Source: Hyphomicrobiales bacterium
Lineage (GTDB): Bacteria > Pseudomonadota > Alphaproteobacteria > Rhizobiales > Rhizobiaceae
DNA length: 64,000 bases
Reading direction: 5' to 3'
Assembly: GCA_900468805.1 (NCBI GenBank)
Contig: UEIF01000007.1
Location: forward strand, 1-64,000
Shown here: positions 1-64,000 of the stretch, one piece after another
How the letters are laid out: the number at the start of each line of letters is the position of its first letter
Numbering within the stretch: the first letter of the stretch is position 1
The notes under the pieces: model-generated
Database searches by the model: none
Told to the model about the DNA's origin: nothing
The model's input: only the letters and a program-made list of their open reading frames with translations
Made by a program: the position numbers and the translations under genes

Positions 1-272
1 CAGAGCGCCTGGTCGATGCCGGAGATTGCCGACATATGGATGGCGCCGCCGCGATAGAAGCCGCCGCGATACATGACGGTCCAGTGGTCTTCGATCAAGA
101 AGGGATCCTTGCCGACAAGGTAGTCGGCAAGTTCGTGGACGGCTGCTTCGACGGTCAGTGCGCGGCCTTCGACAACCGGTTCGCCCCAGCCGACGATGCC
201 CTCATCGGTTTCGATCTTCAGAAACAGCCAGCGCGGCGGGACGATATAGGTGGTCAGTTTGGTGATCTTCAT
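1..272 (-). CDS. dgoD: D-galactonate dehydratase, N-terminal part (gene runs off the left end)
   Basis: The first 90 residues are read on the minus strand from ATG at 272, with no stop before the window edge. The protein begins [17 protein letters not shown] and continues through [18 protein letters not shown] and [19 protein letters not shown]. This matches my memory of E. coli DgoD nearly residue for residue. DgoD is an enolase-superfamily enzyme that dehydrates D-galactonate to 2-keto-3-deoxygalactonate in the De Ley-Doudoroff route. Only the N-terminal capping domain is present; the metal ligands and catalytic residues lie outside the window. It sits 70 bases downstream of a FadR-type regulator gene on the same strand, so the two are probably co-transcribed. 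Confidence 0.88.
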
Positions 273-342
273 GGAAATCGTGCTTTCGTTTCGCTTCGTG
301 TTCCCATCGGCGAGCGCAGCCACCGATATTTTCTGAGTTCGG

Positions 343-1083
343 TTATTTCGTCCTGCCGGCCGCGGTGAGGTCGCGTTTGGCGAGGTCGAGAATTCGGTTG
401 ACGCAATCGCGCGCTTCTTTCGCGTCGCGCAAGCGGAGGGCCTCCACGACCTTGCCATGAAGGGCGATTGCTTCCCGGTGATCCGGCATGGCGAGGTTCG
501 ACGCGTGAAGCGCGAATTTCAGTGCGGCATGGATGGCGCCGGAGAGGCGATGGAAGACCTGGTTATGGCTCGCCTTGAGAAGCACGGTATGAAACAGGAG
601 ATCCGCCTCGGTGAAGGCCTCCGGATCGTCGCTTGCCGATTGCATGCGCTGCCAGGCTTCCTCAAGATCGGCGATCTCCTGGGCGCTCGCACGGCTTGCG
701 GCATATTCGGCCGCTGCCGGCTCGATCGTGCGGCGCGCCTCCAGGATACTCGCCAGCAGGTCGAAGTCGCCGAGATGCGGCCCCATCCACTCCAGCACAT
801 CCTGATCGAGGATGTTCCATTCGTCCTTGTCGCAGACGGTGGTGCCGATGCGCGGCTTGCCGCGTACAAGCCCCTTGGATTCCAGGACTTTCAGAGATTC
901 TCGGATGACGGTGCGGCTGACGCCATGGAGGTCGCAGAGGTCGTTTTCGCGCGGCAGGAGCGTACCGGCGGGGTACCGGTTGGCGCAGATATCCTCGGCA
1001 ATCGCCGCCGTCACGTTACGGCGGACGCGCGGCCGGCGCTCGGGCGCTGCGGTTTTCTCATCGCGTCTTGCTGCGGGCTGCAT
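343..1083 (-). CDS. GntR/FadR-family transcriptional regulator, DgoR-like
   Basis: This is a 246-residue regulator with a winged-helix domain at about residues 25-90 ([20 protein letters not shown], then [15 protein letters not shown]). An all-helical FCD ligand-binding domain follows, to about residue 235. The open frame extends to a TTG at 1131. I place the start at ATG 1083 because AGGA lies 8 bases upstream of it, and because the longer version would run through the operator palindrome at 1116-1154. In E. coli the galactonate operon is repressed by the FadR-family protein DgoR. Its position directly before dgoD suggests the same role here, with galactonate as the likely ligand; that function is inferred from position. 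Confidence 0.85.
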
Positions 1084-1115
1084 CGGAAGGTTCCTCGTGG
1101 CCACGTCTTTTAAAG

Positions 1116-1154
1116 CAATCATCATACACAAGCAATCTTCTTGTATGATGATTG
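1116..1154. promoter_or_regulatory. 13-bp perfect inverted repeat, probable operator of the FadR-type regulator
   Basis: CAATCATCATACA (1116-1128) is repeated exactly as its reverse complement at 1142-1154, with 13 bases between. It lies just upstream of the regulator start chosen at 1083. Each arm contains GTATGAT-like sequence. FadR-type regulators commonly autoregulate from such sites. Confidence 0.6.
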
Positions 1155-1274
1155 GTATTCAATCTGATGTCGTCTTCCGCGGATAGAGGACTATATTGCC
1201 GGTCGGAAGGGCAGAACGTCCTTCGCGGTGGAGCGGCGCAACGCTTCGAAAATCAGTTGAAACAGGAGGACGGC

Positions 1275-1706
1275 ATGCAGATCAATCGCACAGGTTCGGC
1301 TCAGTGGTCGGGCGGTCTCAAGGACGGCAAGGGTCAGATCTCGACCCAGAGCGGCGCGCTGAGCAATTACCCCTATGGCTTCGCAAGCCGTTTCGAAGGC
1401 ATTGCCGGCACAAACCCGGAAGAGCTTATCGGCGCTGCCCATGCAGGCTGCTTCACCATGGCCCTGTCGCTGATCCTCGGCGAAGCCGGCCTCAAGGCCG
1501 ACCACATGGAAACATCTGCCAAGGTGACGCTTGAAAGCGTAGAGGGCGGTTTTGCCATCACCGCCATCCATCTGTCGCTGACCGGCAGCATTCCTGGCGC
1601 CGACCAGGCAAAGTTCGAAGAACTCGCCAACATGGCCAAGGCCGGTTGCCCGGTGTCCAAGGCGCTTTCGGCCGTTCCGATCACGCTCGACGTCAAGCTC
1701 GCCTGA
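1275..1706 (+). CDS. OsmC family peroxiredoxin-like protein
   Basis: The product has 143 residues, the usual size for the OsmC/Ohr superfamily. The conserved catalytic cysteines are Cys59 (AAHAGCFTMAL) and Cys125 (AKAGCPVSKAL). OsmC proteins reduce organic hydroperoxides, using a reactive Cys pair at the dimer interface, in the cytoplasm. The start is ATG 1275, preceded by AGGAGGA with 4 bases between; the open frame continues upstream without a comparable ribosome site. It is monocistronic: the regulator upstream is divergent and a strong terminator follows. The exact branch (OsmC or Ohr) cannot be settled by eye, but the HAGCF context favours OsmC. Confidence 0.88.
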   Translation: MQINRTGSAQWSGGLKDGKGQISTQSGALSNYPYGFASRFEGIAGTNPEELIGAAHAGCFTMALSLILGEAGLKADHMETSAKVTLESVEGGFAITAIHLSLTGSIPGADQAKFEELANMAKAGCPVSKALSAVPITLDVKLA

Positions 1707-1727
1707 TCCTTCCAGCGTTTCCAATCG

Positions 1728-1759
1728 AATGCCGCAGCCTTCCGGGCTGCGGCATTTTT
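1728..1759 (+). terminator. Rho-independent terminator of the osmC gene
   Basis: A 12-bp perfect stem, AATGCCGCAGCC (1728-1739) with GGCTGCGGCATT (1745-1756), has a 5-base loop and is followed by a T run. Confidence 0.85.
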
Positions 1760-1777
1760 GTTTGCAGCGCAAAATCA

Positions 1778-1837
1778 TTGACAAGTGAATGATGATATTT
1801 TACGAATGATGAAAATCGAAATTCGTCAGTCGTAAAA
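1778..1837 (+). promoter_or_regulatory. Promoter and TetR operator of the efflux operon
   Basis: A consensus -35 TTGACA lies at 1778-1783. Just downstream, over the expected -10 region, TTTTACGAATGA (1798-1809) is mirrored by TCAGTCGTAAAA (1826-1837) with one mismatch; ACGAAT/ATTCGT pairs lie inside. The palindrome ends 16 bases before the tetR start at 1854, the arrangement expected for autorepression. The -10 itself is not well matched. Confidence 0.5.
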
Positions 1838-1853
1838 AGTCAGGCCTGAAACC

Positions 1854-2462
1854 ATGATCGACATCGCGGAAACCACGCTGGACGTCACACGGCAGGAAAA
1901 TGTCACCCGTATTCTGGATGCCGCAGAGCGGCTCTTTCGCCACTACGGCTATTCCAAGACGACGGTTGCGGATGTGGCCCGCGATCTCGGCATGTCGCCC
2001 GCCAATATCTATCGCTTCTTTGCTTCCAAAGTTGAGATCCACCAGGCGATCTGTGGACGCATGTTGGCCGCCAGCTACGAGCTTGCAGTCAATATCTGCC
2101 ACCAGAACATCGGTGCTTCCGATCGGCTGCGCCAGTATGTGCGCAGCCAGTACCAGATGACGCTCGACACCATGCTCGACCAACAGAAGGTGCATGAGAT
2201 GGTGATCGTTGCGATCGAACGCGACTGGCATGTCATCGAGAAGCACATCGACTCCATTCACGCACTGATTGCCGACGTCATCCGTGATGGCATCGCTGCC
2301 GGTGAATTCGCCGACCAGGACCCCGAGGTAGCCTCCCGCTGCTTCGGGGCGGCGACCATCAATCTCTGCCATCCGCAGATGGTGGCCCAATGTCTTGCCA
2401 AGACAAACCGGGCGGCTGTGGACGAACTGATCGAATTTTCGATCAGGGCATTGAAAAAATAA
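1854..2462 (+). CDS. TetR/AcrR-family transcriptional regulator of the adjacent RND pump
   Basis: The product has 202 residues. The N-terminal TetR helix-turn-helix is clear at about residues 18-62 (ILDAAERLFRHYGYSKTTV, then LGMSPANIYRFFASK). The C-terminal part is the variable ligand-binding domain. It is the first gene of a three-gene run, 49 bases before the periplasmic adaptor gene and in the same direction. TetR proteins in this setting normally repress the pump until a substrate binds. The palindrome at 1798-1837 is the likely operator. The inducer is unknown. Confidence 0.88.
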   Translation: MIDIAETTLDVTRQENVTRILDAAERLFRHYGYSKTTVADVARDLGMSPANIYRFFASKVEIHQAICGRMLAASYELAVNICHQNIGASDRLRQYVRSQYQMTLDTMLDQQKVHEMVIVAIERDWHVIEKHIDSIHALIADVIRDGIAAGEFADQDPEVASRCFGAATINLCHPQMVAQCLAKTNRAAVDELIEFSIRALKK

Positions 2463-2511
2463 ACACTGCAAAAACCGTCAAGAAAACCCGAAACGATCAG
2501 GAGTGCGAAAG

Positions 2512-3651
2512 ATGTTTTCGCTCAAGGCCTTCAGCAATCGCATGCCGTCCGTCATGAGCTTCGCGCTCCTTGGCGCGGTCGGTCTTGGCGTCGCAGGCTG
2601 CACGGAAGAAAAGGCAGAGGTCAGGCAAGTCATCCGGCCGGTCAAGGTGGTCGAGATCGCCAAGGCCGGCGATACCCGCACGCTCGACTATTCCGGATCG
2701 GTAAGGGCGCGCACGGAAATGAATCTCGGCTTCCGCGTCGCCGGCAAGATTACCGAGCGTCTCGTCGATATCGGTCAGCAGGTGAAGCCGGGTGACGTTC
2801 TCGCCCGGATCGACTCGACCGACTACCAGCTTGCGGTGAAGACTGCAGACGCCAATCTCGCCGCCGCCGAGAAGGCCGTCGAGACGGCCGACATCGCCAA
2901 CCGCCGCGCCGAGCAGCTCTTCGACAAGAACGTCGCGCCGAAATCCCAGGTCGAACAGGCTTCGCTCAGCCATGACCAGGCGATTTCGAGTCGCGATGCT
3001 GCAGCGTCCGCGCTCGACCAGGCGAAGAACCAGGTGAGCTATACGGAACTCAAGGCGGACCATAGCGGTATCGTGACGACCATTAATGCCGATGTCGGAC
3101 AGGTCGTCGGATCTGGCACGCCCGTCGTTGCCGTTGCCGTCGATGGCGAGAAGGAAGTGCAGATCGCCGTGCCGGAAAACGATATCGCCCAGTTCAAGCC
3201 CGGCAAGACCGTGAAGGCGAGCTTCTGGTCTGATGACAAGCTTGTACATGAGGGCACCGTTCGTGAGGTCGCGGGTAGCGCCGACCAGCAGTCTCGTACC
3301 TTCGCTGTGCGTGTCAGCCTGCCGAACGATCCGCGTGTGCTACTCGGCATGACCGCGACGATCGAAGCCGATGTCAGCAATACGAACACCTATGTTTCCA
3401 TCCCGCTCAGCGCGCTGGCGCAGAAGGACGGCAAGAAGGTCGTCTGGACCGTCGATCGCGGAACGGCGACCGTGCACTCCCGCGGCATCGAAGTCGCCGA
3501 TTTCACCGGCGACGGGGTTCGTGTCGCCAAGGGGCTCGATAGCGGCGATCTCGTCGTGGCCGCCGGTACACAATTCATGAGCGAAAATCTGAAGGTTAAA
3601 CTTCCCGATCAGCAATCGGCTGCCGCCGAAACGGACGCAACCGTCCGCTGA
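2512..3651 (+). CDS. RND efflux periplasmic adaptor lipoprotein (membrane fusion protein)
   Basis: The product has 379 residues. The N-terminus is a lipoprotein signal peptide ending in the lipobox VAGC at about Cys30. Next comes a biotinyl-lipoyl-like half (ERLVDIGQQVKPGDVLARID), an alpha-helical hairpin (about residues 95-165), the second lipoyl half (TELKADHSGIVTTI), then beta-barrel and membrane-proximal domains. It bridges the inner-membrane RND pump to a TolC-type channel. The frame opens at GTG 2503, but AGGAG at 2499-2503 sits 8 bases before ATG 2512, so I take the latter. The pump gene follows after 26 bases. No outer-membrane channel gene is present in the window, so the system probably borrows TolC. 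Confidence 0.9.
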   Translation: MFSLKAFSNRMPSVMSFALLGAVGLGVAGCTEEKAEVRQVIRPVKVVEIAKAGDTRTLDYSGSVRARTEMNLGFRVAGKITERLVDIGQQVKPGDVLARIDSTDYQLAVKTADANLAAAEKAVETADIANRRAEQLFDKNVAPKSQVEQASLSHDQAISSRDAAASALDQAKNQVSYTELKADHSGIVTTINADVGQVVGSGTPVVAVAVDGEKEVQIAVPENDIAQFKPGKTVKASFWSDDKLVHEGTVREVAGSADQQSRTFAVRVSLPNDPRVLLGMTATIEADVSNTNTYVSIPLSALAQKDGKKVVWTVDRGTATVHSRGIEVADFTGDGVRVAKGLDSGDLVVAAGTQFMSENLKVKLPDQQSAAAETDATVR

Positions 3652-3677
3652 ACGGCTGATAGAGAGGGAACAGGATC

Positions 3678-6600
3678 ATGGATGCCAACACCACTGAAAA
3701 GCGCCCCTTCAATCTTTCGCGCTGGGCGATCGGCCATCCGAGCATCGCGCGCTTCCTTTTCGGGCTGATCCTGATCACCGGCGTGCTCGGCCTGACGCGC
3801 ATGGGCCAGAAGGAAGATCCGGACTTCACTTTCCGCGTCATGGTCGTCCAGGCGATTTGGCCGGGCGCTTCCCTTCAGGACATGGAAGACCAGGTCACCA
3901 ACAAGATCGAGCGGAAGCTGCAGGAAACGCCGCATCTCGACTGGGTGAAGTCCTATACGCGTGCCGGCAGCACGATCATCACCGTGCAGGTGAAGGGCGA
4001 TACGGATTCCGCCCAGGTCGCCGATGCCTTCTACCAGGTGCGCAAGAAGGTCGGCGATATCAACGGCGACCTGCCGCAGGGGTTGCTCGGCCCGTATTTC
4101 AACGACGAATTCGGCGATACTTTCATCACGCTGCATTCGATCAGCGGCGACGGCTATTCCTATCCTGAGCTGAAAAAGTACGCGATCCAGGCGCGTGACA
4201 TGCTGCTGACGACGCCGGGTGTCGAAAAGGCCGTCATCATCGGCGACCAGCCGGAGAAGATCTATATCGACGTCTCCTCCAAGGCGCTCGCCGAGCGCGG
4301 CCTGACGATCCCTGACCTGCAGAACGCCATCAAGGGCCAGAATGCCGTCGATCCGGCCGGCAACGTCGATACCGGCTTGCGTTCGGTGCGTATTTCGGTT
4401 GAAGGCAACGTCCATAAGGTCGAGGATATCCGTGAACTCCGCCTGCGCTCCGGCAATCAGGTGACGCGCCTTGGCGATATCGCCACCGTCACCTCCGGCC
4501 TCGAAGACCCCTATCAGCGCAAGTACCGCTATAACGGGCACGAGAGCGTGCAGGTCGGCGTCGTCATGGCCAAGGGTTTCAAGGTCACTGACGTCGGCAA
4601 GGACGTGGACGCGACCTACAAACGCTTCGAGGACTCGCTGCCTTACGGCGTCTCTGTCGACCAGATCTCCAACCAGCCTGACGTCGTGACCGATGCGGTC
4701 AGCGAATTCATGCATGCGCTCGGCGAAGCTCTTGCCATCGTACTCATCGTCTCGTTCCTGTCGATCGGCTGGCGTTCGGGTCTTGTCATCGCCATTGCCA
4801 TTCCGCTGGTGTTGGCCGCGACCTTCGCCATCATGTACGAGCTTGGTATCGACCTGCAGCGCATTTCGCTCGGCGCACTCATCATCGCGCTCGGCCTGCT
4901 TGTGGACGATGCAATGATCGTCGTCGAATTGATGGAGCGAAAGCTCGAGGAAGGTCTCGTCAAGATCGACGCGGCGAGCTTCGCCTATTCCTCGACCGCT
5001 TTCCCGATGCTGACGGGTACGCTGATCACCACGGCCGGCTTCATTCCCGTCGGCTTTGCCGCATCGACGGCAGGCGAATATGTGCGCTCGCTCTTCTATG
5101 TCGTCGGCATCGCGCTGGTGACTTCCTGGTTCGTGGCTGTCTATTTCACGCCGTGGCTCGGCTACATGATCCTCAAGCAGCGCAAGCATGCCGGTGAACA
5201 TCACGACGTGTTCGACACCCGCTTCTATCGCGGCCTGCGCCGCACGGTCGGCTGGGCGGTGCGCCATCGTGTCATCGTACTTGCGCTGACGCTTGCCACT
5301 TTTGTCACCAGCCTGTGGAGCTTCCAGTTCATTCCGCAGAACTTCTTCCCGCAGTCCTCCCGTCCGGAAATCCTCGTCGATCTCTGGCTGCCCGAAGGCA
5401 CGAGCATCAAGCAGGTGGAAGTCGAGGCCAAGGCGCTGGAAGCCAAGATGATGGACGATCCGGACAAGAAGTTCATCGCCACCTATATCGGCGAGGGCGC
5501 GCCGCGCTTCTTCCTGCCGCTCGACCAGCAGCTTAGCAACCCGAACTATGCACAACTCCTGATCATGGCCAATGACGAACCGGCGCGCGAGCGGCTGATC
5601 ACAAAGCTCCGGACAATCCTCGCGGAAGATTTCCCCGACATCCGCGGCAAGGTCGACCGCCTCTTCCTTGGCCCGCCCACGGGCTGGCCGGTGCAGATGC
5701 GTGTCATGGGTCCCGATCGTGCCGAAGTGCGCAGGATTGCCGACCAGGTGAAGGAACGCTTTACGAAAGATCCGATACTCGGCGCTGTCCACGACGACTG
5801 GCTGGAGCCGGTGCCGGCTATGAAGCTGGTCATCGACCAGGACCGTGCCCGCGCGCTCGGCGTCACCTCGCAGCGTGTCCGCCAGATGTTGCAGACCGCC
5901 ATGTCAGGCGCACCGCTCGACGACTTCCGCGACGGTGAGGAGACGGTCTCGATCGTCGCTCGCGAGCCGGATGCGAACCGCTCGCTGCTTTCGGCCGTCA
6001 ACTCGGTCTATGTACCGACGGATTTCGGCGGCTTCGTTCCGGTATCGCAGATCGCCAAGGTCGTACCTGTCGTTGAACAGGGCCTCGAATGGCGGCGCGA
6101 CCGCCTGCCGACGATATCGGTGCGTGCGACCCTGCCTGACGATGTCCAGTCGAACGACGTCGTGACCAAGCTCTATAACGACATGCAGGACCTGCGCGAC
6201 AGCCTGCCTGCCGGTTACAAGATCGAGATCCAGGGTGGCGCCGAGGATTCGGCGGAAAGCCAGGCCTCGATTGCCGCCAAGGCACCGATCATGCTTGTTG
6301 TCATCATGATCCTGCTGATGATCCAGCTGCAGCACTTCGGCAAGGCGATGCTGGTCTTCGCGACCGGTCCGCTCGGCATCATCGGTGCCGCCTCGGCCCT
6401 GCTCATCAGCGGCGCACCCTTCGGCTTCGTGGCGATCCTCGGCGTCATCGCGCTACTTGGCATCATCATCCGCAACTCGATCATCCTCGTCGACCAGATC
6501 GACCAGAATATCAAGGCAGGCATGCACAGGCACGAGGCGATCATCGGCGCGGCCGTGAACCGCTTCAGGCCGATCACGCTGACGGCGCTGACGGCCGTGC

Positions 6601-6824
6601 TGGCGCTGATCCCGATTTCGCGCGGTGTCTTCTGGGGTCCGCTTGCTTACGCCATGATGGGCGGCATCCTGGTCGCCACCGTTCTGACCATCCTCGTGCT
6701 GCCGGCCGGCTATGCCTTGTTCTTTGGCCGCGAGCCAAAGGCGAAGGATGCAGGAAATGCCAATGCCAACCAGGAAGAGGCGGATGAGGACATGCACCAT
6801 CCGCCGGCATTGGCAGCCGAATGA
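3678..6824 (+). CDS. RND-family multidrug efflux transporter, inner-membrane pump
   Basis: The product has 1048 residues, full length for a hydrophobe/amphiphile RND pump (AcrB class), with the usual duplicated layout of one membrane helix, a large periplasmic loop and a helix bundle. The proton-relay Asp-Asp pair is present in the fourth helix (ALGLLVDDAMIVVELMERK). In the tenth helix the AcrB Lys940 position appears to be Arg (LGIIIRNSIILVDQIDQ), with RFRPITLTAL in helix 11. The Lys-to-Arg change recurs in one branch of this family, so it is probably functional. The pump exports hydrophobic compounds using the proton gradient, as a trimer with the adaptor encoded just upstream. Substrate is unknown. 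Confidence 0.92.
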   Translation: MDANTTEKRPFNLSRWAIGHPSIARFLFGLILITGVLGLTRMGQKEDPDFTFRVMVVQAIWPGASLQDMEDQVTNKIERKLQETPHLDWVKSYTRAGSTIITVQVKGDTDSAQVADAFYQVRKKVGDINGDLPQGLLGPYFNDEFGDTFITLHSISGDGYSYPELKKYAIQARDMLLTTPGVEKAVIIGDQPEKIYIDVSSKALAERGLTIPDLQNAIKGQNAVDPAGNVDTGLRSVRISVEGNVHKVEDIRELRLRSGNQVTRLGDIATVTSGLEDPYQRKYRYNGHESVQVGVVMAKGFKVTDVGKDVDATYKRFEDSLPYGVSVDQISNQPDVVTDAVSEFMHALGEALAIVLIVSFLSIGWRSGLVIAIAIPLVLAATFAIMYELGIDLQRISLGALIIALGLLVDDAMIVVELMERKLEEGLVKIDAASFAYSSTAFPMLTGTLITTAGFIPVGFAASTAGEYVRSLFYVVGIALVTSWFVAVYFTPWLGYMILKQRKHAGEHHDVFDTRFYRGLRRTVGWAVRHRVIVLALTLATFVTSLWSFQFIPQNFFPQSSRPEILVDLWLPEGTSIKQVEVEAKALEAKMMDDPDKKFIATYIGEGAPRFFLPLDQQLSNPNYAQLLIMANDEPARERLITKLRTILAEDFPDIRGKVDRLFLGPPTGWPVQMRVMGPDRAEVRRIADQVKERFTKDPILGAVHDDWLEPVPAMKLVIDQDRARALGVTSQRVRQMLQTAMSGAPLDDFRDGEETVSIVAREPDANRSLLSAVNSVYVPTDFGGFVPVSQIAKVVPVVEQGLEWRRDRLPTISVRATLPDDVQSNDVVTKLYNDMQDLRDSLPAGYKIEIQGGAEDSAESQASIAAKAPIMLVVIMILLMIQLQHFGKAMLVFATGPLGIIGAASALLISGAPFGFVAILGVIALLGIIIRNSIILVDQIDQNIKAGMHRHEAIIGAAVNRFRPITLTALTAVLALIPISRGVFWGPLAYAMMGGILVATVLTILVLPAGYALFFGREPKAKDAGNANANQEEADEDMHHPPALAAE

Positions 6825-6825
6825 C

Positions 6826-6856
6826 AAAATGGCGCGGTTTCGACCGCGCCATTTTT
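6826..6856 (+). terminator. Terminator of the RND efflux operon
   Basis: A 13-bp perfect stem (AAAATGGCGCGGT at 6826-6838, mirrored at 6843-6855) closes on a TTCG tetraloop and ends in a T run. It begins 2 bases after the pump stop codon. Confidence 0.92.
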
Positions 6857-6965
6857 GTTTCAGCCCCTCTTTCGTGCCTTCAAATTGTCAAGCCGTGAAA
6901 GCATGTGAGGAGAGGGTGACGCTAAACGGGAGTAAAGATCGCCCTATATAAGTTGGGGGGAGGAC

Positions 6966-8885
6966 ATGACTGTGGCAGATTACCATCTGGAAGCAAGCTG
7001 GAGCCCGGTCGAAGGAAGCTTTGGACGCCTCACCTTCACGCTCTTCAATCTTTCCACTCAACCGCTTTCCGGCTTTACGCTTGCCTATACATCGCTTATC
7101 CGCCTGGCAGACAAACATGTGGCCGAGGACGCCACGCTCAAGCGCCGGGTTGCGAATTTCCATGAGTTTTCGCCGCCGTCGGGCCTCACAATCAAGCCGG
7201 GACGCAGCTGGCACTTCACCGTGGAAGGCCTGACGAACGGCCCGAAGCACGTGACGTCGGGTATCAAATCCGCCTATCTCACGCTTGCCGATGGCCGGCA
7301 TGCGCCCGTCAGCTTCGGCGATCTGATGCTTGACGGTGCGGAGCGCGGTGAATTGCCGGAGCTTTTGCCGAAGGGCGAGGTGACAGAGCCCTTTTCGCTG
7401 CTGCCCTGGCCGTTGTTCCTGTCATTGCGACCGGACGATATGCCGCCCGTTGCGCTTTATCCGGCAGCCGGCTCGAGCGTCAAGAATATCAAGGCCGTGG
7501 CGAAGGTGCTCGCTCTTTACCAGCGGCTCTTCCCGGCGGACAACGTGCCTTTCGCGCTGCAGCCGGTTCAGGGGGGGCGGCAGATCCGCTTCAAGGGGGA
7601 ATCCTCGATTATGGAGGCGGCCTATGAGCTACGCTTCACGGCACAGGAGATCATTCTTGGTACCGACGATGCGGCCGGGCTGCTCTACGGGCTGATCAGT
7701 CTTGCGCAACTGCTGCATGGCGCGCGCCACGATCCGGAAACCTTCCAGTTTCCGGTCTTCGGCACTATCGCCGATCAGCCCCGCTACGAATGGCGCGGCT
7801 GCCATCTCGATGTCAGCCGGCAGTTCTATCCGGTTGCGGATGTCGAACGGCTGATCGATATCCTTGCCTGGAACAAGCTCAATATTTTCCACTGGCATCT
7901 GACCGACGATGAAGCCTGGCGGCTGGAGATCAAGGCCTATCCTGGGCTTACGGAGATCGGCGCAAAGCGTGGGCCTGGCGAGGTTCTGGTGCCGCAGCTC
8001 GGCGACGGCGCAGAGCCGCGATCGGGATTTTATAGCCAGGATGATGTCCGCCGGATCGTTGCCCATGCAGGCGTGCTGCGCGTCGAAGTCGTGCCGGAGA
8101 TCGATATACCCGGTCATAGCACTGCAGCACTTCTCTCCCTGCCGCAGCTCGTCGACGGGCAGGAGAAACCGAACGGCTACCAGTCGGTGCAGGGCTATCC
8201 CAACAATGCGCTCAATCCTGCGGTCGAATTCACTTACGAATTCCTCGGCAAGGTGTTCGATGAAATGCTTCCGCTTTTTCCGTCCGGCTATATCCATATC
8301 GGCGGGGATGAGGTGCCACACGGTTCCTGGCTGGCCTCGCCGGCCTGTACGGCGCTGATGGAGCGGGAGAAGCTTGCGGGTACAGCCGAGCTGCAGTCTT
8401 ATTTCCTGCGGCGGATCAAGGCGATGCTTTCCGAGCGCGGCAAGAAGCTTGCCGGCTGGAACGAGGTTTCGCATGGCGGCGGCGTCGATCGCGAGGGCAC
8501 GCTGCTGATGGCCTGGGAAAAGCCGGAGGTCGGCATCGAACTGGCGAGCGAAGGCTACGATATCGTCATGACACCGGGGCAGGCCTATTATCTCGATATG
8601 GCACAGGCAGAAGGTTGGGGAGAGCCGGGTGCGAGCTGGGCCGGCTTCACGCCACCGGAAAAGACCTATGCCTATGAGGCCGAAGGCGAATTGCCGGAAG
8701 AGCTAAGAGGCCGGATGCGTGGCATCCAGGCCTGCATCTGGGGCGAGAATTTCGTCTCTCGCGCCTATTTCAACCGGCTGGTTTTCCCGCGGCTGCCTGC
8801 CGTTGCGGAAGCAGCCTGGACGCCTTGCCTGCGCAAGAACTGGCTGCGCTTTGCCGCGATCGTCCGGATGTGGCCGACACTTTAG
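6966..8885 (+). CDS. Beta-N-acetylhexosaminidase, glycoside hydrolase family 20
   Basis: The product has 639 residues. After an N-terminal beta-sandwich region and the GH20b-like domain (about residues 140-260) comes the TIM barrel, starting at about YEWRGCHLDVSRQFYP. The catalytic Asp448-Glu449 pair is in HIGGDEVP. GH20 enzymes remove terminal beta-linked GlcNAc or GalNAc by substrate-assisted catalysis. No signal peptide is visible, so it probably acts in the cytoplasm on imported chito-oligosaccharides or recycled wall fragments. The start ATG 6966 has GGGGGGAGG close upstream. The convergent neighbour is a ROK kinase that could phosphorylate the sugar released. Confidence 0.92.
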   Translation: MTVADYHLEASWSPVEGSFGRLTFTLFNLSTQPLSGFTLAYTSLIRLADKHVAEDATLKRRVANFHEFSPPSGLTIKPGRSWHFTVEGLTNGPKHVTSGIKSAYLTLADGRHAPVSFGDLMLDGAERGELPELLPKGEVTEPFSLLPWPLFLSLRPDDMPPVALYPAAGSSVKNIKAVAKVLALYQRLFPADNVPFALQPVQGGRQIRFKGESSIMEAAYELRFTAQEIILGTDDAAGLLYGLISLAQLLHGARHDPETFQFPVFGTIADQPRYEWRGCHLDVSRQFYPVADVERLIDILAWNKLNIFHWHLTDDEAWRLEIKAYPGLTEIGAKRGPGEVLVPQLGDGAEPRSGFYSQDDVRRIVAHAGVLRVEVVPEIDIPGHSTAALLSLPQLVDGQEKPNGYQSVQGYPNNALNPAVEFTYEFLGKVFDEMLPLFPSGYIHIGGDEVPHGSWLASPACTALMEREKLAGTAELQSYFLRRIKAMLSERGKKLAGWNEVSHGGGVDREGTLLMAWEKPEVGIELASEGYDIVMTPGQAYYLDMAQAEGWGEPGASWAGFTPPEKTYAYEAEGELPEELRGRMRGIQACIWGENFVSRAYFNRLVFPRLPAVAEAAWTPCLRKNWLRFAAIVRMWPTL

Positions 8886-8898
8886 AGCTCTGCTTTCC

Positions 8899-8948
8899 CG
8901 CCATTCCGGACGCAAAACCGCTGCGCACTTTAGCTGGAATTGCTTTAG
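8899..8948. repeat. Intergenic repeat, imperfect palindrome (copy 1)
   Basis: This stretch between two convergent genes has ATTCCGGACGCAAAACCGCT on the left and CTGGAATTGCTTTA on the right, with ATTCC/GGAAT as arms. A related sequence sits at about 21818-21866, also between convergent genes. I recall similar 45-50 bp sequences scattered in Rhizobiaceae genomes; this needs a genome count. Confidence 0.45.
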
Positions 8949-9856
8949 GCCGCTTCAGCCTTCAGGCCCAGAAGTGCCGCGCCGATCAGACCCGGCTCGA
9001 TACGGCATTCGCTGCGCACGACCAGCGGACGATCGAATTTCCGCAGGATGCGGGCGCGCACCGCTTGATCCAATTCCGCCAGAAGCGCTTCGACATTCGA
9101 GAGGCCTCCGCCAACTGGCACGATGGTTGCGCCTGTGATGTTGATGGCGAGCGCGAGCGGCGAAGCGACGAGATCGACATAGACGTCGATCGTGCGGTTG
9201 GCCTTTTCTTCGCCGTTGCGCCAGTCGGTGATGATCTCCTCGCTGGAAAGGTCCAGGTCGTGCAGCGTCTGGTGCAGGCGTTCGAGACCGCGCGCGCCAC
9301 CGACGGTATCGACGCAGCCCTTCTGGCCGCAGCCGCAGGCATAGGCGGGGATGGCGACCGGCGGAGTGCCGGCTTGCGATGCGATGATCGGGCCGTGCCC
9401 CCATTCGCCGGCAAAACCGCCCGATTCATTGATGAGCCGACCATCGGAGACGACACCGCCGCCGACGCCGGTGCCGAGGATGGCGCCGAAGACGATGCGG
9501 TGGCCTCGCCCGGCACCGAGTTCGGCTTCCGCCATGGCGAAACAATCGGCATCGTTGGCAACCAGCACGGGCAGGCCGAGTTCGGCCTCCAGATCGGCGG
9601 CAAGGTTGCGGTCGTGAATGCAGGGAATGTTGGCGACGATCAGGCGCTGTGTATCGGGATCGACGACGCCGGCAATCGACAGCGCAATGCGCGAGGGTTG
9701 TTCGCCCGCCTCGGCTATGAAGCTCTTCAGCGTCTCGACGAAAGCCGGAAAATCATCCTTAGGGGTCGGGCGCCGGCCAAGCGGCACGATGTCGGATTCC
9801 GAACGCGCAATTCCGCCCTTGATGGCGGAGCCACCGATATCGAATGAAATAATCAT
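8945..9856 (-). CDS. ROK-family sugar kinase, probably N-acetylglucosamine kinase
   Basis: The product has 303 residues, typical for ROK kinases. The ATP phosphate loop is DIGGSAIKGG at residues 6-15. The catalytic base is Asp102 (NDADCFAMAE). The ROK zinc site is complete: His154 in EWGHG, and Cys174, Cys176, Cys181 in ACGCGQKGC. The GTGVGGG loop is at about 128-134. The enzyme phosphorylates a hexose at O6. N-acetylglucosamine is the favoured substrate because the neighbouring gene encodes a hexosaminidase, but glucose or N-acetylmannosamine cannot be excluded. It is convergent with that gene, so the two are not one transcript. AGG lies 6 bases before the ATG at 9856. Confidence 0.85.
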   Translation of the reverse strand: MIISFDIGGSAIKGGIARSESDIVPLGRRPTPKDDFPAFVETLKSFIAEAGEQPSRIALSIAGVVDPDTQRLIVANIPCIHDRNLAADLEAELGLPVLVANDADCFAMAEAELGAGRGHRIVFGAILGTGVGGGVVSDGRLINESGGFAGEWGHGPIIASQAGTPPVAIPAYACGCGQKGCVDTVGGARGLERLHQTLHDLDLSSEEIITDWRNGEEKANRTIDVYVDLVASPLALAINITGATIVPVGGGLSNVEALLAELDQAVRARILRKFDRPLVVRSECRIEPGLIGAALLGLKAEAA

Positions 9857-10042
9857 CGCATGCCTGCCAATTGTCTGTTCTTGGCGTCTGCTCGCACTGT
9901 TGGCGGGGAATTACAAGGATTATTCGATAAATGAACTAAGCTCGATCGCTTGCATGATCTGATAATTTCCTCCGCCAAGGTCATCCTATTGGCATATTGC
10001 GCGAGCAGAGCTTTCCGCTATTCACCTACCGACGCCGGATTC

Positions 10043-10699
10043 ATGACAATCGAAAATACCGAAACGCACAGAACCACCGCCCGCAGGCCGCGTCCGAAAG
10101 GCCGGCGGCTTTCCTCCATCCTTCGACAGATGGCGGCGGATCGAAGCCGCGAACGCGTGTCGATCGGCGACCTGTTCCAGACAATGGGTGATAGGGCGAT
10201 CGGCGCACTGATGCTGATCTTCGCATTGCCGAATGCCTTTCCGACACCGCCCGGCACCTCCTCGCTGCTTGGCGCACCGCTGATTTTCCTTGCCGCCCAA
10301 CTCACCTTCGGCCTGAAGCCGTGGCTGCCGAAGGCGATTGCGGCGCGCTCCATGCGGCGGGAGGATTTCGAGACGATCGTCGGGCGCATTCATCCCTGGC
10401 TTGCCCGGGCGGAGCGTATGCTGCAGCCACGTCTGAGCATTTTTGTCGAGCCGCCGGCGGAATATCTGGCGGGCTTCTGCTGTCTGGTGCTGGCGATCGT
10501 TCTCGTGCTGCCGGTGCCGCTCGGCAACATCCTGCCGGCGATTGCGATTTCCCTCTTCGCCTTTGCCATTCTCGGCCGGGACGGGCTGTTTTCGCTCCTC
10601 GGCTTCATCATGACGGGCGTCTCGCTCATCGTTGCTGCCGGGGTGATCTACGGTCTCGTCAAGGCAGCCATCTACATCGTCATGCAGTGGTTCGGATGA
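10043..10699 (+). CDS. ExoD-like exopolysaccharide synthesis protein
   Basis: The product has 218 residues with the ExoD family pattern: a cytoplasmic N-terminus rich in Arg, a GDLFQTMGDRAIGALMLIFA segment, and a C-terminal half with about four hydrophobic helices. ExoD was first found as a Rhizobium gene affecting exopolysaccharide, alkaline tolerance and nodule invasion; its biochemical role is not established. The frame is open from 9950, but residues before MTIENTETHR look non-coding in character and would make the protein unusually long. I therefore start at ATG 10043, although no strong ribosome site precedes it. The gene appears to be monocistronic. Confidence 0.8.
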   Translation: MTIENTETHRTTARRPRPKGRRLSSILRQMAADRSRERVSIGDLFQTMGDRAIGALMLIFALPNAFPTPPGTSSLLGAPLIFLAAQLTFGLKPWLPKAIAARSMRREDFETIVGRIHPWLARAERMLQPRLSIFVEPPAEYLAGFCCLVLAIVLVLPVPLGNILPAIAISLFAFAILGRDGLFSLLGFIMTGVSLIVAAGVIYGLVKAAIYIVMQWFG

Positions 10700-10797
10700 A
10701 GAACCGGCTGCTCATTTTTTCAACGCCCTCGACATTTGCCCGATTTTTGTTTTGATCTGACACCAGACAGACTCAAAGAAATTAATCGGCGGCGGCA

Positions 10798-11751
10798 ATG
10801 GTAAAAAAATCGGAGACATCGGGACGGCTGGACGATGCGGCGCGCGCCGGCTGGCTCTATTACGTCGCCGGCCGCACGCAGGATGAAATCGCCTCCGCCA
10901 TGGGTATTTCGCGCCAGTCGGCGCAGCGGCTCGTCTCGCTTGCCGTGGCCGAGCGTCTGATCAAGGTGCGGCTCGACCATCCGATTGCCGCCTGCCTCGA
11001 ACTCGGCAATCAGCTGCGAAAGAAATTCGGCCTCAAGCATGTCGAGATCGTTCCAAGCGATCCAGGCTCCTCATCGACGACGGTCGGCATTGCGGAGGCG
11101 GCTGCTTCCGAAATCGAGCGCTGGCTGAAGCGCGCCGATCCGATCGTACTGGCTGTCGGCACCGGGCGAACGCTGAAGGCGGCCGTCGACCAGCTGCCGG
11201 CGATCGAATGTCCCAATCACCGCATCGTCTCGCTGACGGGCAATATTGCGCCCGACGGTTCGGCCGCCTACTACAACGTCATCTTCAGCATGGCCGATGC
11301 CGTGAAGGCGCGGCACTACCCGATGCCGCTGCCGGTTCTCGTCACCTCGTCAGAGGAACGGGAGCTTCTGCACGGCCAGCAGCTCGTGCGCTCGACGCTG
11401 GCGATCAGCGCACAGGCGGATGTGACCTTCGTCGGTATCGGCGAACTCGGCATCGACGGCCCGCTCTGCGTCGACGGCTTCCTCGAGAAAGACGAGATGA
11501 TGGAACTGATGCGCGGCGGTGCTGTGGGTGAAATCTGCGGCTGGATTTTCGACGTCGACGGCAAGCTGCTCGACAACCCGATCAACGAGCGTGTCGCGTC
11601 GGCTCCGATCCCGCCGCGCGATTCGTCTGTCGTCATAGGGATCGCCAAGGGCAAGCGAAAGTTCAAGGCGATCAAAGCTGCCATCACAGGCCATCAGGTG
11701 AACGGTTTGATCACCGACGAAGAGACCGCTGAGTTTTTGCTCAATAGCTGA
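10798..11751 (+). CDS. SorC/DeoR-family regulator of the polyol transport operon
   Basis: The product has 317 residues. A short N-terminal helix-turn-helix (YYVAGRTQDEIASAMGISRQ) is followed by the sugar-binding domain of the SorC family, whose fold resembles glucosamine-6-phosphate deaminases (LAVGTGRTLKAAVDQL, VTFVGIGELG). SorC proteins bind phosphorylated or free sugars and control sugar operons as repressor or activator. The gene lies immediately upstream of and co-directional with the polyol ABC transporter genes, 146 bases away. The compound palindrome at 11839-11882 is the likely target. Sorbitol or mannitol, or a phosphate of either, is the expected effector by context. Confidence 0.87.
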   Translation: MVKKSETSGRLDDAARAGWLYYVAGRTQDEIASAMGISRQSAQRLVSLAVAERLIKVRLDHPIAACLELGNQLRKKFGLKHVEIVPSDPGSSSTTVGIAEAAASEIERWLKRADPIVLAVGTGRTLKAAVDQLPAIECPNHRIVSLTGNIAPDGSAAYYNVIFSMADAVKARHYPMPLPVLVTSSEERELLHGQQLVRSTLAISAQADVTFVGIGELGIDGPLCVDGFLEKDEMMELMRGGAVGEICGWIFDVDGKLLDNPINERVASAPIPPRDSSVVIGIAKGKRKFKAIKAAITGHQVNGLITDEETAEFLLNS

Positions 11752-11819
11752 GCAAAAATATTACCGTTTTAAATCAACGTTATAGAGTGTTTGTTCGGCA
11801 TCGCAGCAACGATTGCCAA

Positions 11820-11882
11820 TTGACAAATTTTTCCTGCTGATGAGTAATTGCCCATGAGCAAAGCGAATGCTCACTACTCATC
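11820..11882 (+). promoter_or_regulatory. Promoter and compound palindromic operator of the polyol operon
   Basis: A -35 TTGACA at 11820-11825 is followed by a nested palindrome. The outer arms are GATGAGTA (11839-11846) and TACTCATC (11875-11882). The inner arms are TGAGCA (11855-11860) and TGCTCA (11868-11873). The left outer arm overlaps the predicted -10. Another TGAGCAAA half-site lies near 11749. The SorC-family protein encoded just upstream is the natural candidate to bind here. Confidence 0.55.
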
Positions 11883-11897
11883 TTCTGGGAGGAAGAT

Positions 11898-13208
11898 ATG
11901 ACATTGAGAACTCTCCTGCTGGGCGCCTGCTCAGCATTGGTGTTTGCCGGCATGGCTTCGGCCGAGACGCTGACAATCGCGACCGTGAACAACGGCGACA
12001 TGATCCGGATGCAGAAGCTGACGGATGACTTCAAGGCGAAGAATCCCGGCATCGACCTTGAATGGGTAACCCTCGAAGAAAACGTTTTGCGCCAGAAGGT
12101 CACGACCGACATCGCGACCAAGGGCGGCCAGTACGACGTCTTGACGATCGGAACCTATGAAGTTCCGATCTGGGCGAAGAAGGGCTGGCTCCTGCCGCTC
12201 GACAATCTCGGCGCCAACTATGACGTGGACGATCTGCTGCCGGCAATCCGCAGCGGCATCAGCCAGGACGGCAAGCTCTATGCAGCTCCGTTCTACGGCG
12301 AAAGCTCCATGGTCATGTACCGCAAGGATCTCTTCGACGCTGCTGGCCTGAAAATGCCCGACGCGCCGACTTGGGACTTCATCGCAGATGCCGCGAAGAA
12401 GGTCACCAACAAGGACAAGGAAATCTACGGCATCTGCTTGCGCGGCAAGGCCGGCTGGGGCGAAAACATGGCCTTCCTGACGGCCATGTCGAATTCCTTC
12501 GGCGCCCGCTGGTTCGATGAACAGTGGAAGCCGCAGTTCGATCAGCCCGAGTGGAAGGATACACTTAGCTTCTACGTCAACCTGATGAAGGATGCCGGCC
12601 CTCCCGGTGCTTCTTCCAACGGCTTCAACGAAAACCTGGCGCTCTTCCAGACCGGCAAGTGCGGCATGTGGATCGATGCAACGGTTGCTGCATCCTTCGT
12701 TGCCGATCCGAAGCAGTCGCAGGTTGCCGACAAGGTCGGCTTTGCGCTGGCTCCGGACAAGGGCCTCGGCAAGCGCGGCAACTGGCTCTGGGCCTGGAAC
12801 CTCGCCATCCCGGCAGGCTCGCAGAAGTCCGAAGCCGCCGAGAAGTTCATCTCCTGGGCAACGAGCAAGGATTACACCAACCTCGTCGCCGAGAAGGAAG
12901 GCTGGCTGAACGCACCTCCGGGCACGCGCAGCTCGCTCTATGCCAATGCCGACTACCAGAAGGCCGCTTCCTTCGCGAAGATGACGCTCGACAGCATCAA
13001 CTCCGCCGATCCGACCAAGCCGACTGTCAAGCCGGTTCCCTATGTCGGCGTCCAGTTCGTGGCGATCCCGGAATTCCAGGGCATCGGCACGGCCGTCGGC
13101 CAGCAGTTCTCCGCAGCCCTTGCCGGCCAGATCTCGGTCGACCAAGCCCTGCAGAGTGCACAGCAGCTGACCACCCGCGAAATGACCAAGGCGGGCTACA
13201 TCAAGTAA
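11898..13208 (+). CDS. smoE: Sorbitol/mannitol ABC transporter substrate-binding protein
   Basis: The product has 436 residues. A Sec signal peptide (TLLLGACSALVFAGMASA) is probably cleaved after Ala22. The mature part is a family 1 extracellular solute-binding protein (ETLTIATVNNGDMIRMQKL; FYGESSMVMYRKDLFDAAG). It delivers a polyol to the two permeases encoded downstream. The substrate is assigned from the gene order binding protein, two permeases, ATPase, mannitol dehydrogenase, the order known for smoEFGK-mtlK in rhizobia and Rhodobacter. GGGAGGA precedes the ATG by 5 bases. A hairpin and a terminator-like stem follow, which would make this transcript more abundant than the rest of the operon. 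Confidence 0.88.
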   Translation: MTLRTLLLGACSALVFAGMASAETLTIATVNNGDMIRMQKLTDDFKAKNPGIDLEWVTLEENVLRQKVTTDIATKGGQYDVLTIGTYEVPIWAKKGWLLPLDNLGANYDVDDLLPAIRSGISQDGKLYAAPFYGESSMVMYRKDLFDAAGLKMPDAPTWDFIADAAKKVTNKDKEIYGICLRGKAGWGENMAFLTAMSNSFGARWFDEQWKPQFDQPEWKDTLSFYVNLMKDAGPPGASSNGFNENLALFQTGKCGMWIDATVAASFVADPKQSQVADKVGFALAPDKGLGKRGNWLWAWNLAIPAGSQKSEAAEKFISWATSKDYTNLVAEKEGWLNAPPGTRSSLYANADYQKAASFAKMTLDSINSADPTKPTVKPVPYVGVQFVAIPEFQGIGTAVGQQFSAALAGQISVDQALQSAQQLTTREMTKAGYIK

Positions 13209-13225
13209 TACCTCCTGAGAATGTA

Positions 13226-13244
13226 CGGAATGTTTGACATTCCG
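13226..13244 (+). other. Small hairpin downstream of the binding-protein gene
   Basis: CGGAATG and CATTCCG pair perfectly around a 5-base loop. It is the first of two stems in the smoE-smoF gap and probably helps to protect the 3' end of the upstream message. Confidence 0.5.
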
Positions 13245-13252
13245 CACCTCTG

Positions 13253-13290
13253 GGCCGCCGATTGCCCGAACTGCATCGGCGGCCTCTTTT
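13253..13290 (+). terminator. Terminator-like stem inside the polyol operon (partial termination)
   Basis: GGCCGCCGAT (13253-13262) pairs with ATCGGCGGCC (13275-13284) around a 12-base loop and is followed by TCTTTT. It lies between the binding-protein and permease genes of one operon. Such stems typically let only part of the transcription through, matching the need for more binding protein than membrane subunits. Confidence 0.65.
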
Positions 13291-13339
13291 CAGAGCTGTC
13301 CTCAGCCACATCCGCTTCAGATCAGACCGGTGATTTGCC

Positions 13340-14212
13340 ATGGCAACGTTTCACACTCGCTCCGCAGCACGCCTGATGATTGCACCCTCCGTGGTGCTGC
13401 TCTTTGCGTGGATGATCGTCCCGCTCGCGATGACGATTTACTTCTCCCTGCTGAACTACAATCTGCTCAACCCGGGCATGGAGAGTTTCGTCGGTCTCTT
13501 AAACTACGAATACTTCCTTACCGACCCGGCCTTTTTCGCCGCGCTCATCAATACGCTGGTGCTGGTTGCCGGTGTGCTTGTCATCACCGTTGTCGGCGGC
13601 ATTCTCTTTGCACTCCTGCTCGATCAGCCGATTTACGGCCAGGGCATTGTACGCATCCTGGTCATTGCGCCCTTCTTCGTCATGCCGACAGTGGCCGCGC
13701 TCGTCTGGAAAAACATGTTCATGAACCCGGTCAACGGTCTCTTCGCCTATATGGCAAAGGCTGTCGGCCTGCAGCCGATCGACTGGCTGGCCAGCGTGCC
13801 GCTTTTCTCGGTCATCCTGATCGTTGCCTGGCAGTGGCTTCCCTTTGCCACGCTCATCATGCTCACCGCGCTTCAATCGCTTGACGAAGAGCAGAAGGAA
13901 GCCTCCGAGATGGACGGCGCCGGGCCGATTTCGAAGTTCATCTACATCATCCTGCCGCATATGGCCCGTGCCATCACCGTGGTAATCCTGATCCAGACGA
14001 TCTTCCTGCTGTCGGTCTTCGCCGAAATCCTGGTCACCACCAACGGCGGCCCGGGCACGCAGAGCACCAACCTCACCTTTCTCGTCTATTCCCAGGCGCT
14101 GCTGCAGTTCGATATTGGCGGGGCTTCGGCGGGCGGTATCGTGGCGGTCGTGCTTGCCAATATCGTTGCGATCTTCCTCGTCCGCCTCGTCGGCAAGAAT
14201 CTGGAGGCTTGA
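13340..14212 (+). CDS. smoF: Polyol ABC transporter permease, first subunit
   Basis: The product has 290 residues with six predicted membrane helices, MalF-type. The cytoplasmic EAA loop that docks the ATPase reads EASEMDGAGPISKFIYIILP at about residues 190-209. The first helix, preceded by RSAARLMIAPS, anchors the N-terminus. It forms the membrane channel with the next permease. The stop codon at 14210-14212 is 1 base before the next gene's ATG, indicating translational coupling. The substrate follows from the operon, as for smoE. Confidence 0.88.
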   Translation: MATFHTRSAARLMIAPSVVLLFAWMIVPLAMTIYFSLLNYNLLNPGMESFVGLLNYEYFLTDPAFFAALINTLVLVAGVLVITVVGGILFALLLDQPIYGQGIVRILVIAPFFVMPTVAALVWKNMFMNPVNGLFAYMAKAVGLQPIDWLASVPLFSVILIVAWQWLPFATLIMLTALQSLDEEQKEASEMDGAGPISKFIYIILPHMARAITVVILIQTIFLLSVFAEILVTTNGGPGTQSTNLTFLVYSQALLQFDIGGASAGGIVAVVLANIVAIFLVRLVGKNLEA

Positions 14213-14213
14213 G

Positions 14214-15044
14214 ATGGCTAGAAAGGTCACCACCCAACGCAAGGTCATCATGACCGCGATCGCCTGGTCGCTCGGCATCCTGATCTTCTTCCCGATCCTC
14301 TGGACCTTCCTCACAAGCTTCAAGTCGGAGGCGGATGCCATCGCTTCGCCGCCGCAGTTCCTGTTCTTCCACTGGACGACCGAGAACTATGCTGAAGTGC
14401 AGAGCCGGTCCGACTATCTTACCCACTTCATGAATTCGGTGGTGATCTCCTTCGGCTCGACGCTGATCGGCCTCATCATCGCCATCCCGGCCGCCTGGGC
14501 CATGGCCTTTGCGCCGACCAAGCGGACGAAGGATGTGCTGATGTGGATGCTGTCAACCAAAATGATGCCGCCGGTCGGCGCGCTCATCCCGATATACCTG
14601 TTATTCCGCAATTTCGGCCTGCTCGATACACGCACCGGGCTGGTGATCGTGCTGACGCTGATCAACCTGCCGATCATCGTCTGGATGCTCTATACCTACT
14701 TCAAGGAAATCCCCGGCGAAATCCTGGAAGCCGCACGCATGGACGGAGCCTCGCTCGTCAAGGAAATCGTCTACGTGCTGACGCCGATGGCCGTGCCGGG
14801 CATTGCCTCGACCCTGCTGCTCAATATCATCCTCGCCTGGAACGAAGCCTTCTGGACGCTGAACCTGACGGCCTCCAAGGCGGCGCCGCTGACAGCCTTC
14901 ATCGCTTCCTATTCGAGCCCGGAAGGCCTGTTCTATGCCAAGCTTTCGGCGGCTTCGACCATGGCGATCGCGCCGATCCTCATCCTCGGCTGGTTCAGCC
15001 AGAAACAACTCGTCCGCGGCCTGACCTTCGGCGCGGTGAAATAA
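14214..15044 (+). CDS. smoG: Polyol ABC transporter permease, second subunit
   Basis: The product has 276 residues, MalG-type permease with six helices and the EAA motif EAARMDGASLVKEIVYVLTP. The open frame runs back to 14115 inside smoF. ATG 14214, 1 base after the smoF stop and preceded by GGAGGC, gives the normal N-terminus MARKVTTQRKVIM. It pairs with the smoF product in the inner membrane. The ATPase gene follows after 18 bases that include GGGAG. Confidence 0.88.
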   Translation: MARKVTTQRKVIMTAIAWSLGILIFFPILWTFLTSFKSEADAIASPPQFLFFHWTTENYAEVQSRSDYLTHFMNSVVISFGSTLIGLIIAIPAAWAMAFAPTKRTKDVLMWMLSTKMMPPVGALIPIYLLFRNFGLLDTRTGLVIVLTLINLPIIVWMLYTYFKEIPGEILEAARMDGASLVKEIVYVLTPMAVPGIASTLLLNIILAWNEAFWTLNLTASKAAPLTAFIASYSSPEGLFYAKLSAASTMAIAPILILGWFSQKQLVRGLTFGAVK

Positions 15045-15062
15045 GATCATAGGGAGAGAAAC

Positions 15063-16061
15063 ATGGGCAGCATTACCCTTCAAAAGGTTTCGAAGGTCTT
15101 CGGCGAAGCCAAGGTCATCCCTTCGATCGATCTCGACATCAGGGACGGCGAATTCGTCGTCTTCGTCGGTCCCTCCGGCTGCGGCAAGTCCACCTTGCTG
15201 CGCCTGATCGCCGGTCTCGAGGATGTCTCTGGCGGCAAGATCGTCATCGACGGCAAGGACGCGACCGAGAAGGCGCCGTCCGAACGCGGTCTGGCGATGG
15301 TCTTCCAGTCCTATGCGCTCTATCCGCATATGAGCGTGCGCAACAACATCGCCTTCCCGCTGAAGATGGCGGGCATGGACAAGGCCGAGATCGACCGCAA
15401 GGTGACCGATGCGGCGCGCGTGCTGAACCTCGGCGACTATCTGGATCGCAAGCCGCGCCAGCTCTCGGGCGGCCAGCGCCAACGCGTCGCGATCGGCCGC
15501 GCCATCGTGCGCCAGCCGTCGGCCTTCCTCTTCGACGAGCCACTGTCGAACCTCGATGCGGCGCTGCGCGTCAACATGCGTATCGAAATCAGCGAGCTGC
15601 ACCAGCAGCTGAAAACGACGATGGTCTACGTTACCCACGACCAGGTGGAAGCCATGACCATGGCCGACAAGATCGTGGTTCTGAATAGGGGCAATATCGA
15701 GCAGGTCGGCTCGCCGCTGGAGCTCTATCGCAGTCCGCGAAACCTCTTCGTCGCCGGCTTCATCGGCTCACCTAAAATGAATTTCATCAAAGGGCAGAAT
15801 GCGGCGCAGCTCAATGCGCACACGATCGGTATCCGTCCCGAACACGTGCTGCTGTCGACCGAAAGCGGTGACTGGAAGGGCAGGGTCACGGTTGCCGAGC
15901 ATCTGGGCTCCGACACATTCCTGCACGTCGATGTCGAGGGTATCGGCATGGCGACGGCGCGCAGCAATGGCGACTTTGCAGCCAAAGCCGGCGATATCGT
16001 CTACCTGACGCCGGACAAGACGCGTATCCATAAATTCAATGAGGGCGGCCTCGCCATCTGA
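15063..16061 (+). CDS. smoK: Polyol ABC transporter ATP-binding subunit
   Basis: The product has 332 residues, a MalK/UgpC-type ATPase. Walker A is GPSGCGKST at about residues 36-44. The Q-loop is [11 protein letters not shown], the signature is LSGGQRQR, Walker B is [12 protein letters not shown], and the switch His is in [15 protein letters not shown]-terminal regulatory OB-like domain follows from about residue 240 ([11 protein letters not shown]). It is slightly shorter than typical MalK. It powers the smoFG permease. AGGGAGAG lies just before the ATG. A sharing role for other transporters is possible, since such ATPases can serve several systems. Confidence 0.9.
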
Positions 16062-16166
16062 GGCGGCTACCGGCTGGGGGCAGACATGCGGATCGGGCGA
16101 TGTCGTCCGGACCGCGCTACCGGGAGGGCGGAAGTCCTTTCGCAAGACCTTCAAGAGGACTGAAAC

Positions 16167-17648
16167 ATGACGTGCAAATTATCGCTGGCAACGCTCGCCG
16201 AGGCGGCAAAGACCGCGGCCATTCCGGCTTACGACCGGGCGTCGCTGAAAGCCGGCATCGTGCACTTCGGCGTCGGTAATTTCCATCGCGCCCATCAGGC
16301 GATCTATCTCGACGATCTCTTCAATGCCGGTAGCGACCATAACTGGGCCATCATCGGGGCCGGCGTTCTGCCTTCGGATGCTGCTATGCGCGACAAGCTC
16401 GCTGCTCAGGATTTCCTGACGACCGTCGTCGAGCAGGACAACAACAGGACGGCCGCACGCGTGACCGGGCCGATGATCGATATCCTGCCGGTCGGTGAAC
16501 CCGCTGTTATCATCGCCAAGCTCGCCGATCCAACTATTCGCATCGTCTCGATGACGATCACCGAAGGCGGCTATTTCATCGATGCCTCGGGCAAGTTCAA
16601 TCCGGCGCACCCGGCGATTGCCGCTGATGCCCAGAACCCGGCGACGCCGAAGACGGTCTTCGGTCTGATCGTTGCCGGCCTGAAGGCGCGCAAGGACAAG
16701 GGCATCGAGCCCTTCACCGTCATGTCCTGCGACAACATTCCCCACAACGGCGTCGTGACTGCCAACGCCGTCGTCGGCACGGCGAAGCTTTCCGATCCAG
16801 CCTTTGCCGACTGGATCAAGGCCAATGTCTCCTTCCCGAACGGTATGGTGGACCGTATCACGCCGGCGACCAGCCAACGCGAGATCGATTTTCTCAAGGA
16901 CAATTTCGATATCGAGGATAACTGGCCGGTCTATTGTGAAGAGTTCAAGCAGTGGGTGCTGGAAGACAAGTTTCCGATGGGCCGCCCGGCGCTCGAAAAG
17001 GTGGGCGTCACCTTCGTGCCAGATGTCACGCCTTATGAGCACATGAAGATCCGCATCCTCAACGGCGGCCATGCGGCGATTGCCTATCCTGCCGCGCTGA
17101 TGGACATTCATTTCGTGCATGAGGCGATGGAAAACGACCTGATCCGCGCCTTCCTCGCCAAGCTCGAGAATGACGAAATCATTCCGATCATACCGCCGGT
17201 ACCGGATACGTCGCTGCAGGATTATTTCAAGCTGATCGAGCGTCGCTTCCTCAATCCCAAGATCGCCGATACGATCCCGCGGCTGGCGCAGGACGGCTCC
17301 AACCGTCAGCCGAAATTCATCCTGCCGTCGACCCTCGACAATCTGCGCCAGGGCAAGGATGTCGTAGGCCTCGCGCTCGTCTCGGCGCTCTGGTGCCGTT
17401 ACTTCGCCGGCACGAGCGACAGCGGCAAGGCGATCGTCTTCAACGATGCCAGCGCCGAGCGTCTGCATGAGGCGGCGGTAAAGGCAAAGGATGATCCGGC
17501 AGCCTTCCTCGCCTTCGACGATATTTTCGGCGAAGCAGCGAAATCAGACGTTTTCCGCAAACGTTTCGCCCATGCGCTCAAAACCTTGTGGGAAAAGGGC
17601 ACGAAGGAAACCCTCCAGCTCTATCTCGACGGCAAGCTCGCGGTGTAA
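16167..17648 (+). CDS. mtlK: Mannitol 2-dehydrogenase (polyol long-chain dehydrogenase)
   Basis: The product has 493 residues, the length of NAD-dependent mannitol dehydrogenases. The N-terminal nucleotide-binding region shows FGVGNFHRAHQAIYLDDLF. The family signature with the catalytic Lys, Asn and His is MKIRILNGGHAAIAYPAAL. The enzyme oxidises mannitol to fructose, and often arabitol or sorbitol, once the polyol has been imported by the transporter encoded just upstream. In the 105-base gap, AGTCCT (16133-16138) can pair with AGGACT (16156-16161), which overlaps the ribosome site AGAGGA, so some control of translation is possible. No separate sorbitol dehydrogenase (smoS) is present in this cluster. 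Confidence 0.92.
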   Translation: MTCKLSLATLAEAAKTAAIPAYDRASLKAGIVHFGVGNFHRAHQAIYLDDLFNAGSDHNWAIIGAGVLPSDAAMRDKLAAQDFLTTVVEQDNNRTAARVTGPMIDILPVGEPAVIIAKLADPTIRIVSMTITEGGYFIDASGKFNPAHPAIAADAQNPATPKTVFGLIVAGLKARKDKGIEPFTVMSCDNIPHNGVVTANAVVGTAKLSDPAFADWIKANVSFPNGMVDRITPATSQREIDFLKDNFDIEDNWPVYCEEFKQWVLEDKFPMGRPALEKVGVTFVPDVTPYEHMKIRILNGGHAAIAYPAALMDIHFVHEAMENDLIRAFLAKLENDEIIPIIPPVPDTSLQDYFKLIERRFLNPKIADTIPRLAQDGSNRQPKFILPSTLDNLRQGKDVVGLALVSALWCRYFAGTSDSGKAIVFNDASAERLHEAAVKAKDDPAAFLAFDDIFGEAAKSDVFRKRFAHALKTLWEKGTKETLQLYLDGKLAV

Positions 17649-17739
17649 GGAATCTCGATGGCAGCGTTTCTGCCGCCATCCCGGCCTTGCGGACAAGGCA
17701 GGACCGTTGCGTCCGAACTGAACTCAGGTTGGGTCTTCC

Positions 17740-18429
17740 ATGGCTGATGCTGAACCACGGCTGATCATCTTCGATTGCGACGGCGTGCTCGTCGATAGCG
17801 AGCCGATTTCGATCAGCGTTCTCGTCAAGGCGATGGCCGATCTCGGGGTGACGATCACCGAGGATGAAGCCTATGAGCGCTTCCTCGGCCGCAGCCTCGC
17901 AACCCTCATCGACATATTGGAGACCGAGTTCAACGTGCATGCGGGCGAGGAATTCCTCGAAGGCATCCGCATCAATCTTTATGCCCGCTTCCGCACGGAA
18001 CTGAAACCTATTCCCGGTATCGGTGATGCGATCGATGCGCTCGGCGTTCCCTGCTGCGTTGCCTCGTCCAGCCAGGTCGAGCGGATCAGACTTTCGCTTT
18101 CGGTTACCGGGCTCCTGCCCAAACTGCCGAATATCTTCAGCGCCAGCATGGTCAAACGCGGCAAGCCGGCTCCCGATCTCTTCCTTTACGCAGCCAGCAA
18201 GATGCAAGTCGAGCCGCGCGACTGCATCGTCATCGAGGATAGTCCGGCGGGCATTGCCGCAGCAAAAGCAGCGGGCATGACGGTCTTTGCCTTTACCGGC
18301 GGCTCGCATGCCAACTTCGCCGGATATCGGGAAGAACTCGACCGTCTTTCGCCCGAAGCGGTGTTTGACGCCATGCCGGAATTGATACACCTTGTCCGCA
18401 AACAAAAGCCGGACGGGACTCAGCATTGA
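17740..18429 (+). CDS. HAD-superfamily hydrolase, beta-phosphoglucomutase-like
   Basis: The product has 229 residues. HAD motif I is IFDCDGVLVDSEP, with nucleophile Asp12 and Asp14. Motif II is around VASSSQ, the Lys of motif III is in KRGKPAPDLF, and motif IV is VIEDSPAGIAAAKAAGM. The helical cap lies between motifs I and II. It is a cytoplasmic phosphatase or phosphomutase acting on a small sugar phosphate. Its place between mannitol dehydrogenase and a sugar kinase suggests dephosphorylation of a polyol or sugar phosphate that would otherwise accumulate; this is inference. Its stop codon overlaps the next start by 1 base (TGATG). Confidence 0.86.
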   Translation: MADAEPRLIIFDCDGVLVDSEPISISVLVKAMADLGVTITEDEAYERFLGRSLATLIDILETEFNVHAGEEFLEGIRINLYARFRTELKPIPGIGDAIDALGVPCCVASSSQVERIRLSLSVTGLLPKLPNIFSASMVKRGKPAPDLFLYAASKMQVEPRDCIVIEDSPAGIAAAKAAGMTVFAFTGGSHANFAGYREELDRLSPEAVFDAMPELIHLVRKQKPDGTQH

Positions 18430-20012
18430 TGCGTGATCATTTGGTTGCGGTGGATATCGGCACGGGCAGCGCACGCGCCGGTGTCTTTGACACGCGTGGC
18501 CACCTGCTTGCCAAGGCCGAACATCCGATCATCATGAATCGACCGCGCGAGAACCATGCCGAGCATGATTCCGAGGATATCTGGGCGGCCATCTGCATTG
18601 CGGTGCGCGCAGCGATGGGTCGGTCCGGTATTGAGGCGGCTGCTGTTGGCGCGATCGGCTTCGATGCCACCTGTTCGCTTGTGGTGCGCGATACCGAAGG
18701 CAGACAGATCAGCGTTTCCACCGGCGGCGAGACACGTTTCGACACGATCGTCTGGCTCGATCACCGGGCGCTGAAGGAAGCTGATTTCTGTACGGCGACG
18801 AAGCATGAGGTGCTCGAACATTCCGGCAATGTCATGTCGCCGGAAATGGAAATGCCGAAGCTGATGTGGCTCAAGAATAAGCTGCCGGCGACCTGGGCGA
18901 AGGCCGGCTATTTCTTTGATCTCGCCGACTTCCTGACCTGGAAGGCGACCGGTTCGCTGGCCCGCTCCCGCTGCACGCTGACAGCCAAGTGGAACTATCT
19001 TGCCCATAAGGAAAAAGGCTGGCGGCAGGATTTTCTGCAGCGGATCGGTCTTGAGGATCTACTGGCGCGTGGCCATCTGCCGGATGAGACGGTGGCAGTC
19101 GGCGAGAGCATCGGTAAGCTGACGCCCCAGGCTGCCGAAGCCTTGGGCCTGACCACCGATTGCCATGTCTCGGCCGGAATGGTCGATGCCTACGCCGGTG
19201 CGCTCGGCACGCTCAGCGGCCATGCAGGCGATCCGGCGAAACTCGAACATCAGCTTGCGCTGATTGCCGGGACGTCGAGCTGCGTCGTCGCTTTTTCCCC
19301 CGAGCGAAAGCCGAGCCAGGGAATGTGGGGACCTTACTACGAGGCGGTGTTTCCGCAATCATGGCTCGTCGAGGCCGGCCAATCGGCAGCCGGTGCGCTG
19401 CTCGATCATATCGTGCGCATGCATGCGGCCGGTGGTGAGCCGACCGCGGCGCTGCATCAGCGAATTGTTGCCCGCATCGCTGAACTTAGAATCCAGGAAG
19501 GTGACGCCTTCGGCGCACGCATTTTCGTCCTTCCTGATTTTCATGGCAACCGGTCGCCACTTGCCGATCCGCACGCTGTCGGCGTCGTCAGCGGGCTGAC
19601 GCTCGATACGTCCTTCGACGGGCTCTGCGCGCTCTATTGGCGGACCGCGGTCGGGATTGCACTCGGCATCCGCCACATCCTCGAAAAGATGACAGATCAC
19701 GGCTACGTGCCGGATACGCTGCATGTGGCCGGCGGGCATGTGAAGAACCCCGTTCTGATGGAGCTCTATTCGGATGTGACGGGCTGCAAGGTCATCGTGC
19801 CTGACATGAACGAAGCGGTACTGCTCGGTACAGCGATCGCTGCATCAGTTGCCTGCGGCTTACACAGGGATTTGGCGGCGGCGGGCAAGGCGATGTATCC
19901 GGGCGGGACGGAGCGGCTTCCCGACAGGAACAAGCAGGCGGTTTACGACCGCGATTATCGCCGCTTCCTTGCCATGTATCGTCATCGGGCAGAGCTGGAA
20001 GCCTTGGGATAG
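18429..20012 (+). CDS. FGGY-family carbohydrate kinase, ribulokinase type
   Basis: The product has 527 residues. The N-terminal phosphate-binding motif is VAVDIGTGSARAGVFD and the C-terminal FGGY motif region is HVAGGHVKNPVLMELYSDVT. GFDATCSLVV and the length place it in the ribulokinase-like branch rather than with xylulokinases. It is likely to phosphorylate a ketopentose such as D-ribulose, made from a pentitol by the mannitol dehydrogenase encoded upstream; that would feed the pentose phosphate pathway. An in-frame TTG lies one codon earlier, but ATG 18429 overlapping the preceding TGA is the natural coupled start. It is the last gene of the polyol cluster and ends 1 base from the convergent RpiR gene. 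Confidence 0.87.
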   Translation: MRDHLVAVDIGTGSARAGVFDTRGHLLAKAEHPIIMNRPRENHAEHDSEDIWAAICIAVRAAMGRSGIEAAAVGAIGFDATCSLVVRDTEGRQISVSTGGETRFDTIVWLDHRALKEADFCTATKHEVLEHSGNVMSPEMEMPKLMWLKNKLPATWAKAGYFFDLADFLTWKATGSLARSRCTLTAKWNYLAHKEKGWRQDFLQRIGLEDLLARGHLPDETVAVGESIGKLTPQAAEALGLTTDCHVSAGMVDAYAGALGTLSGHAGDPAKLEHQLALIAGTSSCVVAFSPERKPSQGMWGPYYEAVFPQSWLVEAGQSAAGALLDHIVRMHAAGGEPTAALHQRIVARIAELRIQEGDAFGARIFVLPDFHGNRSPLADPHAVGVVSGLTLDTSFDGLCALYWRTAVGIALGIRHILEKMTDHGYVPDTLHVAGGHVKNPVLMELYSDVTGCKVIVPDMNEAVLLGTAIAASVACGLHRDLAAAGKAMYPGGTERLPDRNKQAVYDRDYRRFLAMYRHRAELEALG

Positions 20013-20013
20013 T

Positions 20014-20868
20014 TCAGCGGTTTGCCGCTTCGCCAAGGATAGTCGCAAATTCCACCATCCGTCGGCGGCGCTGGCTCGCCTCCTCGCCGGCGCCCAAAAT
20101 CACCGCCTCGGACAGACAGTCGAGCAAGGCGATCAGCGGCGGCAGGTTATCCATGTCGGGCGCGCGGGCAGGCGGCAACGCAAGAACGACGTTCGACTGT
20201 TCAGGAAGCCAGTCCGCATGCTGAGCGGAGATCAGGATCACTTTGTAGCCGTAGCGCCGGGCAGTCCGCGCAAGCAGCCGTGACCTGGCGAAGCGCCGGC
20301 AATCGATGATGATGAGCACCGCGTCGTCGACGAAGGAACGGGCGAAAAGCTCTGCGAAGCGGTTACCGGCGCCGTCGATCGCACGCACGCCGTCGCGGGC
20401 CTGGGTCAGCCGCTGGCAGAAATGATTGGAGAAGCCGGCAAGTCTGGCATGGGTGGCGACGTAGACCTCTCTGGCGGCACCGATCATCGCGACGGCTTCG
20501 CCCCAATGCGGCTGCGCGGTCAGATGGTAGATGTGATGCAGCGCCTGTATCTGTTCGGCCACGAGAACGGCGAGTGCCTTGCCCTCCGATGCATCCGTCT
20601 GCAACTCCGTCATCGAGCTCTGGAACTGGACAGGAGAGGTCGTTGCCGTTTCGCGGATCTCCACCTTGACGCTGTCCAGCCCCTGATAGCCGAGCGCGCG
20701 GAGGAAACGGCCGACCGTCATCGGCGAAAGATCAAGTCGGTCGGCAACCGACGCAGCCGTTTCGAACGGCAGGTCGTTCAGGTGTTCCGTGAAATATTTC
20801 GCGATGCGTCGTTCGGCGGGCGTGCCGGACTTCACGTATTGCCTAAGCTTCTCTACAAAGTCTTCCAC
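20014..20868 (-). CDS. RpiR-family (MurR/RpiR) transcriptional regulator
   Basis: The product has 284 residues. The N-terminal RpiR-type helix-turn-helix is at about residues 5-75 (RRIAKYFTEHLNDLPFETA, then LDLSPMTVGRFLRALGYQG). A sugar isomerase (SIS) domain at about 125-260 binds phosphosugars. The start is GTG 20868, with GGAGG 7 bases upstream. It is convergent with the FGGY kinase and is not part of that transcript, but RpiR proteins usually regulate sugar genes nearby, so the polyol cluster is a candidate target. No convincing palindrome was found in the 231 bases upstream. Confidence 0.85.
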   Translation of the reverse strand: MEDFVEKLRQYVKSGTPAERRIAKYFTEHLNDLPFETAASVADRLDLSPMTVGRFLRALGYQGLDSVKVEIRETATTSPVQFQSSMTELQTDASEGKALAVLVAEQIQALHHIYHLTAQPHWGEAVAMIGAAREVYVATHARLAGFSNHFCQRLTQARDGVRAIDGAGNRFAELFARSFVDDAVLIIIDCRRFARSRLLARTARRYGYKVILISAQHADWLPEQSNVVLALPPARAPDMDNLPPLIALLDCLSEAVILGAGEEASQRRRRMVEFATILGEAANR

Positions 20869-21099
20869 GTCGCAGCCTCCCCCATATCCTCAGAGGCTTT
20901 CCGTGGATTCAGGAGCCGAATCCCTGTTCTTAATATTGTCCGGAAGCTCTTCTTAGGCCCACACGTATATCGAACATTGCGAACTATATATTAGCAGATA
21001 ATTTTCGACAAGTTTTCTATTCATGCATGTAATTTTCAACTGACTTGCCGGCAGGACGCAGGTTTCCTACATGACGCTGCGTAACGGAGACGCCAGAGA

Positions 21100-21813
21100 A
21101 TGATCCTTGACGCTGCTCGCCTTTCGCTTGCCAACCTGTTTGCGCCTGAGACCCGGTTAGTTTTCTGGAAAGTTCTGGGATTGACGGTGCTGGTGCTGAC
21201 CGGCTTGTGGTTTGCGCTGCGCGGCCTGTTCATCACTTTTTTATTTCCGTGGGTGGCTGGGTTCTTTCCCGAGATGCCTGATTGGGCCGGCTGGCTCAGC
21301 TTCGTTTTCCTGATCGCTGCCGGTATCGGCCTTGCGCTCGGACTGGCGCTGTTGCTTTCGCCTGTTACGGCGCTGATTGCCGGCCTCTTTCTCGACGATG
21401 TCGCCGAGGTGATCGAGAAACGGGATTATCCCAAGGACGCGTCAGGCAAGGCCATGCCACTTGGCCCGGCGATGGCAAGCTCGCTCAAATTCCTCGGCGT
21501 CGTCATCATCGGAAATATCATCGCGCTTTTCCTGCTCTTCATTCCTGGCGTCAATCTCGTGGCTTTCTTCCTCGTGAACGGCTACCTGCTTGGGCGAGAG
21601 TTCTTCGAGTTTGCCGCCATGCGCTTCCGTTCACCGCCTGAGGCGCGGCTGTTTCGCACCAAACATGGTTCGACCGTTTTCCTCGGTGGTCTGGTAATCG
21701 CGCTTTTTCTGGCGATCCCGATCGTCAACCTGCTCACGCCGCTCTTTGCTGCGGGCATGATGGTGCATCTGCATAAGCTGGTTTCGGCGCGCGATCCTGA
21801 TTTTCGCGCCTAG
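21100..21813 (+). CDS. EI24/CysZ-family membrane protein
   Basis: The product has 237 residues with four or more long hydrophobic stretches (for example about residues 24-55, 67-95, 130-155, 190-220) and the ALLLSPVTALIAGLFLDDVAEVIE segment typical of EI24-domain proteins. E. coli CysZ, the best known member, is a sulfate uptake protein. Rhizobial members are usually annotated only by domain, and no sulfur genes lie nearby, so the substrate is open. It stands alone with 231 bases upstream in which I see AT-rich promoter-like sequence but no clear motif. It is convergent with the glyoxalase gene. Confidence 0.8.
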   Translation: MILDAARLSLANLFAPETRLVFWKVLGLTVLVLTGLWFALRGLFITFLFPWVAGFFPEMPDWAGWLSFVFLIAAGIGLALGLALLLSPVTALIAGLFLDDVAEVIEKRDYPKDASGKAMPLGPAMASSLKFLGVVIIGNIIALFLLFIPGVNLVAFFLVNGYLLGREFFEFAAMRFRSPPEARLFRTKHGSTVFLGGLVIALFLAIPIVNLLTPLFAAGMMVHLHKLVSARDPDFRA

Positions 21814-21817
21814 TTTC

Positions 21818-21866
21818 ACGCAATTGCGGGTGCAAAACGCTGAACAGTCTTACTGGAATTGCTTCA
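21818..21866. repeat. Intergenic repeat, imperfect palindrome (copy 2)
   Basis: The sequence GCAATTGCGGGTGCAAAACG, then a variable middle, then CTGGAATTGCTTCAA resembles the element at 8899-8948 (shared GCAAAAC..GCTG and CTGGAATTGCTT blocks). Both copies lie between convergent genes. Confidence 0.45.
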
Positions 21867-22289
21867 AGCGGGAAGTGCTGCTGCATCGTACATTGCCGCA
21901 TATTCGGCGCTTGGCGGGATCGGCTTGATGATATCGATCAGCACGCCGTTGGGATCGGTGGTGATGAAATGCCGCTGACCGAAATCCTCGTCGCGGATCT
22001 CGCGCAGGATCGGTAGGCCTGCCTGCGTGCAGGCTGCATAGATCGTATCCACATCCTCGACTTCGAAATTCAGGAGGAGGCCGGAAATCTTACCGCGGCT
22101 GGCGGCCGGAATGGTTTCGTGGCTGCCGTCGAGTATGGCGATGGTCACATGTTCATCCTCCATCGATTGCAGGTGGACATACCAATCGCTTTCGAAGAGC
22201 GGCTGGAAATGGAAATGGTGGCAATAGAAGGCCGCCGTGCCGGCAACGTCACCCGTCATGATGACGGGATAAAAGCTCGTCGATTTCAT
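21864..22289 (-). CDS. Glyoxalase/VOC-family protein
   Basis: The product has 141 residues with two betaalphabetabetabeta modules of the vicinal oxygen chelate fold ([57 protein letters not shown]). Family members bind a metal or a small toxic ligand; methylglyoxal, fosfomycin, bleomycin and dioxygenase substrates are all possible. The frame is open back to 22499 but crosses the divergent tetR start. ATG 22289, with GGAGGAG 8 bases upstream, is clearly correct. It shares a promoter region with the divergent TetR gene, which carries two matching operators, so it is probably the target of that repressor. Confidence 0.85.
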
Positions 22290-22311
22290 CTTTTTTTCTC
22301 CTCCGGATTTT

Positions 22312-22328
22312 ACATACAGTTTGTATGT
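22312..22328. promoter_or_regulatory. TetR operator 1 (glyoxalase/tetR intergenic region)
   Basis: ACATACA and TGTATGT are perfect arms around GTT. It lies 23 bases upstream of the glyoxalase start. Confidence 0.7.
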
Positions 22329-22339
22329 TTTTGTATTTA

Positions 22340-22360
22340 ACATACAAGCAGATTGTATGT
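22340..22360. promoter_or_regulatory. TetR operator 2 (glyoxalase/tetR intergenic region)
   Basis: ACATACAA and TTGTATGT are perfect arms around GCAGA. It is centred 30 bases from operator 1 and ends 11 bases before the tetR start, so one repressor can shut both divergent promoters. Confidence 0.7.
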
Positions 22361-22371
22361 AAATAGGATGC

Positions 22372-22950
22372 ATGAGCCGTAGCAATCGTGAGCGAACCGA
22401 GCAGACCAGGCAGGCCCTGATGGACGCCGCGCGCCGACTTTTCATCGAAAAGGGATATGCGGAGACGGCGACGCCGGACATCGTCGCAGCGGCGGGCATG
22501 ACGCGCGGTGCGCTCTACCATCACTTCGAAGACAAGAAGGCGCTTTTCCGGGCGGTGATCGAAAGGGAGGCGGCTGATGTCGCCAAAGAGATCGAAAGGC
22601 GGGCTAAGCCGGAAACGGAACCACGTGCGGCGCTGCTTGCAGGTGCGGCAGCCTATTTCGATGCGATGGCAGTGGCAGGCCGGACGCGGCTGCTTCTGTT
22701 CGAGGCGCCGGCGGTCATTGGCCTGCCGGCAGCCACACAGATCGACGCCGAGAATGCAGAAGCCGCATTGCGGGACGGGCTCGAAACCCTGCTCCCGCAG
22801 GCCGGTGCTCTACTCGCACCATTGACGGCTCTGCTGTCAGCCGCCTTCGACCGGGCCGCGATCGCCATCGAAGCGGGCGGCAGGCGTGAAGATTATGAGA
22901 GGGCGATTGCTGTCCTACTCGACGGCCTCGCCGATCACCTGCGGCGGTAG
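22372..22950 (+). CDS. TetR-family transcriptional regulator
   Basis: The product has 192 residues. The N-terminal DNA-binding domain is textbook Tet[21 protein letters not shown], then [20 protein letters not shown]. The C-terminal domain is Ala-rich and specific to the ligand. It is divergent from the glyoxalase gene, with two palindromic sites between them. The predicted role is to repress both genes until a toxic compound binds. Its last 36 bases overlap the end of the convergent nth gene, an unusual tail-to-tail overlap that could produce antisense pairing of the two messages. Confidence 0.87.
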
Positions 22951-23697
22951 CTCCACCAGCGGTGCCGGGATATCGCTGCTCTTTTCAGGCGACTTGCAGA
23001 TATCGGCAATCACGCAGTGTTCGCATTCCGGGCGCCGGGCCTTGCAGGTGTAGCGGCCATGCAGGATGAGCCAGTGATGGGCATGATAGAGGTAGTGCTT
23101 CGGAACAACCTTCATCAGCCGCTCTTCCACCTCGTCGGGCGTCTTTCCGGGTGCGAGCCTGATGCGATTGGCGATGCGGAAGATGTGGGTGTCCACCGCC
23201 ATCGTTGCCTGGCCGAAGGCCATCGACAATACGACATTGGCGGTCTTGCGGCCGACGCCCGGCAGGCGAACCAACTCCTCGCGTGTCTCCGGCACCTTGC
23301 CGCCGAACTCATCGACCAGCATCTGCGAGAGTGCAATGACGTTCCTCGCCTTGTTGCGATAAAGGCCGATCGTCTTGATGTACTCGCGGACTTTCTCCTC
23401 GCCGAGATCGAGCATTTTTTGCGGCGTATCCGCAATCTTGAAGAGTGCGCGGGTCGCCTTGTTGACGCCGGCATCTGTCGCCTGAGCGGAGAGGGCCACC
23501 GCCACAACGAGCGTGAAGGGATTGCTGTGTTCCAGTTCACCGCGCGGCTCCGGCCGCTGGACGGAGAAACGGCGGAAGATCTCGGCGCGCTCGGCCAGCG
23601 AATAGGCCGTCTTGACCGACACCGCCGGCTTGCGGCGGGCGATCACATTCGGGTTTTGCGACGGTTTGGTAATGGATTTGAGTTTCGGATTCGCCAT
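22915..23697 (-). CDS. nth: Endonuclease III, DNA glycosylase/AP lyase
   Basis: The product has 260 residues. The helix-hairpin-helix LPGVGRKTANVVLSMAFG holds the catalytic Lys, and the catalytic Asp is in MAVDTHIFRIANR. The C-terminal iron-sulfur loop has Cys-X6-Cys-X2-Cys-X5-Cys (CKARRPECEHCVIADIC). The enzyme removes oxidised pyrimidines and cleaves the abasic site. The ATG at 23697 gives MANPKLKSITKPSQNPN; the open frame extends 17 codons further but across the divergent DUF2244 start. The N-terminal basic extension of about 45 residues is longer than in E. coli Nth (211 residues), as is common in rhizobia. The 22-base gap to the divergent gene leaves little room for a normal promoter. 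Confidence 0.94.
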   Translation of the reverse strand: MANPKLKSITKPSQNPNVIARRKPAVSVKTAYSLAERAEIFRRFSVQRPEPRGELEHSNPFTLVVAVALSAQATDAGVNKATRALFKIADTPQKMLDLGEEKVREYIKTIGLYRNKARNVIALSQMLVDEFGGKVPETREELVRLPGVGRKTANVVLSMAFGQATMAVDTHIFRIANRIRLAPGKTPDEVEERLMKVVPKHYLYHAHHWLILHGRYTCKARRPECEHCVIADICKSPEKSSDIPAPLVELPPQVIGEAVE

Positions 23698-23719
23698 GGA
23701 AAATCTATACTCGGCGGCC

Positions 23720-24217
23720 ATGATGGAAAGCAACGCCGACAGCCGCAACGAGCAGCCTGTTTTCGCAGCCGAACTCTTTCCCTACCGTTCGCTCGGTCGG
23801 AAAGGTTTCAAGGTGCTGCTCGGCATTTCCGGTGCCATCTGCTTGATATACGGCATGTTCTTCATCGTCACCGGCGCCTGGCCGATCGGCTTCTTCTTCG
23901 GGCTGGATTTCCTGCTGCTATACGGTGCCTTCTGGCTGAACTACCGGTCCGGCAGGGTACGGGAAGAGGTAACGGTTTCGCGCATGGATGTTGCGGTGCG
24001 CAAGTTCTCCCCCTCGGGCCGCATGATCGAGCACCACTTCAATCCGTTCTGGACGCGCTTTCTCGTGCGCCGACATCAGGAGATCGGCATTCTCTCCATG
24101 CATATTTTCGGGGAGGGCAAACGCACTGATATCGGCTCCTTCCTCAATCCCGACGATCGCGAAAGCTTCGCGAAGGCCTTCAAGGCCGCCCTGGCAACAG
24201 TAAAGCAGCGTATTTGA
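23720..24217 (+). CDS. DUF2244 membrane protein
   Basis: The product has 165 residues. Two adjacent membrane helices at about residues 30-48 and 52-70 (LLGISGAICLIYGMFFIV; WPIGFFFGLDFLLLYGAFW) are followed by a soluble C-terminal domain with RKFSPSGRMIEHHFNPFW and GSFLNPDDRESFAKAF. This is the DUF2244 arrangement, common in alphaproteobacteria; function is unknown. The frame is open from 23612, but the nth gene occupies that region on the other strand. ATG 23720 or the adjacent ATG 23723 are the only starts that avoid overlap. Confidence 0.78.
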   Translation: MMESNADSRNEQPVFAAELFPYRSLGRKGFKVLLGISGAICLIYGMFFIVTGAWPIGFFFGLDFLLLYGAFWLNYRSGRVREEVTVSRMDVAVRKFSPSGRMIEHHFNPFWTRFLVRRHQEIGILSMHIFGEGKRTDIGSFLNPDDRESFAKAFKAALATVKQRI

Positions 24218-24262
24218 GATACCGCGCAAGAAACGGGTGGTTTGGCTGCCCGCCCTTGATTA

Positions 24263-24280
24263 TCTCCTTTATAAAGGAGA
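24263..24280 (+). promoter_or_regulatory. 18-bp perfect palindrome containing the ribosome binding site of the Ada-like gene
   Basis: TCTCCTTTATAAAGGAGA reads the same on both strands and contains the Shine-Dalgarno AAGGAG, 6 bases before ATG 24287. In RNA the two halves can fold into a 7-bp stem with a TATA loop that hides the ribosome site. As DNA it could also be an operator. Confidence 0.5.
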
Positions 24281-24286
24281 AAAACG

Positions 24287-25159
24287 ATGAACATGATCGC
24301 GAAGCTCGATACAGATATCACCCCCGATGGCCCTGATTACGATACCGTCCGTCAGGTCATCGAATTCATCAGCGAGGAATATCGCGACCAACCGTCGCTG
24401 GAAGCGATTGCCGCACGGCTGAATCAGTCGCCGACGCAACTCCAGAAGACCTTTACCCGTTGGGCCGGCCTCTCTCCCAAGGCCTTCCTGCAGGCTGTCA
24501 CGCTAGACCATGCCAAGCGGTTGCTGCGCACGGAAGAGATGCCGCTGCTCGAAACTTCCATCGAGGTCGGCCTGTCCGGTCCCAGCCGCCTGCACGACCT
24601 GTTCGTGACCCATGAGGCAATGTCTCCGGGCGAATGGAAGGCGAAAGGCGGCGGGCTGACGATCCGTTACGGGTTCCATAATTGCCCCTTCGGCACGGCT
24701 CTTGTCATGGTGACGGACCGCGGCCTTGCGGGCCTCGCCTTCAGCGATTCCGGCGATGAGACGGCCTGTCTTGAAGATATGACCTGCCGTTGGCCGAATG
24801 CGGAATATGTGGAGGACCGTCAAGCGACGGTGCCGTATGCCGAACGTATCTTCCAGCCGGGACGTTGGACGTCGGACCAGCCGTTGCGGGTTGTCCTGAT
24901 CGGAACGGATTTCCAGGTCAGCGTCTGGCAAAGCCTTCTGAAAATCCCCTTCGGCAAAGCCGTGACCTACAGCGATATTGCCAAGGACATCGGCCGGCCG
25001 ACTGCGATGCGCGCTGTTGGTGCGGCAGTCGGAGCCAACCCGATTTCCTTCGTCGTGCCCTGCCACCGCGCGCTCGGCAAGAACGGAGCATTAACCGGTT
25101 ACCATTGGGGGCTGACCCGCAAACGGGCCATGCTTGGCTGGGAATCGGCGCACGCCTGA
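24287..25159 (+). CDS. Ada-like protein: AraC helix-turn-helix fused to O6-alkylguanine-DNA methyltransferase
   Basis: The product has 290 residues. Residues about 20-105 form an AraC-type DNA-binding domain (LEAIAARLNQSPTQLQKTFTRW, then ETSIEVGLSGPSRLHDLF). Residues about 120-285 form the methyltransferase, with the acceptor Cys259 in VVPCHRALG and the DNA-binding QVSVWQSLLKIPFGKAVTYSDIA. It transfers alkyl groups from guanine O6 to itself. The N-terminal zinc domain of E. coli Ada, whose Cys38 takes methyl from phosphotriesters and switches on transcription, is absent. How this form senses damage is therefore not obvious. The ribosome site lies in a perfect palindrome. Confidence 0.9.
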   Translation: MNMIAKLDTDITPDGPDYDTVRQVIEFISEEYRDQPSLEAIAARLNQSPTQLQKTFTRWAGLSPKAFLQAVTLDHAKRLLRTEEMPLLETSIEVGLSGPSRLHDLFVTHEAMSPGEWKAKGGGLTIRYGFHNCPFGTALVMVTDRGLAGLAFSDSGDETACLEDMTCRWPNAEYVEDRQATVPYAERIFQPGRWTSDQPLRVVLIGTDFQVSVWQSLLKIPFGKAVTYSDIAKDIGRPTAMRAVGAAVGANPISFVVPCHRALGKNGALTGYHWGLTRKRAMLGWESAHA

Positions 25160-25182
25160 GCGGTTTGGATCAGTCGAAGCCG

Positions 25183-26178
25183 TCAGGCGGCTTCGGCGAG
25201 TTCCAGCAATGCCTTTGCCGCGCTCTCGTCGGTGATCAGCGTATTGCAGCCGATGCGCTTGATCGTTGCGCGGATCGCGACGGCACGATGCGCGCCGCCG
25301 GAGGACAATACGATGTGTTTCGCTTCCTTCAGCGTATCGAGATCCACCGACATCACCCGCTGATTGATCGAGTGATCGACGGAATTGCCGTCCTTGTCCA
25401 GAAAGTTGAACATGGTGTCGCAAACGCAGCCGGCGTCGATCAGCTGCTGCAGTTCGGCCTTCGATATCCACCCCTCGGACAGAGACGTCGAATGCGGGCC
25501 GATATCGCCGCAGCTGACGATCGCCAGATCGAGGTTTTCCGCCAGTCGATAGATCGTATCGAGACCGCATTTTTCGACGAGGTTGCGCTTGGTTTCCGTC
25601 GAATCGACGAGCAACGGTGCGAGGAACATGTAGCATTCGGCGCCGAGCTGGTTTGCCAGTCGCCAGGTGTAGTCGATCGGGTTTGTCTGGTGGACGGCGA
25701 CGATGCCGCCGAGCAAGGAGACGATCTTGCAATTGTCGCGTCGTGGCGGCCGGAAGCTTGCGAGAGAAGCCGTCATGGTGCGGCCCCAGCCGACGCCGAT
25801 CGTGTAATCGTCCGGAATGGCTTCCGACAGGAACTGGCCGAGCGCCAGACCGACATTCTTTGCCAGTGAGTTCACATCGCAATTGGCTGGCTCCGGCACG
25901 ACGATCGCTTCGTCCAAGCCGTAGGCTCTCTCGAGCTTCACTGAAAGCTCGATGCAGTCGCCGATCGAATCGTTGATCCAGATCTGCACTTCGCTGCGCT
26001 TCATCGCCTCGTCGAGAAGGCGGATGACGGTGGTGCGGCTGATGCCGAGTTGTTCGGCAACGTCTTTCTGGGTCAGGCCCTCATTGTAATAAAGCCATGC
26101 GGCCCGCAGCCTGAGAGACGAGGCTTCGGAATAGGCAGTATGCGTGCCGCGTTTCAGCTTGACCACATCTCCTCCCAC
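25183..26178 (-). CDS. SorC/DeoR-family sugar-binding transcriptional regulator
   Basis: The product has 331 residues. An N-terminal helix-turn-helix (YYNEGLTQKDVAEQLGISRT, then TVIRLLDEAMKR) precedes a SorC sugar-binding domain (TIGVGWGRTMTASLASF; NLDLAIVSCGDIGPHSTS; IVLSSGGAHRAVAIRATIKR). The best upstream start is GTG 26178, although an AGGAG box slightly inside the frame makes a later GTG possible. It is convergent with the Ada-like gene and divergent from transaldolase, 430 bases away. A pentose or polyol phosphate effector would fit a regulator next to transaldolase, but no direct link is visible. Confidence 0.82.
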   Translation of the reverse strand: MGGDVVKLKRGTHTAYSEASSLRLRAAWLYYNEGLTQKDVAEQLGISRTTVIRLLDEAMKRSEVQIWINDSIGDCIELSVKLERAYGLDEAIVVPEPANCDVNSLAKNVGLALGQFLSEAIPDDYTIGVGWGRTMTASLASFRPPRRDNCKIVSLLGGIVAVHQTNPIDYTWRLANQLGAECYMFLAPLLVDSTETKRNLVEKCGLDTIYRLAENLDLAIVSCGDIGPHSTSLSEGWISKAELQQLIDAGCVCDTMFNFLDKDGNSVDHSINQRVMSVDLDTLKEAKHIVLSSGGAHRAVAIRATIKRIGCNTLITDESAAKALLELAEAA

Positions 26179-26611
26179 ACCGATTTCGCCCTAGATCTTT
26201 GCCATCGATGGCATAAGATTGTGATATCGGCTTTGTTCCGGCGATAATGCCGGGTGTGACACTTATGTCAATTGAAATGCACAAATGTCCTTGACTTTTC
26301 GTTGCGAGAGCGGCGATAGTCATGGCCGATAACATCGTTCTTGTCCGTCCGAGGAGGACAATGTGCGGGCATGCGGAAAGTCACGATCGGCCTTTCAGCC
26401 GCAAGCGGCATCGCTTGTGATGCGCTTGTCGTTTTCCGGCGCTTGGAACATCGCCGCTGGGAACACCGCCAATGTCTCTCACGTTTATGACTCATCCGTG
26501 ACGGACGAGCGTCTTTTCGCCTGCAAAATGCAAATCACCTGATCTTAGATCACCTCTTTGCCGGGCGGAACTCGCGCCGGTTCGCAGCCCAAGTTCAAAA
26601 GGATTTTGACC
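26179..26611. other. Divergent intergenic region between the SorC regulator and transaldolase (433 bp)
   Basis: No gene is visible. It contains TGACA-CTTA-TGTCA (26257-26270), a possible operator of the regulator. It also contains a possible promoter on the plus strand (TTGACT at 26291-26296, 17 bases, CGATAG at 26314-26319) and a short palindrome TGATCT-T-AGATCA (26540-26552) about 60 bases before the transaldolase start. The long leader before tal holds no recognisable riboswitch. Confidence 0.4.
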
Positions 26612-27577
26612 ATGACATCCAAGCTTGACCAACTCCGCGAGATCACAACCGTCGTCGCCGACACCGGCGATATCCAGGCTGTCGCCCGTCTGAAGCCGGT
26701 CGATTGCACGACCAATCCGTCCATCGTTCTCAAGGCGCTCGGCACGGACATGTTCGCCGACGACATGAAGGAAGCGATTGCCTGGGGCAAGAAGCTCGGC
26801 GGCGATGCCGATGCTGCGGCGGCAGCCGTTGCCGACCGCCTTGCCATCTCCGTAGGTGCTGCACTCGTCAAGCTCGTTCCCGGCCGTGTTTCGACCGAAG
26901 TCGACGCCGATCTGTCCTTCGATACCGAAGCTTCGCTGAAGAAGGCACGCAGCATCATCGCGGCCTACAAGGAGCGCGGCATCGAGAAGGATCGCATCCT
27001 CATCAAGCTCGCTTCCACTTGGGAAGGCATTCGCGCGGCGGAAGTCCTGCAGAAGGAAGGTATCGACTGCAATCTGACGCTGCTCTTCTCGAAGGCCCAG
27101 GCGATTGCTTGTGCCGATGCTGGCGTATTCCTGATCTCGCCGTTCGTCGGCCGTATCCTCGACTGGTACAAGAAGTCGACCGGCAAGGATTTCACTGCCG
27201 AGGAAGATCCGGGCGTCCTGTCCGTTCGTGACATCTACAACTATTACAAGGCAAACGGCATCAAGACGGTTGTCATGGGTGCATCCTTCCGCAACACGGG
27301 CGAAATCGAAGCGCTGGCCGGTTGCGATCGTCTGACGATCGCTCCGAACCTGCTCGATGAGCTGTCCAACGACCAGGGCAAGCTCGAGCGCAAGCTGTCG
27401 CCGGAACCGGTCAAGCCGGCTCCGAAGATCTCGGTCGATGAAAAGACCTTCCGCTGGATGATGAACGAAGATGCCATGGCGACTGAAAAGCTCGCTGAAG
27501 GTATCAGGGCATTCGCAAAGGATCTCGGGACGCTGCGCAGCCAGGTCCGCAAGGAACTGCAGCTCGCTGCTGCCTGA
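26612..27577 (+). CDS. tal: Transaldolase
   Basis: The product has 321 residues, matching the TalB type. TTNPS lies at residues 33-37 and the Schiff-base lysine is Lys132 in [14 protein letters not shown], the same number as in E. coli TalB. The enzyme moves a dihydroxyacetone unit between sugar phosphates in the non-oxidative pentose phosphate pathway, where carbon from xylose and pentitols (used by other clusters in this window) would arrive. The ATG at 26612 follows AAAAGGA by 8 bases; the longer frame from 26558 lacks such a site. A terminator follows, so it is monocistronic. Confidence 0.95.
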
Positions 27578-27601
27578 GGGCGCGCAAGCCATTGTTTGAC
27601 G

Positions 27602-27636
27602 AAAGGCGCGGGTGCCGCTGGCATCCGCGCCTTTTT
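27602..27636 (+). terminator. Terminator of tal
   Basis: The stem GGCGCGGGTGCC (27605-27616) pairs with GGCATCCGCGCC (27620-27631), one wobble pair, 3-base loop. It is flanked by AAA before and TTTTT after. Confidence 0.88.
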
Positions 27637-27674
27637 CATGTTGATATCAAGGGCATAGAGGCGGGAGGATCGCG

Positions 27675-28343
27675 GTGGCTGACGAGGATGACGGAAATTC
27701 GCTGATCTCGCTTGGCTACAAGCATGCAAGCTTCATTCTTGCGGTGCTCGGCGGTTTCATCGTCTTTCTGCTGCTGACGTCGCGAGAGGTCAGCGCCAGC
27801 AATATCCTGTTCGGCTGGAACGCTTCAGCGATCATTTTCATCGGACTTAGCTGGCGAAAAATGCTGCGGGCCACCGTCGAGAGCATCCGCAAAAGATCTG
27901 CGGATCTCGATTTTTCCGACACGTTCCTGCTTTTCCTGTCGATTGCGGCGGCTCTTGCAAGCATTGCCGGGATTGGGATCGAGCTTCATTCGATCAAGGA
28001 TGCGCCCGCCAATATCGCGCTCTGGCGCGCGGCTGCGGCAATCCTGACCATCATGATCTCCTGGTTTTTCCTGCACACGCTCTTCACGATTCATTATGCC
28101 CACTATTTTTATGGCGGACCGGACAAGGGTGACGGGCTAAAATTCCCTGACGGCATAGAGGAGCCCGCCTATTGGGACTTCCTCTATTTCTCCTTCACGA
28201 TCGGCGTGGCGGCGCAGACGGCCGATGTTGCTGTAACCTCGACGTCAATGCGCAAGCTCACCCTGCTGCATGCGCTTCTGTCCTTCCTGTTCAACACCAC
28301 CATTCTGGCACTTGCGATCAATGTCGGGGCAAGCCTGCTTTAA
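27675..28343 (+). CDS. DUF1345 membrane protein
   Basis: The product has 222 residues with about five hydrophobic helices (about residues 18-36, 46-60, 80-100, 115-137, 195-220). It carries the DUF1345 family segment FPDGIEEPAYWDFLYFSFTIGVAAQTADVAV, which follows a loop rich in Tyr and His. Function is unknown. The start is GTG 27675, preceded by GGGAGGA. Its TAA stop interlocks with the stop of the convergent anti-sigma gene: both stops lie within TTAA at 28340-28343. Confidence 0.83.
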   Translation: MADEDDGNSLISLGYKHASFILAVLGGFIVFLLLTSREVSASNILFGWNASAIIFIGLSWRKMLRATVESIRKRSADLDFSDTFLLFLSIAAALASIAGIGIELHSIKDAPANIALWRAAAAILTIMISWFFLHTLFTIHYAHYFYGGPDKGDGLKFPDGIEEPAYWDFLYFSFTIGVAAQTADVAVTSTSMRKLTLLHALLSFLFNTTILALAINVGASLL

Positions 28344-29140
28344 AGCCTTGCCGCAGAACGGAAGAAGCTCTCGAACTCGGCGAGATCGCCTGAAGCGACA
28401 TCCGAGATCGCCCAGAACATCAGTCCGCCATCCGACCATTGCGCCATGTTGTAGCCGTCATGCTCGGTCGTCGTCCGGGCCCCGGAAGCCGCAGGCCAGA
28501 TGAACAGGTTGATGATGTGGCCGTGGCGCCTATAGACGAGGGCGGCGACAGTGCGGCCACCGATATAATCGACGCGCCCGCCGACCAGCGGGAAGCCGTC
28601 CTTGGCGAGATCGCTGACAGGCGGCGAAAAGTCGATCTTGCCGTTGAACCAAGGCTTTACCGTATGTTGATCCGAGGTCAGGACGTCGGTCAGATGATCA
28701 GCCATCATGGAGCGGACATGACTTGCCATGATCTCATCCTGCAGAAGCAGGGTCTGCGACGGTGCGTTGACGAACAGGAAGCCGCTCGCCGTCAACACCG
28801 CCAGAGATGGCACGAAGCTCCAATGCCGGATGAAGTCCAAGGTACGGCGCCAGAGAGGCGGCTGGTGTTGCGGCGGCAGGCCGGAAGTTGTCGCGGCCTG
28901 TTCGAAGGACAGCATGGACAGCACTTGCGAACGCAGGGCCTCAGGCGGTTTCCACCGCACGCCATCCTGATCAACAATCTTCCTCACTGCACCGACCCTT
29001 TCTATCTCCGCCCGGCAGTTTTCGCAGGTTCCGAGATGATCCTCGAACTGTGCTGCGTGGACGGAATCAAGTTCGCCATCAATAAAAGCGTGCAGCATGA
29101 TGTGCCATTCGGGGCAACCTTTCGATTGGGTTTCGCTCAT
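28340..29140 (-). CDS. Zinc-containing anti-sigma factor (ZAS type), membrane-anchored
   Basis: The product has 266 residues. The N-terminal anti-sigma domain has the zinc motif His35-X3-Cys39-X2-Cys42 (HLGTCENC). A single membrane helix follows at about residues 106-125, then a C-terminal domain of about 140 residues outside the cytoplasm. It should hold the sigma factor encoded directly upstream inactive until a signal is received. The genes overlap by 4 bases (ATGA at 29137-29140), the usual sign of a sigma/anti-sigma pair made in fixed ratio. The signal is unknown; the Cys/His zinc site makes redox stress plausible. Confidence 0.87.
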   Translation of the reverse strand: MSETQSKGCPEWHIMLHAFIDGELDSVHAAQFEDHLGTCENCRAEIERVGAVRKIVDQDGVRWKPPEALRSQVLSMLSFEQAATTSGLPPQHQPPLWRRTLDFIRHWSFVPSLAVLTASGFLFVNAPSQTLLLQDEIMASHVRSMMADHLTDVLTSDQHTVKPWFNGKIDFSPPVSDLAKDGFPLVGGRVDYIGGRTVAALVYRRHGHIINLFIWPAASGARTTTEHDGYNMAQWSDGGLMFWAISDVASGDLAEFESFFRSAARL

Positions 29141-29886
29141 CCTGCCGTCTCGCTCTTGTTGCCTGCATCCCAGGTGTCGGCAAATTCGCGCCGGGCTCTC
29201 GCAAGGCGCGACATCACGGTGCCGATCGGCGCGTCGATGATGTCAGCGATCTGCCGGTAGGAGAGATCTTCGAGCTCGCGCAGAACAAGAATCTCCCGCA
29301 TCGTTTCCGGAAGCCTGCTGATGACGGCGCGCACACGCTGCTGTTCGCTGCGCCGGATCATCGCCGTCTCGGGAGAATCCTCTTCAGATGCGATCTGATA
29401 GCCTTCATCCTCGTCGGGATCGGTGCTGCCGTTATCGTCCAGATGGCGCTCGAAACGTGCCTTGCGGCGATCCTGCTGGCGCCAGACGTGGCAGCAGTTC
29501 CTGACGATAGCAAAAAGCCAGGAACGCGGATCGCCGCCGCGATAGGTTTCGAAATTGCGATAGGCGCGCAGGAATGCTTCCTGGACGATATCCCTGGAGG
29601 CTTCGGCGTCACGGCTGAGGAAGCGGGCAAAATTATAGGCCGCATCCAGGTGCGGAACCATCACATGCTGAAAGCGCTGCATGAATTCATGCTGCGCGGC
29701 CTTGTCGGCCGTCGAAGCGACCCGTTCGCTGACGGATTTCTCCGAGACCATGAGGTGGAACAGCCGCGCGGCGCCGGCGAAAAGCGTCGCCAGCGCCGAT
29801 ATTCGAATGCGCGCCCGCGGCACTTGCCTGACGAGCAGCATCCAGTCGTTCGATCCGACGGGATAGGTGATCTGAACGTTTGTCAT
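29137..29886 (-). CDS. ECF-family RNA polymerase sigma factor
   Basis: The sigma region 2 segment is DIVQEAFLRAYRNFETYRGGD, then SWLFAIVRNCC. The sigma region 4 segment is LPETMREILVLRELEDLSYR, then QIADIIDAPIGTVMSRLARA. Between them is an acidic linker of about 50 residues. The start is uncertain. I give ATG 29886 (249 residues) because GGGAGG lies just upstream and the predicted promoter at 29954-29982 would put it in a 60-base leader. ATG 29751 (204 residues) would be closer to usual ECF length but has no ribosome site. It overlaps the anti-sigma gene by 4 bases, and the matching divergent promoter suggests it drives itself and the hydrolase operon. Confidence 0.86.
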   Translation of the reverse strand: MTNVQITYPVGSNDWMLLVRQVPRARIRISALATLFAGAARLFHLMVSEKSVSERVASTADKAAQHEFMQRFQHVMVPHLDAAYNFARFLSRDAEASRDIVQEAFLRAYRNFETYRGGDPRSWLFAIVRNCCHVWRQQDRRKARFERHLDDNGSTDPDEDEGYQIASEEDSPETAMIRRSEQQRVRAVISRLPETMREILVLRELEDLSYRQIADIIDAPIGTVMSRLARARREFADTWDAGNKSETAG

Positions 29887-29953
29887 CATCCTCCCTGCCT
29901 CAATAGCAGCCGATTGGGACGTGAGACCCGTGGTCACAATAGTCCCTTGCAGT

Positions 29954-29982
29954 CTAGACCGCTCGTCGCGCGATTTTATTCC
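29954..29982 (-). promoter_or_regulatory. Predicted ECF-type promoter of the sigma/anti-sigma operon
   Basis: On the minus strand GGAATAA (29982-29976) is followed after exactly 17 bases by TCTAG (29958-29954). The identical pair with the same spacing faces the opposite way at 30083-30111. The resemblance to ECF -35 elements (GGAAC/GGAAT) supports autoregulation. Confidence 0.65.
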
Positions 29983-30082
29983 AGATAATGCCGATTTATT
30001 TGCAAGCAGCCGGGGCGAAAGACGCATTTCGAGAAAATAAGCACACATTTCCAATGGTTTGTCGAAAATCGTATTCGAGCTG

Positions 30083-30111
30083 GGAATAACAGCGCGCTGT
30101 CGGCGATCTAG
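30083..30111 (+). promoter_or_regulatory. Predicted ECF-type promoter of the metallo-hydrolase operon
   Basis: GGAATAA (30083-30089), exactly 17 bases, TCTAG (30107-30111), about 75 bases before the hydrolase start. The spacer contains the 12-bp palindrome ACAGCGCGCTGT (30089-30100), which could bind a second regulator. Confidence 0.65.
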
Positions 30112-30185
30112 TTCGTCAGCGAGGGCATCCGAGTAATCGCAGTCTTCGCCGTTCGAAAATGCCATCAACAAGAGGAGGCATATTC

Positions 30186-31160
30186 ATGTTCACCATGTCA
30201 CGTCGCGCCGTGCTGGGATCGGCTGCTGCTGCGGCTGCATTCGGCCTGTCATCGAAGCTCGAATTCGTAATGCCGGCATTTGCCGCGACACCGCTGGAGC
30301 CGACGGTTGGCTTCTACAAATACAAGGTCGGCGATATCGAGGTGACGGCGATCTATGACGGCATCTGGAAGAAGCCGCATGATCCAACCTTCATCAAGAA
30401 CGCCTCGATCGAGGACACCAAGGAAGCGCTTTCCAAGGCGGGGCTTACGACCGAATTCATGCCGATCCCGCTGACGGTGGTCGTCCTGAAGGTCGGCAAT
30501 CGCCTGATCATGATGGATGCCGGTTCCGGTGTCGGTCAGTGGCAGGAGAATGCCACGCACCTGCCGGCGAATATGGCAGCGGCCGGTATCGACTACACGA
30601 AGATCGATACGGTCATGATCTCGCATTTCCATCCGGACCATGTCTGGGGGCTGATGGAAAAGGGAACGAACAATCCTGTCTTCCCGAATGCCGAACTCAT
30701 CGTCAACGCCGTCGAATATAACTGGTGGACGGAGCCCGGCCGTGTCGAGAAGCTTGCAGAGGGGCGCAAGCCGGCCGGCAAGCGCATCGCCGCCGTCTTC
30801 CCGAAATGGAAGAATTGGAAGCTGGTGGATGACGGAGCCGAGGTTGCACCGGGCATAAGGTTGCTTTCATCACCAGGCCATACACCCGGCCATTCAACCT
30901 ACCTCGTCACCTCGGGCAACAAGCAACTGCTCATCTCCGCCGATATCATGTACGTGCCGGCGCTGCTCGCCCCGCATCCCGAATGGCAGGGCAGCTATGA
31001 CCAGGATGGGCCGACGGCCATCGACACGCGCCGCCGCCTCATCGATCGCGTGATCGCCGACAATATCGCGATCTGCGGCTCGCATTTCCCATTTCCCGGC
31101 TCGGGCACCTTCGTCAAGGACGGAAGCGCCTATGCATTCACTCCCACAAACCAGGCCTGA
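30186..31160 (+). CDS. Tat-exported metallo-beta-lactamase-fold hydrolase
   Basis: The product has 324 residues. The N-terminus is a twin-arginine signal (MSRRAVLGSAAAAAAFG) ending near AFAATPLEP, so the protein probably folds with its metals in the cytoplasm and is exported to the periplasm. The metal-binding motif is HFHPDH, His147 to His152. Further ligands are likely at GHTPGHS, ISADI and CGSHF. Related proteins include lactonases and other hydrolases; the substrate cannot be read from sequence. The ATG at 30186 is preceded by AGAGGAGG. A TPR gene and a DoxX gene follow in the same direction. Confidence 0.87.
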   Translation: MFTMSRRAVLGSAAAAAAFGLSSKLEFVMPAFAATPLEPTVGFYKYKVGDIEVTAIYDGIWKKPHDPTFIKNASIEDTKEALSKAGLTTEFMPIPLTVVVLKVGNRLIMMDAGSGVGQWQENATHLPANMAAAGIDYTKIDTVMISHFHPDHVWGLMEKGTNNPVFPNAELIVNAVEYNWWTEPGRVEKLAEGRKPAGKRIAAVFPKWKNWKLVDDGAEVAPGIRLLSSPGHTPGHSTYLVTSGNKQLLISADIMYVPALLAPHPEWQGSYDQDGPTAIDTRRRLIDRVIADNIAICGSHFPFPGSGTFVKDGSAYAFTPTNQA

Positions 31161-31180
31161 AAGGCTGACAGGAGCTTACG

Positions 31181-31645
31181 ATGATGAAATATGCCATTCT
31201 CGGATTTATCTGGTTCTGCGCCATTTCCGCCGGTGTTTCCGCGGTCACCGCATTTCCAGCCTTCGCCGTCGACAACATGGAGTCGATTGACGCACCCGAC
31301 CTCACGTCGGTGCGCGCCAAGATCGACGCCAAGGACTATGCCGGTGCGCTCGCGGAGCTTCGCGATCTTGCCGAAGATAATCAGCAGGCAGATGTTTATA
31401 ATCTGATGGGTTTCACCCTGCGCAAGACCGGCGATTACCGGATGTCGCTGACCTATTATACCAAGGCGCTGGAGCTTCAGCCCGATCATAAGGCGGCACG
31501 TGAATATCTCGGCGAACTCTATGTCGAGACCGGCGACGTGGCGAAGGCCGAGGAGCAGGTATCCGTGCTCAAGCAGCTTTGCCCTGCAGGCTGCGAGGAG
31601 CTTAAAGACCTGCAGACAGCGATTGCTGCGAAGGGCAGCAACTGA
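31181..31645 (+). CDS. Exported tetratricopeptide-repeat protein
   Basis: The product has 154 residues. A Sec signal peptide covers about residues 1-30 (MMKYAILGFIWFCAISAGVS, then ending AFA). The rest contains two or three TPR units: GALAELRDLAEDNQQADVYN, then MGFTLRKTGDYRMSLTYYTK, then EYLGELYVETGDVAKAEEQV. It is a likely periplasmic protein-binding scaffold. It lies 20 bases after the hydrolase gene with AGGAGC before the ATG, so it is in the same operon. Two Cys near the C-terminus (LCPAGCEEL) could form a disulfide. Its partner is unknown; the exported hydrolase is the obvious candidate. Confidence 0.8.
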   Translation: MMKYAILGFIWFCAISAGVSAVTAFPAFAVDNMESIDAPDLTSVRAKIDAKDYAGALAELRDLAEDNQQADVYNLMGFTLRKTGDYRMSLTYYTKALELQPDHKAAREYLGELYVETGDVAKAEEQVSVLKQLCPAGCEELKDLQTAIAAKGSN

Positions 31646-31707
31646 CCGGTCAAGAACGGCAAGAGCAGGCGGCACTACCGCCTGCTTTCTTTCAAGAGGA
31701 GAGTACG

Positions 31708-32151
31708 ATGGAAAACGCTGCAGGCTGGTCTCGGCTGGCCGATCTCATTCTTCTTCTGGGGAGGCTTCTGCTATCCCTGATTTTCCTGCATGAGGGATCG
31801 TCACTCGCGACAGATATGACCGCAACGCTCGCTACATTTGCTGAGCTCGGCCTGCCTCCAGTGGTGACATTTGGCGTCATCGCCCTGCAGATCGGCGCCG
31901 GCCTTTCCATTGCTGCCGGTTTGCTCACCCGGCTCGGCGCGGCGGCGCTGGGGCTGTTCTGCCTTGCGACGGCCTTTCTGTTTCACACCAACTTCGCCAG
32001 CCAGAACGAGCTGCTGCATTTCGAGAAGGATCTGGCAATCGCTGGCGGCATGTTCGTCCTGGCGGTCTCCGGTGCGGGATGGCTGTCGATCGACAATCTG
32101 GTGAAACGGCAGGCGAAAGGGTTGCATTCCTGGCTTAGAGCGGTGCTCTAG
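31708..32151 (+). CDS. DoxX-family membrane protein
   Basis: The product has 147 residues with four membrane helices typical of DoxX (LADLILLLGRLLLSLIFLHE, then VTFGVIALQIGAGLSIAAG, RLGAAALGLFCLATAFLFH, AIAGGMFVLAVSGAGWLSID). DoxX proteins occur with oxidative stress and thiosulfate or sulfide oxidation systems, and often near ECF sigma factors. It is probably the third gene of the hydrolase operon, 62 bases after the TPR gene, with AAGAGGAG before the ATG. A function in quinone-linked redox control is known only for some relatives. Confidence 0.83.
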   Translation: MENAAGWSRLADLILLLGRLLLSLIFLHEGSSLATDMTATLATFAELGLPPVVTFGVIALQIGAGLSIAAGLLTRLGAAALGLFCLATAFLFHTNFASQNELLHFEKDLAIAGGMFVLAVSGAGWLSIDNLVKRQAKGLHSWLRAVL

Positions 32152-32189
32152 CGAACTTGCGGCCGCCGGCACCGCCCTCGGGCCAGCCG

Positions 32190-32363
32190 CTAGAAGATCG
32201 CCTGCCCGGCCATCAAAGCCAGGATAAGGAAAATCAGGAAGACGACGAGGAATATGCCGAAGAGTACGCGGGCGATCGTCGCGGTCGCCGCGGAAATACC
32301 GGAGAAGCCGAAAAAGCCGGCGATGATCGAAATTACCAGAAATATCAGAGCCCATTTTAACAT
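32190..32363 (-). CDS. DUF1328 small membrane protein (YtjA-like)
   Basis: This 57-codon gene begins [20 protein letters not shown] and continues through [20 protein letters not shown] to a C-terminus ending GQAIF. That is the DUF1328 family over its full length: two membrane helices separated by a short Ala/Thr-rich turn. Function is unknown; relatives are induced under general stress in several proteobacteria. The ATG at 32363 has AGAGGAAA 6 bases upstream. A promoter of general-stress type lies 30-55 bases upstream. It is convergent with doxX. Confidence 0.85.
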
Positions 32364-32393
32364 GGCTATTTTCCTCTGCGATTGCTGGAAGAA

Positions 32394-32418
32394 GACGCGC
32401 TAAAGCTGATTTTGTTCC
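32394..32418 (-). promoter_or_regulatory. EcfG-like general stress promoter of the DUF1328 gene
   Basis: On the minus strand GGAAC (32418-32414) is followed by 16 bases and CGTC (32397-32394). The alphaproteobacterial general stress sigma factor EcfG uses GGAAC-N16/17-CGTT. The last base differs. The predicted transcript would begin about 25 bases before the start codon. Confidence 0.4.
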
Positions 32419-32565
32419 AGTTCGTTAAATGGAACGTCGTTCCTTAAAGTCGTACTGCTTTGGCCGGTAACGGCTTTTCGAAGGCGTTTGACTGTTTCAA
32501 GGGACGTCATCGATATCGAGGCGGCACAGAACTGCTTGCGCTCTATGGCCAGGCCTAAAGCCGAC

Positions 32566-33672
32566 CTAGATTTTCAAGCTTGAGAGCAGCGAGATGAGCT
32601 GGGACTGGCGTTGCGTGCCAGTTTTGGCGAGAACCTTTTTCACGTAGCCGCGCGTCGTCTCATAGGTCAGTCCGGATATTTCGGCGATCTGGCGCGGCGA
32701 CGAACCTTCCATGAGCAGTCGGGCGACCGTCGTTTCCTGAGGGGTAAGTGCGAACAGCTGTCGCAGCAGATCTCGGCTTGGGCTGGCGCGCTCGGAAAGA
32801 TCCGTGATGATGGCGACGGCGGCGGAATGCGAGAAGAGCTCGGCCGGCACTCCGTTCAGCCGTTGGGCGCGGATCACCAGCGGCGCCTTTCCCGAACGCG
32901 AAAACAGGACGGGTGTGGAAACCACCGGATTGGCGAAAGACTCTTTCGAAAGAACCGCCTGCAGGTGGCGGCGCAGGAGCCCGGTTTCTTCCTGGCTGAT
33001 GGCAACGAGTTCCCGATCCAGAATACGGATGTTTCCGTCGATCAGTTTCTCCGCCTGCTTGTTCAGTCGGGTAATGCGCCCGGCCCGGTCGAAGAAGATG
33101 ACCGCGGTGCCGGTCAGCTCGAAGGCCTCGCTCATGCTATCGATCTTGGCGACATCGAGAGCGCGGATGATTTCGGCGGCGGCGGTCAGTCTCGACTGCA
33201 TTTTTATGAGCAATCGCTCGTCGTCTCGATCGAAAGGCTGGTCTTCAATCCGGCGCTGCAGATTGAGGCTCAGCATCGCATCGCCCGCGGTGAAGCCCAC
33301 CATGGCGGAATAGCGAAAGCCGAAGCGGGCCAGGAATTCCGTATAGAAGCTGTGGTGCTTGAATTCTTCCTCGCTGGCGATGTCGTGTTCGATAATGACG
33401 CCCTTGGTCATCGCAACCGCAAGGCCACGCTCACGAAAATCGCGTTTGTACCATTCTTCGGAAAAATAGACCTGGAAGGCGTCCAGCAAATTCGGCGTGC
33501 TCAGGAAGCCGAAGGGGAATTTCCCTCGGACCGGCATGATATGCGTTCCTACCGAACCAGTGGCCTGACTGATCTGCTCCAGAGTGCGCTCCCAGCTCGC
33601 AGGCACCAGTGCGGATTCCAGCAATCCGTCCAGGGCTGCTTCGAGCTCGGAGATATCGATGCGCGTCGCCAT
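32566..33672 (-). CDS. LuxR-family transcriptional regulator with PAS-like sensor region
   Basis: The product has 368 residues. The C-terminal LuxR/FixJ helix-turn-helix is at about residues 305-362 (FALTPQETTVARLLMEGSSP, then SGLTYETTRGYVKKVLAKTG). The region at about 170-290 resembles a PAS domain (FELTGTAVIFFDRAGRITRL). The first 165 residues are a further sensor-like domain with no motif I recognise. There is no receiver Asp phosphorylation site and no autoinducer-binding signature, so it is a stand-alone regulator of unknown signal. It follows the putrescine-type operon on the same strand but is separated from it by a terminator-like palindrome. Confidence 0.82.
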   Translation of the reverse strand: MATRIDISELEAALDGLLESALVPASWERTLEQISQATGSVGTHIMPVRGKFPFGFLSTPNLLDAFQVYFSEEWYKRDFRERGLAVAMTKGVIIEHDIASEEEFKHHSFYTEFLARFGFRYSAMVGFTAGDAMLSLNLQRRIEDQPFDRDDERLLIKMQSRLTAAAEIIRALDVAKIDSMSEAFELTGTAVIFFDRAGRITRLNKQAEKLIDGNIRILDRELVAISQEETGLLRRHLQAVLSKESFANPVVSTPVLFSRSGKAPLVIRAQRLNGVPAELFSHSAAVAIITDLSERASPSRDLLRQLFALTPQETTVARLLMEGSSPRQIAEISGLTYETTRGYVKKVLAKTGTQRQSQLISLLSSLKI

Positions 33673-33800
33673 GAATAAGTAATGCCCAACCGATTTCTTT
33701 GATTCGATGAAGAATCACACTTATCGCGGAGCGCCCTATGGAGTGAGCGCGCAATTCCGCGTTTAGAAACAGTATCTGCAGTTGTATTATGACAAAGTGA

Positions 33801-33831
33801 CAAAAGTCACTGACGGCGGCAGTGACTTTTG
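33801..33831 (-). terminator. Terminator-like perfect inverted repeat after the putrescine-type operon
   Basis: CAAAAGTCACTG (33801-33812) and CAGTGACTTTTG (33820-33831) are perfect 12-bp arms around a 7-base loop. They lie 27 bases beyond the patD stop. The AAAA/TTTT ends make it usable in both directions. It is also in the LuxR upstream region, so an operator role is possible. Confidence 0.6.
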
Positions 33832-33857
33832 AAAGAGATCAAGACGCTTTTGTTCAA

Positions 33858-35285
33858 CTATCCGTGATTGATCATTACATGGCGGACAGCCGTATAGTCT
33901 TCCAGGGCGTAGACAGACATGTCCTTGCCATAGCCTGATTGTTTCAGGCCGCCATGCGGCATTTCGTTGACCAACATGAAATGCGTGTTGATCCAGGTGC
34001 AGCCATACTGAAGGCGGGCAGCGGTCTTCATGCCGCGGCCGATATCTTTCGTCCAGACGGAAGAGGCGAGGCCGTAATCGCTATCGTTTGCCCAGGTCAC
34101 TGCGTCTTCGACGTCGGTAAAGCGGGTGACCGAGACGACAGGGCCGAAGACTTCGCGGCGGACGATCTCATCATCCTGTGTGGCGCCCGCGACGACCGTC
34201 GGCGTGAAGAAGAAGCCCTTGTCGCCCGAGACCTTGCCGCCGGTGGTGATTTCCATGTGCTTGTGTTCGGCAGCGCGGGTGACGAAGCTCTCGACGCGAT
34301 CGCGCTGGCGCTTGGAAATCAGCGGACCGATTTCGTTCTCTGTGTCGTCGGCCTGGTTGAAGCGGATGCTCGAGACGGCGGAGGTCAGATCGGCGACGAA
34401 ATTGTCGTAGACCTTCGCGTCAGCATAGATGCGGCAGGCGGCCGTACAATCCTGGCCGGCGTTGTAGTAGCCAAAGGTGCGGATGCCGGCGACGACGGCG
34501 TCGATATCGGCATCGTCGAAGACGATGACCGGCGCCTTGCCGCCAAGCTCCAGATGGGTGCGCTTGACGGTCTTGGCGGCGGCCTGCAGCACCTTCTTGC
34601 CGGTCGCAACGTCTCCGGTGATCGATATCATGTTGATTTTCGGATGGTTGATCAGCGCGTTGCCGACGCTCTCACCGCGTCCAAGGATGACATTGACCAC
34701 GCCTTGGGGAAGGATATCAGACATCAGCTTTGCCATCTTCAGGGCCGTCAGCGGTGTCTGTTCGGACGGCTTGAAGACGACCGTGTTGCCGCCGGCGATC
34801 GCCGGCGCCAGCTTCCAGGCCATCATCATCAGCGGGTAGTTCCACGGTGCGATCGAGCCGACGATGCCGATCGGGTCGCGGCGGATCATCGACGTATGGC
34901 CGGGAAGATATTCACCGGCGACCGGTCCATGCAGATTGCGCACCGCACCGGCAAAAAAGCGGTAACAATCGACAATGGCCGGGATTTCGTCATTCAGCAC
35001 TGCATTGATTGGTTTGCCGCAGTTCAGCGCTTCGAGCGTGGCAAAGCCCTGGGCATCCTTTTCAATGGCATCGGCAATCTTCAGGAGATAAGCGGAGCGC
35101 TCGGAGGGTGTCGTCTGCGACCAGGCGACAAAGGCCTTTTCGGCGGCATCCACGGCGGCATCGATCTGGCCGAGCGAGGCTTCGGGAAGGTTCAGCACCG
35201 TCTCGCCCGTCTTCGGGTTCAAGATATGCTCTTCCGTTTCCGTGCCGGTCTCGAAGCGCGAACCGATCAGCATTTGCGTGTCCAT
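33858..35285 (-). CDS. patD: Gamma-aminobutyraldehyde dehydrogenase
   Basis: The product has 475 residues. The catalytic Cys280 is in [11 protein letters not shown] and the general base Glu246 in [17 protein letters not shown]. The whole length closely follows E. coli PatD (YdcW), for example [20 protein letters not shown] and [20 protein letters not shown]. The enzyme oxidises 4-aminobutanal to GABA in putrescine breakdown. The ATG at 35285 fits that family; the frame extends 59 codons further through non-homologous sequence. In the 76 bases after the preceding permease a hairpin GGAAAGCG/CGCTTTCC (35326-35346) may tune expression. It is the last gene of an operon in the order ydcSTUV-patD, the same as in E. 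coli. Confidence 0.92.
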
Positions 35286-35361
35286 GGGCGTTCTCCCTAT
35301 TCGTTGGTGGAGCGGGATGGGGGCTGGAAAGCGCTTGACGCTTTCCGTATTCCGCTCCGGG

Positions 35362-36177
35362 TTATTTACCAGCGCCGGCGATCTGGTCGCCGTCGCGTGT
35401 GAGGTAATAGGCTGCCAGGATCGGCAGGAAGGTGACGAGCACGACGGCCATGGCGACCACATTGGTAACGGGACGCTGGCGCGGACGGATCAGCTCTTCG
35501 AGCATCCAGATCGGCAGAGTGGATTGTTGGCCGCCAGTGAAGGTGGTGACGATCACCTCATCGAAGGACAGGGCGAAAGCCAGCATGCCGCCGGCAAGAA
35601 GTGCTGTGCCGATATTCGGCAGGATCACATGGCGAAAGGTCTGGAAGCCGTCGGCGCCGAGATCCATCGAGGCTTCGATCAGTGAGCCTGAGGTGCGGCG
35701 GAACCGGGCGACGGCGTTGTTGTAGACCACGACGACGCAGAAGGTGGCGTGGCCGAGAACGATCGTCCAGACGGAGAAGGGGACGTCGAACAGACTGAAG
35801 GCGGAGCGCAGGGCGATGCCGGTGATGATACCGGGAAGCGCAATCGGCAGGATGACGAGCAGCGAGATCGCCTCGCGGCCGAAGAATTTCGTCTGGCTGA
35901 CGGCAGCCGCACAGAGCGTGCCGAGGATGAGTGCGATCACTGTCGCGACACTGGCCACTTGTACGGAAAGGCCGAGGGCCGACCAGACATCCGGCCGGTT
36001 CCAGGCGATGCCGAACCATTGCAGCGTCAGGCCGGGCGGTGGCCACTGATAGCTCTTCTCTTCCGTCGTGAACGCATAGACGAAGATCAGCAGGATCGGC
36101 AGATGCAGGAAGAGTAGGCCACCCGCAGCCGCGATCTTCAGGATGAGAGGCGATTTCTGTCCGCGGTCAGAGCGCAT
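35362..36177 (-). CDS. ydcV: Putrescine/spermidine-type ABC transporter permease (YdcV-like)
   Basis: The product has 271 residues with six membrane helices, PotC type. The EAA loop is [20 protein letters not shown]. Helix 1 ([20 protein letters not shown]) is followed by the short periplasmic [15 protein letters not shown] that is characteristic of the polyamine permease family. It pairs with the other permease, whose gene it overlaps by 11 bases. The substrate class (putrescine or a related amine) is inferred from synteny with ydcSTUV-patD and from the aldehyde dehydrogenase encoded downstream. Confidence 0.87.
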
Positions 36178-37129
36178 CGAAGGCTCCCATGCGTTTGGCG
36201 AGCCAGAGATAGATCGCCATGATGACGATCGGCACGACCGAGAAGGCTGCGGCGAGCGGCACGTTGCCGGCCGTTCCCTGCTGCGTATAGACCGCCTGAC
36301 CGATGAAGAGGCGGGATGAGCCGATGATCTGCGGGATAATGTAGTCGCCCAATGTCAGCGAGAAGGTGAAGATCGAACCGGCGACGATGCCGGGCAGCGC
36401 CAGCGGAAAAAGCACGGCGCGGAAAGTCTGCCGCGGCGTGGCGCCGAGATCGGACGATGCCTCGATCAGATTGCCGGGCACGCGTTCGAGGGCTGCCTGC
36501 GTCGGCAGGATCATGTAGGGCAGCCAGATATAGACGAAGACGATGAAGGTGCCGAGGTAACTCACTGAGAGCGAATTGCCGCCGACGACAGGCAAAGCGA
36601 GGATGCTGTCGAGAAGCCAGGAGAGATAGAGCTTGTCGAAAAGCCAGGTGAGGATGCCTTCCTTGGCGAGGATCAGCTTCCAGGCGTAGATTTTGACGAG
36701 GTAGCTCGACCATAGCGGCAGCATGACGCCGAGGTAAAACAGGGCCTTCCATTTTCCCTGCGCATAACGCGCCGCATAGTAGGCAATCGGGAAGGCGATG
36801 GCCGCCGAGGCGACCGTCACCAGTGCCGCCATGAGGACGGTTCTGACGATGATATCGAAATTGCCGGGATTCAAGAGCTGGGCATAGGTATCGAGAGTGA
36901 ACTCGTAATTGACCATGCCCGAGAAGTCGTCGATCGAGAAAAAGCTCTGCAGCAGCAGCGCGATCAGCGAGCCGATATAAATAATGCCGAGCCAGAGCAG
37001 CGGCGGTGTCAGCATAAGCAACAAGAGCAGTTTCGGGTGGCGCCAGAAGCTGTCCGAAAGGTGGCCGAAGAAACCGCCGCGCTGCGGCAGGATGGAGGTT
37101 TCCGGCCTGGTGATCGCCAGCGCCGTCAT
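36167..37129 (-). CDS. ydcU: Putrescine/spermidine-type ABC transporter permease (YdcU-like)
   Basis: The product has 320 residues, PotB type, with a longer N-terminus (about 30 residues) before the first helix [20 protein letters not shown]. Six helices follow, with [20 protein letters not shown] as the EAA loop. It forms the membrane channel with YdcV. Its start overlaps the stop of the ATPase gene by 4 bases (ATGA at 37126-37129), which indicates translational coupling. Confidence 0.88.
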
Positions 37130-38112
37130 GCCGCATCGTCCATATAATGCACGTCGCCCTTCTGCCAGGCGAGGCGGATGGCGGTGCCATTATCAGGGAT
37201 ATCGCTGCCGGCCGGCAGCATGACATGCAGGCGCGATCCGGTGATGTCGACGGTAAGACGGGTTGCAGCACCCAGGAAGCTGGCATTCTCGACCCGGGCT
37301 TCGATGCCGTCAGCCGCGAGGCGGATTGCTTCCGGCCGCAAGCTTGCCCAGCGCTTCTCGCCGCCGAGGGCCGTCATGACATCGGGAGAAATGACATTCG
37401 ATGAACCGACGAAATCGGCGACGAAGCGGGTCTTCGGGCGGCGGTAGATGTCTTGCGGCGTGCCCTGCTGGACGATGCCGCCATTGTTGAAGACTGCGAC
37501 CTGGTCGGCCATGGAGAGCGCTTCGCCCTGATCGTGAGTGACAAAGATGAAGGTGATGCCGAGCGCGCGCTGCAGGCTCTTCAGCTCTTCCTGCATCTGC
37601 TCGCGCAGCTTCAGATCAAGCGCGCCGAGCGGTTCGTCGAGGAGGAGCACCCGCGGCTTGTTGACGAGCGCGCGGGCGAGCGCCACGCGCTGCCGCTGGC
37701 CGCCGGAGAGTTGACCGGGACGGCGGTTACCATAGCCCGGCAGCTTCACCAATTCCAGCGTCTTTTCGGCTTCTCGGATGCGTTCCGCCTTGCCGACGCC
37801 TTTGACCATCAGCCCGTAGGCGACGTTGTCGAGAATATTGAGATGCGGGAAGAGCGCGTAATCCTGAAAGACGGTATTGACGTTGCGGCGATAGGGCGGA
37901 ACCCCCTCGGCGGTTTCGCCGAAGATCTCGATATGTCCCGATGTGGGCTGTTCGAAGCCCGCAATCAGCCGCAGGCAGGTTGTCTTGCCGGAGCCCGACG
38001 GGCCGAGCATGGCGAAGAATTCGCCGGGTGCGATCTCGAGATCGACCCCGTCGACGGCGCGCACCGCGCCGAAATGGCGAGACACCTTCTGGAAACGGAC
38101 GGCTGACGTCAT
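37126..38112 (-). CDS. ydcT: Putrescine/spermidine-type ABC transporter ATPase (YdcT-like)
   Basis: The product has 328 residues. Walker A is GPSGSGKTTC at about 36-45, the Q-loop VFQDYALFPHL, the signature LSGGQRQR, Walker B VLLLDEPLGALD, the switch His in VTHDQGEALSMAD. A C-terminal TOBE domain from about residue 240 (LRPEAIRLAADGIEARVE) senses or stabilises the complex. GGAG lies 5 bases before the ATG at 38112. A 198-base gap with a strong palindrome separates it from the binding-protein gene upstream. Confidence 0.9.
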   Translation of the reverse strand: MTSAVRFQKVSRHFGAVRAVDGVDLEIAPGEFFAMLGPSGSGKTTCLRLIAGFEQPTSGHIEIFGETAEGVPPYRRNVNTVFQDYALFPHLNILDNVAYGLMVKGVGKAERIREAEKTLELVKLPGYGNRRPGQLSGGQRQRVALARALVNKPRVLLLDEPLGALDLKLREQMQEELKSLQRALGITFIFVTHDQGEALSMADQVAVFNNGGIVQQGTPQDIYRRPKTRFVADFVGSSNVISPDVMTALGGEKRWASLRPEAIRLAADGIEARVENASFLGAATRLTVDITGSRLHVMLPAGSDIPDNGTAIRLAWQKGDVHYMDDAA

Positions 38113-38170
38113 GGGGGCTCCGGTATTGCATGTTCACGAGAGGGCTGAGGTTTGAAAACCCCGCCCCAAA

Positions 38171-38193
38171 CCCCTCCCCACGAGGGGGAGGGG
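38171..38193 (-). repeat. GC-rich palindromic element between the binding-protein and ATPase genes
   Basis: CCCCTCCCC (38171-38179) and GGGGAGGGG (38185-38193) pair around ACGAG. On the minus strand the stem is followed by TTTGGGG. The wider stretch 38155-38305 is repeat-like, with a second run of CCCTTCCCCCATTCC type. I recall similar sequences as dispersed repeats in rhizobia. It probably acts as a partial terminator or 3' stabiliser for the binding-protein message. Confidence 0.5.
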
Positions 38194-38310
38194 CTTACCC
38201 TGCTACGCCCACACTTAAACCCTTCGGCGTTTCTGCAGGAATGCGGCGGTGCCCCTCTGGCCCGTTCCCCTGATGAGAGGAATGGGGGAAGGGAAGGAAT
38301 GGCTGGGGCC

Positions 38311-39471
38311 TTACCGCCCGCCAATCACGCCGATATAATCCGACACCCAGCGGTGATAGGGCACGCATTCGCTCTCGCTTGCGCATTTGGCGACTGGCGT
38401 CTTCCAGAACTTGATCTTGTCGAAGTGATCATAGCCGTTTGTGTTGCATCCGGCGTCGGTCAGCAGCTCGTTGCCCTTGCAGGCAGCCGGAACCGACGGC
38501 ACGGCGCCGAACCAGGCGGCGGCATCACCCTGGACCTTGGCCTTCAGCGAATGCTCCATCCACATATAGGCGCAGTTCGGATGTTCGCTGTCGACGTGCA
38601 GCATGGTCGTATCGGCCCAGCCGGTCACACCTTCCTCAGGGAAGGTGGAGGCGATCTTCTGCTTGTCGGCCTGCAGCAGGTTGACCTGGAACGGCCAGGA
38701 GCCGGAAGCGACGACACCTTCATTCTTGAAGTCGTCGACCTGTATCATCGCGTCATGCCAATAACGCGAGACGATCTTGCGCTGGCCGCGGAGCAGGTCG
38801 AGTGCTGCCTTATACTGATCTTCGTTGAGTTCGTAAGGGTCCTTGATACCGAGATCGGGCTTGTGCGCCATCAGATACATGGCCGCATCGGCGATGTAGA
38901 TCGGGCCGTCATAGGCCTGGACACGGCCCTTGTTGGACTTGCCGTCCGGCAGGTTCTGTTCGTCGAAGACGATATTCCAGCTCGTCGGCGCCTTATCCTT
39001 GAAGGTGTCGGTGTTGTACATCAGCACGTTCGGTCCCCAGAGGTAGGGCACGCCGTAATGGACGTTGTTTACCGTATTCCAGGGCGCGTTCTGAAGGCGC
39101 TCGTCGACGGTCTTGAAGCTCGGGATGAGATCGGTGTTGATCGGCTGGACGCGTTTTCCCGCGACGAGACGCAGCGATGCGTCGCCCGATGCCGTGACTA
39201 GGTCGAAACCGCCTTCGTTCATCAGCGCCACCATTTCATCCGAGGTGGCGGCGGTCTTTACGGAAACCTTGCAGCCTGTTTCCTTCTCGAAGTCGGTGAC
39301 CCAGTCGTAATTCTTGTCGGTCTCGCCGCGCTCGATATAGCCGGCCCAGGCGACGATGCTGACGGCTCCTTCTCCCTTGCCCAATTCCTTCAGCGGTTCG
39401 GCAGCGACAACCTGTGTTGCAAAGCTCAGGCTCGCGAGCGCAGCAGTGCACGATTTCAGAAGATGCTTCAT
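38311..39471 (-). CDS. ydcS: Putrescine-type ABC transporter substrate-binding protein (YdcS-like)
   Basis: The product has 386 residues. A Sec signal peptide (LLKSCTAALASLSFATQVVA) is cleaved near Ala23. The mature protein belongs to the PotD/PotF-type family 1 binding proteins (VSIVAWAGYIERGETDKNYD; HYGVPYLWGPNVLMYNTDTF). It captures a small amine or polyamine in the periplasm for the YdcTUV transporter. I start at ATG 39471; the frame is open for 29 codons more, through sequence without signal-peptide character. It is the first structural gene of the operon and lies 120 bases after the LysR gene. Confidence 0.88.
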   Translation of the reverse strand: MKHLLKSCTAALASLSFATQVVAAEPLKELGKGEGAVSIVAWAGYIERGETDKNYDWVTDFEKETGCKVSVKTAATSDEMVALMNEGGFDLVTASGDASLRLVAGKRVQPINTDLIPSFKTVDERLQNAPWNTVNNVHYGVPYLWGPNVLMYNTDTFKDKAPTSWNIVFDEQNLPDGKSNKGRVQAYDGPIYIADAAMYLMAHKPDLGIKDPYELNEDQYKAALDLLRGQRKIVSRYWHDAMIQVDDFKNEGVVASGSWPFQVNLLQADKQKIASTFPEEGVTGWADTTMLHVDSEHPNCAYMWMEHSLKAKVQGDAAAWFGAVPSVPAACKGNELLTDAGCNTNGYDHFDKIKFWKTPVAKCASESECVPYHRWVSDYIGVIGGR

Positions 39472-39571
39472 CGTCTGTCTCCCGGTTCGGTGCCGCTTTT
39501 GCGGCGTTCTGTTCCCGGAGGAAAAGGTGACGCGGAAAGACCGGTTTCGCAAATTCATTTATCAGAAAGCC

Positions 39572-39592
39572 GATATCGGAAATTCCGATATC
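39572..39592 (-). promoter_or_regulatory. LysR-type box upstream of the putrescine-type operon
   Basis: GATATCGGAA and TTCCGATATC form perfect 10-bp arms around a single A. The inner part, ATC-N9-GAT with T-N11-A symmetry, is the classical LysR-family recognition pattern. It lies 101 bases before the ydcS start and touches the last base of the lysR stop codon. Confidence 0.65.
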
Positions 39593-40500
39593 TAGCGAGA
39601 TCTTCCCGACCGCATGTTCTCCGCGATGGCGACAAAATCGCGGGCCGCCTGCGGCAGGCTGGAGCCCTTGCGCCAGACCATGCCGACCTGAACGACGGGA
39701 AGGGAGCCGGAAACATCGCGGCTCTCGATGCGGTCTCCTTCCAGCGACCATGGGCGATAGACGAGATCGGGGAGCAGCGCCACCCCCGCACCCGTTGCGA
39801 CCAGGCTGCGCACGGCTTCCACCGAGCGGGTCCGGAAGGCGACGTGGGGGCGGGCGCCGAGCGCTGTCAGCAGCTTGCCGGTATTCTCCTCGATTTCGTC
39901 CACCGTCAACATGATCAGCGGCTCGCGGGCGATGTCGGCAACGGAGATGATATCGGCTGAAACCAGCGGATGACCCATCGGCAGCCAGAGGCGATAGGGT
40001 GAGGTTTCCAGGATTTCGGCTTGGAGAGCCATGCGATCACGCAGATTTGAAATCACCATGACGGCAACATCCAGTTCGCCACCGACCAGCAGATGTTCAA
40101 CGTAACTGCCATTGTCTTCGATGGCGCTGACCTCCACACCCGGGCAGGCGCGGCGATAGCGGGCCAGCAGGTCCGAGAGCACATAACCCGCGACGAGGGA
40201 GGTGACGCCGAGGTTGAGCGTGCCCGTGGGGACGTTCTGCTGGCCGGAAAAGCTGGTGCGAGCATCCGAGACGGTTGCCAGGATTTTCGTGGCATGCCGC
40301 AGGAACTGGTGGCCATTATGGGTGATCGAAAGCCCGCGCGGATGGCGCTCGAACAGTACGACGCCAAGATCGTTTTCCAGTTCCTTCAGCGCCTCGGTGA
40401 TCGAGGATTGGGAGATGGAAAGGTTCTGCGCGGCGCGGGTGACCGAGCCCTGTTCGGCGACGGCGACGAAATATTGAATCTGGCGAAGCGTGAAGGCCAT
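39592..40500 (-). CDS. LysR-family transcriptional regulator
   Basis: The product has 302 residues. The N-terminal winged helix is at about residues 1-65 (LRQIQYFVAVAEQGSVTRAA, then LSISQSSITEALKELENDLG). The substrate-binding domain spans about 92-295. It precedes the ydcSTUV-patD operon on the same strand, with a LysR-type box in the gap, so it probably activates that operon. E. coli has a GntR/aminotransferase-type gene (ydcR) beside the same operon, so the control is different here. The inducer may be putrescine or GABA; this is inference. Confidence 0.86.
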   Translation of the reverse strand: MAFTLRQIQYFVAVAEQGSVTRAAQNLSISQSSITEALKELENDLGVVLFERHPRGLSITHNGHQFLRHATKILATVSDARTSFSGQQNVPTGTLNLGVTSLVAGYVLSDLLARYRRACPGVEVSAIEDNGSYVEHLLVGGELDVAVMVISNLRDRMALQAEILETSPYRLWLPMGHPLVSADIISVADIAREPLIMLTVDEIEENTGKLLTALGARPHVAFRTRSVEAVRSLVATGAGVALLPDLVYRPWSLEGDRIESRDVSGSLPVVQVGMVWRKGSSLPQAARDFVAIAENMRSGRSR

Positions 40501-40679
40501 GGCATTTTAGAGCATGCGCTTGATCGATCTGGCAAGCTTGGGATTGGTTGGACCTTTTTTGGTATTTATTCAATTCGAGACAAAGTCGGACGGTCCACTT
40601 AAAGATTCGGAAACGTCATTTCCCTAGCTTCACAGTCACTTGTGTTGCGTTGGAGTTTTCAGATGGCGGAGCAGTTGGC

Positions 40680-41390
40680 GTGAAGGCCTTACTGCGCATA
40701 TTCCGGCCTTCCCGGAAATTGGCTTTGATCATCGGTGGCAGCGCCCTATTAGCGGGCGTTTCCGGCGGTGCTGCGATCTATGTCGGTAAAGACAGGCTGC
40801 TCGGTGACGAGGAATCGGCCGATGGCGTAGCCTGCACCGACGTCAATCTGGTGACGATCAAGAAGCAGGATCACGTCTGGGTCCGCAAATATATCAAGAC
40901 CGAACCTGTTGACGGCATGACGCGCATCAAGACGGCGTTGCGTGTCGCCCAGGCTGTCTATGAAGCCCAGAAGCCCGACCTCGTGCAGGTCGTCGTCCTC
41001 GACGAGAATGGCCCCACCCTGCGCTCGGATATTCGTGGCCGGGCGATTGGTGCCGACGTCGTTTATATCGCGCATCCCGACAAGATGGTCGATGGGCTTG
41101 ATGACAAGCCCTATTCGGCCCGTTACTACGACGGCGAGGCGAGTGAACAGGGCCTCTTCTATGGCGAGCGCATCGACCTGCCGGACGACCAGATCGCAGC
41201 ACTGAACGCGAGTCTCAAGGATCCCGCCGATTGCATCGATCCGGTTGCGGTTGCCTCGACCAAGAAAGAGAGCAAGGCTGCAGCACAGGAGGCCAAGGAA
41301 CCGTCCGCTGAAGAGCAGGCTGCCAAGGATGCTGCTACTCCCGCAGAAGCTGCTCCTGCAGAGGAAGCGCCTGCCAAAAGCGGGCACTAG
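40680..41390 (+). CDS. Unrecognised membrane-anchored protein with acidic Ala/Glu-rich tail
   Basis: The product has 236 residues. I do not recognise the family. One membrane helix lies at about residues 14-34 (LALIIGGSALLAGVSGGAAI). It is followed by an exported domain of about 150 residues (VWVRKYIKTEPVDGMTRIKT; PDLVQVVVLDENGPTLRSDI) and a C-terminal tail of about 45 residues made mostly of Ala, Glu, Lys and Pro. I use GTG 40680, with GGAG 8 bases upstream; the frame is open from 40548 but lacks a ribosome site there. Its neighbours (LysR regulator divergent, AraC convergent) give no functional clue. Confidence 0.68.
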   Translation: MKALLRIFRPSRKLALIIGGSALLAGVSGGAAIYVGKDRLLGDEESADGVACTDVNLVTIKKQDHVWVRKYIKTEPVDGMTRIKTALRVAQAVYEAQKPDLVQVVVLDENGPTLRSDIRGRAIGADVVYIAHPDKMVDGLDDKPYSARYYDGEASEQGLFYGERIDLPDDQIAALNASLKDPADCIDPVAVASTKKESKAAAQEAKEPSAEEQAAKDAATPAEAAPAEEAPAKSGH

Positions 41391-41400
41391 GCCCGAACGG

Positions 41401-42291
41401 TCAGGCCGCCGGCCTGATGCTCTCCCTTATCAAGGATACATCGCGTCCCGGCGGCTGGCCGAAGAAACGCGCATACTCCCGGGTGAATTGCGAAGCGCTT
41501 TCGTAGCCTACGGTATAGGCGACCGAGGAAGCATTTCCAGATTGAGCAATCAGAAGCTGGCGGGCCTGCAGCAGACGGATGCGCTTCTGGAATTGGATCG
41601 GGCTCATCGCCGTCACGGCCTTGAAATGGCGATGAAAGGCCGAGACGCTCATGGAGGCGAGGGTGGCGAGCTTTTCGACCTCGACCGCTTCGGCGTAATG
41701 TTCGCGAACCCAGCGGATAGCGAGCCTTATCCGCGACAACGCGCTGTCAGGCGACGCAATATCGCGCAGCATCCAGCCCTGCGGTCCCTGCAGCACACGG
41801 TAGAGGATCTCACGCTCGTAGGCAGGGGCAAGCGCCGGGATATCCTGCGGGCGCTCCATGAGCTGCAGCATTCGCAGCCATGCATTCAGGAGTTCCGGCG
41901 TCATGCGGCAGACGGAATAGCCGCCGCTCTGCCCGTCTAGATAGGATTGCGGTGAAAGATCCAAAAGAAGGGCTGCGACCCGTGCCGGATCGAGCGACAA
42001 GCTGACGCCGATATAGGGCCGGTCGGGGGCCGTCTGCCGCACCACGCCGGTCGCCGGTATGTCGACCGAGATCACGAAATAGCTGGCCGGATCATAATAA
42101 TAGTCGCGCCCGGCGATCGTCAGCGTCTTGCTGCCATCGAGGATCAGGTTGACCATCGGCTCATAGACGGCGCCGAGCTTGTGTTCGGGTATCTCTCCCT
42201 TGACCATCAGGATACCTGGTATGCCGGTTTCCGTCGGGCGGTTTTCGGCATGGGCCGTCAAGCGGCGCATCTCGTCGAGTATTGTGTGCAT
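41401..42291 (-). CDS. AraC-family transcriptional regulator (AraC_N type)
   Basis: The product has 296 residues. An N-terminal cupin-like domain (about 25-170) of the AraC_N family is followed by two helix-turn-helix units at about 190-285 (VEKLATLASMSVSAFHRHFK; GNASSVAYTVGYESASQFTR). The frame extends to 42771 but would run antisense through the SDR gene, so I start at ATG 42291. It is divergent from a short-chain dehydrogenase gene; regulators of this type, such as YqhC, commonly activate an adjacent oxidoreductase. The predicted role is control of that dehydrogenase. Confidence 0.86.
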   Translation of the reverse strand: MHTILDEMRRLTAHAENRPTETGIPGILMVKGEIPEHKLGAVYEPMVNLILDGSKTLTIAGRDYYYDPASYFVISVDIPATGVVRQTAPDRPYIGVSLSLDPARVAALLLDLSPQSYLDGQSGGYSVCRMTPELLNAWLRMLQLMERPQDIPALAPAYEREILYRVLQGPQGWMLRDIASPDSALSRIRLAIRWVREHYAEAVEVEKLATLASMSVSAFHRHFKAVTAMSPIQFQKRIRLLQARQLLIAQSGNASSVAYTVGYESASQFTREYARFFGQPPGRDVSLIRESIRPAA

Positions 42292-42423
42292 GATCAAATC
42301 CTGAACCAGGAAGTGATCGCGCACAAGGCAAAAGCAGGAATAGGCAAGAACGAGGCAGTTTCCGGCGGAGAGCCGATCGGCCGTTTCCCATAGCTTCCGG
42401 CCGTCGAAGCAAAGGAGACAGAG

Positions 42424-43176
42424 ATGAAAATCGCAATCATCACCGGTGGCAGCCGCGGCATCGGCCGGTCGGCGGCGCAGGAATGCGCAAGGCGCGGTAT
42501 GGGCGTCATCCTCACCTACAACAGCCACAAGCCCGGTGCAGACGAGGTCGTTGCCGAGATCAAGGAGGCAGGCGGCCAAGCCGTGGCGCTTGCCCTCGAT
42601 GTCGGCGATGCCAACAGCTTCCAGGTCTTCACGGAAGAGGTCAAAAGGCTGCTTTCCACTTATTGGGGTCGCAGCGATTTCGACTGCCTTGTCAACAATG
42701 CCGGGTTCGGCATGTTCAACCTGATGGAGACAGTGACGACGGAGCAGTTCGACGCTCTCGTGAACGTCCATCTGAAGGGACCGTTCTTCCTGACACAGGC
42801 GCTCTTGCCGCTGATGGCGGATGGTGGCGTGATCCTGAACGTGACGAGTGCTTCCGTTCGCGTCGCAACGGCCGGTGTTGCGCCTTATGCAGCCCTCAAG
42901 TCCGGACTTGAGACGCTGACCCGCTACCAGGCGAAGGAGTTCGGCGACCGCAGAATCCGCGCCAACGCCATCTCGCCCGGCCCTATCCGTACCAATCTCG
43001 CTGATGCTGCGCTGGACAAGAATCCGGAATTTGCCGCATTGCTCGCTTCACAGACGGCACTTGGCCGTATCGGGGAAGCCGACGACGTTGGCCGGGTCAT
43101 AGCCGTGCTCGCCTCCGACGATGGCGCGTGGATCAATGCGCAGACGATTGAAGTCGCTGGCGGCTACATGATCTGA
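42424..43176 (+). CDS. Short-chain dehydrogenase/reductase
   Basis: The product has 250 residues. The cofactor loop TGGSRGIG is at residues 8-15, NNAG at 91-94, and the catalytic set is Ser142, Tyr155 and Lys159 (YAALK). It is a classical SDR of the FabG-like branch. Arg/Lys residues near the end of strand 2 are not clear enough to separate NADPH from NADH. The substrate is unknown. It is divergent from an AraC-type regulator 132 bases away and followed by a strong terminator. AAAGGAGA lies just before the ATG. Confidence 0.88.
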   Translation: MKIAIITGGSRGIGRSAAQECARRGMGVILTYNSHKPGADEVVAEIKEAGGQAVALALDVGDANSFQVFTEEVKRLLSTYWGRSDFDCLVNNAGFGMFNLMETVTTEQFDALVNVHLKGPFFLTQALLPLMADGGVILNVTSASVRVATAGVAPYAALKSGLETLTRYQAKEFGDRRIRANAISPGPIRTNLADAALDKNPEFAALLASQTALGRIGEADDVGRVIAVLASDDGAWINAQTIEVAGGYMI

Positions 43177-43193
43177 GGGAAAGATCTCAAAAG

Positions 43194-43226
43194 AAAACGG
43201 AGTGTCCTTTCGGGCGCTCCGTTTTT
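43194..43226. terminator. Bidirectional terminator between the SDR gene and lysS
   Basis: A 14-bp stem (AAAACGGAGTGTCC with GGGCGCTCCGTTTT, two wobble pairs) has a TTTC loop and A/T runs on both sides, so it can serve both convergent genes. Confidence 0.88.
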
Positions 43227-43245
43227 AATTGAAAGAATGCGTCTC

Positions 43246-44742
43246 TCAGTCGGCCTTGTTACGGCGGGCCGGGAAGAGAATGACGTCGCGGATTGATGGT
43301 GCGTTGGTCAGCAGCATGATCAGGCGGTCGACGCCGATGCCGAGACCGCCTGCGGGCGGCATGCCCTGGTCGATCGCATCGAGGAATTCCTCATCCAGCT
43401 GCTTTTCCTTCTCGCCGCGGGCATGGGCCTGCTCGAGCTGTTCGACCATGCGGCGGCGCTGCTCTTCCGGATCGTTGAGTTCGGAGAAGGCATTGCCGAG
43501 TTCCCAGGCGTTGCAATAGGTCTCGAAACGTTCGACGAGGCGCGGCTCGCCCGGCACTTCCTTGGCGAAGGGTGAGATGTCCTTCGGGAAATGCGTCACG
43601 TGCGAGGGCTGGATCAGCGTCTGCTCGACCTTCTCTTCGAAGATGAAGGCGAGGCACTCGCCCCAGGTCCAGTCCTTCTCGACTTCGAAGCCGGCAGCCT
43701 TGGCAGCCGTGCGGGCTTCCTCGTCGGTCTTCATTGCGAGGAAGTCGATACCGGTGACTTCCTTGACGGCGTCCGGCATCGGAACGCGCTTGAACGGACC
43801 CTTGAAGGACATGGTCTTGTCGCCGAAGGGGAATTCCGTCGTGCCGTGGATGGAGAGCGCCAAGCTCTCGAACAGCCGCTCGACGAGGTCCATGATGTCC
43901 TCGTAGTCGGCATAAGCCCAGTAGCACTCCATCATGGTGAATTCCGGATTGTGCCGGGTGGAGACGCCTTCGTTGCGGAAGTTGCGGTTGATCTCGAAGA
44001 CCTTGTCGGTTAGGCCCGAAACCAGCGTGCGCTTCAGGAACAGTTCCGGCGCGATGCGCAGGTACATGTCGAGCTTCAGCGTGTTGTGGTGCGTCTTGAA
44101 CGGCTCGGCGGTGGCACCACCGTAGACTGAATGCAGCATTGGCGTTTCGACTTCCATGAAGCCGTCATCTTCCATGAAGCGACGGATGCCGGAGAGGATC
44201 TTCGAGCGCTGCTGGAAGCGCAGCTTCGATTCCTCGTTGGTCATGATGTCGAGGTGGCGCTTGCGATAGCGCAGCTCGATGTCGGAGAGGCCGTGCCACT
44301 TTTCGGGCATCGGCAGCAGCGACTTGGTGAGCATCTCTATCTTCCGGGCGTTGATCGTCAGTTCACCGCGCTTGGTGCGACGCACGACGCCGGTGACGCC
44401 GATGATATCGCCGATATCGATCATCGGCAGGAGCGCACGGGCTTCTTCCGGGGTCGTGTCCTTGTGACTGAAAATCTGGATCTTGCCGCCGGCGTCATGG
44501 ATATCCATGAACATGCCGGAGTTGCGCGACGAGTAGACGCGGCCGGCGACGGTCACGACATCCAGTGTCTCGACATCAGGTTCCAGGCCTTCGTATTTCG
44601 CAGCCAGTTCGGCATTGGTCAGCGTGCGGTGGAAATGCGCCGGATAGACGTCGCCGATCTGCTCGCGCAGCAGCTTCAGCTTCTGGGCGCGTACTTCCGT
44701 TGCGTCGGAAGATAGGGTGTTTTCGGTCTTGTTGTCAGCCAT
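43246..44742 (-). CDS. lysS: Lysyl-tRNA synthetase, class II
   Basis: The product has 498 residues. The N-terminal OB-fold anticodon-binding domain covers about residues 60-150 (VTVAGRVYSSRNSGMFMDIH). The class II core shows motif 1 (RFMEDDGFMEVETPMLHSVY), motif 2 (FEINRNFRNEGVSTRHNPEF) and motif 3 (GLGIGVDRLIMLL). It charges tRNA-Lys. Many alphaproteobacteria use the unrelated class I enzyme instead, so this class II gene deserves a check for a second copy elsewhere. It follows gltX by 22 bases and is probably co-transcribed with it. Confidence 0.95.
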   Translation of the reverse strand: MADNKTENTLSSDATEVRAQKLKLLREQIGDVYPAHFHRTLTNAELAAKYEGLEPDVETLDVVTVAGRVYSSRNSGMFMDIHDAGGKIQIFSHKDTTPEEARALLPMIDIGDIIGVTGVVRRTKRGELTINARKIEMLTKSLLPMPEKWHGLSDIELRYRKRHLDIMTNEESKLRFQQRSKILSGIRRFMEDDGFMEVETPMLHSVYGGATAEPFKTHHNTLKLDMYLRIAPELFLKRTLVSGLTDKVFEINRNFRNEGVSTRHNPEFTMMECYWAYADYEDIMDLVERLFESLALSIHGTTEFPFGDKTMSFKGPFKRVPMPDAVKEVTGIDFLAMKTDEEARTAAKAAGFEVEKDWTWGECLAFIFEEKVEQTLIQPSHVTHFPKDISPFAKEVPGEPRLVERFETYCNAWELGNAFSELNDPEEQRRRMVEQLEQAHARGEKEKQLDEEFLDAIDQGMPPAGGLGIGVDRLIMLLTNAPSIRDVILFPARRNKAD

Positions 44743-44764
44743 TGTCGAAATCCTCTGACTGTTC

Positions 44765-46219
44765 TTACTTCGAGCCGACGAGGGCGGCGACTGCCTGCGA
44801 GGCGAGCTTCAGGCGCTGGCGCACGACCGAGCGGCCGAGGATCGCCATGGAATCGAAAAGCGGCAGCGAGCGCGACGAGCCGGAGACGGCGACGAAGAGC
44901 GGCGCGACGATGACCTTCAGCTTCTTGCCCATGCGGTCGGCGATGGCGCGCAGTTCGGCCTCGATCGTCTCGACGTTCCATTCCAGGATCTTTTCGAGAT
45001 CCGGCTGGACGGTGTTGAGGATCTCAAGGATCTCTTCCGGCGGCGATTTGATCTTGGCGAAGTCGGAGGGCTGCAGGCCGAGATCGGACTTCAGCAGGAA
45101 GCCCGCGAGATCGGGCAGTTCGCCGAGCTTGGAAATGCGCGTCTGCGACAGGCGCAAGCCAGCCATCAGGCGATCGTTTTCCATCGCCCATGTCAGTACG
45201 CGATCGCGGAAGTCTTCTTCCGACAGCTTCTCGCGGATCCAGCGGCCGTTCAGCCAGTCGAGCTTCTGGATGTCGAAGATCGCACCGGCCTTGGACAGGT
45301 TTTCCGGGTCGAACTTTTCCGACAGCTCATCCATCGTCAGCAGCTCTTCGCCTTCGGAGATCTGGATGAAGAACAGGCCGAGGAAGTTCATCAGCGCTTC
45401 GGGGATATAGCCGAGCGCCGAATAATAGGAGATCGAGGTCGGGTTCTTGCGCTTCGACAGCTTCGACTTGTCGGCATTGCGCATCAGCGACAGATGCATG
45501 AAGACCGGCTGGTCCCAGCCGAAATAGCGGTACAGCAGAATGTGCTTCGGCACGGAGGCCAGCCATTCCTCGCCGCGTGCGACATGGGTGATCTTCATCA
45601 GATGGTCGTCGATGACGTTTGCCATATGATAGGTCGGCATGCCATCGGCCTTGATCAGCACCTGCATATCGACGGAATCCCAGGGGATCGACACGTCGCC
45701 ATAAACGCCGTCGGTAAAGTCGCACGAGCCTTCGGTCGGGATCTTCATGCGGATGACGGTGGTTTCGCCATCGGCCATGCGCGAGGTGACTTCCTCGGCC
45801 TTCAGCGTCAGGCAGAGACCGTCATATTTCGGCGGCTTGCCGGCGGCGCGCTGGCCCTCGCGCATCTGCTCCAGCCGTTCGGGCGTGCAGAAACAGCGGA
45901 AGGCGTGGCCCTTGTCCAGCAATTCCTGGGCAAAAGGCTGGTACATGTCCTTGCGATCGGACTGTCGATAGGGCCCGTAGGGGCCGCCGATATCAGGGCC
46001 TTCCTTCCATTCCAGTCCACACCATCTCAGCGCATCCAGCACTTTGGTCTCGAATTCCGGGGTCGAGCGCGTCGCATCGGTATCCTCGATGCGCAGAATG
46101 AACTCGCCGCCGTGCTTCTTGGCAAAGAGATAGTTGAAGAGAGCAATGTAAGCGGTGCCGACATGCGGCTCGCCGGTCGGCGAGGGAGCGATGCGGACGC
46201 GGACGCCGGAAGCTGTCAT
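44765..46219 (-). CDS. gltX: Glutamyl-tRNA synthetase
   Basis: The product has 484 residues. The class I HIGH motif appears as HVGT at residues 19-22 (IAPSPTGEPHVGTAY) and the KMSKS motif as KLSKRKN. The C-terminal anticodon-binding helices run from about residue 340. It charges tRNA-Glu. Many alphaproteobacteria carry two GltX proteins, one acting on tRNA-Glu and another on tRNA-Gln for the amidotransferase route; which type this is cannot be read by eye. I begin at ATG 46219; the open frame continues 37 codons further without homology. A promoter candidate lies at 46358-46386. Confidence 0.93.
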   Translation of the reverse strand: MTASGVRVRIAPSPTGEPHVGTAYIALFNYLFAKKHGGEFILRIEDTDATRSTPEFETKVLDALRWCGLEWKEGPDIGGPYGPYRQSDRKDMYQPFAQELLDKGHAFRCFCTPERLEQMREGQRAAGKPPKYDGLCLTLKAEEVTSRMADGETTVIRMKIPTEGSCDFTDGVYGDVSIPWDSVDMQVLIKADGMPTYHMANVIDDHLMKITHVARGEEWLASVPKHILLYRYFGWDQPVFMHLSLMRNADKSKLSKRKNPTSISYYSALGYIPEALMNFLGLFFIQISEGEELLTMDELSEKFDPENLSKAGAIFDIQKLDWLNGRWIREKLSEEDFRDRVLTWAMENDRLMAGLRLSQTRISKLGELPDLAGFLLKSDLGLQPSDFAKIKSPPEEILEILNTVQPDLEKILEWNVETIEAELRAIADRMGKKLKVIVAPLFVAVSGSSRSLPLFDSMAILGRSVVRQRLKLASQAVAALVGSK

Positions 46220-46357
46220 TTTTATGTGCCCGTCAATGAATGCCGAGCGGCTTTTCAATGAAAGCGACGTCCGGCCTGGAAAATGCAGATATCTTTCGGA
46301 AACCGGCTGGAGAAGGGCGTCTGCCCACACAATCCACCGATTATCCTGATGGTTGCG

Positions 46358-46386
46358 CTTAGGCCATATTCAAAAGGGCGCGTCAA
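46358..46386 (-). promoter_or_regulatory. Candidate promoter of gltX-lysS
   Basis: On the minus strand TTGACG (46386-46381) is followed by 17 bases and CCTAAG (46363-46358). CTTGACG is close to the alphaproteobacterial -35 consensus; the -10 is weak. Confidence 0.45.
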
Positions 46387-46512
46387 GAAAAACCGCTTTT
46401 GGCGGGCGTGTTCCGGCCTCTCCGGGCGGCCGCTTCGGGCATCTGTTCTTCGAGGTGAAGCCCGGCGACGACATGAAGCAGGGTTTCATCAAACCTCCGG
46501 CTCTCGGAAGAA

Positions 46513-46537
46513 CCCCGCCTTACCCGGTAAGGCGGGG
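46513..46537 (-). terminator. Probable terminator of terC
   Basis: CCCCGCCTTACC (46513-46524) and GGTAAGGCGGGG (46526-46537) are perfect arms with one base between. It lies 31 bases after the terC stop and is followed on the minus strand by TTCTTCC rather than a full T run. Confidence 0.6.
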
Positions 46538-46568
46538 ATAATAGTTGGGTCTGAGATAGATAGCGGTC

Positions 46569-47318
46569 TTAGTGGCCGCCTTCGCGCTTTCGCCGGCGTG
46601 CGTTCCTTGCGAACATGTTCAGCACCTCGACGAGGGCCGAGAAGGCCATGGCGGTGTAGACGTAGCCCTTCGGCACATGGAAGCCCATGCCATCGGCGAT
46701 CAGCGTCGTGCCGATCATCAGCAGGAAGGCGAGTGCCAGCATGACAATCGTCGGGTTGCGCTCGATGAAATTGGCGAGCGGCGTTGCGGCAACCAGCATG
46801 ACCGTTACGGCCGCGACGACGGCGACCACCATGATCGGCAGGTGCGGGGTCATGCCGACGGCGGTAATGATGCTGTCCACCGAGAAGACGAGGTCCAGAA
46901 GCAGGATCTGGCCAATCGCCGAAGCGAAGCTCGTGCCCGTCGCGCCTGCGATGAAATTCTCCTGCTGATCCTCCGGATCGACATTGTGGTGGATTTCCTT
47001 GGTGGCCTTCCAGACGAGGAAGAGACCGCCGGCGATGAGAATGAGATCTTTCCAAGAGAAGCCATGGCCGAAAAGCTCGAAGAGCGGCTCGGTGAGCTGG
47101 ACGATCCAGGCAATGGTACCAAGCAGGGCAAGACGCATGATGAGCGCAAGAGCGATACCGGTCTTACGGGCCCTTTCCCGATGCTCAGGCGGCAGCTTGT
47201 TGGTGAGGATGGAGATGAAGATGAGGTTGTCGATCCCGAGAACCACTTCCATCACCACGAGCGTGACAAGCGCCACCCAGGCAGCCGGGTCCTGAATGAG
47301 CGTCATGATATCCTGCAT
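46569..47318 (-). CDS. TerC-family integral membrane protein
   Basis: The product has 249 residues with seven or eight membrane helices. The TerC family motifs are present: [20 protein letters not shown] near the N-terminus and [18 protein letters not shown] in the middle, each with the conserved acidic residue pair in the membrane. TerC proteins are linked to tellurite resistance and, in E. coli and Bacillus relatives, to manganese export during protein secretion. Here the function is inferred by family only. The ATG at 47318 is preceded by GGGGGA. A palindromic terminator follows. Confidence 0.87.
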
Positions 47319-47419
47319 CGGCGTATTTCCCCCTTGCGTCACATACGGACGCGGACAATGTATCGTCGCGGCCCTGCCGGGCAAGCGCCGCAAGGGGGTA
47401 TACGAAAACGATCGGGCTT

Positions 47420-48259
47420 TTATTCCTTGATCGGCAGCCAGATTTCCGTCAGCCCCATTCCCGTATAGGGATCGAAGCGGTCATCGTAGCGTTCGAACAT
47501 GTCGGGCGTGCTGCCATGTTCGAGGCCCGAAGTCGGCCACCAGTTGCCGAAGATCAGGTCCATCGTCGCGGGAATACCGGAGACGTGGCCGCAATGGGAG
47601 AAGACGGCGTAGCGCTGGAGCGGCAGCTTCAATGTCACAAAGCCCTCCGGCAGGTCGTCGGCGTCGGCTATTTCGGCGGCGGCCATGTAACGGAATTTCT
47701 CGGCCTCGCCGTCGATATGGGTGCAGACGCCGTAGGCGACATTTCCCTTCTGGTTCGGGATATGGCCGAAATGCTGGTTGAACTTCTGCCAGAGAGAGGG
47801 GATCGCGGCGTTGCCGCCATAGTCATAGGTTTCCTGCAGCCCGGCAAAAAGCATCGGCTGAAGGGTTTCGAAACGCGGCGGTTCGAGATCGTTAAGGCTT
47901 GCGGTTTTCATCCTGATAGGCTCCATCAAAGCAAGGTTGCGAATGTGCCCTTGTCGCCGCACCGCTTCCGGCGTCATGCCGAATTGGTCGCGGAAGGCAC
48001 GGGTGAAAGCCTCGTGCGAGCCGTAGCCCGCGCCGAGGGCAACCTCGAGAATGCTGGATGAGCCTGAGATGAGAGATAGCGCGGCCCCACTCAGGCGCCG
48101 TGCGCGGATATAGCCGCTGATCGAATGGCCGGTCACCAGACCAAAGACGCGCGAGAGATGATAGCGCGACAGTCCGGCGGCTTCTGCGATCTCGTCGAGG
48201 CTTATATCGGTTTCGAAATGGCTCTCGATGAACCATATCGCCCGTCCGATGGCGCTCAT
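47420..48259 (-). CDS. AraC-family regulator with GyrI-like effector-binding domain
   Basis: The product has 279 residues. The AraC DNA-binding domain is at the N-terminus (about 5-105: [40 protein letters not shown]) and a GyrI-like small-molecule-binding domain is at about 120-278 ([20 protein letters not shown]). This order, as in E. coli Rob and SbmC-linked regulators, is used to sense lipophilic or toxic compounds. It lies 102 bases upstream of terC on the same strand. It may control a pump such as the one at 49-52 kb, but that is speculation. Confidence 0.87.
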
Positions 48260-48364
48260 CTCTTCTCCCCTGGTTGCCGTCTCATTCCTAGAGGAAATGC
48301 GGCGGCCGGATTTGATCGCTATTGCGCAAATCCGGCGGAAAACCAGTCGGGGCAGGAGATGTGG

Positions 48365-49045
48365 TCAGGTAGACTCGTGTTTGCGAACGCCATAGGCGGC
48401 CATAAAGACGTGGATCGCGCCGCGAATGACGCGTTCGATCTCGTTGCGCGGCGGCGGTCCGTCCATATTGCCGAACAGGCGCAGCTTGAAGAAGCTGCCG
48501 CTCGCAAGATCGAGGAACTGCCCGGCGGCGAGATCGATATCGTCGATCTTCAGGGTACCGGCCTGCACGTGCCGCTCCAGGAAGTCGTGCATGATGGTGC
48601 GCAGGTTCTGCGGACCCTTGAAGAATCGCTGACAGAGAAGGGGCATGCGCTCACGCACGCCGAGCACGGTGCGCATAGCGTCGATGACCTTGTCTTCGGT
48701 CATATGCGTGACGAAGGTTATCCCGAATTCGTACAGGCCGGCCTCGACATCGTCATGCTCGGCAAGGACCATGCGAACGGCTGCCACGAAGGCGGCGCGC
48801 TCGGTCTCGACCATGGCGTGGAAGAGTTCTTCCTTGTTGGCGAAGTAGACATAGAGCGTTCCCTTGGAAACGCCGGCCTCGCGAGTCACATCGTTCATAC
48901 TGGCCGCGTCGAAGCCCATCTTCATGAACACGCTCCGGGCACCGTCAAGGATCTGCTGGCGCTTGGCCGGATCTTCACCCGCAGCAAAGCGGCCTCCCGG
49001 ATTGGGTGGGCTGAATACGGCGGTATCCTCGGGCTTCAGTGTCAT
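48365..49045 (-). CDS. TetR-family regulator of the EmrAB-type pump
   Basis: The product has 226 residues. The TetR helix-turn-helix is at about residues 30-75 (RQQILDGARSVFMKMGFDAA, then AGVSKGTLYVYFANKEELF), after an N-terminal tail of about 25 residues. The C-terminal domain resembles the AcrR-like ligand domain (LCQRFFKGPQNLRTIMHDFL). It is divergent from the emrA gene, with two palindromes in the 152-base gap, so it is the predicted local repressor. Inducers could be plant compounds such as flavonoids, which rhizobial EmrAB-type pumps often export; this is inference. Confidence 0.88.
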   Translation of the reverse strand: MTLKPEDTAVFSPPNPGGRFAAGEDPAKRQQILDGARSVFMKMGFDAASMNDVTREAGVSKGTLYVYFANKEELFHAMVETERAAFVAAVRMVLAEHDDVEAGLYEFGITFVTHMTEDKVIDAMRTVLGVRERMPLLCQRFFKGPQNLRTIMHDFLERHVQAGTLKIDDIDLAAGQFLDLASGSFFKLRLFGNMDGPPPRNEIERVIRGAIHVFMAAYGVRKHEST

Positions 49046-49092
49046 GTCTCCTTAACCGTCTTGGCGAATTCGCGGTTTCATTCAAAGAAATC

Positions 49093-49106
49093 GAACCGAT
49101 TGGTTC
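49093..49106. promoter_or_regulatory. TetR operator candidate 1 (tetR/emrA gap)
   Basis: GAACC and GGTTC are perfect arms around GATT, 47 bases upstream of the tetR start. Confidence 0.5.
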
Positions 49107-49143
49107 TATGCATCTTGATATGAAGTCAAAAACCCTTTAAGTC

Positions 49144-49165
49144 AACTGAACCGAACCGTTCAGTT
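49144..49165. promoter_or_regulatory. TetR operator candidate 2 (tetR/emrA gap)
   Basis: AACTGAAC and GTTCAGTT are perfect 8-bp arms around CGAACC, 32 bases before the emrA start. It shares the GAACC/GGTTC-type core with candidate 1. Confidence 0.6.
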
Positions 49166-49197
49166 CGATTATTTTACTCCAGATCGGTAGTCTGTTT

Positions 49198-50400
49198 ATG
49201 TCGACCAACCAGAAGAGCAACGTTGCGCGCATCGTCAGCGAAAATGCCGGCGCCGAAGAGGTGAAAGCGGAAACAGTAGCCCCCGCCGAAGCTCCGAAGG
49301 CAGAGGCACCGCAGGCGGCTCCTGCGCAGTCGGCGCCTGCTGTCGCGCCGGCTGCTCCGAAGAAGCGCCGCAGCTTCGTGTTGCCTGTTGTGGTGCTCGC
49401 TGCTCTCGCCGGCGCTGGCTGGTACGGCTACGACTGGTGGACGAATGGCCGCTTTCTGGTGTCGACCGACGACGCCTATATCGAGGGTGATATCGCGACG
49501 ATCTCGCCGAAGGTTACCGGTTACGTCGCGAAGGTGAATGTTTTCGCCAACCAGGAAGTCAAGGCAGGCGACGTTCTCGCTACCCTTGATAACGGCGACT
49601 ACCAGAACGCCCTCGACCAGGCGAATGCCCAGATCGTAACCGAGCAGCTTTCACTCAGCCGTATCGATGCGCAGATCGAAGGCGCGAAGGCGAGCCTCGT
49701 TCAGGCCCAAGCCCAGAAGACCGCCCTCGAAGCCACCGTGCGCGGCGCGGAAATCAAGCAGAAGCGCCAGAGCGACCTGCAGGCCAAGTCGGTCGGCACC
49801 ACGGCAGACCTTGACGACGCCAATACGGCGCTCGATCAGGCCAAGGCCAATCTTGCCGGCGGCGATGCCAACATCGTTTTCGCCCAGGCCAACATCACCA
49901 TCCTCGAGGCACAGCGCAAGGAAGCCGAAGGCTCCGTGCGTACGATGGAAATCCAGCGCGACAAGGCTGCCCGCGATCTCTCCTTCACCGTGCTGAAGGC
50001 GCCCTATGACGGCGTCGTCGGCAATCGGTCGGTTCAGGAAGGCGATCTCGTTTCGCCTGGCCAGCGGCTGATGGCGCTCGTGCCGACACGCCAGCTCTAC
50101 ATCGACGCCAACTTCAAGGAAACGCAGATCCAGCATCTCGTTCCCGGCTCGAAGGTCAATGTCCATGTCGATGCCTATAGCGACTATCCTGTCGTCGGCA
50201 CCGTCGAATCGATCTCGCCGGCCTCCGGCTCGGTCTTCTCGATGCTTCCCCCGGAAAATGCGACTGGCAATTTCACCAAGATCATCCAGCGCGTGCCGGT
50301 TCGCATCGCCTTGCCGCAGGATGCGCTTGATAGCGGCCGCCTGCGCGCAGGTCTCAGCGTCGTCGTCGATGTTGATACCCGTACGGCGCCGGTGAAGTAA
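49198..50400 (+). CDS. emrA: EmrA-type membrane fusion protein of an MFS efflux system
   Basis: The product has 400 residues. The first 55 residues are cytoplasmic and rich in Ala, Pro, Glu and Lys. One membrane helix follows (FVLPVVVLAALAGAGWYGYD). The periplasmic part has a lipoyl half (ISPKVTGYVAKVNVFANQEV), a long coiled coil at about 135-260, the second half (TVLKAPYDGVVGNRSVQEGD) and a beta domain. It connects the MFS pump to TolC. The ribosome site is weak. The pump gene follows after 23 bases. The long low-complexity N-terminus is longer than in E. coli EmrA. Confidence 0.9.
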   Translation: MSTNQKSNVARIVSENAGAEEVKAETVAPAEAPKAEAPQAAPAQSAPAVAPAAPKKRRSFVLPVVVLAALAGAGWYGYDWWTNGRFLVSTDDAYIEGDIATISPKVTGYVAKVNVFANQEVKAGDVLATLDNGDYQNALDQANAQIVTEQLSLSRIDAQIEGAKASLVQAQAQKTALEATVRGAEIKQKRQSDLQAKSVGTTADLDDANTALDQAKANLAGGDANIVFAQANITILEAQRKEAEGSVRTMEIQRDKAARDLSFTVLKAPYDGVVGNRSVQEGDLVSPGQRLMALVPTRQLYIDANFKETQIQHLVPGSKVNVHVDAYSDYPVVGTVESISPASGSVFSMLPPENATGNFTKIIQRVPVRIALPQDALDSGRLRAGLSVVVDVDTRTAPVK

Positions 50401-50423
50401 GCTCTCGGGGCGGAGGTAATCCT

Positions 50424-52022
50424 ATGGCCGGGAGCGCGACAGCAACGGCAGGTTCGATCCCGGCAATGCCTGCGCATGCCGCCGATCGCATGGATCCGAG
50501 AAGGCTCATCGCTTTCTTCGCGATGGTGCTCGGCATGTTCATGTCGATCCTCGACATCCAGATCGTCTCCGCTTCGCTCGCCGAAATCCAGGCCGGACTT
50601 TCGGCCGGTTCGGACGAAATCGGCTGGGTGCAGACGGCCTATCTGATCGCGGAAGTCATCATGATCCCGCTGTCGGGCACGCTCGCGCGCATCATCTCGA
50701 CGCGGTATCTCTTCGCGATTTCGGCCGCCGGTTTCACCATGGCGAGCGCCCTGGCCGCAACTGCAACGAACATCGACCAGATGATCGTCTACCGTGTCAT
50801 CCAGGGCTTCATCGGCGGCGGCATGATCCCCTCCGTCTTTGCGGCCGCCTTCACGATCTTCCCGCCGTCGAAGCGTGCGATCGTCTCGCCGATCATCGGC
50901 CTCATCGCCACGCTGGCGCCGACCATCGGCCCGACGGTCGGCGGTTATCTTAGCCATGCCTTCTCCTGGCACTGGCTGTTCCTGGTCAATATCGTGCCCG
51001 GTATCATCGTCACGATCGTCACCTGGAACTTCATCGATTTCGACAAGCCGGAACTGTCGCTCTTCAAGAAGTTCGACTGGTATGGCCTGCTGTCGATGGG
51101 TGTTTTCCTTGGCGCACTGGAATATGTGCTGGAAGAAGGCAATTCGAACGACTGGTTCAACGACAGCTACATCGTCATCGGCGCCGTTGCCTCTGCCGTC
51201 GCCTGTGTCGTCTTTTTCTACCGGGCCTTCACGGTGGAATTCCCGGTCGTCGATCTGACGGCCTTCTCCAACCGAAACTTCTCCTTCGGCTCGGTGTTCT
51301 CTTTCGTCATGGGCATCGGCCTTTACGGGCTCACCTATATCTATCCGGTCTATCTCGGCCGCATCCGCGGCTACGATTCGCAGATGATCGGCGAGACGAT
51401 GTTCGTGTCGGGCCTTGCGATGTTCTTCACCGCGCCGATCGCCGGCCGGCTGTCGACGAAGCTCGACCTGCGTTTCATGATGGCGATCGGCTTCGTGAGC
51501 TTTGCAGCCGGCACCTATATCATGACGCATCTGACGCAGGACTGGGACTTCTACGAGCTCTTCATCCCGCAGATCCTGCGCGGCTTCGGCCTGATGATGT
51601 GCATGGTGCCGATCAACAATATCGCGCTCGGCACCCTGCCGCCAGCGCGTATCCGCGGCGCATCCGGCCTCTTCAACCTGACGCGTAACCTCGGCGGTGC
51701 CGTCGGACTTGCTGTCATCAACACCGTGCTGACCAGCCGCCAGGACGTGCACTACGAGCGTCTGCGCGAAAACGTGCACTGGGGCAATACCGCTGCGATC
51801 GACCAGATGAACAACATGACCCAAAACTTCAACAATTGGGGTCTTGATGGTGCCGATGTTGCAGTCAAGCAGATGGTCGGCTTGGCCACCAAACAGGCGA
51901 TGATCCTTTCGTTCGGCGACATTTTCCTGATGCTGACGGTGCTTTTCCTGGCGATGGTCCTTGGCGTCTTCATGATCAAGAAACCCGCGCCGCAAGGCGG
52001 GGGAGGCGGTGGCGGCCACTGA
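50424..52022 (+). CDS. emrB: EmrB-type MFS multidrug transporter, DHA2 family (14 membrane helices)
   Basis: The product has 532 residues. The DHA2 motif in helix 1 reads MSILDIQIVSASLAEIQAGL. Motif A is RIISTRYLFAISAAGF, and the antiporter motif C is GLIATLAPTIGPTVGGYLSH. It exchanges protons for hydrophobic compounds and works with the EmrA protein encoded just before it. The C-terminus ends in a Gly-rich tail (PQGGGGGGGH). GGCGGAGG precedes the ATG. A strong terminator closes the operon. Confidence 0.92.
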   Translation: MAGSATATAGSIPAMPAHAADRMDPRRLIAFFAMVLGMFMSILDIQIVSASLAEIQAGLSAGSDEIGWVQTAYLIAEVIMIPLSGTLARIISTRYLFAISAAGFTMASALAATATNIDQMIVYRVIQGFIGGGMIPSVFAAAFTIFPPSKRAIVSPIIGLIATLAPTIGPTVGGYLSHAFSWHWLFLVNIVPGIIVTIVTWNFIDFDKPELSLFKKFDWYGLLSMGVFLGALEYVLEEGNSNDWFNDSYIVIGAVASAVACVVFFYRAFTVEFPVVDLTAFSNRNFSFGSVFSFVMGIGLYGLTYIYPVYLGRIRGYDSQMIGETMFVSGLAMFFTAPIAGRLSTKLDLRFMMAIGFVSFAAGTYIMTHLTQDWDFYELFIPQILRGFGLMMCMVPINNIALGTLPPARIRGASGLFNLTRNLGGAVGLAVINTVLTSRQDVHYERLRENVHWGNTAAIDQMNNMTQNFNNWGLDGADVAVKQMVGLATKQAMILSFGDIFLMLTVLFLAMVLGVFMIKKPAPQGGGGGGGH

Positions 52023-52040
52023 CCTCCGGCCGTCGTTGCA

Positions 52041-52072
52041 AGAAAGGCCCTCTTCGGAGGGCCTTTCTGTTT
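52041..52072 (+). terminator. Terminator of the emrAB operon
   Basis: A 12-bp perfect stem (AGAAAGGCCCTC at 52041-52052 with its complement at 52057-52068) closes on a TTCG tetraloop and is followed by GTTTTT. Confidence 0.93.
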
Positions 52073-52127
52073 TTCTGCATGGGTAGTTTCGCTTCCCTTG
52101 AACGGGGTGCTTTTCAGCCCACGCATT

Positions 52128-52149
52128 TTTTGATTTACGTACATCAAAA
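52128..52149. promoter_or_regulatory. LacI-type operator upstream of the xylose regulator gene
   Basis: A 22-bp palindrome centred on TACGTA: TTTTGATTTAC mirrored by GTACATCAAAA, with one mismatched pair. It lies 31 bases before the regulator start, suited to autoregulation of the regulator-xylB unit. Confidence 0.6.
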
Positions 52150-52180
52150 TTGGCGCTAATGGTCTCGTCCAGGAGGAGCG

Positions 52181-53206
52181 ATGAGGCCAACCGTTCACGA
52201 TATCGCCGCTGCGGCGGGTGTCAGTCTCGCGACTGTGGACCGGGTTCTGAACCGACGGCCGGGCGTACGCCATGTGACACGGGAGAAGGTGGAGACCGCC
52301 ATCCGCGATCTCGGCTATGTGCGCGACCTGGCGGCGGCAAACCTTGCCAAGGGCCGGGTCTATCCGCTGACCTTCATCCTGCCCGCCAGCGACAATTCCT
52401 TCATGCACGGCTTGAATGCCGAAATCCGCGCGGCGATCGCGCGCTCGGCCGCCGAGCGTACGGACATCCGCATCGTCGAGGTGCCGGCCTTTGATCCACA
52501 GGCGCTGGTTCGTGAGCTGGAAACAGTCGCTGCCGAAAAGCCCTCAGGGGTCGCGCTCGTGGCCACCGACGCGCCCGATGTACGCACGGCTGTGGACCGG
52601 CTGGTCCATGACGGCATTCCGGTCGTTACCCTTGTTTCCGATCTGACGGGATCTCTGCGTCACCATTATGCCGGCGTCGACAATATCGCAGCAGGGCGCA
52701 CCGCTGCTCGCCTGCTCGGCCGTTTTCTCGGCGGTGCCAAAGGCGAGATCGCTGTTCTTGCAGGCTCTATGCTGGTGCGCGACCATCGTGAGCGCCTGGA
52801 GGGTTTCGCATCTGTCACCGCGCAGGAGTTTCCGGCGCTGCATCTGCTGCCGGTGCTCGAAGGCCGGGATGACCCTGAAACTGCCCATATGCTGATTGCG
52901 GATGCGCTTGGGAAGAACGACGGCATCGTCGGCATTTACAGTCTCGGCGCTGGTAATCGTGGTCTGATCCGGGCGCTCAAGGAAAAGGCTGTCGACAGGG
53001 CGCTGACAGTGATTGCCCATGAATTGACGGTGCATACGCGCGCTGCCCTTCTCGACGGCACTATCGACGCAATCCTCAATCAGGATGCCGGCCATGAAGT
53101 ACGCAGCGCGATCCGTGTTCTCAAGGCAAAGGCTGATGGCCTCGCGGTCATTGACGCGCAGGAGCGCATTCGCCTCGATATATTCCTGAAAGACAATCTG
53201 CCTTAA
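52181..53206 (+). CDS. LacI-family transcriptional regulator of xylose genes
   Basis: The product has 341 residues. The LacI helix-turn-helix and hinge are at residues 1-60 (TVHDIAAAAGVSLATVDRVL, then YVRDLAAANLAKGR). A periplasmic-binding-protein-like sugar domain follows (HYAGVDNIAAGRTAARLLGR; DDPETAHMLIADAL). It precedes xylulokinase by 21 bases in the same direction, so both are probably on one message. Enteric bacteria use an AraC-type XylR for this; a LacI-type regulator is the arrangement seen in many Gram-positives and alphaproteobacteria. The ligand is probably xylose, by context. Confidence 0.86.
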   Translation: MRPTVHDIAAAAGVSLATVDRVLNRRPGVRHVTREKVETAIRDLGYVRDLAAANLAKGRVYPLTFILPASDNSFMHGLNAEIRAAIARSAAERTDIRIVEVPAFDPQALVRELETVAAEKPSGVALVATDAPDVRTAVDRLVHDGIPVVTLVSDLTGSLRHHYAGVDNIAAGRTAARLLGRFLGGAKGEIAVLAGSMLVRDHRERLEGFASVTAQEFPALHLLPVLEGRDDPETAHMLIADALGKNDGIVGIYSLGAGNRGLIRALKEKAVDRALTVIAHELTVHTRAALLDGTIDAILNQDAGHEVRSAIRVLKAKADGLAVIDAQERIRLDIFLKDNLP

Positions 53207-53227
53207 CGGCAAAGGGAGAAATACCAC

Positions 53228-54682
53228 ATGTATCTGGGTCTCGATCTCGGAACTTCGGGCGTCAAGGCGATGCTGATCGACGGCGATCAGAAGATCATCG
53301 GTTCGGCCAATGGTTCGCTCGATGTCTCGCGTCCGCATTCCGGCTGGTCCGAACAGGAGCCGGCCCATTGGGTGCGCGCCACGGAAGAGGCCGTCGCCGG
53401 CCTCAAGGCCAAACATCCGAAGGAACTCGCCGCGGTAAAGGGTATCGGGCTTTCCGGCCAGATGCACGGTGCGACGCTGCTTGACGCCTCGGACAAGGTG
53501 CTGCGCCCTTGCATCCTCTGGAACGATACGCGTTCCTATATCGAGGCAGCCGCGCTCGATGCCGATCCACGTTTCCGCAAGCTGACCGGCAATATCGTTT
53601 TCCCCGGCTTCACCGCGCCGAAGCTTGCCTGGGTTGCCAAGAATGAGCCTGAGATCTTCGCCAAGGTCGCCAAGGTTCTGCTGCCGAAAGATTATCTGCG
53701 CCTCTGGCTGACGGGCGAACATATCTCGGAAATGTCCGACTCGGCCGGCACCTCCTGGCTCGACACCGGCAAGCGCGCCTGGTCGTCCGAACTGCTGGCG
53801 GCTACCCATCTCGACGAGAAGCAGATGCCGACGCTGGTCGAAGGCACGGAGCAGGGCGGCAAGCTGCGCGCCGAGCTCGTCTCGGCTTGGGGCATTTCCG
53901 GCGATGTCATCGTTGCCGGCGGTGCTGGCGACAATGCGGCTTCGGCCTGCGGCATGGGTACGGTCAGCGATGGCGCCGCCTTCGTTTCGCTCGGCACGTC
54001 TGGTGTTCTCTTTGCCGCCAATGCCGCTTACCTGCCCAAGCCGGAAAGCGCGGTTCATGCCTTCTGCCATGCATTGCCGAACACCTGGCATCAGATGGGC
54101 GTCATCCTGTCGGCTACCGATGCTCTCAACTGGCATTCCTCGGTTACAGGCAAGTCGGCGGCCGATCTCACCGGCGAACTCGGCGACAGCCTGAAGGCAC
54201 CGACAGGCGTGACCTTCCTGCCTTACCTCTCGGGCGAGCGCACGCCGCATAATGATGCGGTCATCCGCGGCGCCTTCATCGGCCTCGAGCATGAAAGCAG
54301 CCGTGTGGTGCTGACGCAGGCGGTACTCGAAGGCGTATCCTTCGCGATCCGCGACAATCTCGAAGCGCTGCGTTCGGCCGGCACGGATATTTCGCGCGTC
54401 ACGGCGATTGGCGGTGGCTCGCGTTCTCGTTATTGGCTGGCTTCGATCGCGACCGCGCTCGGCGTTCCCGTCGATCTGCCGGCAGACGGCGATTTCGGCG
54501 CGGCCTTCGGCGCCGCCCGCCTCGGCCTGATTGCGGCGACAGGTGCCGATCCGGTCGCCGTCTGTACGCCGCCGGTCACGGCCGGCACGATCGAGCCGGT
54601 TGCCGCACTCAGCGGCGCTTATGAAGATGCATACAAGCGCTATCGCGCGACCTATCCGGCGATCAAGTCGCTGGCGCATTGA
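53228..54682 (+). CDS. xylB: Xylulokinase
   Basis: The product has 484 residues, the xylulokinase size. The FGGY N-terminal motif is LGLDLGTSGVKAMLIDGD. The substrate region SGQMHGATLLD with Met-His is typical of XylB, as are WNDTRS and TAIGGGSRSRYWL in the C-terminal half. It phosphorylates D-xylulose to xylulose 5-phosphate, which enters the pentose phosphate pathway and hence transaldolase. GGGAGAAA precedes the ATG. The xylA gene follows after 179 bases that contain a mosaic repeat. Confidence 0.94.
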   Translation: MYLGLDLGTSGVKAMLIDGDQKIIGSANGSLDVSRPHSGWSEQEPAHWVRATEEAVAGLKAKHPKELAAVKGIGLSGQMHGATLLDASDKVLRPCILWNDTRSYIEAAALDADPRFRKLTGNIVFPGFTAPKLAWVAKNEPEIFAKVAKVLLPKDYLRLWLTGEHISEMSDSAGTSWLDTGKRAWSSELLAATHLDEKQMPTLVEGTEQGGKLRAELVSAWGISGDVIVAGGAGDNAASACGMGTVSDGAAFVSLGTSGVLFAANAAYLPKPESAVHAFCHALPNTWHQMGVILSATDALNWHSSVTGKSAADLTGELGDSLKAPTGVTFLPYLSGERTPHNDAVIRGAFIGLEHESSRVVLTQAVLEGVSFAIRDNLEALRSAGTDISRVTAIGGGSRSRYWLASIATALGVPVDLPADGDFGAAFGAARLGLIAATGADPVAVCTPPVTAGTIEPVAALSGAYEDAYKRYRATYPAIKSLAH

Positions 54683-54697
54683 GAACTGGAGCCGGTG

Positions 54698-54813
54698 GCC
54701 CCCTCATCCGCCTGCCGGCACCTTCTCCCCGCTGGGGAGAAGAGACTCGCGGCGGTGCCTCATGCCCTTCTCCCCTCGGGGAGAAGGTGGCCCGAAGGGT
54801 CGGATGAGGGGGC
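54698..54813. repeat. RIME1-type Rhizobium intergenic mosaic element
   Basis: The outer arms GCCCCCTCATCCG (54698-54710) and CGGATGAGGGGGC (54801-54813) are perfect. Inside are two hairpins: CTTCTCCCC/GGGGAGAAG (54722-54742) and CCTTCTCCCC/GGGGAGAAGG (54766-54787). The composition and 116-bp size match my memory of RIME1. It lies between xylB and xylA, in the transcript if the genes are one operon. Confidence 0.88.
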
Positions 54814-54861
54814 TTCAGGCACGGACGACAAGACTGAGCTACAAACCCAAGGAGAACCCAA

Positions 54862-56172
54862 ATGAGCACCGGATTTTTCGGCGATATCCAGAAAGTGAAG
54901 TACGAAGGCCCCGACAGCACCAATCCGTTGGCGTTCCGTCACTATCAGCCGGACGAAATCGTTCTCGGCAAGCGCATGGAAGACCATCTGCGCTTCGCAG
55001 TCGCGTACTGGCACACCTTCACCTGGCCGGGCGGCGATCCCTTCGGCGGCCAGACCTTCCTGCGTCCGTGGTTCGAAGACACGATGAAGGCCGCCAAGCT
55101 CAAGGCTGACGTCGCTTTCGAATTCTTCTCGCTGCTCGGCGCGCCCTACTATTGCTTCCACGACGCTGACGTGCGCCCGGAAGGCAAGAACTTTGCCGAA
55201 AACACGAAAAACCTGAACGAGATCGTCGATTACTTCGCCGAGAAGCAGGCCGCCACCGGCACCAAGCTGCTCTGGGGCACGGCGAACCTCTTCTCCAACC
55301 GCCGCTACATGTCGGGTGCTGCTACCAACCCGGATCCGGATGTCTTTGCTTTCGCCGCCGCGACGGTGAAGACCTGCATCGACGCCACGCAGAAGCTCGG
55401 CGGCGAAAACTACGTTCTGTGGGGTGGCCGCGAAGGCTATGAAACCCTGCTTAACACCGACATCGGTCGCGAGCTCGACCAGCTCGGCCGCTTCCTCAAC
55501 CTCGTCGTCGAGTACAAGCACAAGATCGGTTACAAGGGCACGATCCTCATCGAGCCGAAGCCGCAGGAGCCGACCAAGCACCAGTACGACTACGACGTCG
55601 CGACCGTCTATGGCTTCCTCAAGAAGCACGGCCTCGAAAATGAAGTGAAGCTCAACATCGAGCAGGGCCATGCAATCCTCGCCGGCCACTCCTTCGAGCA
55701 TGAACTGGCGCTCGCAAACGCGCTCGGCATCTTCGGCTCGATCGACATGAACCGCAACGACTACCAGTCCGGTTGGGATACCGACCAGTTCCCGAACAAC
55801 GTTCCGGAAATGGCACTGGCCTATTACCACGTTCTGGCAGGCGGCGGCTTCAAGACAGGCGGTACCAACTTCGATTCGAAGCTGCGCCGTCAGTCGCTCG
55901 ATCCGGCAGACCTGCTGATCGGCCATATCGGCGGCATGGATTGCTGCGCCCGTGGCCTGAAGGCTGCCGCCAAGATGGTCGAGGACAAGGCCCTCTCCCA
56001 GCCGCTCGCAGACCGCTATGCCGGCTGGGATTCGGCCGAAAGCCAGAAGCTCTTCCGCGGCGAATATTCGCTGGACGAGATTACCCATTGGGTCGAGAGC
56101 AAGGACGTCAACCCGCAGCCGAGGTCCGGCAAGCAGGAGCTGCTCGAAAACATCGTCAACCGCTACGTTTGA
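54862..56172 (+). CDS. xylA: Xylose isomerase
   Basis: The product has 436 residues, the size of class II xylose isomerases. The signatures [20 protein letters not shown] and [17 protein letters not shown] provide the metal-binding Glu and Lys, and [18 protein letters not shown] and [20 protein letters not shown] provide further ligands and catalytic residues. The His in [14 protein letters not shown] is the ring-opening base region. It converts D-xylose to D-xylulose using divalent metals in the cytoplasm. AAGGAG lies 8 bases before the ATG at 54862. A strong terminator follows. Confidence 0.96.
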
Positions 56173-56196
56173 TTGCTGGTTTGATTTCTTATGAGG

Positions 56197-56225
56197 GCCG
56201 GGAGCGAAAGCTTCCCGGCTTTTTT
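56197..56225 (+). terminator. Terminator of xylA
   Basis: The stem GCCGGGAGC/GCTTCCCGGC, with one bulged base and a GAAA loop, is followed by TTTTTT. Confidence 0.9.
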
Positions 56226-56301
56226 GCACCTGGATCAGTATTGTCGGATGTCCCCAGCGTCCTAGTTTTCGGCCGACAGTTTACGAACGCGGATCGCTTT
56301 C

Positions 56302-56688
56302 ATGACGGACGCCAATCTTCCCGATCTTTATCGGGGCTATATCGCTTGCCTGAACAGCCAGGACTGGCCGAACCTCGGCAATTTCGTGCACGCCGACGTC
56401 CGCTATAATGGCAAACATATTGGCCTCTCCGGCTATCGCGACATGCTCGAAGGCGATTTCCGAGCGATCCCCGACCTTTTCTTCGACATCCGGATGCTGG
56501 TGTGCGAGCCGCCGCGTGTCGCCAGCCGTTTGCTTTTCGACTGCACGCCGAAGGGGATGCTGTTCGGCCTGCCGGTCAATGGCAGAAAGGTTCAGTTTGC
56601 TGAAAACGTCTTCTATGAGTTTCTGGAGGGGCGGATCGAGCAGGTTTGGTCGATCATCGACAAGGCGGCCATTGAAGCTCAGCTATAG
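56302..56688 (+). CDS. SnoaL-like/ester cyclase family protein
   Basis: The product has 128 residues with the cone-shaped SnoaL-like fold pattern: an N-terminal helix (LYRGYIACLNSQDWPNLGNF), then FVHADVRYNGKHIGLSGYRD, RAIPDLFFDIRMLVCEPPRV and the final strand QFAENVFYEFLEGRIEQVWS. Such proteins bind a small hydrophobic molecule and some act as cyclases or isomerases; many have unknown function. It lies between xylA and the convergent LacI gene, 12 bases from the latter's end, with no operon partner. It could be unrelated to sugar use. Confidence 0.78.
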   Translation: MTDANLPDLYRGYIACLNSQDWPNLGNFVHADVRYNGKHIGLSGYRDMLEGDFRAIPDLFFDIRMLVCEPPRVASRLLFDCTPKGMLFGLPVNGRKVQFAENVFYEFLEGRIEQVWSIIDKAAIEAQL

Positions 56689-56700
56689 GTAAAGCGGACC

Positions 56701-57732
56701 TTATCGCTTCTGCCAGTTGCGCGGCGGTGCGGAGACCGAATTGCGCACTACGAGATCCGGCCGTAGCAAGATTTCCGTTTCGGCGGGCCGGCCATTCGAG
56801 AGAAGTTCCAGCAACAGTGCCATGGCCTGTTTGCCGATTGCCGTGCGTGGCTGGCGGATCGTCGTCAGCGACGGGCTCATGAAAACAGCTTGCGGTACGT
56901 CGTCGAAACCGGTGACAGAGAAATCCTGCGGGATGTTGTATCCGCGGGCATCGAGGCCGATCATGACGCCGATCGCCGTCTGGTCATTGACGCACATGAA
57001 GGCGCTGGGCAGCGTGTCGCGCATGAAAAGCTGTTCCACGGCATGGCGGCCGCTCTCGATCGTGCCGTCGCCCTCCAGTACGATACGCGTGTCTTTCGGC
57101 ACGCCGGCGGCGTCGAGACCGGCATCATAGCCTTGCCGGCGACGGCTGTAGGCGAGGCGGGTGCGGGAATCGCCGATGAAGGCGATCTTGCGGTGTCCTT
57201 CGGCCAGAAGCAGGTCGACTGCCTTTCTGGCGCCCTCGATATCGTCAACGCCGACATAGGGAATGCCGCCATTGAAGACAGGTTCGAATACGCCGACACT
57301 CGGCGGCAATTGAGCCGTCACAGTCTGATGACCGAAGGGCAGGATGCCCGTGAAAAGGATCAGCCCAGCCGCCTGGTTGGAGCTAAAAAATTTCAGATAT
57401 TCCAGGCCGCGCTGCGCATCGTTCTGCGTATGGCCGATGAGAATGCCGTAGCCATGGGCGCGGGCCTCGTTTTCCAGGCCGATCAGGATATTGGAAAAAT
57501 TGGGGTCGCCGATATCGGGCGCCACGACCAGGATCATATTGGAACGGCCGAGCCGCAGGCTGCGCGCCATGGCGTTGGTCGTATAACCGGTGATGGCGAT
57601 CGCCTGGTTGACCTTCAGGCGCGTGGAATTGGCCACCTTTTCGGGCATATGGATTGCCCGCGAAACCGTCGCGATGGAAACCTCGGCGATCCGGGCGACG
57701 TCTTCGATTGTAGCGGGCGTGGAATTCGACAC
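56701..57732 (-). CDS. LacI-family regulator of the adjacent sugar ABC operon
   Basis: The product has 343 residues. The helix-turn-helix is at residues about 8-30 (ATIEDVARIAEVSIATVSRA) with hinge sequence to about 60. A sugar-binding domain follows (LVVAPDIGDPNFSNILIGLE; VGVDDIEGARKAVDLLLAEG; FMCVNDQTAIGVMIGLDARG). The frame is open to ATG 57804, but AAGG 8 bases before GTG 57732 and the usual LacI N-terminus (helix-turn-helix close to residue 5) favour GTG 57732. It is divergent from the ABC operon, whose upstream region carries two LacI-type operators. Confidence 0.86.
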   Translation of the reverse strand: MSNSTPATIEDVARIAEVSIATVSRAIHMPEKVANSTRLKVNQAIAITGYTTNAMARSLRLGRSNMILVVAPDIGDPNFSNILIGLENEARAHGYGILIGHTQNDAQRGLEYLKFFSSNQAAGLILFTGILPFGHQTVTAQLPPSVGVFEPVFNGGIPYVGVDDIEGARKAVDLLLAEGHRKIAFIGDSRTRLAYSRRRQGYDAGLDAAGVPKDTRIVLEGDGTIESGRHAVEQLFMRDTLPSAFMCVNDQTAIGVMIGLDARGYNIPQDFSVTGFDDVPQAVFMSPSLTTIRQPRTAIGKQAMALLLELLSNGRPAETEILLRPDLVVRNSVSAPPRNWQKR

Positions 57733-57764
57733 GGGGTCTGCCTTGGGCTGTCTTCGCCGCACAC

Positions 57765-57813
57765 TACACAGACTTGCCGGGAGGTCAAAGGCAGGCTTCA
57801 ACAAGTCTGTGTA
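57765..57813 (-). other. 12-bp perfect inverted repeat in the leader of the LacI gene
   Basis: TACACAGACTTG (57765-57776) and CAAGTCTGTGTA (57802-57813) pair perfectly with 25 bases between. If translation starts at 57732 this lies in the untranslated leader and could fold as a stem-loop. It may equally be an operator. Confidence 0.5.
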
Positions 57814-57821
57814 AATCCACG

Positions 57822-57858
57822 ATGTAAACCTTTACATGACCGATGTAAAGGTTTACAT
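57822..57858. promoter_or_regulatory. Tandem LacI-type operators before the sugar ABC operon
   Basis: ATGTAAACCTTTACAT (57822-57837) and ATGTAAAGGTTTACAT (57843-57858) are separated by GACCG. Each is a near-perfect palindrome (7-bp arms), and the second is the exact reverse complement of the first. Centres are 21 bases apart, two helical turns, so two dimers could bind the same face of the DNA. Confidence 0.8.
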
Positions 57859-57898
57859 ATGCCCAACATAAGCGGATGGGAGCCGCAGGAGGAAAATC

Positions 57899-59425
57899 AT
57901 GAGCATGGATACCGCAGAGGCTGCGCCGGTGGTGTTGTCCGCCCGACGCATTTGCAAGTCTTTTAGCGGCGTGCAGGTTCTTTTCAGCGTCAATTTCGAT
58001 CTTCGCGCCGGTGAAATTCACGCGCTGATGGGCGAAAACGGTGCTGGAAAATCGACCCTGGTCAAGATCCTCTCCGGTTTCGAGCAGCCGACATCGGGCG
58101 AAATCCTGCTGGACGGCAAATCCGTGGTGCTCCCGCCGAACGGCGCGGCCGAGGCGCTCGGAATCGTCATTATCCATCAGGAATTCAATCTCGCCGAACA
58201 TCTGACCGTGACCGAGAGCCTGTTTCTCGGGCGCGAAGTTACGCATTTCGGCGTGCTCGACCGCAAGCATATGCGAGCTGAGACGCGCCGGGTGCTCGAC
58301 CTGCTCGGTTCGCATGTCGACGAGAATGCAATGATCAGTTCGCTTTCCATCGCCGACAAACAGATGGTCGAGATCGCCAAGGCCATCAGTCGCGATGCGC
58401 GCGTCGTTTTCATGGACGAGCCGACGGCAGTCCTGTCGCGCGAGGAAACCAACATGCTCTTCAAGCAGGTGCGTAAACTGCGCGATCAGGGCACCAGCTT
58501 TGTCTTCGTTTCCCACAAGCTGGACGAGGTGATGGAATTGACCGACATGGTCACGGTCCTGCGTGACGGCCAATGGGTGAAGACGGCGCCGACCTCTATG
58601 CTGGACGGTGAATCCATCGCTCAGCTCATGGTCGGCCGGGAGCTTTCCAGCCTCTATCCCGCCAAGGTCGAACCCAACGTCGACGAAGAAGTCGTGCTTC
58701 GCGTCAGCTCAGTTTCGACCGGCTATGTGCAGGACGCGAGCTTCGAGGTGCGCAAGGGCGAAGTGATTGGCTTTTCCGGACTGATCGGCTCGGGCCGCAC
58801 GGAATTGATGGAGGCGATTGCCGGCCTTCGTTCACGGCTTTCGGGCGAGGTCGTCATCCATGGCGAGAGCGTGTCCTCGGGCGATGCGCGCGCCGTCAAT
58901 CGCGCTGGCCTTGCCTACATGACCAAGGACCGCAAGTCGAAAGGCCTGCTGCTCAGTTCGGGCATGATTGCCAATTTGACGCTGCAGTCGCTTGAGCGTC
59001 ATGTCAGCCACGGTTATCTCAGCCCCGGCAGCGAGGCGGCGGCTCTTGCCAAGGCCAAGCGCCGCTTCGACATCAGGGTACGCGACGGCAATATCATTGC
59101 TGGGCGCATGTCGGGCGGCAACCAGCAGAAGCTGCTTCTGGCCAAGGTCATGGAGACCGAGCCGCAGATCATCATCATCGACGAGCCGACACGAGGGATC
59201 GATGTCGGCACCAAGCAGCAGATCTATCATTTCATCTCGGCGCTCGCCCGCGACGGGCGGGCAATCATAGTCGTCTCCTCGGAAATGCCCGAGGTCATCG
59301 GCCTCTGCACGCGCGTGGCCGTCATGCGCGAGGGTCGGATTGTCGGCATCCTCGAGGGCGATGAAATTTCTGAGCAGGAAATCATGCGTTACGCGGCAGG
59401 CCTGAAGCGTCAGGTAGCCGCCTGA
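57899..59425 (+). CDS. Sugar ABC transporter ATP-binding protein, ribose type (two ATPase domains)
   Basis: The product has 508 residues with the tandem RbsA/XylG layout. Domain 1 has Walker A GENGAGKST (about 43-51), the signature-like LSIADKQMVEIAKA and Walker B VVFMDEPTAVLS. Domain 2 has a degenerate Walker A (GLIGSGRTEL), the signature SGGNQQKLLLAKVM and Walker B IIIIDEPTRGIDVG. The lack of a normal second Walker A is standard for this family. It powers import of a monosaccharide. AGGAGGA lies before the ATG. The substrate is unknown. Confidence 0.92.
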   Translation: MSMDTAEAAPVVLSARRICKSFSGVQVLFSVNFDLRAGEIHALMGENGAGKSTLVKILSGFEQPTSGEILLDGKSVVLPPNGAAEALGIVIIHQEFNLAEHLTVTESLFLGREVTHFGVLDRKHMRAETRRVLDLLGSHVDENAMISSLSIADKQMVEIAKAISRDARVVFMDEPTAVLSREETNMLFKQVRKLRDQGTSFVFVSHKLDEVMELTDMVTVLRDGQWVKTAPTSMLDGESIAQLMVGRELSSLYPAKVEPNVDEEVVLRVSSVSTGYVQDASFEVRKGEVIGFSGLIGSGRTELMEAIAGLRSRLSGEVVIHGESVSSGDARAVNRAGLAYMTKDRKSKGLLLSSGMIANLTLQSLERHVSHGYLSPGSEAAALAKAKRRFDIRVRDGNIIAGRMSGGNQQKLLLAKVMETEPQIIIIDEPTRGIDVGTKQQIYHFISALARDGRAIIVVSSEMPEVIGLCTRVAVMREGRIVGILEGDEISEQEIMRYAAGLKRQVAA

Positions 59426-59509
59426 CGCCGGCAGAGCGCGGTATGGGCGGCCCGCACGCGGGACAAACAAGATGCCCAGTAGTAATGGGACGGGAGGTTG
59501 GTTTTGGAC

Positions 59510-60514
59510 ATGAGTGTTAACGAGGAGACCAGGGAAATCCGGCGCAGATCCTGGCGTGATGTCGATCTGCGTGCGGTAGCGCCCTTTGCCGCACTGGCCT
59601 TGCTCCTCATCGTGGGTGCGCTGGTCAATCCCAATTTCATCGGCCTCACCAACCTTACGAATGTCGCGACGCGCTGCGCCTTCATTGCGATCATCGCCGT
59701 CGGCGCGACCTTCGTGATCTCGGCCGGCGACCTCGACCTTTCCGTCGGCTCCATGGTGGCCTTTGTCGCCAGCCTGATGATCCTACTGATCAATTCCGGC
59801 GTCATCGCCGATCCGACGCTGATGCTGGTTGCAGCTGTCGTCTTCGCCGTGGTCGCCGGAGCGCTCTGTGGTCTTGCAAACGGCCTCATCACGACGGTCG
59901 GCAAGATCGAACCCTTCATTGCCACCCTTGGTACGATGGGCATCTACCGCGGCCTGACGACATGGCTGTCGCAGGGCGGTGCGATCACGCTGCGCTCTGC
60001 GGATATCCAGACGCTTTATCGCCCTGCCTATTTCGGCAGTTTTCTCGGCGTGCCGGTGCCGATCGTCGTCATACTGGCTGTCACCGCCGTCGCGGCTTTC
60101 ATTCTCTACCGCACGCGTTACGGCCGCCATGTCGTGGCTGTCGGCTCGAACAGTGATGTGGCGCGCTATTCGGGTATTGCGGTCAACCGCGTGCGGACCA
60201 TCGCCTTCGTCATTCAGGGTCTCTGCGTGGCGATTGCCGTGCTGCTCTACGTGCCACGCCTTGGCTCGACTTCGGCAACGACCGGCATCCTGTGGGAGCT
60301 GCAGGCGATCACGGCCGTCGTCGTTGGTGGCACGGCGCTGAAGGGTGGGGCCGGCCGGGTATGGGGCACGATCTGCGGTGCCTTCATTCTCGAACTCGTC
60401 GGCAACATCATGCTGCTTTCGAACTTCATCAGCGAGTACCTCATCGGTGCGATCCAGGGCGCGATCATCATCATCGCCATGCTGGTGCAGCGGTCGCTGG
60501 TGCGCAAATCGTAA
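59510..60514 (+). CDS. Sugar ABC transporter permease, ribose type
   Basis: The product has 334 residues with eight to ten membrane helices and the ribose-family motif GATFVISAGDLDLSVGSMVA, then GLANGLITTVGKIEPFIATL and a late GGTALKGGAGRVWGTICGAF. It forms a homodimeric channel with the RbsA-like ATPase. The start is uncertain: ATG 59510 is 12 bases after GGAGG, whereas TTG 59504 would have better spacing and adds two residues. It lies 84 bases after the ATPase gene. Confidence 0.88.
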   Translation: MSVNEETREIRRRSWRDVDLRAVAPFAALALLLIVGALVNPNFIGLTNLTNVATRCAFIAIIAVGATFVISAGDLDLSVGSMVAFVASLMILLINSGVIADPTLMLVAAVVFAVVAGALCGLANGLITTVGKIEPFIATLGTMGIYRGLTTWLSQGGAITLRSADIQTLYRPAYFGSFLGVPVPIVVILAVTAVAAFILYRTRYGRHVVAVGSNSDVARYSGIAVNRVRTIAFVIQGLCVAIAVLLYVPRLGSTSATTGILWELQAITAVVVGGTALKGGAGRVWGTICGAFILELVGNIMLLSNFISEYLIGAIQGAIIIIAMLVQRSLVRKS

Positions 60515-60600
60515 GGCAGGCCTGGTTATCGAATTGGCCGGGCTTTCCAGGGCACCCGGCTCGAACTGACAAGTCCCTGATATTTTTGGGAGGAAATAGC

Positions 60601-61548
60601 ATGCGCAAGCTCATGTTGGGTCTGGCTGTTGCGGGGGTGGCTTTTGCCGGCGCAGCCTACGCCCAGGACAAGAATTATACGATCGGCGTGTCCATTCCGG
60701 CCGCTGACCATGGCTGGACGTCGGGCGTCGTGTTTCACGCCGAGCGCGTTGCCAAGAAGCTGATGGCCGAACATCCGGGCCTGAACGTCATCGTCAAGAC
60801 CTCGCCGGATGCCGCAACGCAGGCAAACGCTGTACAGGACCTCGATACGCAGGGCATCGATGCGCTTGTCATCCTGCCTTCCGATCCGGATCCGCTCGTC
60901 AACGCCATCAAGGAAGTCAAGGGCAAGGGCAAGTTCGTTGCGCTCGTCGACCGTGCGCCGTCGAGCAACGACAATTCCGTGCGTGACCTTTACGTTGCCG
61001 GCAACAACCCGGCGCTCGGCGAAGTCGCCGGCAAGTACATTGCTGGAAAGACGCCAGAAGCCGAAGTCGTTATCATCCGGGGTCTGCCGATCCCGATCGA
61101 CCAGCAGCGCCAGGACGGCTTCGACAAGGGTATCGCCGGCTCCAAGGTCAAGGTCCTCGACCGTCAGTACGGCAACTGGAACCGCGACGATGCCTTCAAG
61201 GTCATGCAGGATTACCTGACGAAGTATCCGAAGATCGACGTCGTATGGTGCCAGGATGACGACATGGCTGTCGGCGTTCTGCAGGCCATCGAGCAGGCCA
61301 AGCGCACCGACATCCAGTATGTCGTTGCCGGCGCCGGCTCCAAGGACATGATCAAGAAGGTCATGGATGGCGATAAGCTGATCCCGGTCGACGTTCTCTA
61401 TCCGCCGGCAATGGTCGGTACGGCAATGGAACTGACGGCTGCTGCGCTTTACGATCAGGTTCCGGTTCACGGCAACTACATCCTCGACGCGACGCTCGTC
61501 ACCAAGGAGAATGCCAAGAACTTCTACTTCCCGGACTCTCCGTTCTGA
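60601..61548 (+). CDS. Sugar ABC transporter substrate-binding protein, ribose type
   Basis: The product has 315 residues. The signal peptide MRKLMLGLAVAGVAFAGAAY ends at Ala21 (AYA-QDKNY). The mature protein is a family 2 periplasmic sugar-binding protein (IGVSIPAADHGWTSGVVFHA; LDTQGIDALVILPSDPDPLV; VVWCQDDDMAVGVLQAIEQA). It captures a sugar for the permease encoded upstream. ATG 60601 is preceded by GGGAGGA. A terminator follows, so the two enzyme genes downstream have their own promoter. Confidence 0.9.
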   Translation: MRKLMLGLAVAGVAFAGAAYAQDKNYTIGVSIPAADHGWTSGVVFHAERVAKKLMAEHPGLNVIVKTSPDAATQANAVQDLDTQGIDALVILPSDPDPLVNAIKEVKGKGKFVALVDRAPSSNDNSVRDLYVAGNNPALGEVAGKYIAGKTPEAEVVIIRGLPIPIDQQRQDGFDKGIAGSKVKVLDRQYGNWNRDDAFKVMQDYLTKYPKIDVVWCQDDDMAVGVLQAIEQAKRTDIQYVVAGAGSKDMIKKVMDGDKLIPVDVLYPPAMVGTAMELTAAALYDQVPVHGNYILDATLVTKENAKNFYFPDSPF

Positions 61549-61563
61549 TAACCGCTTTCGATG

Positions 61564-61595
61564 AATGCGCCCGTTCGCAAGGATGGGCGCATTTT
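61564..61595 (+). terminator. Terminator after the sugar-binding protein gene
   Basis: AATGCGCCC (61564-61572) and GGGCGCATT (61585-61593) form a 9-bp stem followed by TT and a CG. It separates the transporter genes from the enzyme genes. Confidence 0.75.
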
Positions 61596-61757
61596 CGTGC
61601 CTTCAGACAAGTTGCAGCCAAAATGCGGCACGTACCTCTTGCCCATCTGCGGCGAGCGTGATTAGGTCCAGTCCGCGTTGATTTTCGGCTAACCCGCCAA
61701 ATCCTTCGCATTGGCGAGGAGGCGCCTTTTCTTTACCGAACGGCGCACTAGGATTTA

Positions 61758-61773
61758 TCGAAAACGTTTACGA
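61758..61773. promoter_or_regulatory. LacI-type operator before the isomerase gene
   Basis: The core AAACGTTT is a perfect palindrome; flanking TCG and CGA also pair, with one mismatched pair between. It shares AAA[CG]GTTTAC with the tandem operators at 57822-57858, so the same LacI protein may control both transcripts. It is 24 bases before the isomerase start. Confidence 0.6.
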
Positions 61774-61797
61774 TCGATATTCAGGGAGGAATCTGAC

Positions 61798-62853
61798 ATG
61801 AAGACGATCAAGGGCCCCGGCCTGTTCCTTGGGCAATTCGCGGGCGATACCGCGCCTTTCAATTCCTGGGACGCGATCACCAAATGGGCAGCCGACACCG
61901 GCTACAAGGGCGTGCAGGTTCCGACCTGGGCAAGCCAGCTCATCGACCTCAAGAAGGCGGCGACCTCCAAGGACTACTGCGATGAATTCGCGGGCAAGGC
62001 GCGTGAAAACGGCGTCGAGGTCACCGAACTTTCCACCCACCTGCAGGGCCAGCTCGTTGCCGTTCATCCGGCCTATGACGAAGCCTTCGATGGTTTTGCC
62101 GCACCTGAAGTGCGCGGCAATCCGAAGGCGCGCCAGGAATGGGCCGTGCAGCAGGTCAAGTATGCCCTGACGGCTTCCAAGCATCTCGGCCTCAAGGCGC
62201 ATGCGACCTTCTCCGGGGCGCTTGCCTGGCCCTTCATCTATCCCTGGCCGCAGCGCCCGGCCGGTCTCGTCGAGACCGCCTTCGACGAGCTTGCCCGCCG
62301 CTGGAAGCCGATCCTCGACCATGCCGACGAAAACGGCATCGACGTCTGCTACGAAATCCATCCGGGCGAAGACCTGCACGACGGCATCACCTACGAGATG
62401 TTCCTGGAACGCGTCGGCAACCATCCGCGCGCCAACATGCTTTACGATCCGTCGCACTACGTTCTGCAGTGCCTCGACTATCTCGACAATATCGACATCT
62501 ACAAAGACCGCATCAAGATGTTCCACGTCAAGGATGCGGAGTTCAATCCGACCGGACGCCAGGGCGTTTACGGCGGCTATCAGGGCTGGGTCGAGCGCGC
62601 CGGCCGCTTCCGCTCGCTGGGCGACGGCCAGGTCGATTTCGGCGCCGTCTTCTCCAAGATGACCGCCAACAACTTCGATGGCTGGGCCGTGGTCGAATGG
62701 GAATGCGCGCTGAAGCATCCGGAAGACGGCGCGCGTGAAGGCGCTGAATTCGTCGCGGCGCACATCATCCGCGTCACTGAAAAGGCCTTCGACGATTTCG
62801 CTGCCGGCGGCACCGATCAGGCGGCCAACCGACGCATGTTGGGTCTGTCGTAA
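61798..62853 (+). CDS. Sugar phosphate isomerase/epimerase family protein (TIM barrel)
   Basis: The product has 351 residues, an AP-endonuclease-2-type barrel (PF01261 superfamily). Likely metal ligands are in VCYEIHPGEDLHDGITYEMF, LYDPSHYVLQ, MFHVKDAEF and VVEWECAL. Such enzymes isomerise, epimerise or dehydrate sugars and keto-sugars, like IolE or tagatose epimerases. The dehydrogenase gene follows after 27 bases, so the two probably act in sequence on the imported sugar. The ATG at 61798 has AGGGAGGA upstream; the frame from 61711 crosses the operator. Confidence 0.87.
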   Translation: MKTIKGPGLFLGQFAGDTAPFNSWDAITKWAADTGYKGVQVPTWASQLIDLKKAATSKDYCDEFAGKARENGVEVTELSTHLQGQLVAVHPAYDEAFDGFAAPEVRGNPKARQEWAVQQVKYALTASKHLGLKAHATFSGALAWPFIYPWPQRPAGLVETAFDELARRWKPILDHADENGIDVCYEIHPGEDLHDGITYEMFLERVGNHPRANMLYDPSHYVLQCLDYLDNIDIYKDRIKMFHVKDAEFNPTGRQGVYGGYQGWVERAGRFRSLGDGQVDFGAVFSKMTANNFDGWAVVEWECALKHPEDGAREGAEFVAAHIIRVTEKAFDDFAAGGTDQAANRRMLGLS

Positions 62854-62880
62854 CCGGATCAGGATTTCGAGGAGAATATC

Positions 62881-64000
62881 ATGGCAATCGAAGCATCATC
62901 CGAACAGACCCGCGAGCCGCGCATCCGGCTCGGCATGGTCGGAGGCGGGGCTGGCGCCTTCATCGGCGCCGTTCACCGTATCGCCGCGCGTATCGACGAT
63001 CAGTATGATCTGATCGCCGGCGCGCTGTCGTCGACGCCGGAAAAGGCTGCACAGTCCGGTCGCGACCTCGGTCTCGATCCGTCGCGCACCTATTCCAGCT
63101 ACCGGGAAATGGCGATCCGTGAGGCGAAGCTGAAGAACGGCATCGAGGCAGTCTCCATCGTCACGCCGAACCATGTGCATTATGACGCGGCCAAGGAGTT
63201 CCTGCGCCGCGGCATCCACGTCATCTGCGACAAGCCGCTGACCTCAAACCTTGCCGATGCCAAGAAGCTGAAGAAGGTTGCCGACGAGAGCGGCGCGCTT
63301 TTCATCCTGACGCATAATTACACCGGCTATCCGATGGTTCGTCAGGCGCGCGAGATGATCGCCAATGGCGAACTCGGCGATATCCGTATCGTCCAGGCCG
63401 AATATCCGCAGGACTGGCTGACGGAAGCCATCGAACAGTCCGGCCAGAAGCAGGCTGCATGGCGCACCGACCCGGCACAATCCGGCGTCGGCGGTTCGAC
63501 CGGCGATATCGGCACGCACGCCTACAATCTGGCTTCGTTCATCACCGGCCTGGAACTCGACAGCCTTGCTGCCGATCTCGACAGCTTCGTGCCGGGCCGT
63601 CGTCTCGACGACAACGCCCACGTGATGCTGCGCTTCAAGGCCAAGGGGTCGGAAAAGCCGGCCAAGGGCATGCTCTGGTGCAGCCAGGTGGCGCCGGGCC
63701 ACGAGAACGGTCTCAAGGTGCGCGTCTACGGCACCAAGGGTGGTTTCGAATGGGTTCAGGCCGATCCGAACTACCTCTGGTACACGCCGTTTGGCGAGTC
63801 AAAGCGGTTGATCACCCGCAACGGCGCCGGTTCCGGTACCGCTGCTGCCCGCGTTTCACGCGTTCCCTCCGGTCATCCGGAAGGTTATCTCGAAGCCTTT
63901 GCGACGATCTATACGGAAGCCGCACACGCCATCAACGCCCACAAGAAGGGCAAGGCTGTCGATAAGGCCGTGGTCTACCCGACAGTCGATGACGGCGTGA
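62881..64000 (+). CDS. Gfo/Idh/MocA-family oxidoreductase (gene runs off the right end)
   Basis: 373 codons are present with no stop, from ATG 62881. The Rossmann motif is LGMVGGGAGAFIGAVHRIAA. The cofactor and catalytic segments VTPNHVHYDAAKEFLRRG and CDKPLTSN hold the conserved EKP-like Lys (here DKP). The substrate region has VGGSTGDIGTHAYNLASFIT with Asp and His. The enzyme oxidises a sugar or polyol with NAD(P). It follows the barrel protein gene by 27 bases. The last codons (VYPTVDDGV) suggest that only 10-20 residues are missing, by comparison with typical lengths near 390. Confidence 0.88.
   Translation, partial: MAIEASSEQTREPRIRLGMVGGGAGAFIGAVHRIAARIDDQYDLIAGALSSTPEKAAQSGRDLGLDPSRTYSSYREMAIREAKLKNGIEAVSIVTPNHVHYDAAKEFLRRGIHVICDKPLTSNLADAKKLKKVADESGALFILTHNYTGYPMVRQAREMIANGELGDIRIVQAEYPQDWLTEAIEQSGQKQAAWRTDPAQSGVGGSTGDIGTHAYNLASFITGLELDSLAADLDSFVPGRRLDDNAHVMLRFKAKGSEKPAKGMLWCSQVAPGHENGLKVRVYGTKGGFEWVQADPNYLWYTPFGESKRLITRNGAGSGTAAARVSRVPSGHPEGYLEAFATIYTEAAHAINAHKKGKAVDKAVVYPTVDDGV

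Follow-up and report, generated by a model that had tools for sequence, protein, structure and literature searches.

Conserved matching promoters predict an autoregulated ECF sigma circuit with an exported metallo-hydrolase, TPR and DoxX operon in Rhizobium and Mesorhizobium

Does an ECF sigma factor control the operon that stands back to back with its own gene? The question is raised by a locus in the window, that is, the whole stretch of 64,000 nucleotides analysed here (contig UEIF01000007.1 of a Hyphomicrobiales bacterium). The sigma gene on the minus strand and a hydrolase gene on the plus strand are divergent, and both promoter sites lie in the gap between them. The features of the locus are the following.

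28340..29140, minus strand: membrane zinc anti-sigma factor, 266 aa, zf-HC2 (Pfam)
29137..29886, minus strand: ECF sigma factor, 249 aa, sigma-70 regions 2 and 4 (Pfam Sigma70_r2 and r4_2 above cut-off)
29954..29982, minus strand: predicted promoter of the sigma/anti-sigma operon, 0 mismatches, kept in relatives
30083..30111, plus strand: predicted promoter of the hydrolase operon, 0 mismatches, kept in relatives
30186..31160, plus strand: metallo-beta-lactamase-fold (MBL) hydrolase, 324 aa (Lactamase_B)
31181..31645, plus strand: small TPR protein, 154 aa, signal-like N-terminus by eye (TPR families)
31708..32151, plus strand: DoxX family membrane protein, 147 aa (Pfam DoxX above cut-off)

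The sigma and anti-sigma genes overlap by 4 bases. The hydrolase gene is separated from the TPR gene by 20 bases, and the TPR gene from the DoxX gene by 62 bases. Ahead of region 2, the sigma factor is extended at its N-terminus by about 60 residues, which is unusual (window 29753-29886, minus strand). Near relatives align to the sigma factor from residue 1, and many distant ones align only from residue 18-64. Therefore, an internal ATG at residue 46 may be the true start. A LuxR-type regulator gene is found downstream (window 32566-33672, minus strand). Since only five of the 80 named relatives (L084-L087, L093) have such a gene in the stretch that was fetched, it probably stands outside the module.

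The first-pass annotation had described the motif GGAATAA-N17-TCTAG twice in the gap, once on each strand and facing outward, with differing spacers and no other copy upstream of a gene in the window. All of this was confirmed. Both sites match with 0 mismatches, their spacers differ, and the window has no further perfect copy. The sigma promoter has its -35 GGAATAA at 29976-29982 and its -10 region CGGTCT at 29956-29961 with 14 bases between, and 69 bases separate its TCT from the sigma ATG. The hydrolase promoter has GGAATAA at 30083-30089 and CGATCT at 30104-30109, and its TCT is 76 bases from the hydrolase ATG. No match to GGAATAA-N17-TCTAG appeared in 100 dinucleotide shuffles of the window. 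Across the genome of 7,620,275 bases, these two sites are the only perfect matches and five more have one mismatch. When up to two mismatches were allowed, the whole genome gave 152 matches against 445 for the backwards pattern, which is no enrichment; therefore, only the exact form of the motif is informative genome-wide. The core as refined from relatives (GGAATAA-N14-CG[A/G]TCT, see below) occurs with up to two mismatches elsewhere in the window at 10459 and 13707 only.

A looser pattern, GGAATAA-N16-[A/G]TCT, gave five matches in the same genome against four for its backwards control. Beyond the pair, one is located before an RpoE1-like operon, one over the start of a gene recognised by eye as lon, and one antisense within a response-regulator gene. 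A larger regulon in this genome was considered and rejected because the looser pattern is hardly commoner than its control. The RpoE1-like operon lies outside the window, on contig C47 of the same genome (G000, C47:14424; L180, L273), and consists of a Lipoprotein_15 gene, whose product is a secreted-repeat lipoprotein, followed by an RpoE1-like ECF gene. It bears its own GGAATAA-N16-GTCT site and looks like the SMc01418-rpoE1 operon of S. meliloti. Its ECF factor could cross-talk with the window circuit. Since the genome itself holds an ECF operon with a matching promoter, another sigma factor could read the window sites.

Conservation was analysed in 148 Rhizobium-genus genomes (thresholds E <=1e-30 for the sigma factor and E <=1e-90 for the hydrolase). 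A sigma match was obtained in 83 of them; two genomes with matches only 43-44% identical (G274 and G281) were counted as being without the sigma factor. From the 83 genomes, 85 loci were inspected, and 82 loci (81 genomes) had an adjacent hydrolase gene. The other three, sigma paralogs of 38-42% with no hydrolase, were left out of the promoter alignment. Sigma factor and hydrolase were found together in 80 genomes, hydrolase alone in one (G259, an 82% complete draft), sigma factor alone in one (G186, where tblastn still gives a hydrolase match) and neither in 66. The Fisher p value for this co-occurrence is 4e-40, a statistic that ignores relatedness.

At all of the 82 loci, both sites were within one mismatch of GGAATAA-N16-[A/G]TCT, and the match was perfect at 77 on the hydrolase side and at 73 on the sigma side. 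A column-wise view gives GGAATAA-N14-CG[A/G]TCT as the constant core. Its CG is kept at 91-100% in both sites and its TCT at 99-100%, and the trailing AG is kept at 46/55% in the hydrolase promoter and at 83/85% in the sigma promoter. The motif of the first-pass annotation thus stands in its GGAATAA, its spacing and its TCT, but the final AG is poorly kept and the core ends in CG[A/G]TCT. There are 67 and 66 different spacers at the two sites. Mean column identity for the two sites is 91% and 94% in the boxes, 65% and 63% in the spacers, and 68% and 52% in the flanks. The figure for the flank on the hydrolase side is higher because several bases directly behind the -10 box are well conserved. 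Among 1640 shuffled gaps of 170 bases, 4 contained the motif with one mismatch and none contained it with zero mismatches. A plainer pattern (GGAAT, 17-19 bases, [A/G]TCT) detected both sites at 72 of the 82 loci, the hydrolase side only at 4, the sigma side only at 1 and neither at 5; the ten loci that fail it hold one-mismatch forms such as AGAATAA.

The refined core was searched in 20 sigma-bearing genomes, namely the source genome and the next 19 by sigma score with G181 left out. It was found at 44 places, and 40 of them are the pair in the sigma-hydrolase gap. Exactly two copies, both in the gap, occur in 17 of the 20 genomes. The extra copies are spread over G265 (one), G266 (one) and G294 (two). 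With the backwards control, a single match was obtained over all 20 genomes. A chance origin of the pair is ruled out by this control together with the window and gap shuffles. The extra site of G265 (L352, 1501-1960) precedes a short ORF in which, by eye, pieces of the hydrolase N-terminus and of the TPR C-terminus are joined; this would be a second operon copy that has decayed but retained its promoter. Apparently split sigma genes (L282 on a plasmid of R. grahamii BG7; L188 in G186) and an interrupted hydrolase gene (L079 in G256) were also seen, suggesting decay of the circuit in some lineages.

In addition to the genus sample, 80 named hydrolase loci from Rhizobium, Phyllobacterium, Labrys, Mesorhizobium and other Rhizobiales were compared. 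Forty have a window-type sigma gene in divergent orientation, two have a different ECF gene upstream, and at 38 no sigma gene was present within the fetched stretch. Both sites are within one mismatch at all 40 loci with a divergent sigma gene (perfect at 36 on the hydrolase side and 37 on the sigma side). The form CGAATAA...CAATCT occurs on the hydrolase side in two Phyllobacterium loci and in one other Rhizobiales locus. The scan of relatives for the motif before the same gene pair, which had been suggested as a check, therefore shows conservation at 82/82 genus loci and 40/40 named loci.

The arrangement is different in Mesorhizobium. On plasmid pMc1192 of M. ciceri, the genes are annotated in the order sigma, anti-sigma, DUF680, DUF680, MBL, TPR and DoxX. 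This cluster has the same hydrolase (78%), TPR protein, DoxX protein and promoter motif as the window. However, its ECF protein is another one (36% core identity), the genes are co-directional, and the small DUF680 proteins are additional. With this sigma factor as query, 146 Mesorhizobium genomes were searched. The sigma factor was found in 99 and the hydrolase in 84; both were present in 83, hydrolase only in 1 (G1026, 79% complete), sigma factor only in 16 and neither in 46. Judged by coordinates, just 6 of the 83 have the sigma and hydrolase genes on one contig and no more than 3 kb apart; in the others, the distance is large or the contigs differ.

The first 20 unlinked Mesorhizobium genomes in the list were taken as a sample. 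The strict motif was found 296-451 bases upstream of the sigma gene in 19 of them. The hydrolase operon had GGAATAA-N16-[A/G]TCT within 1.6 kb in 20/20, and within 700 bases in 11/20. All 38 named Mesorhizobium-type operons also have the motif within 1.6 kb, in a set that overlaps the 20 in species. The opposite-strand control (0/40) and shuffles (0/2000) yielded no match in stretches of 700 bases, not 1.6 kb. In contrast, 16 of the 99 sigma-bearing genomes are without the hydrolase operon (L323-L338), and the motif was absent from the 900 bases before their sigma genes even with one mismatch (0/16). The sole exception among the 20 is G931, where the operon has the motif and the sigma gene does not. 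The motif thus tracks the operon in trans. When presence or absence of the motif was placed on the sigma tree, six changes were needed, at least two of them by well-supported branches; therefore, it does not reflect one event, but the independent events are few. The sigma factors of Rhizobium and Mesorhizobium share 36-39% core identity, so the two genera do not have one close common regulator. Shared ancestry alone was rejected as the origin of the pair, since the spacers differ and the motif accompanies the operon to other sites and to another sigma lineage. One or two small exported-looking DUF680-type genes stand between promoter and hydrolase gene at 19 of the 20 Mesorhizobium loci (L303-L322), and such genes lie likewise upstream of the hydrolase gene in L186 (6638-7170). 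Because of this position, they probably belong to the same regulon there.

The presence of the motif at 20/20 operons and 19/20 sigma genes, and at 0/16 sigma genes without the operon, strongly supports an autoregulated circuit. It is highly probable that the ECF sigma factor drives both its own operon and the MBL-TPR-DoxX operon through the two matching promoters. The earlier proposal that an ECF sigma factor and its zinc anti-sigma factor are linked by matching promoters to an exported MBL hydrolase, an exported TPR protein and a DoxX protein is therefore supported by the comparison in the genus, at the named loci and in Mesorhizobium.

To which class does the sigma factor belong? Its best NCBIfam family is PRK12533 (NF009185), with 201.5 bits and thus under the cut-off of 248. 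In building the sigma tree, 7 of 32 rows were dropped, namely six own paralogs (some mis-extracted) and the split R. grahamii gene. A branch of 18 rows with support 99/97 contains the window sigma factor and its other-family, Mesorhizobium and Burkholderiales homologs. It excludes the RpoE1-like, RpoE4-like and RpoE6 references, whose own joining has no clear support and whose core identity to the window sigma factor is 27-33%. As reported in the excerpt of PMC6180224, several mapped target promoters of S. meliloti RpoE1 and RpoE4 have GGAATA and GTC in common, at a similar spacing. GGAATAA together with CG[A/G]TCT agrees with this ECF26 form (-35 GGAATA, -10 GT(C)): the GT is exact in the sigma promoter, the hydrolase promoter has AT, and the CG register is one base off. 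The promoter therefore resembles the ECF26 consensus, and the sigma protein, which does not group with the RpoE1/4/6-type references, is a candidate member of ECF26. ECF33 was considered and rejected because a figure legend in PMC3420878 gives alphaproteobacterial class 33 sigma genes without associated anti-sigma genes.

A search of 397 genomes at the order level (sigma E <=1e-40) gave 13 sigma homologs outside the genus with 45-56% identity. No MBL hydrolase gene was found within the fetched stretch at those 13 loci. At nine of them (L243, L247-L253, L255), a calcineurin-type metallophosphoesterase with an RR-type signal adjoins; the signal was judged by eye, and the phosphoesterase was recognised by Pfam in four loci and by similarity in the rest. 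These operons are alike the window in the sigma branch, a similar anti-sigma factor and a GGAATA-type site, GGAAT-N18-NTCT preceding the phosphoesterase in 9/9 and GGAATAA in seven. They differ in that the phosphoesterase, with a cupredoxin in 8/9, replaces MBL and TPR, and in that the sigma gene is not divergent, sigma and anti-sigma being last in the same operon. In L247, a second, divergent site faces a small gene and then a DoxX-like gene. The site stands before the sigma gene in L244-L246, and none was found in L254, which is at a contig end.

These loci bear on whether the boxes are ECF elements at all. Two such halves could in principle form an operator, and the boxes would then be an ordinary transcription factor site or parts of a sigma-70 promoter. 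This is very improbable. A directional GGAATA with CG/TC 14-16 bases on, placed 69 and 76 bases upstream of the ATGs, is the layout of mapped ECF promoters, and the motif precedes ECF genes or operons in Rhizobium, in Mesorhizobium and at the nine other-family loci with a different hydrolase. A second question is which ECF factor reads the promoters. Both could be read mainly by another one of the same preference, for example an RpoE1-like factor, and the local sigma factor would then be a target and not the driver. The C47 operon with its matching site is in line with this. Moreover, the excerpt of PMC6180224 reports that RpoE1 and RpoE4 of S. meliloti cross-activate their regulons and that RpoE6 activates RpoE4 targets, and in that of PMC10880074 a foreign ECF26 promoter was activated by RpoE1, RpoE4 and RpoE6. 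However, the sigma factor and the hydrolase occur together in 80/148 and 83/146 genomes with few exceptions, and the sigma genes are without the motif where the operon is absent. By eye, the CG of CG[A/G]TCT is also shifted upstream by one base relative to the rpoE4 promoter of S. meliloti. We therefore consider control by another ECF factor unlikely and prefer the local sigma factor as the driver.

The anti-sigma factor has an Hx3Cx2C zinc motif (H35, C39, C42) that is invariant in 32/32 aligned relatives, all with zf-HC2. Its N-terminal anti-sigma domain is similar to those of RsrA and RsiW, and it is followed by one likely membrane helix, judged from the sequence and not by a topology program, and a well-kept periplasmic C-terminal domain. 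This is the layout of ECF26 anti-sigma factors, as described for EcfR1/4/6 of S. meliloti in the excerpts of PMC6180224 and PMC3511301. The structural model has a mean pLDDT of 65.7 and a pTM of 0.49, with block means of 75-93 for residues 171-266. Six of the best seven VIA-align matches are RseB/MucB structures, mostly C-terminal domains (Z 8.6-9.1, 92-96 residues, 3.0-3.4 A), and the unrelated 1vr8 reached Z 9.0. The eighth match is RsiW on the N-terminal domain with Z 6.7. Foldseek placed RseB/MucB in ten of the first eleven places, none at E 0.001. The models are suggestive only of an RsiW-like anchor and an RseB-like sensor combined in one chain.

On the output side, the hydrolase combines a twin-arginine-type signal (R6R7) with a full HxHxDH...H...D...H metal site. 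The RR and the metal ligand residues are invariant in 20/20 aligned hydrolases. Its nearest solved relatives are 7y7u, 4le6 organophosphorus hydrolase, 1p9e methyl parathion hydrolase and 4zo2 acylhomoserine lactonase, and a reconstructed lactonase ancestor is also among them. The dinuclear ligands (HxHxDH, H, D, H) and a similarity that spans most of the protein place it with MPH/OPHC2/AidC-like MBL proteins. The model has a mean pLDDT of 63.5, which is too low for fold comparison. The closest curated family is the AidB-type N-acyl homoserine lactonase (NF047979), with 161.2 bits. The module might therefore act on acyl-homoserine or similar lactones, in quorum quenching or detoxification of plant compounds, and not on stress damage. 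The lactonase and methyl parathion hydrolase relatives and the lactonase ancestor point the same way, and this substrate is possible, if somewhat doubtful. The AidB score is well under the family cut-off of 360, and related loci have a metallophosphoesterase beside the sigma gene instead. To our knowledge, quorum-quenching genes do not typically have DoxX and TPR partners or envelope-type sigma control, which also counts against lactones.

A role of the output in periplasmic detoxification or repair is plausible in view of the relatives of the hydrolase, the C-terminal CPxGC of the TPR protein (invariant in 20/20 aligned), the link of DoxX proteins to sulfur metabolism (PMC3511200, excerpt) and the response of S. 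meliloti RpoE1 and RpoE4 to sulfite compounds (PMC6180224, excerpt). The function so assigned would rest on distant homology.

The open-access literature search returned no description of the MBL-TPR-DoxX module or of the sigma sub-branch. However, the claim that the system as such is undescribed could not be upheld, since its kind is familiar. In the excerpt of PMC8315932, the bcrS-abcS sigma/anti-sigma operon of Brucella (ECF16) activates itself and the adjacent bcrXQP operon from highly similar promoters and has a protective output outside the cytoplasm, as would the window circuit. It differs in the promoter (TGTAAC/GCGAAT) and in the output, a methionine-rich peptide and a methionine sulfoxide reductase. 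The sigma-F system of Caulobacter (DUF692/DUF2063/DoxX) is also alike, as its ECF sigma factor controls a small DoxX operon. It has instead a GTAACC-N16-CGAA promoter and a six-helix cysteine anti-sigma factor, and the available part of its account (PMC3511200) has no MBL hydrolase. There is a likeness in promoter with the S. meliloti ECF26 factors RpoE1, RpoE4 and RpoE6 with EcfR1/4/6, which share the -35 GGAATA, the -10 GTC and the spacing (PMC6180224, excerpt). RpoE1 activates its own operon, and the regulons of RpoE1 and RpoE4 are small, as is predicted for the window circuit. The targets named in the excerpts are sulfite oxidase, azurin, a lipoprotein and a protease, and not MBL-TPR-DoxX (PMC6180224, PMC3511301). 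As far as the excerpts describe them (PMC6180224, PMC3511301, PMC6527743), ECF26-type circuits have the same promoter code and anti-sigma layout, and also the autoregulation and the small regulon that are predicted for the window circuit.

From these comparisons, we infer that the sigma factor reads the two promoters, and likewise the direction of regulation, the signal and the chemistry of the output. The proposed mechanism is as follows. At rest, the membrane-anchored zinc anti-sigma factor would hold the sigma factor. An extracytoplasmic signal, read by the periplasmic domain of the anti-sigma factor, would free it, and the freed sigma factor would guide RNA polymerase to the two back-to-back GGAATAA-N14-CG[A/G]TCT promoters. 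One promoter would raise sigma and anti-sigma factor, a positive feedback with its own brake. The other would yield the twin-arginine-exported hydrolase, the exported TPR protein and the DoxX membrane protein, which most likely would remove or repair a harmful agent in the periplasm. A wider proposal is speculative and, in our estimate, unlikely to hold as a whole. A portable periplasmic defence cassette (exported metallo-hydrolase, DoxX and helpers) may have been captured independently by ECF lineages that share one promoter code: MBL-TPR-DoxX under one lineage in Rhizobium and under another in Mesorhizobium, and elsewhere phosphoesterase-cupredoxin, which in one locus is joined by DoxX. The anti-sigma factor would carry its RseB-like sensor in one chain, and the hydrolase might destroy the inducing lactone or electrophile and so close the loop.

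The biology of rhizobial ECF factors gains a clean and very small predicted regulon, with two promoters per genome in 17 of the 20 searched. Orthologs of the hydrolase are present in 81/148 Rhizobium-genus and 84/146 Mesorhizobium genomes. Mesorhizobium offers a natural experiment on how the wiring of an ECF regulon persists through relocation of its genes and replacement of the sigma lineage. The finding also points to an unstudied exported hydrolase-TPR-DoxX module, and its inducer could reveal the substrate.
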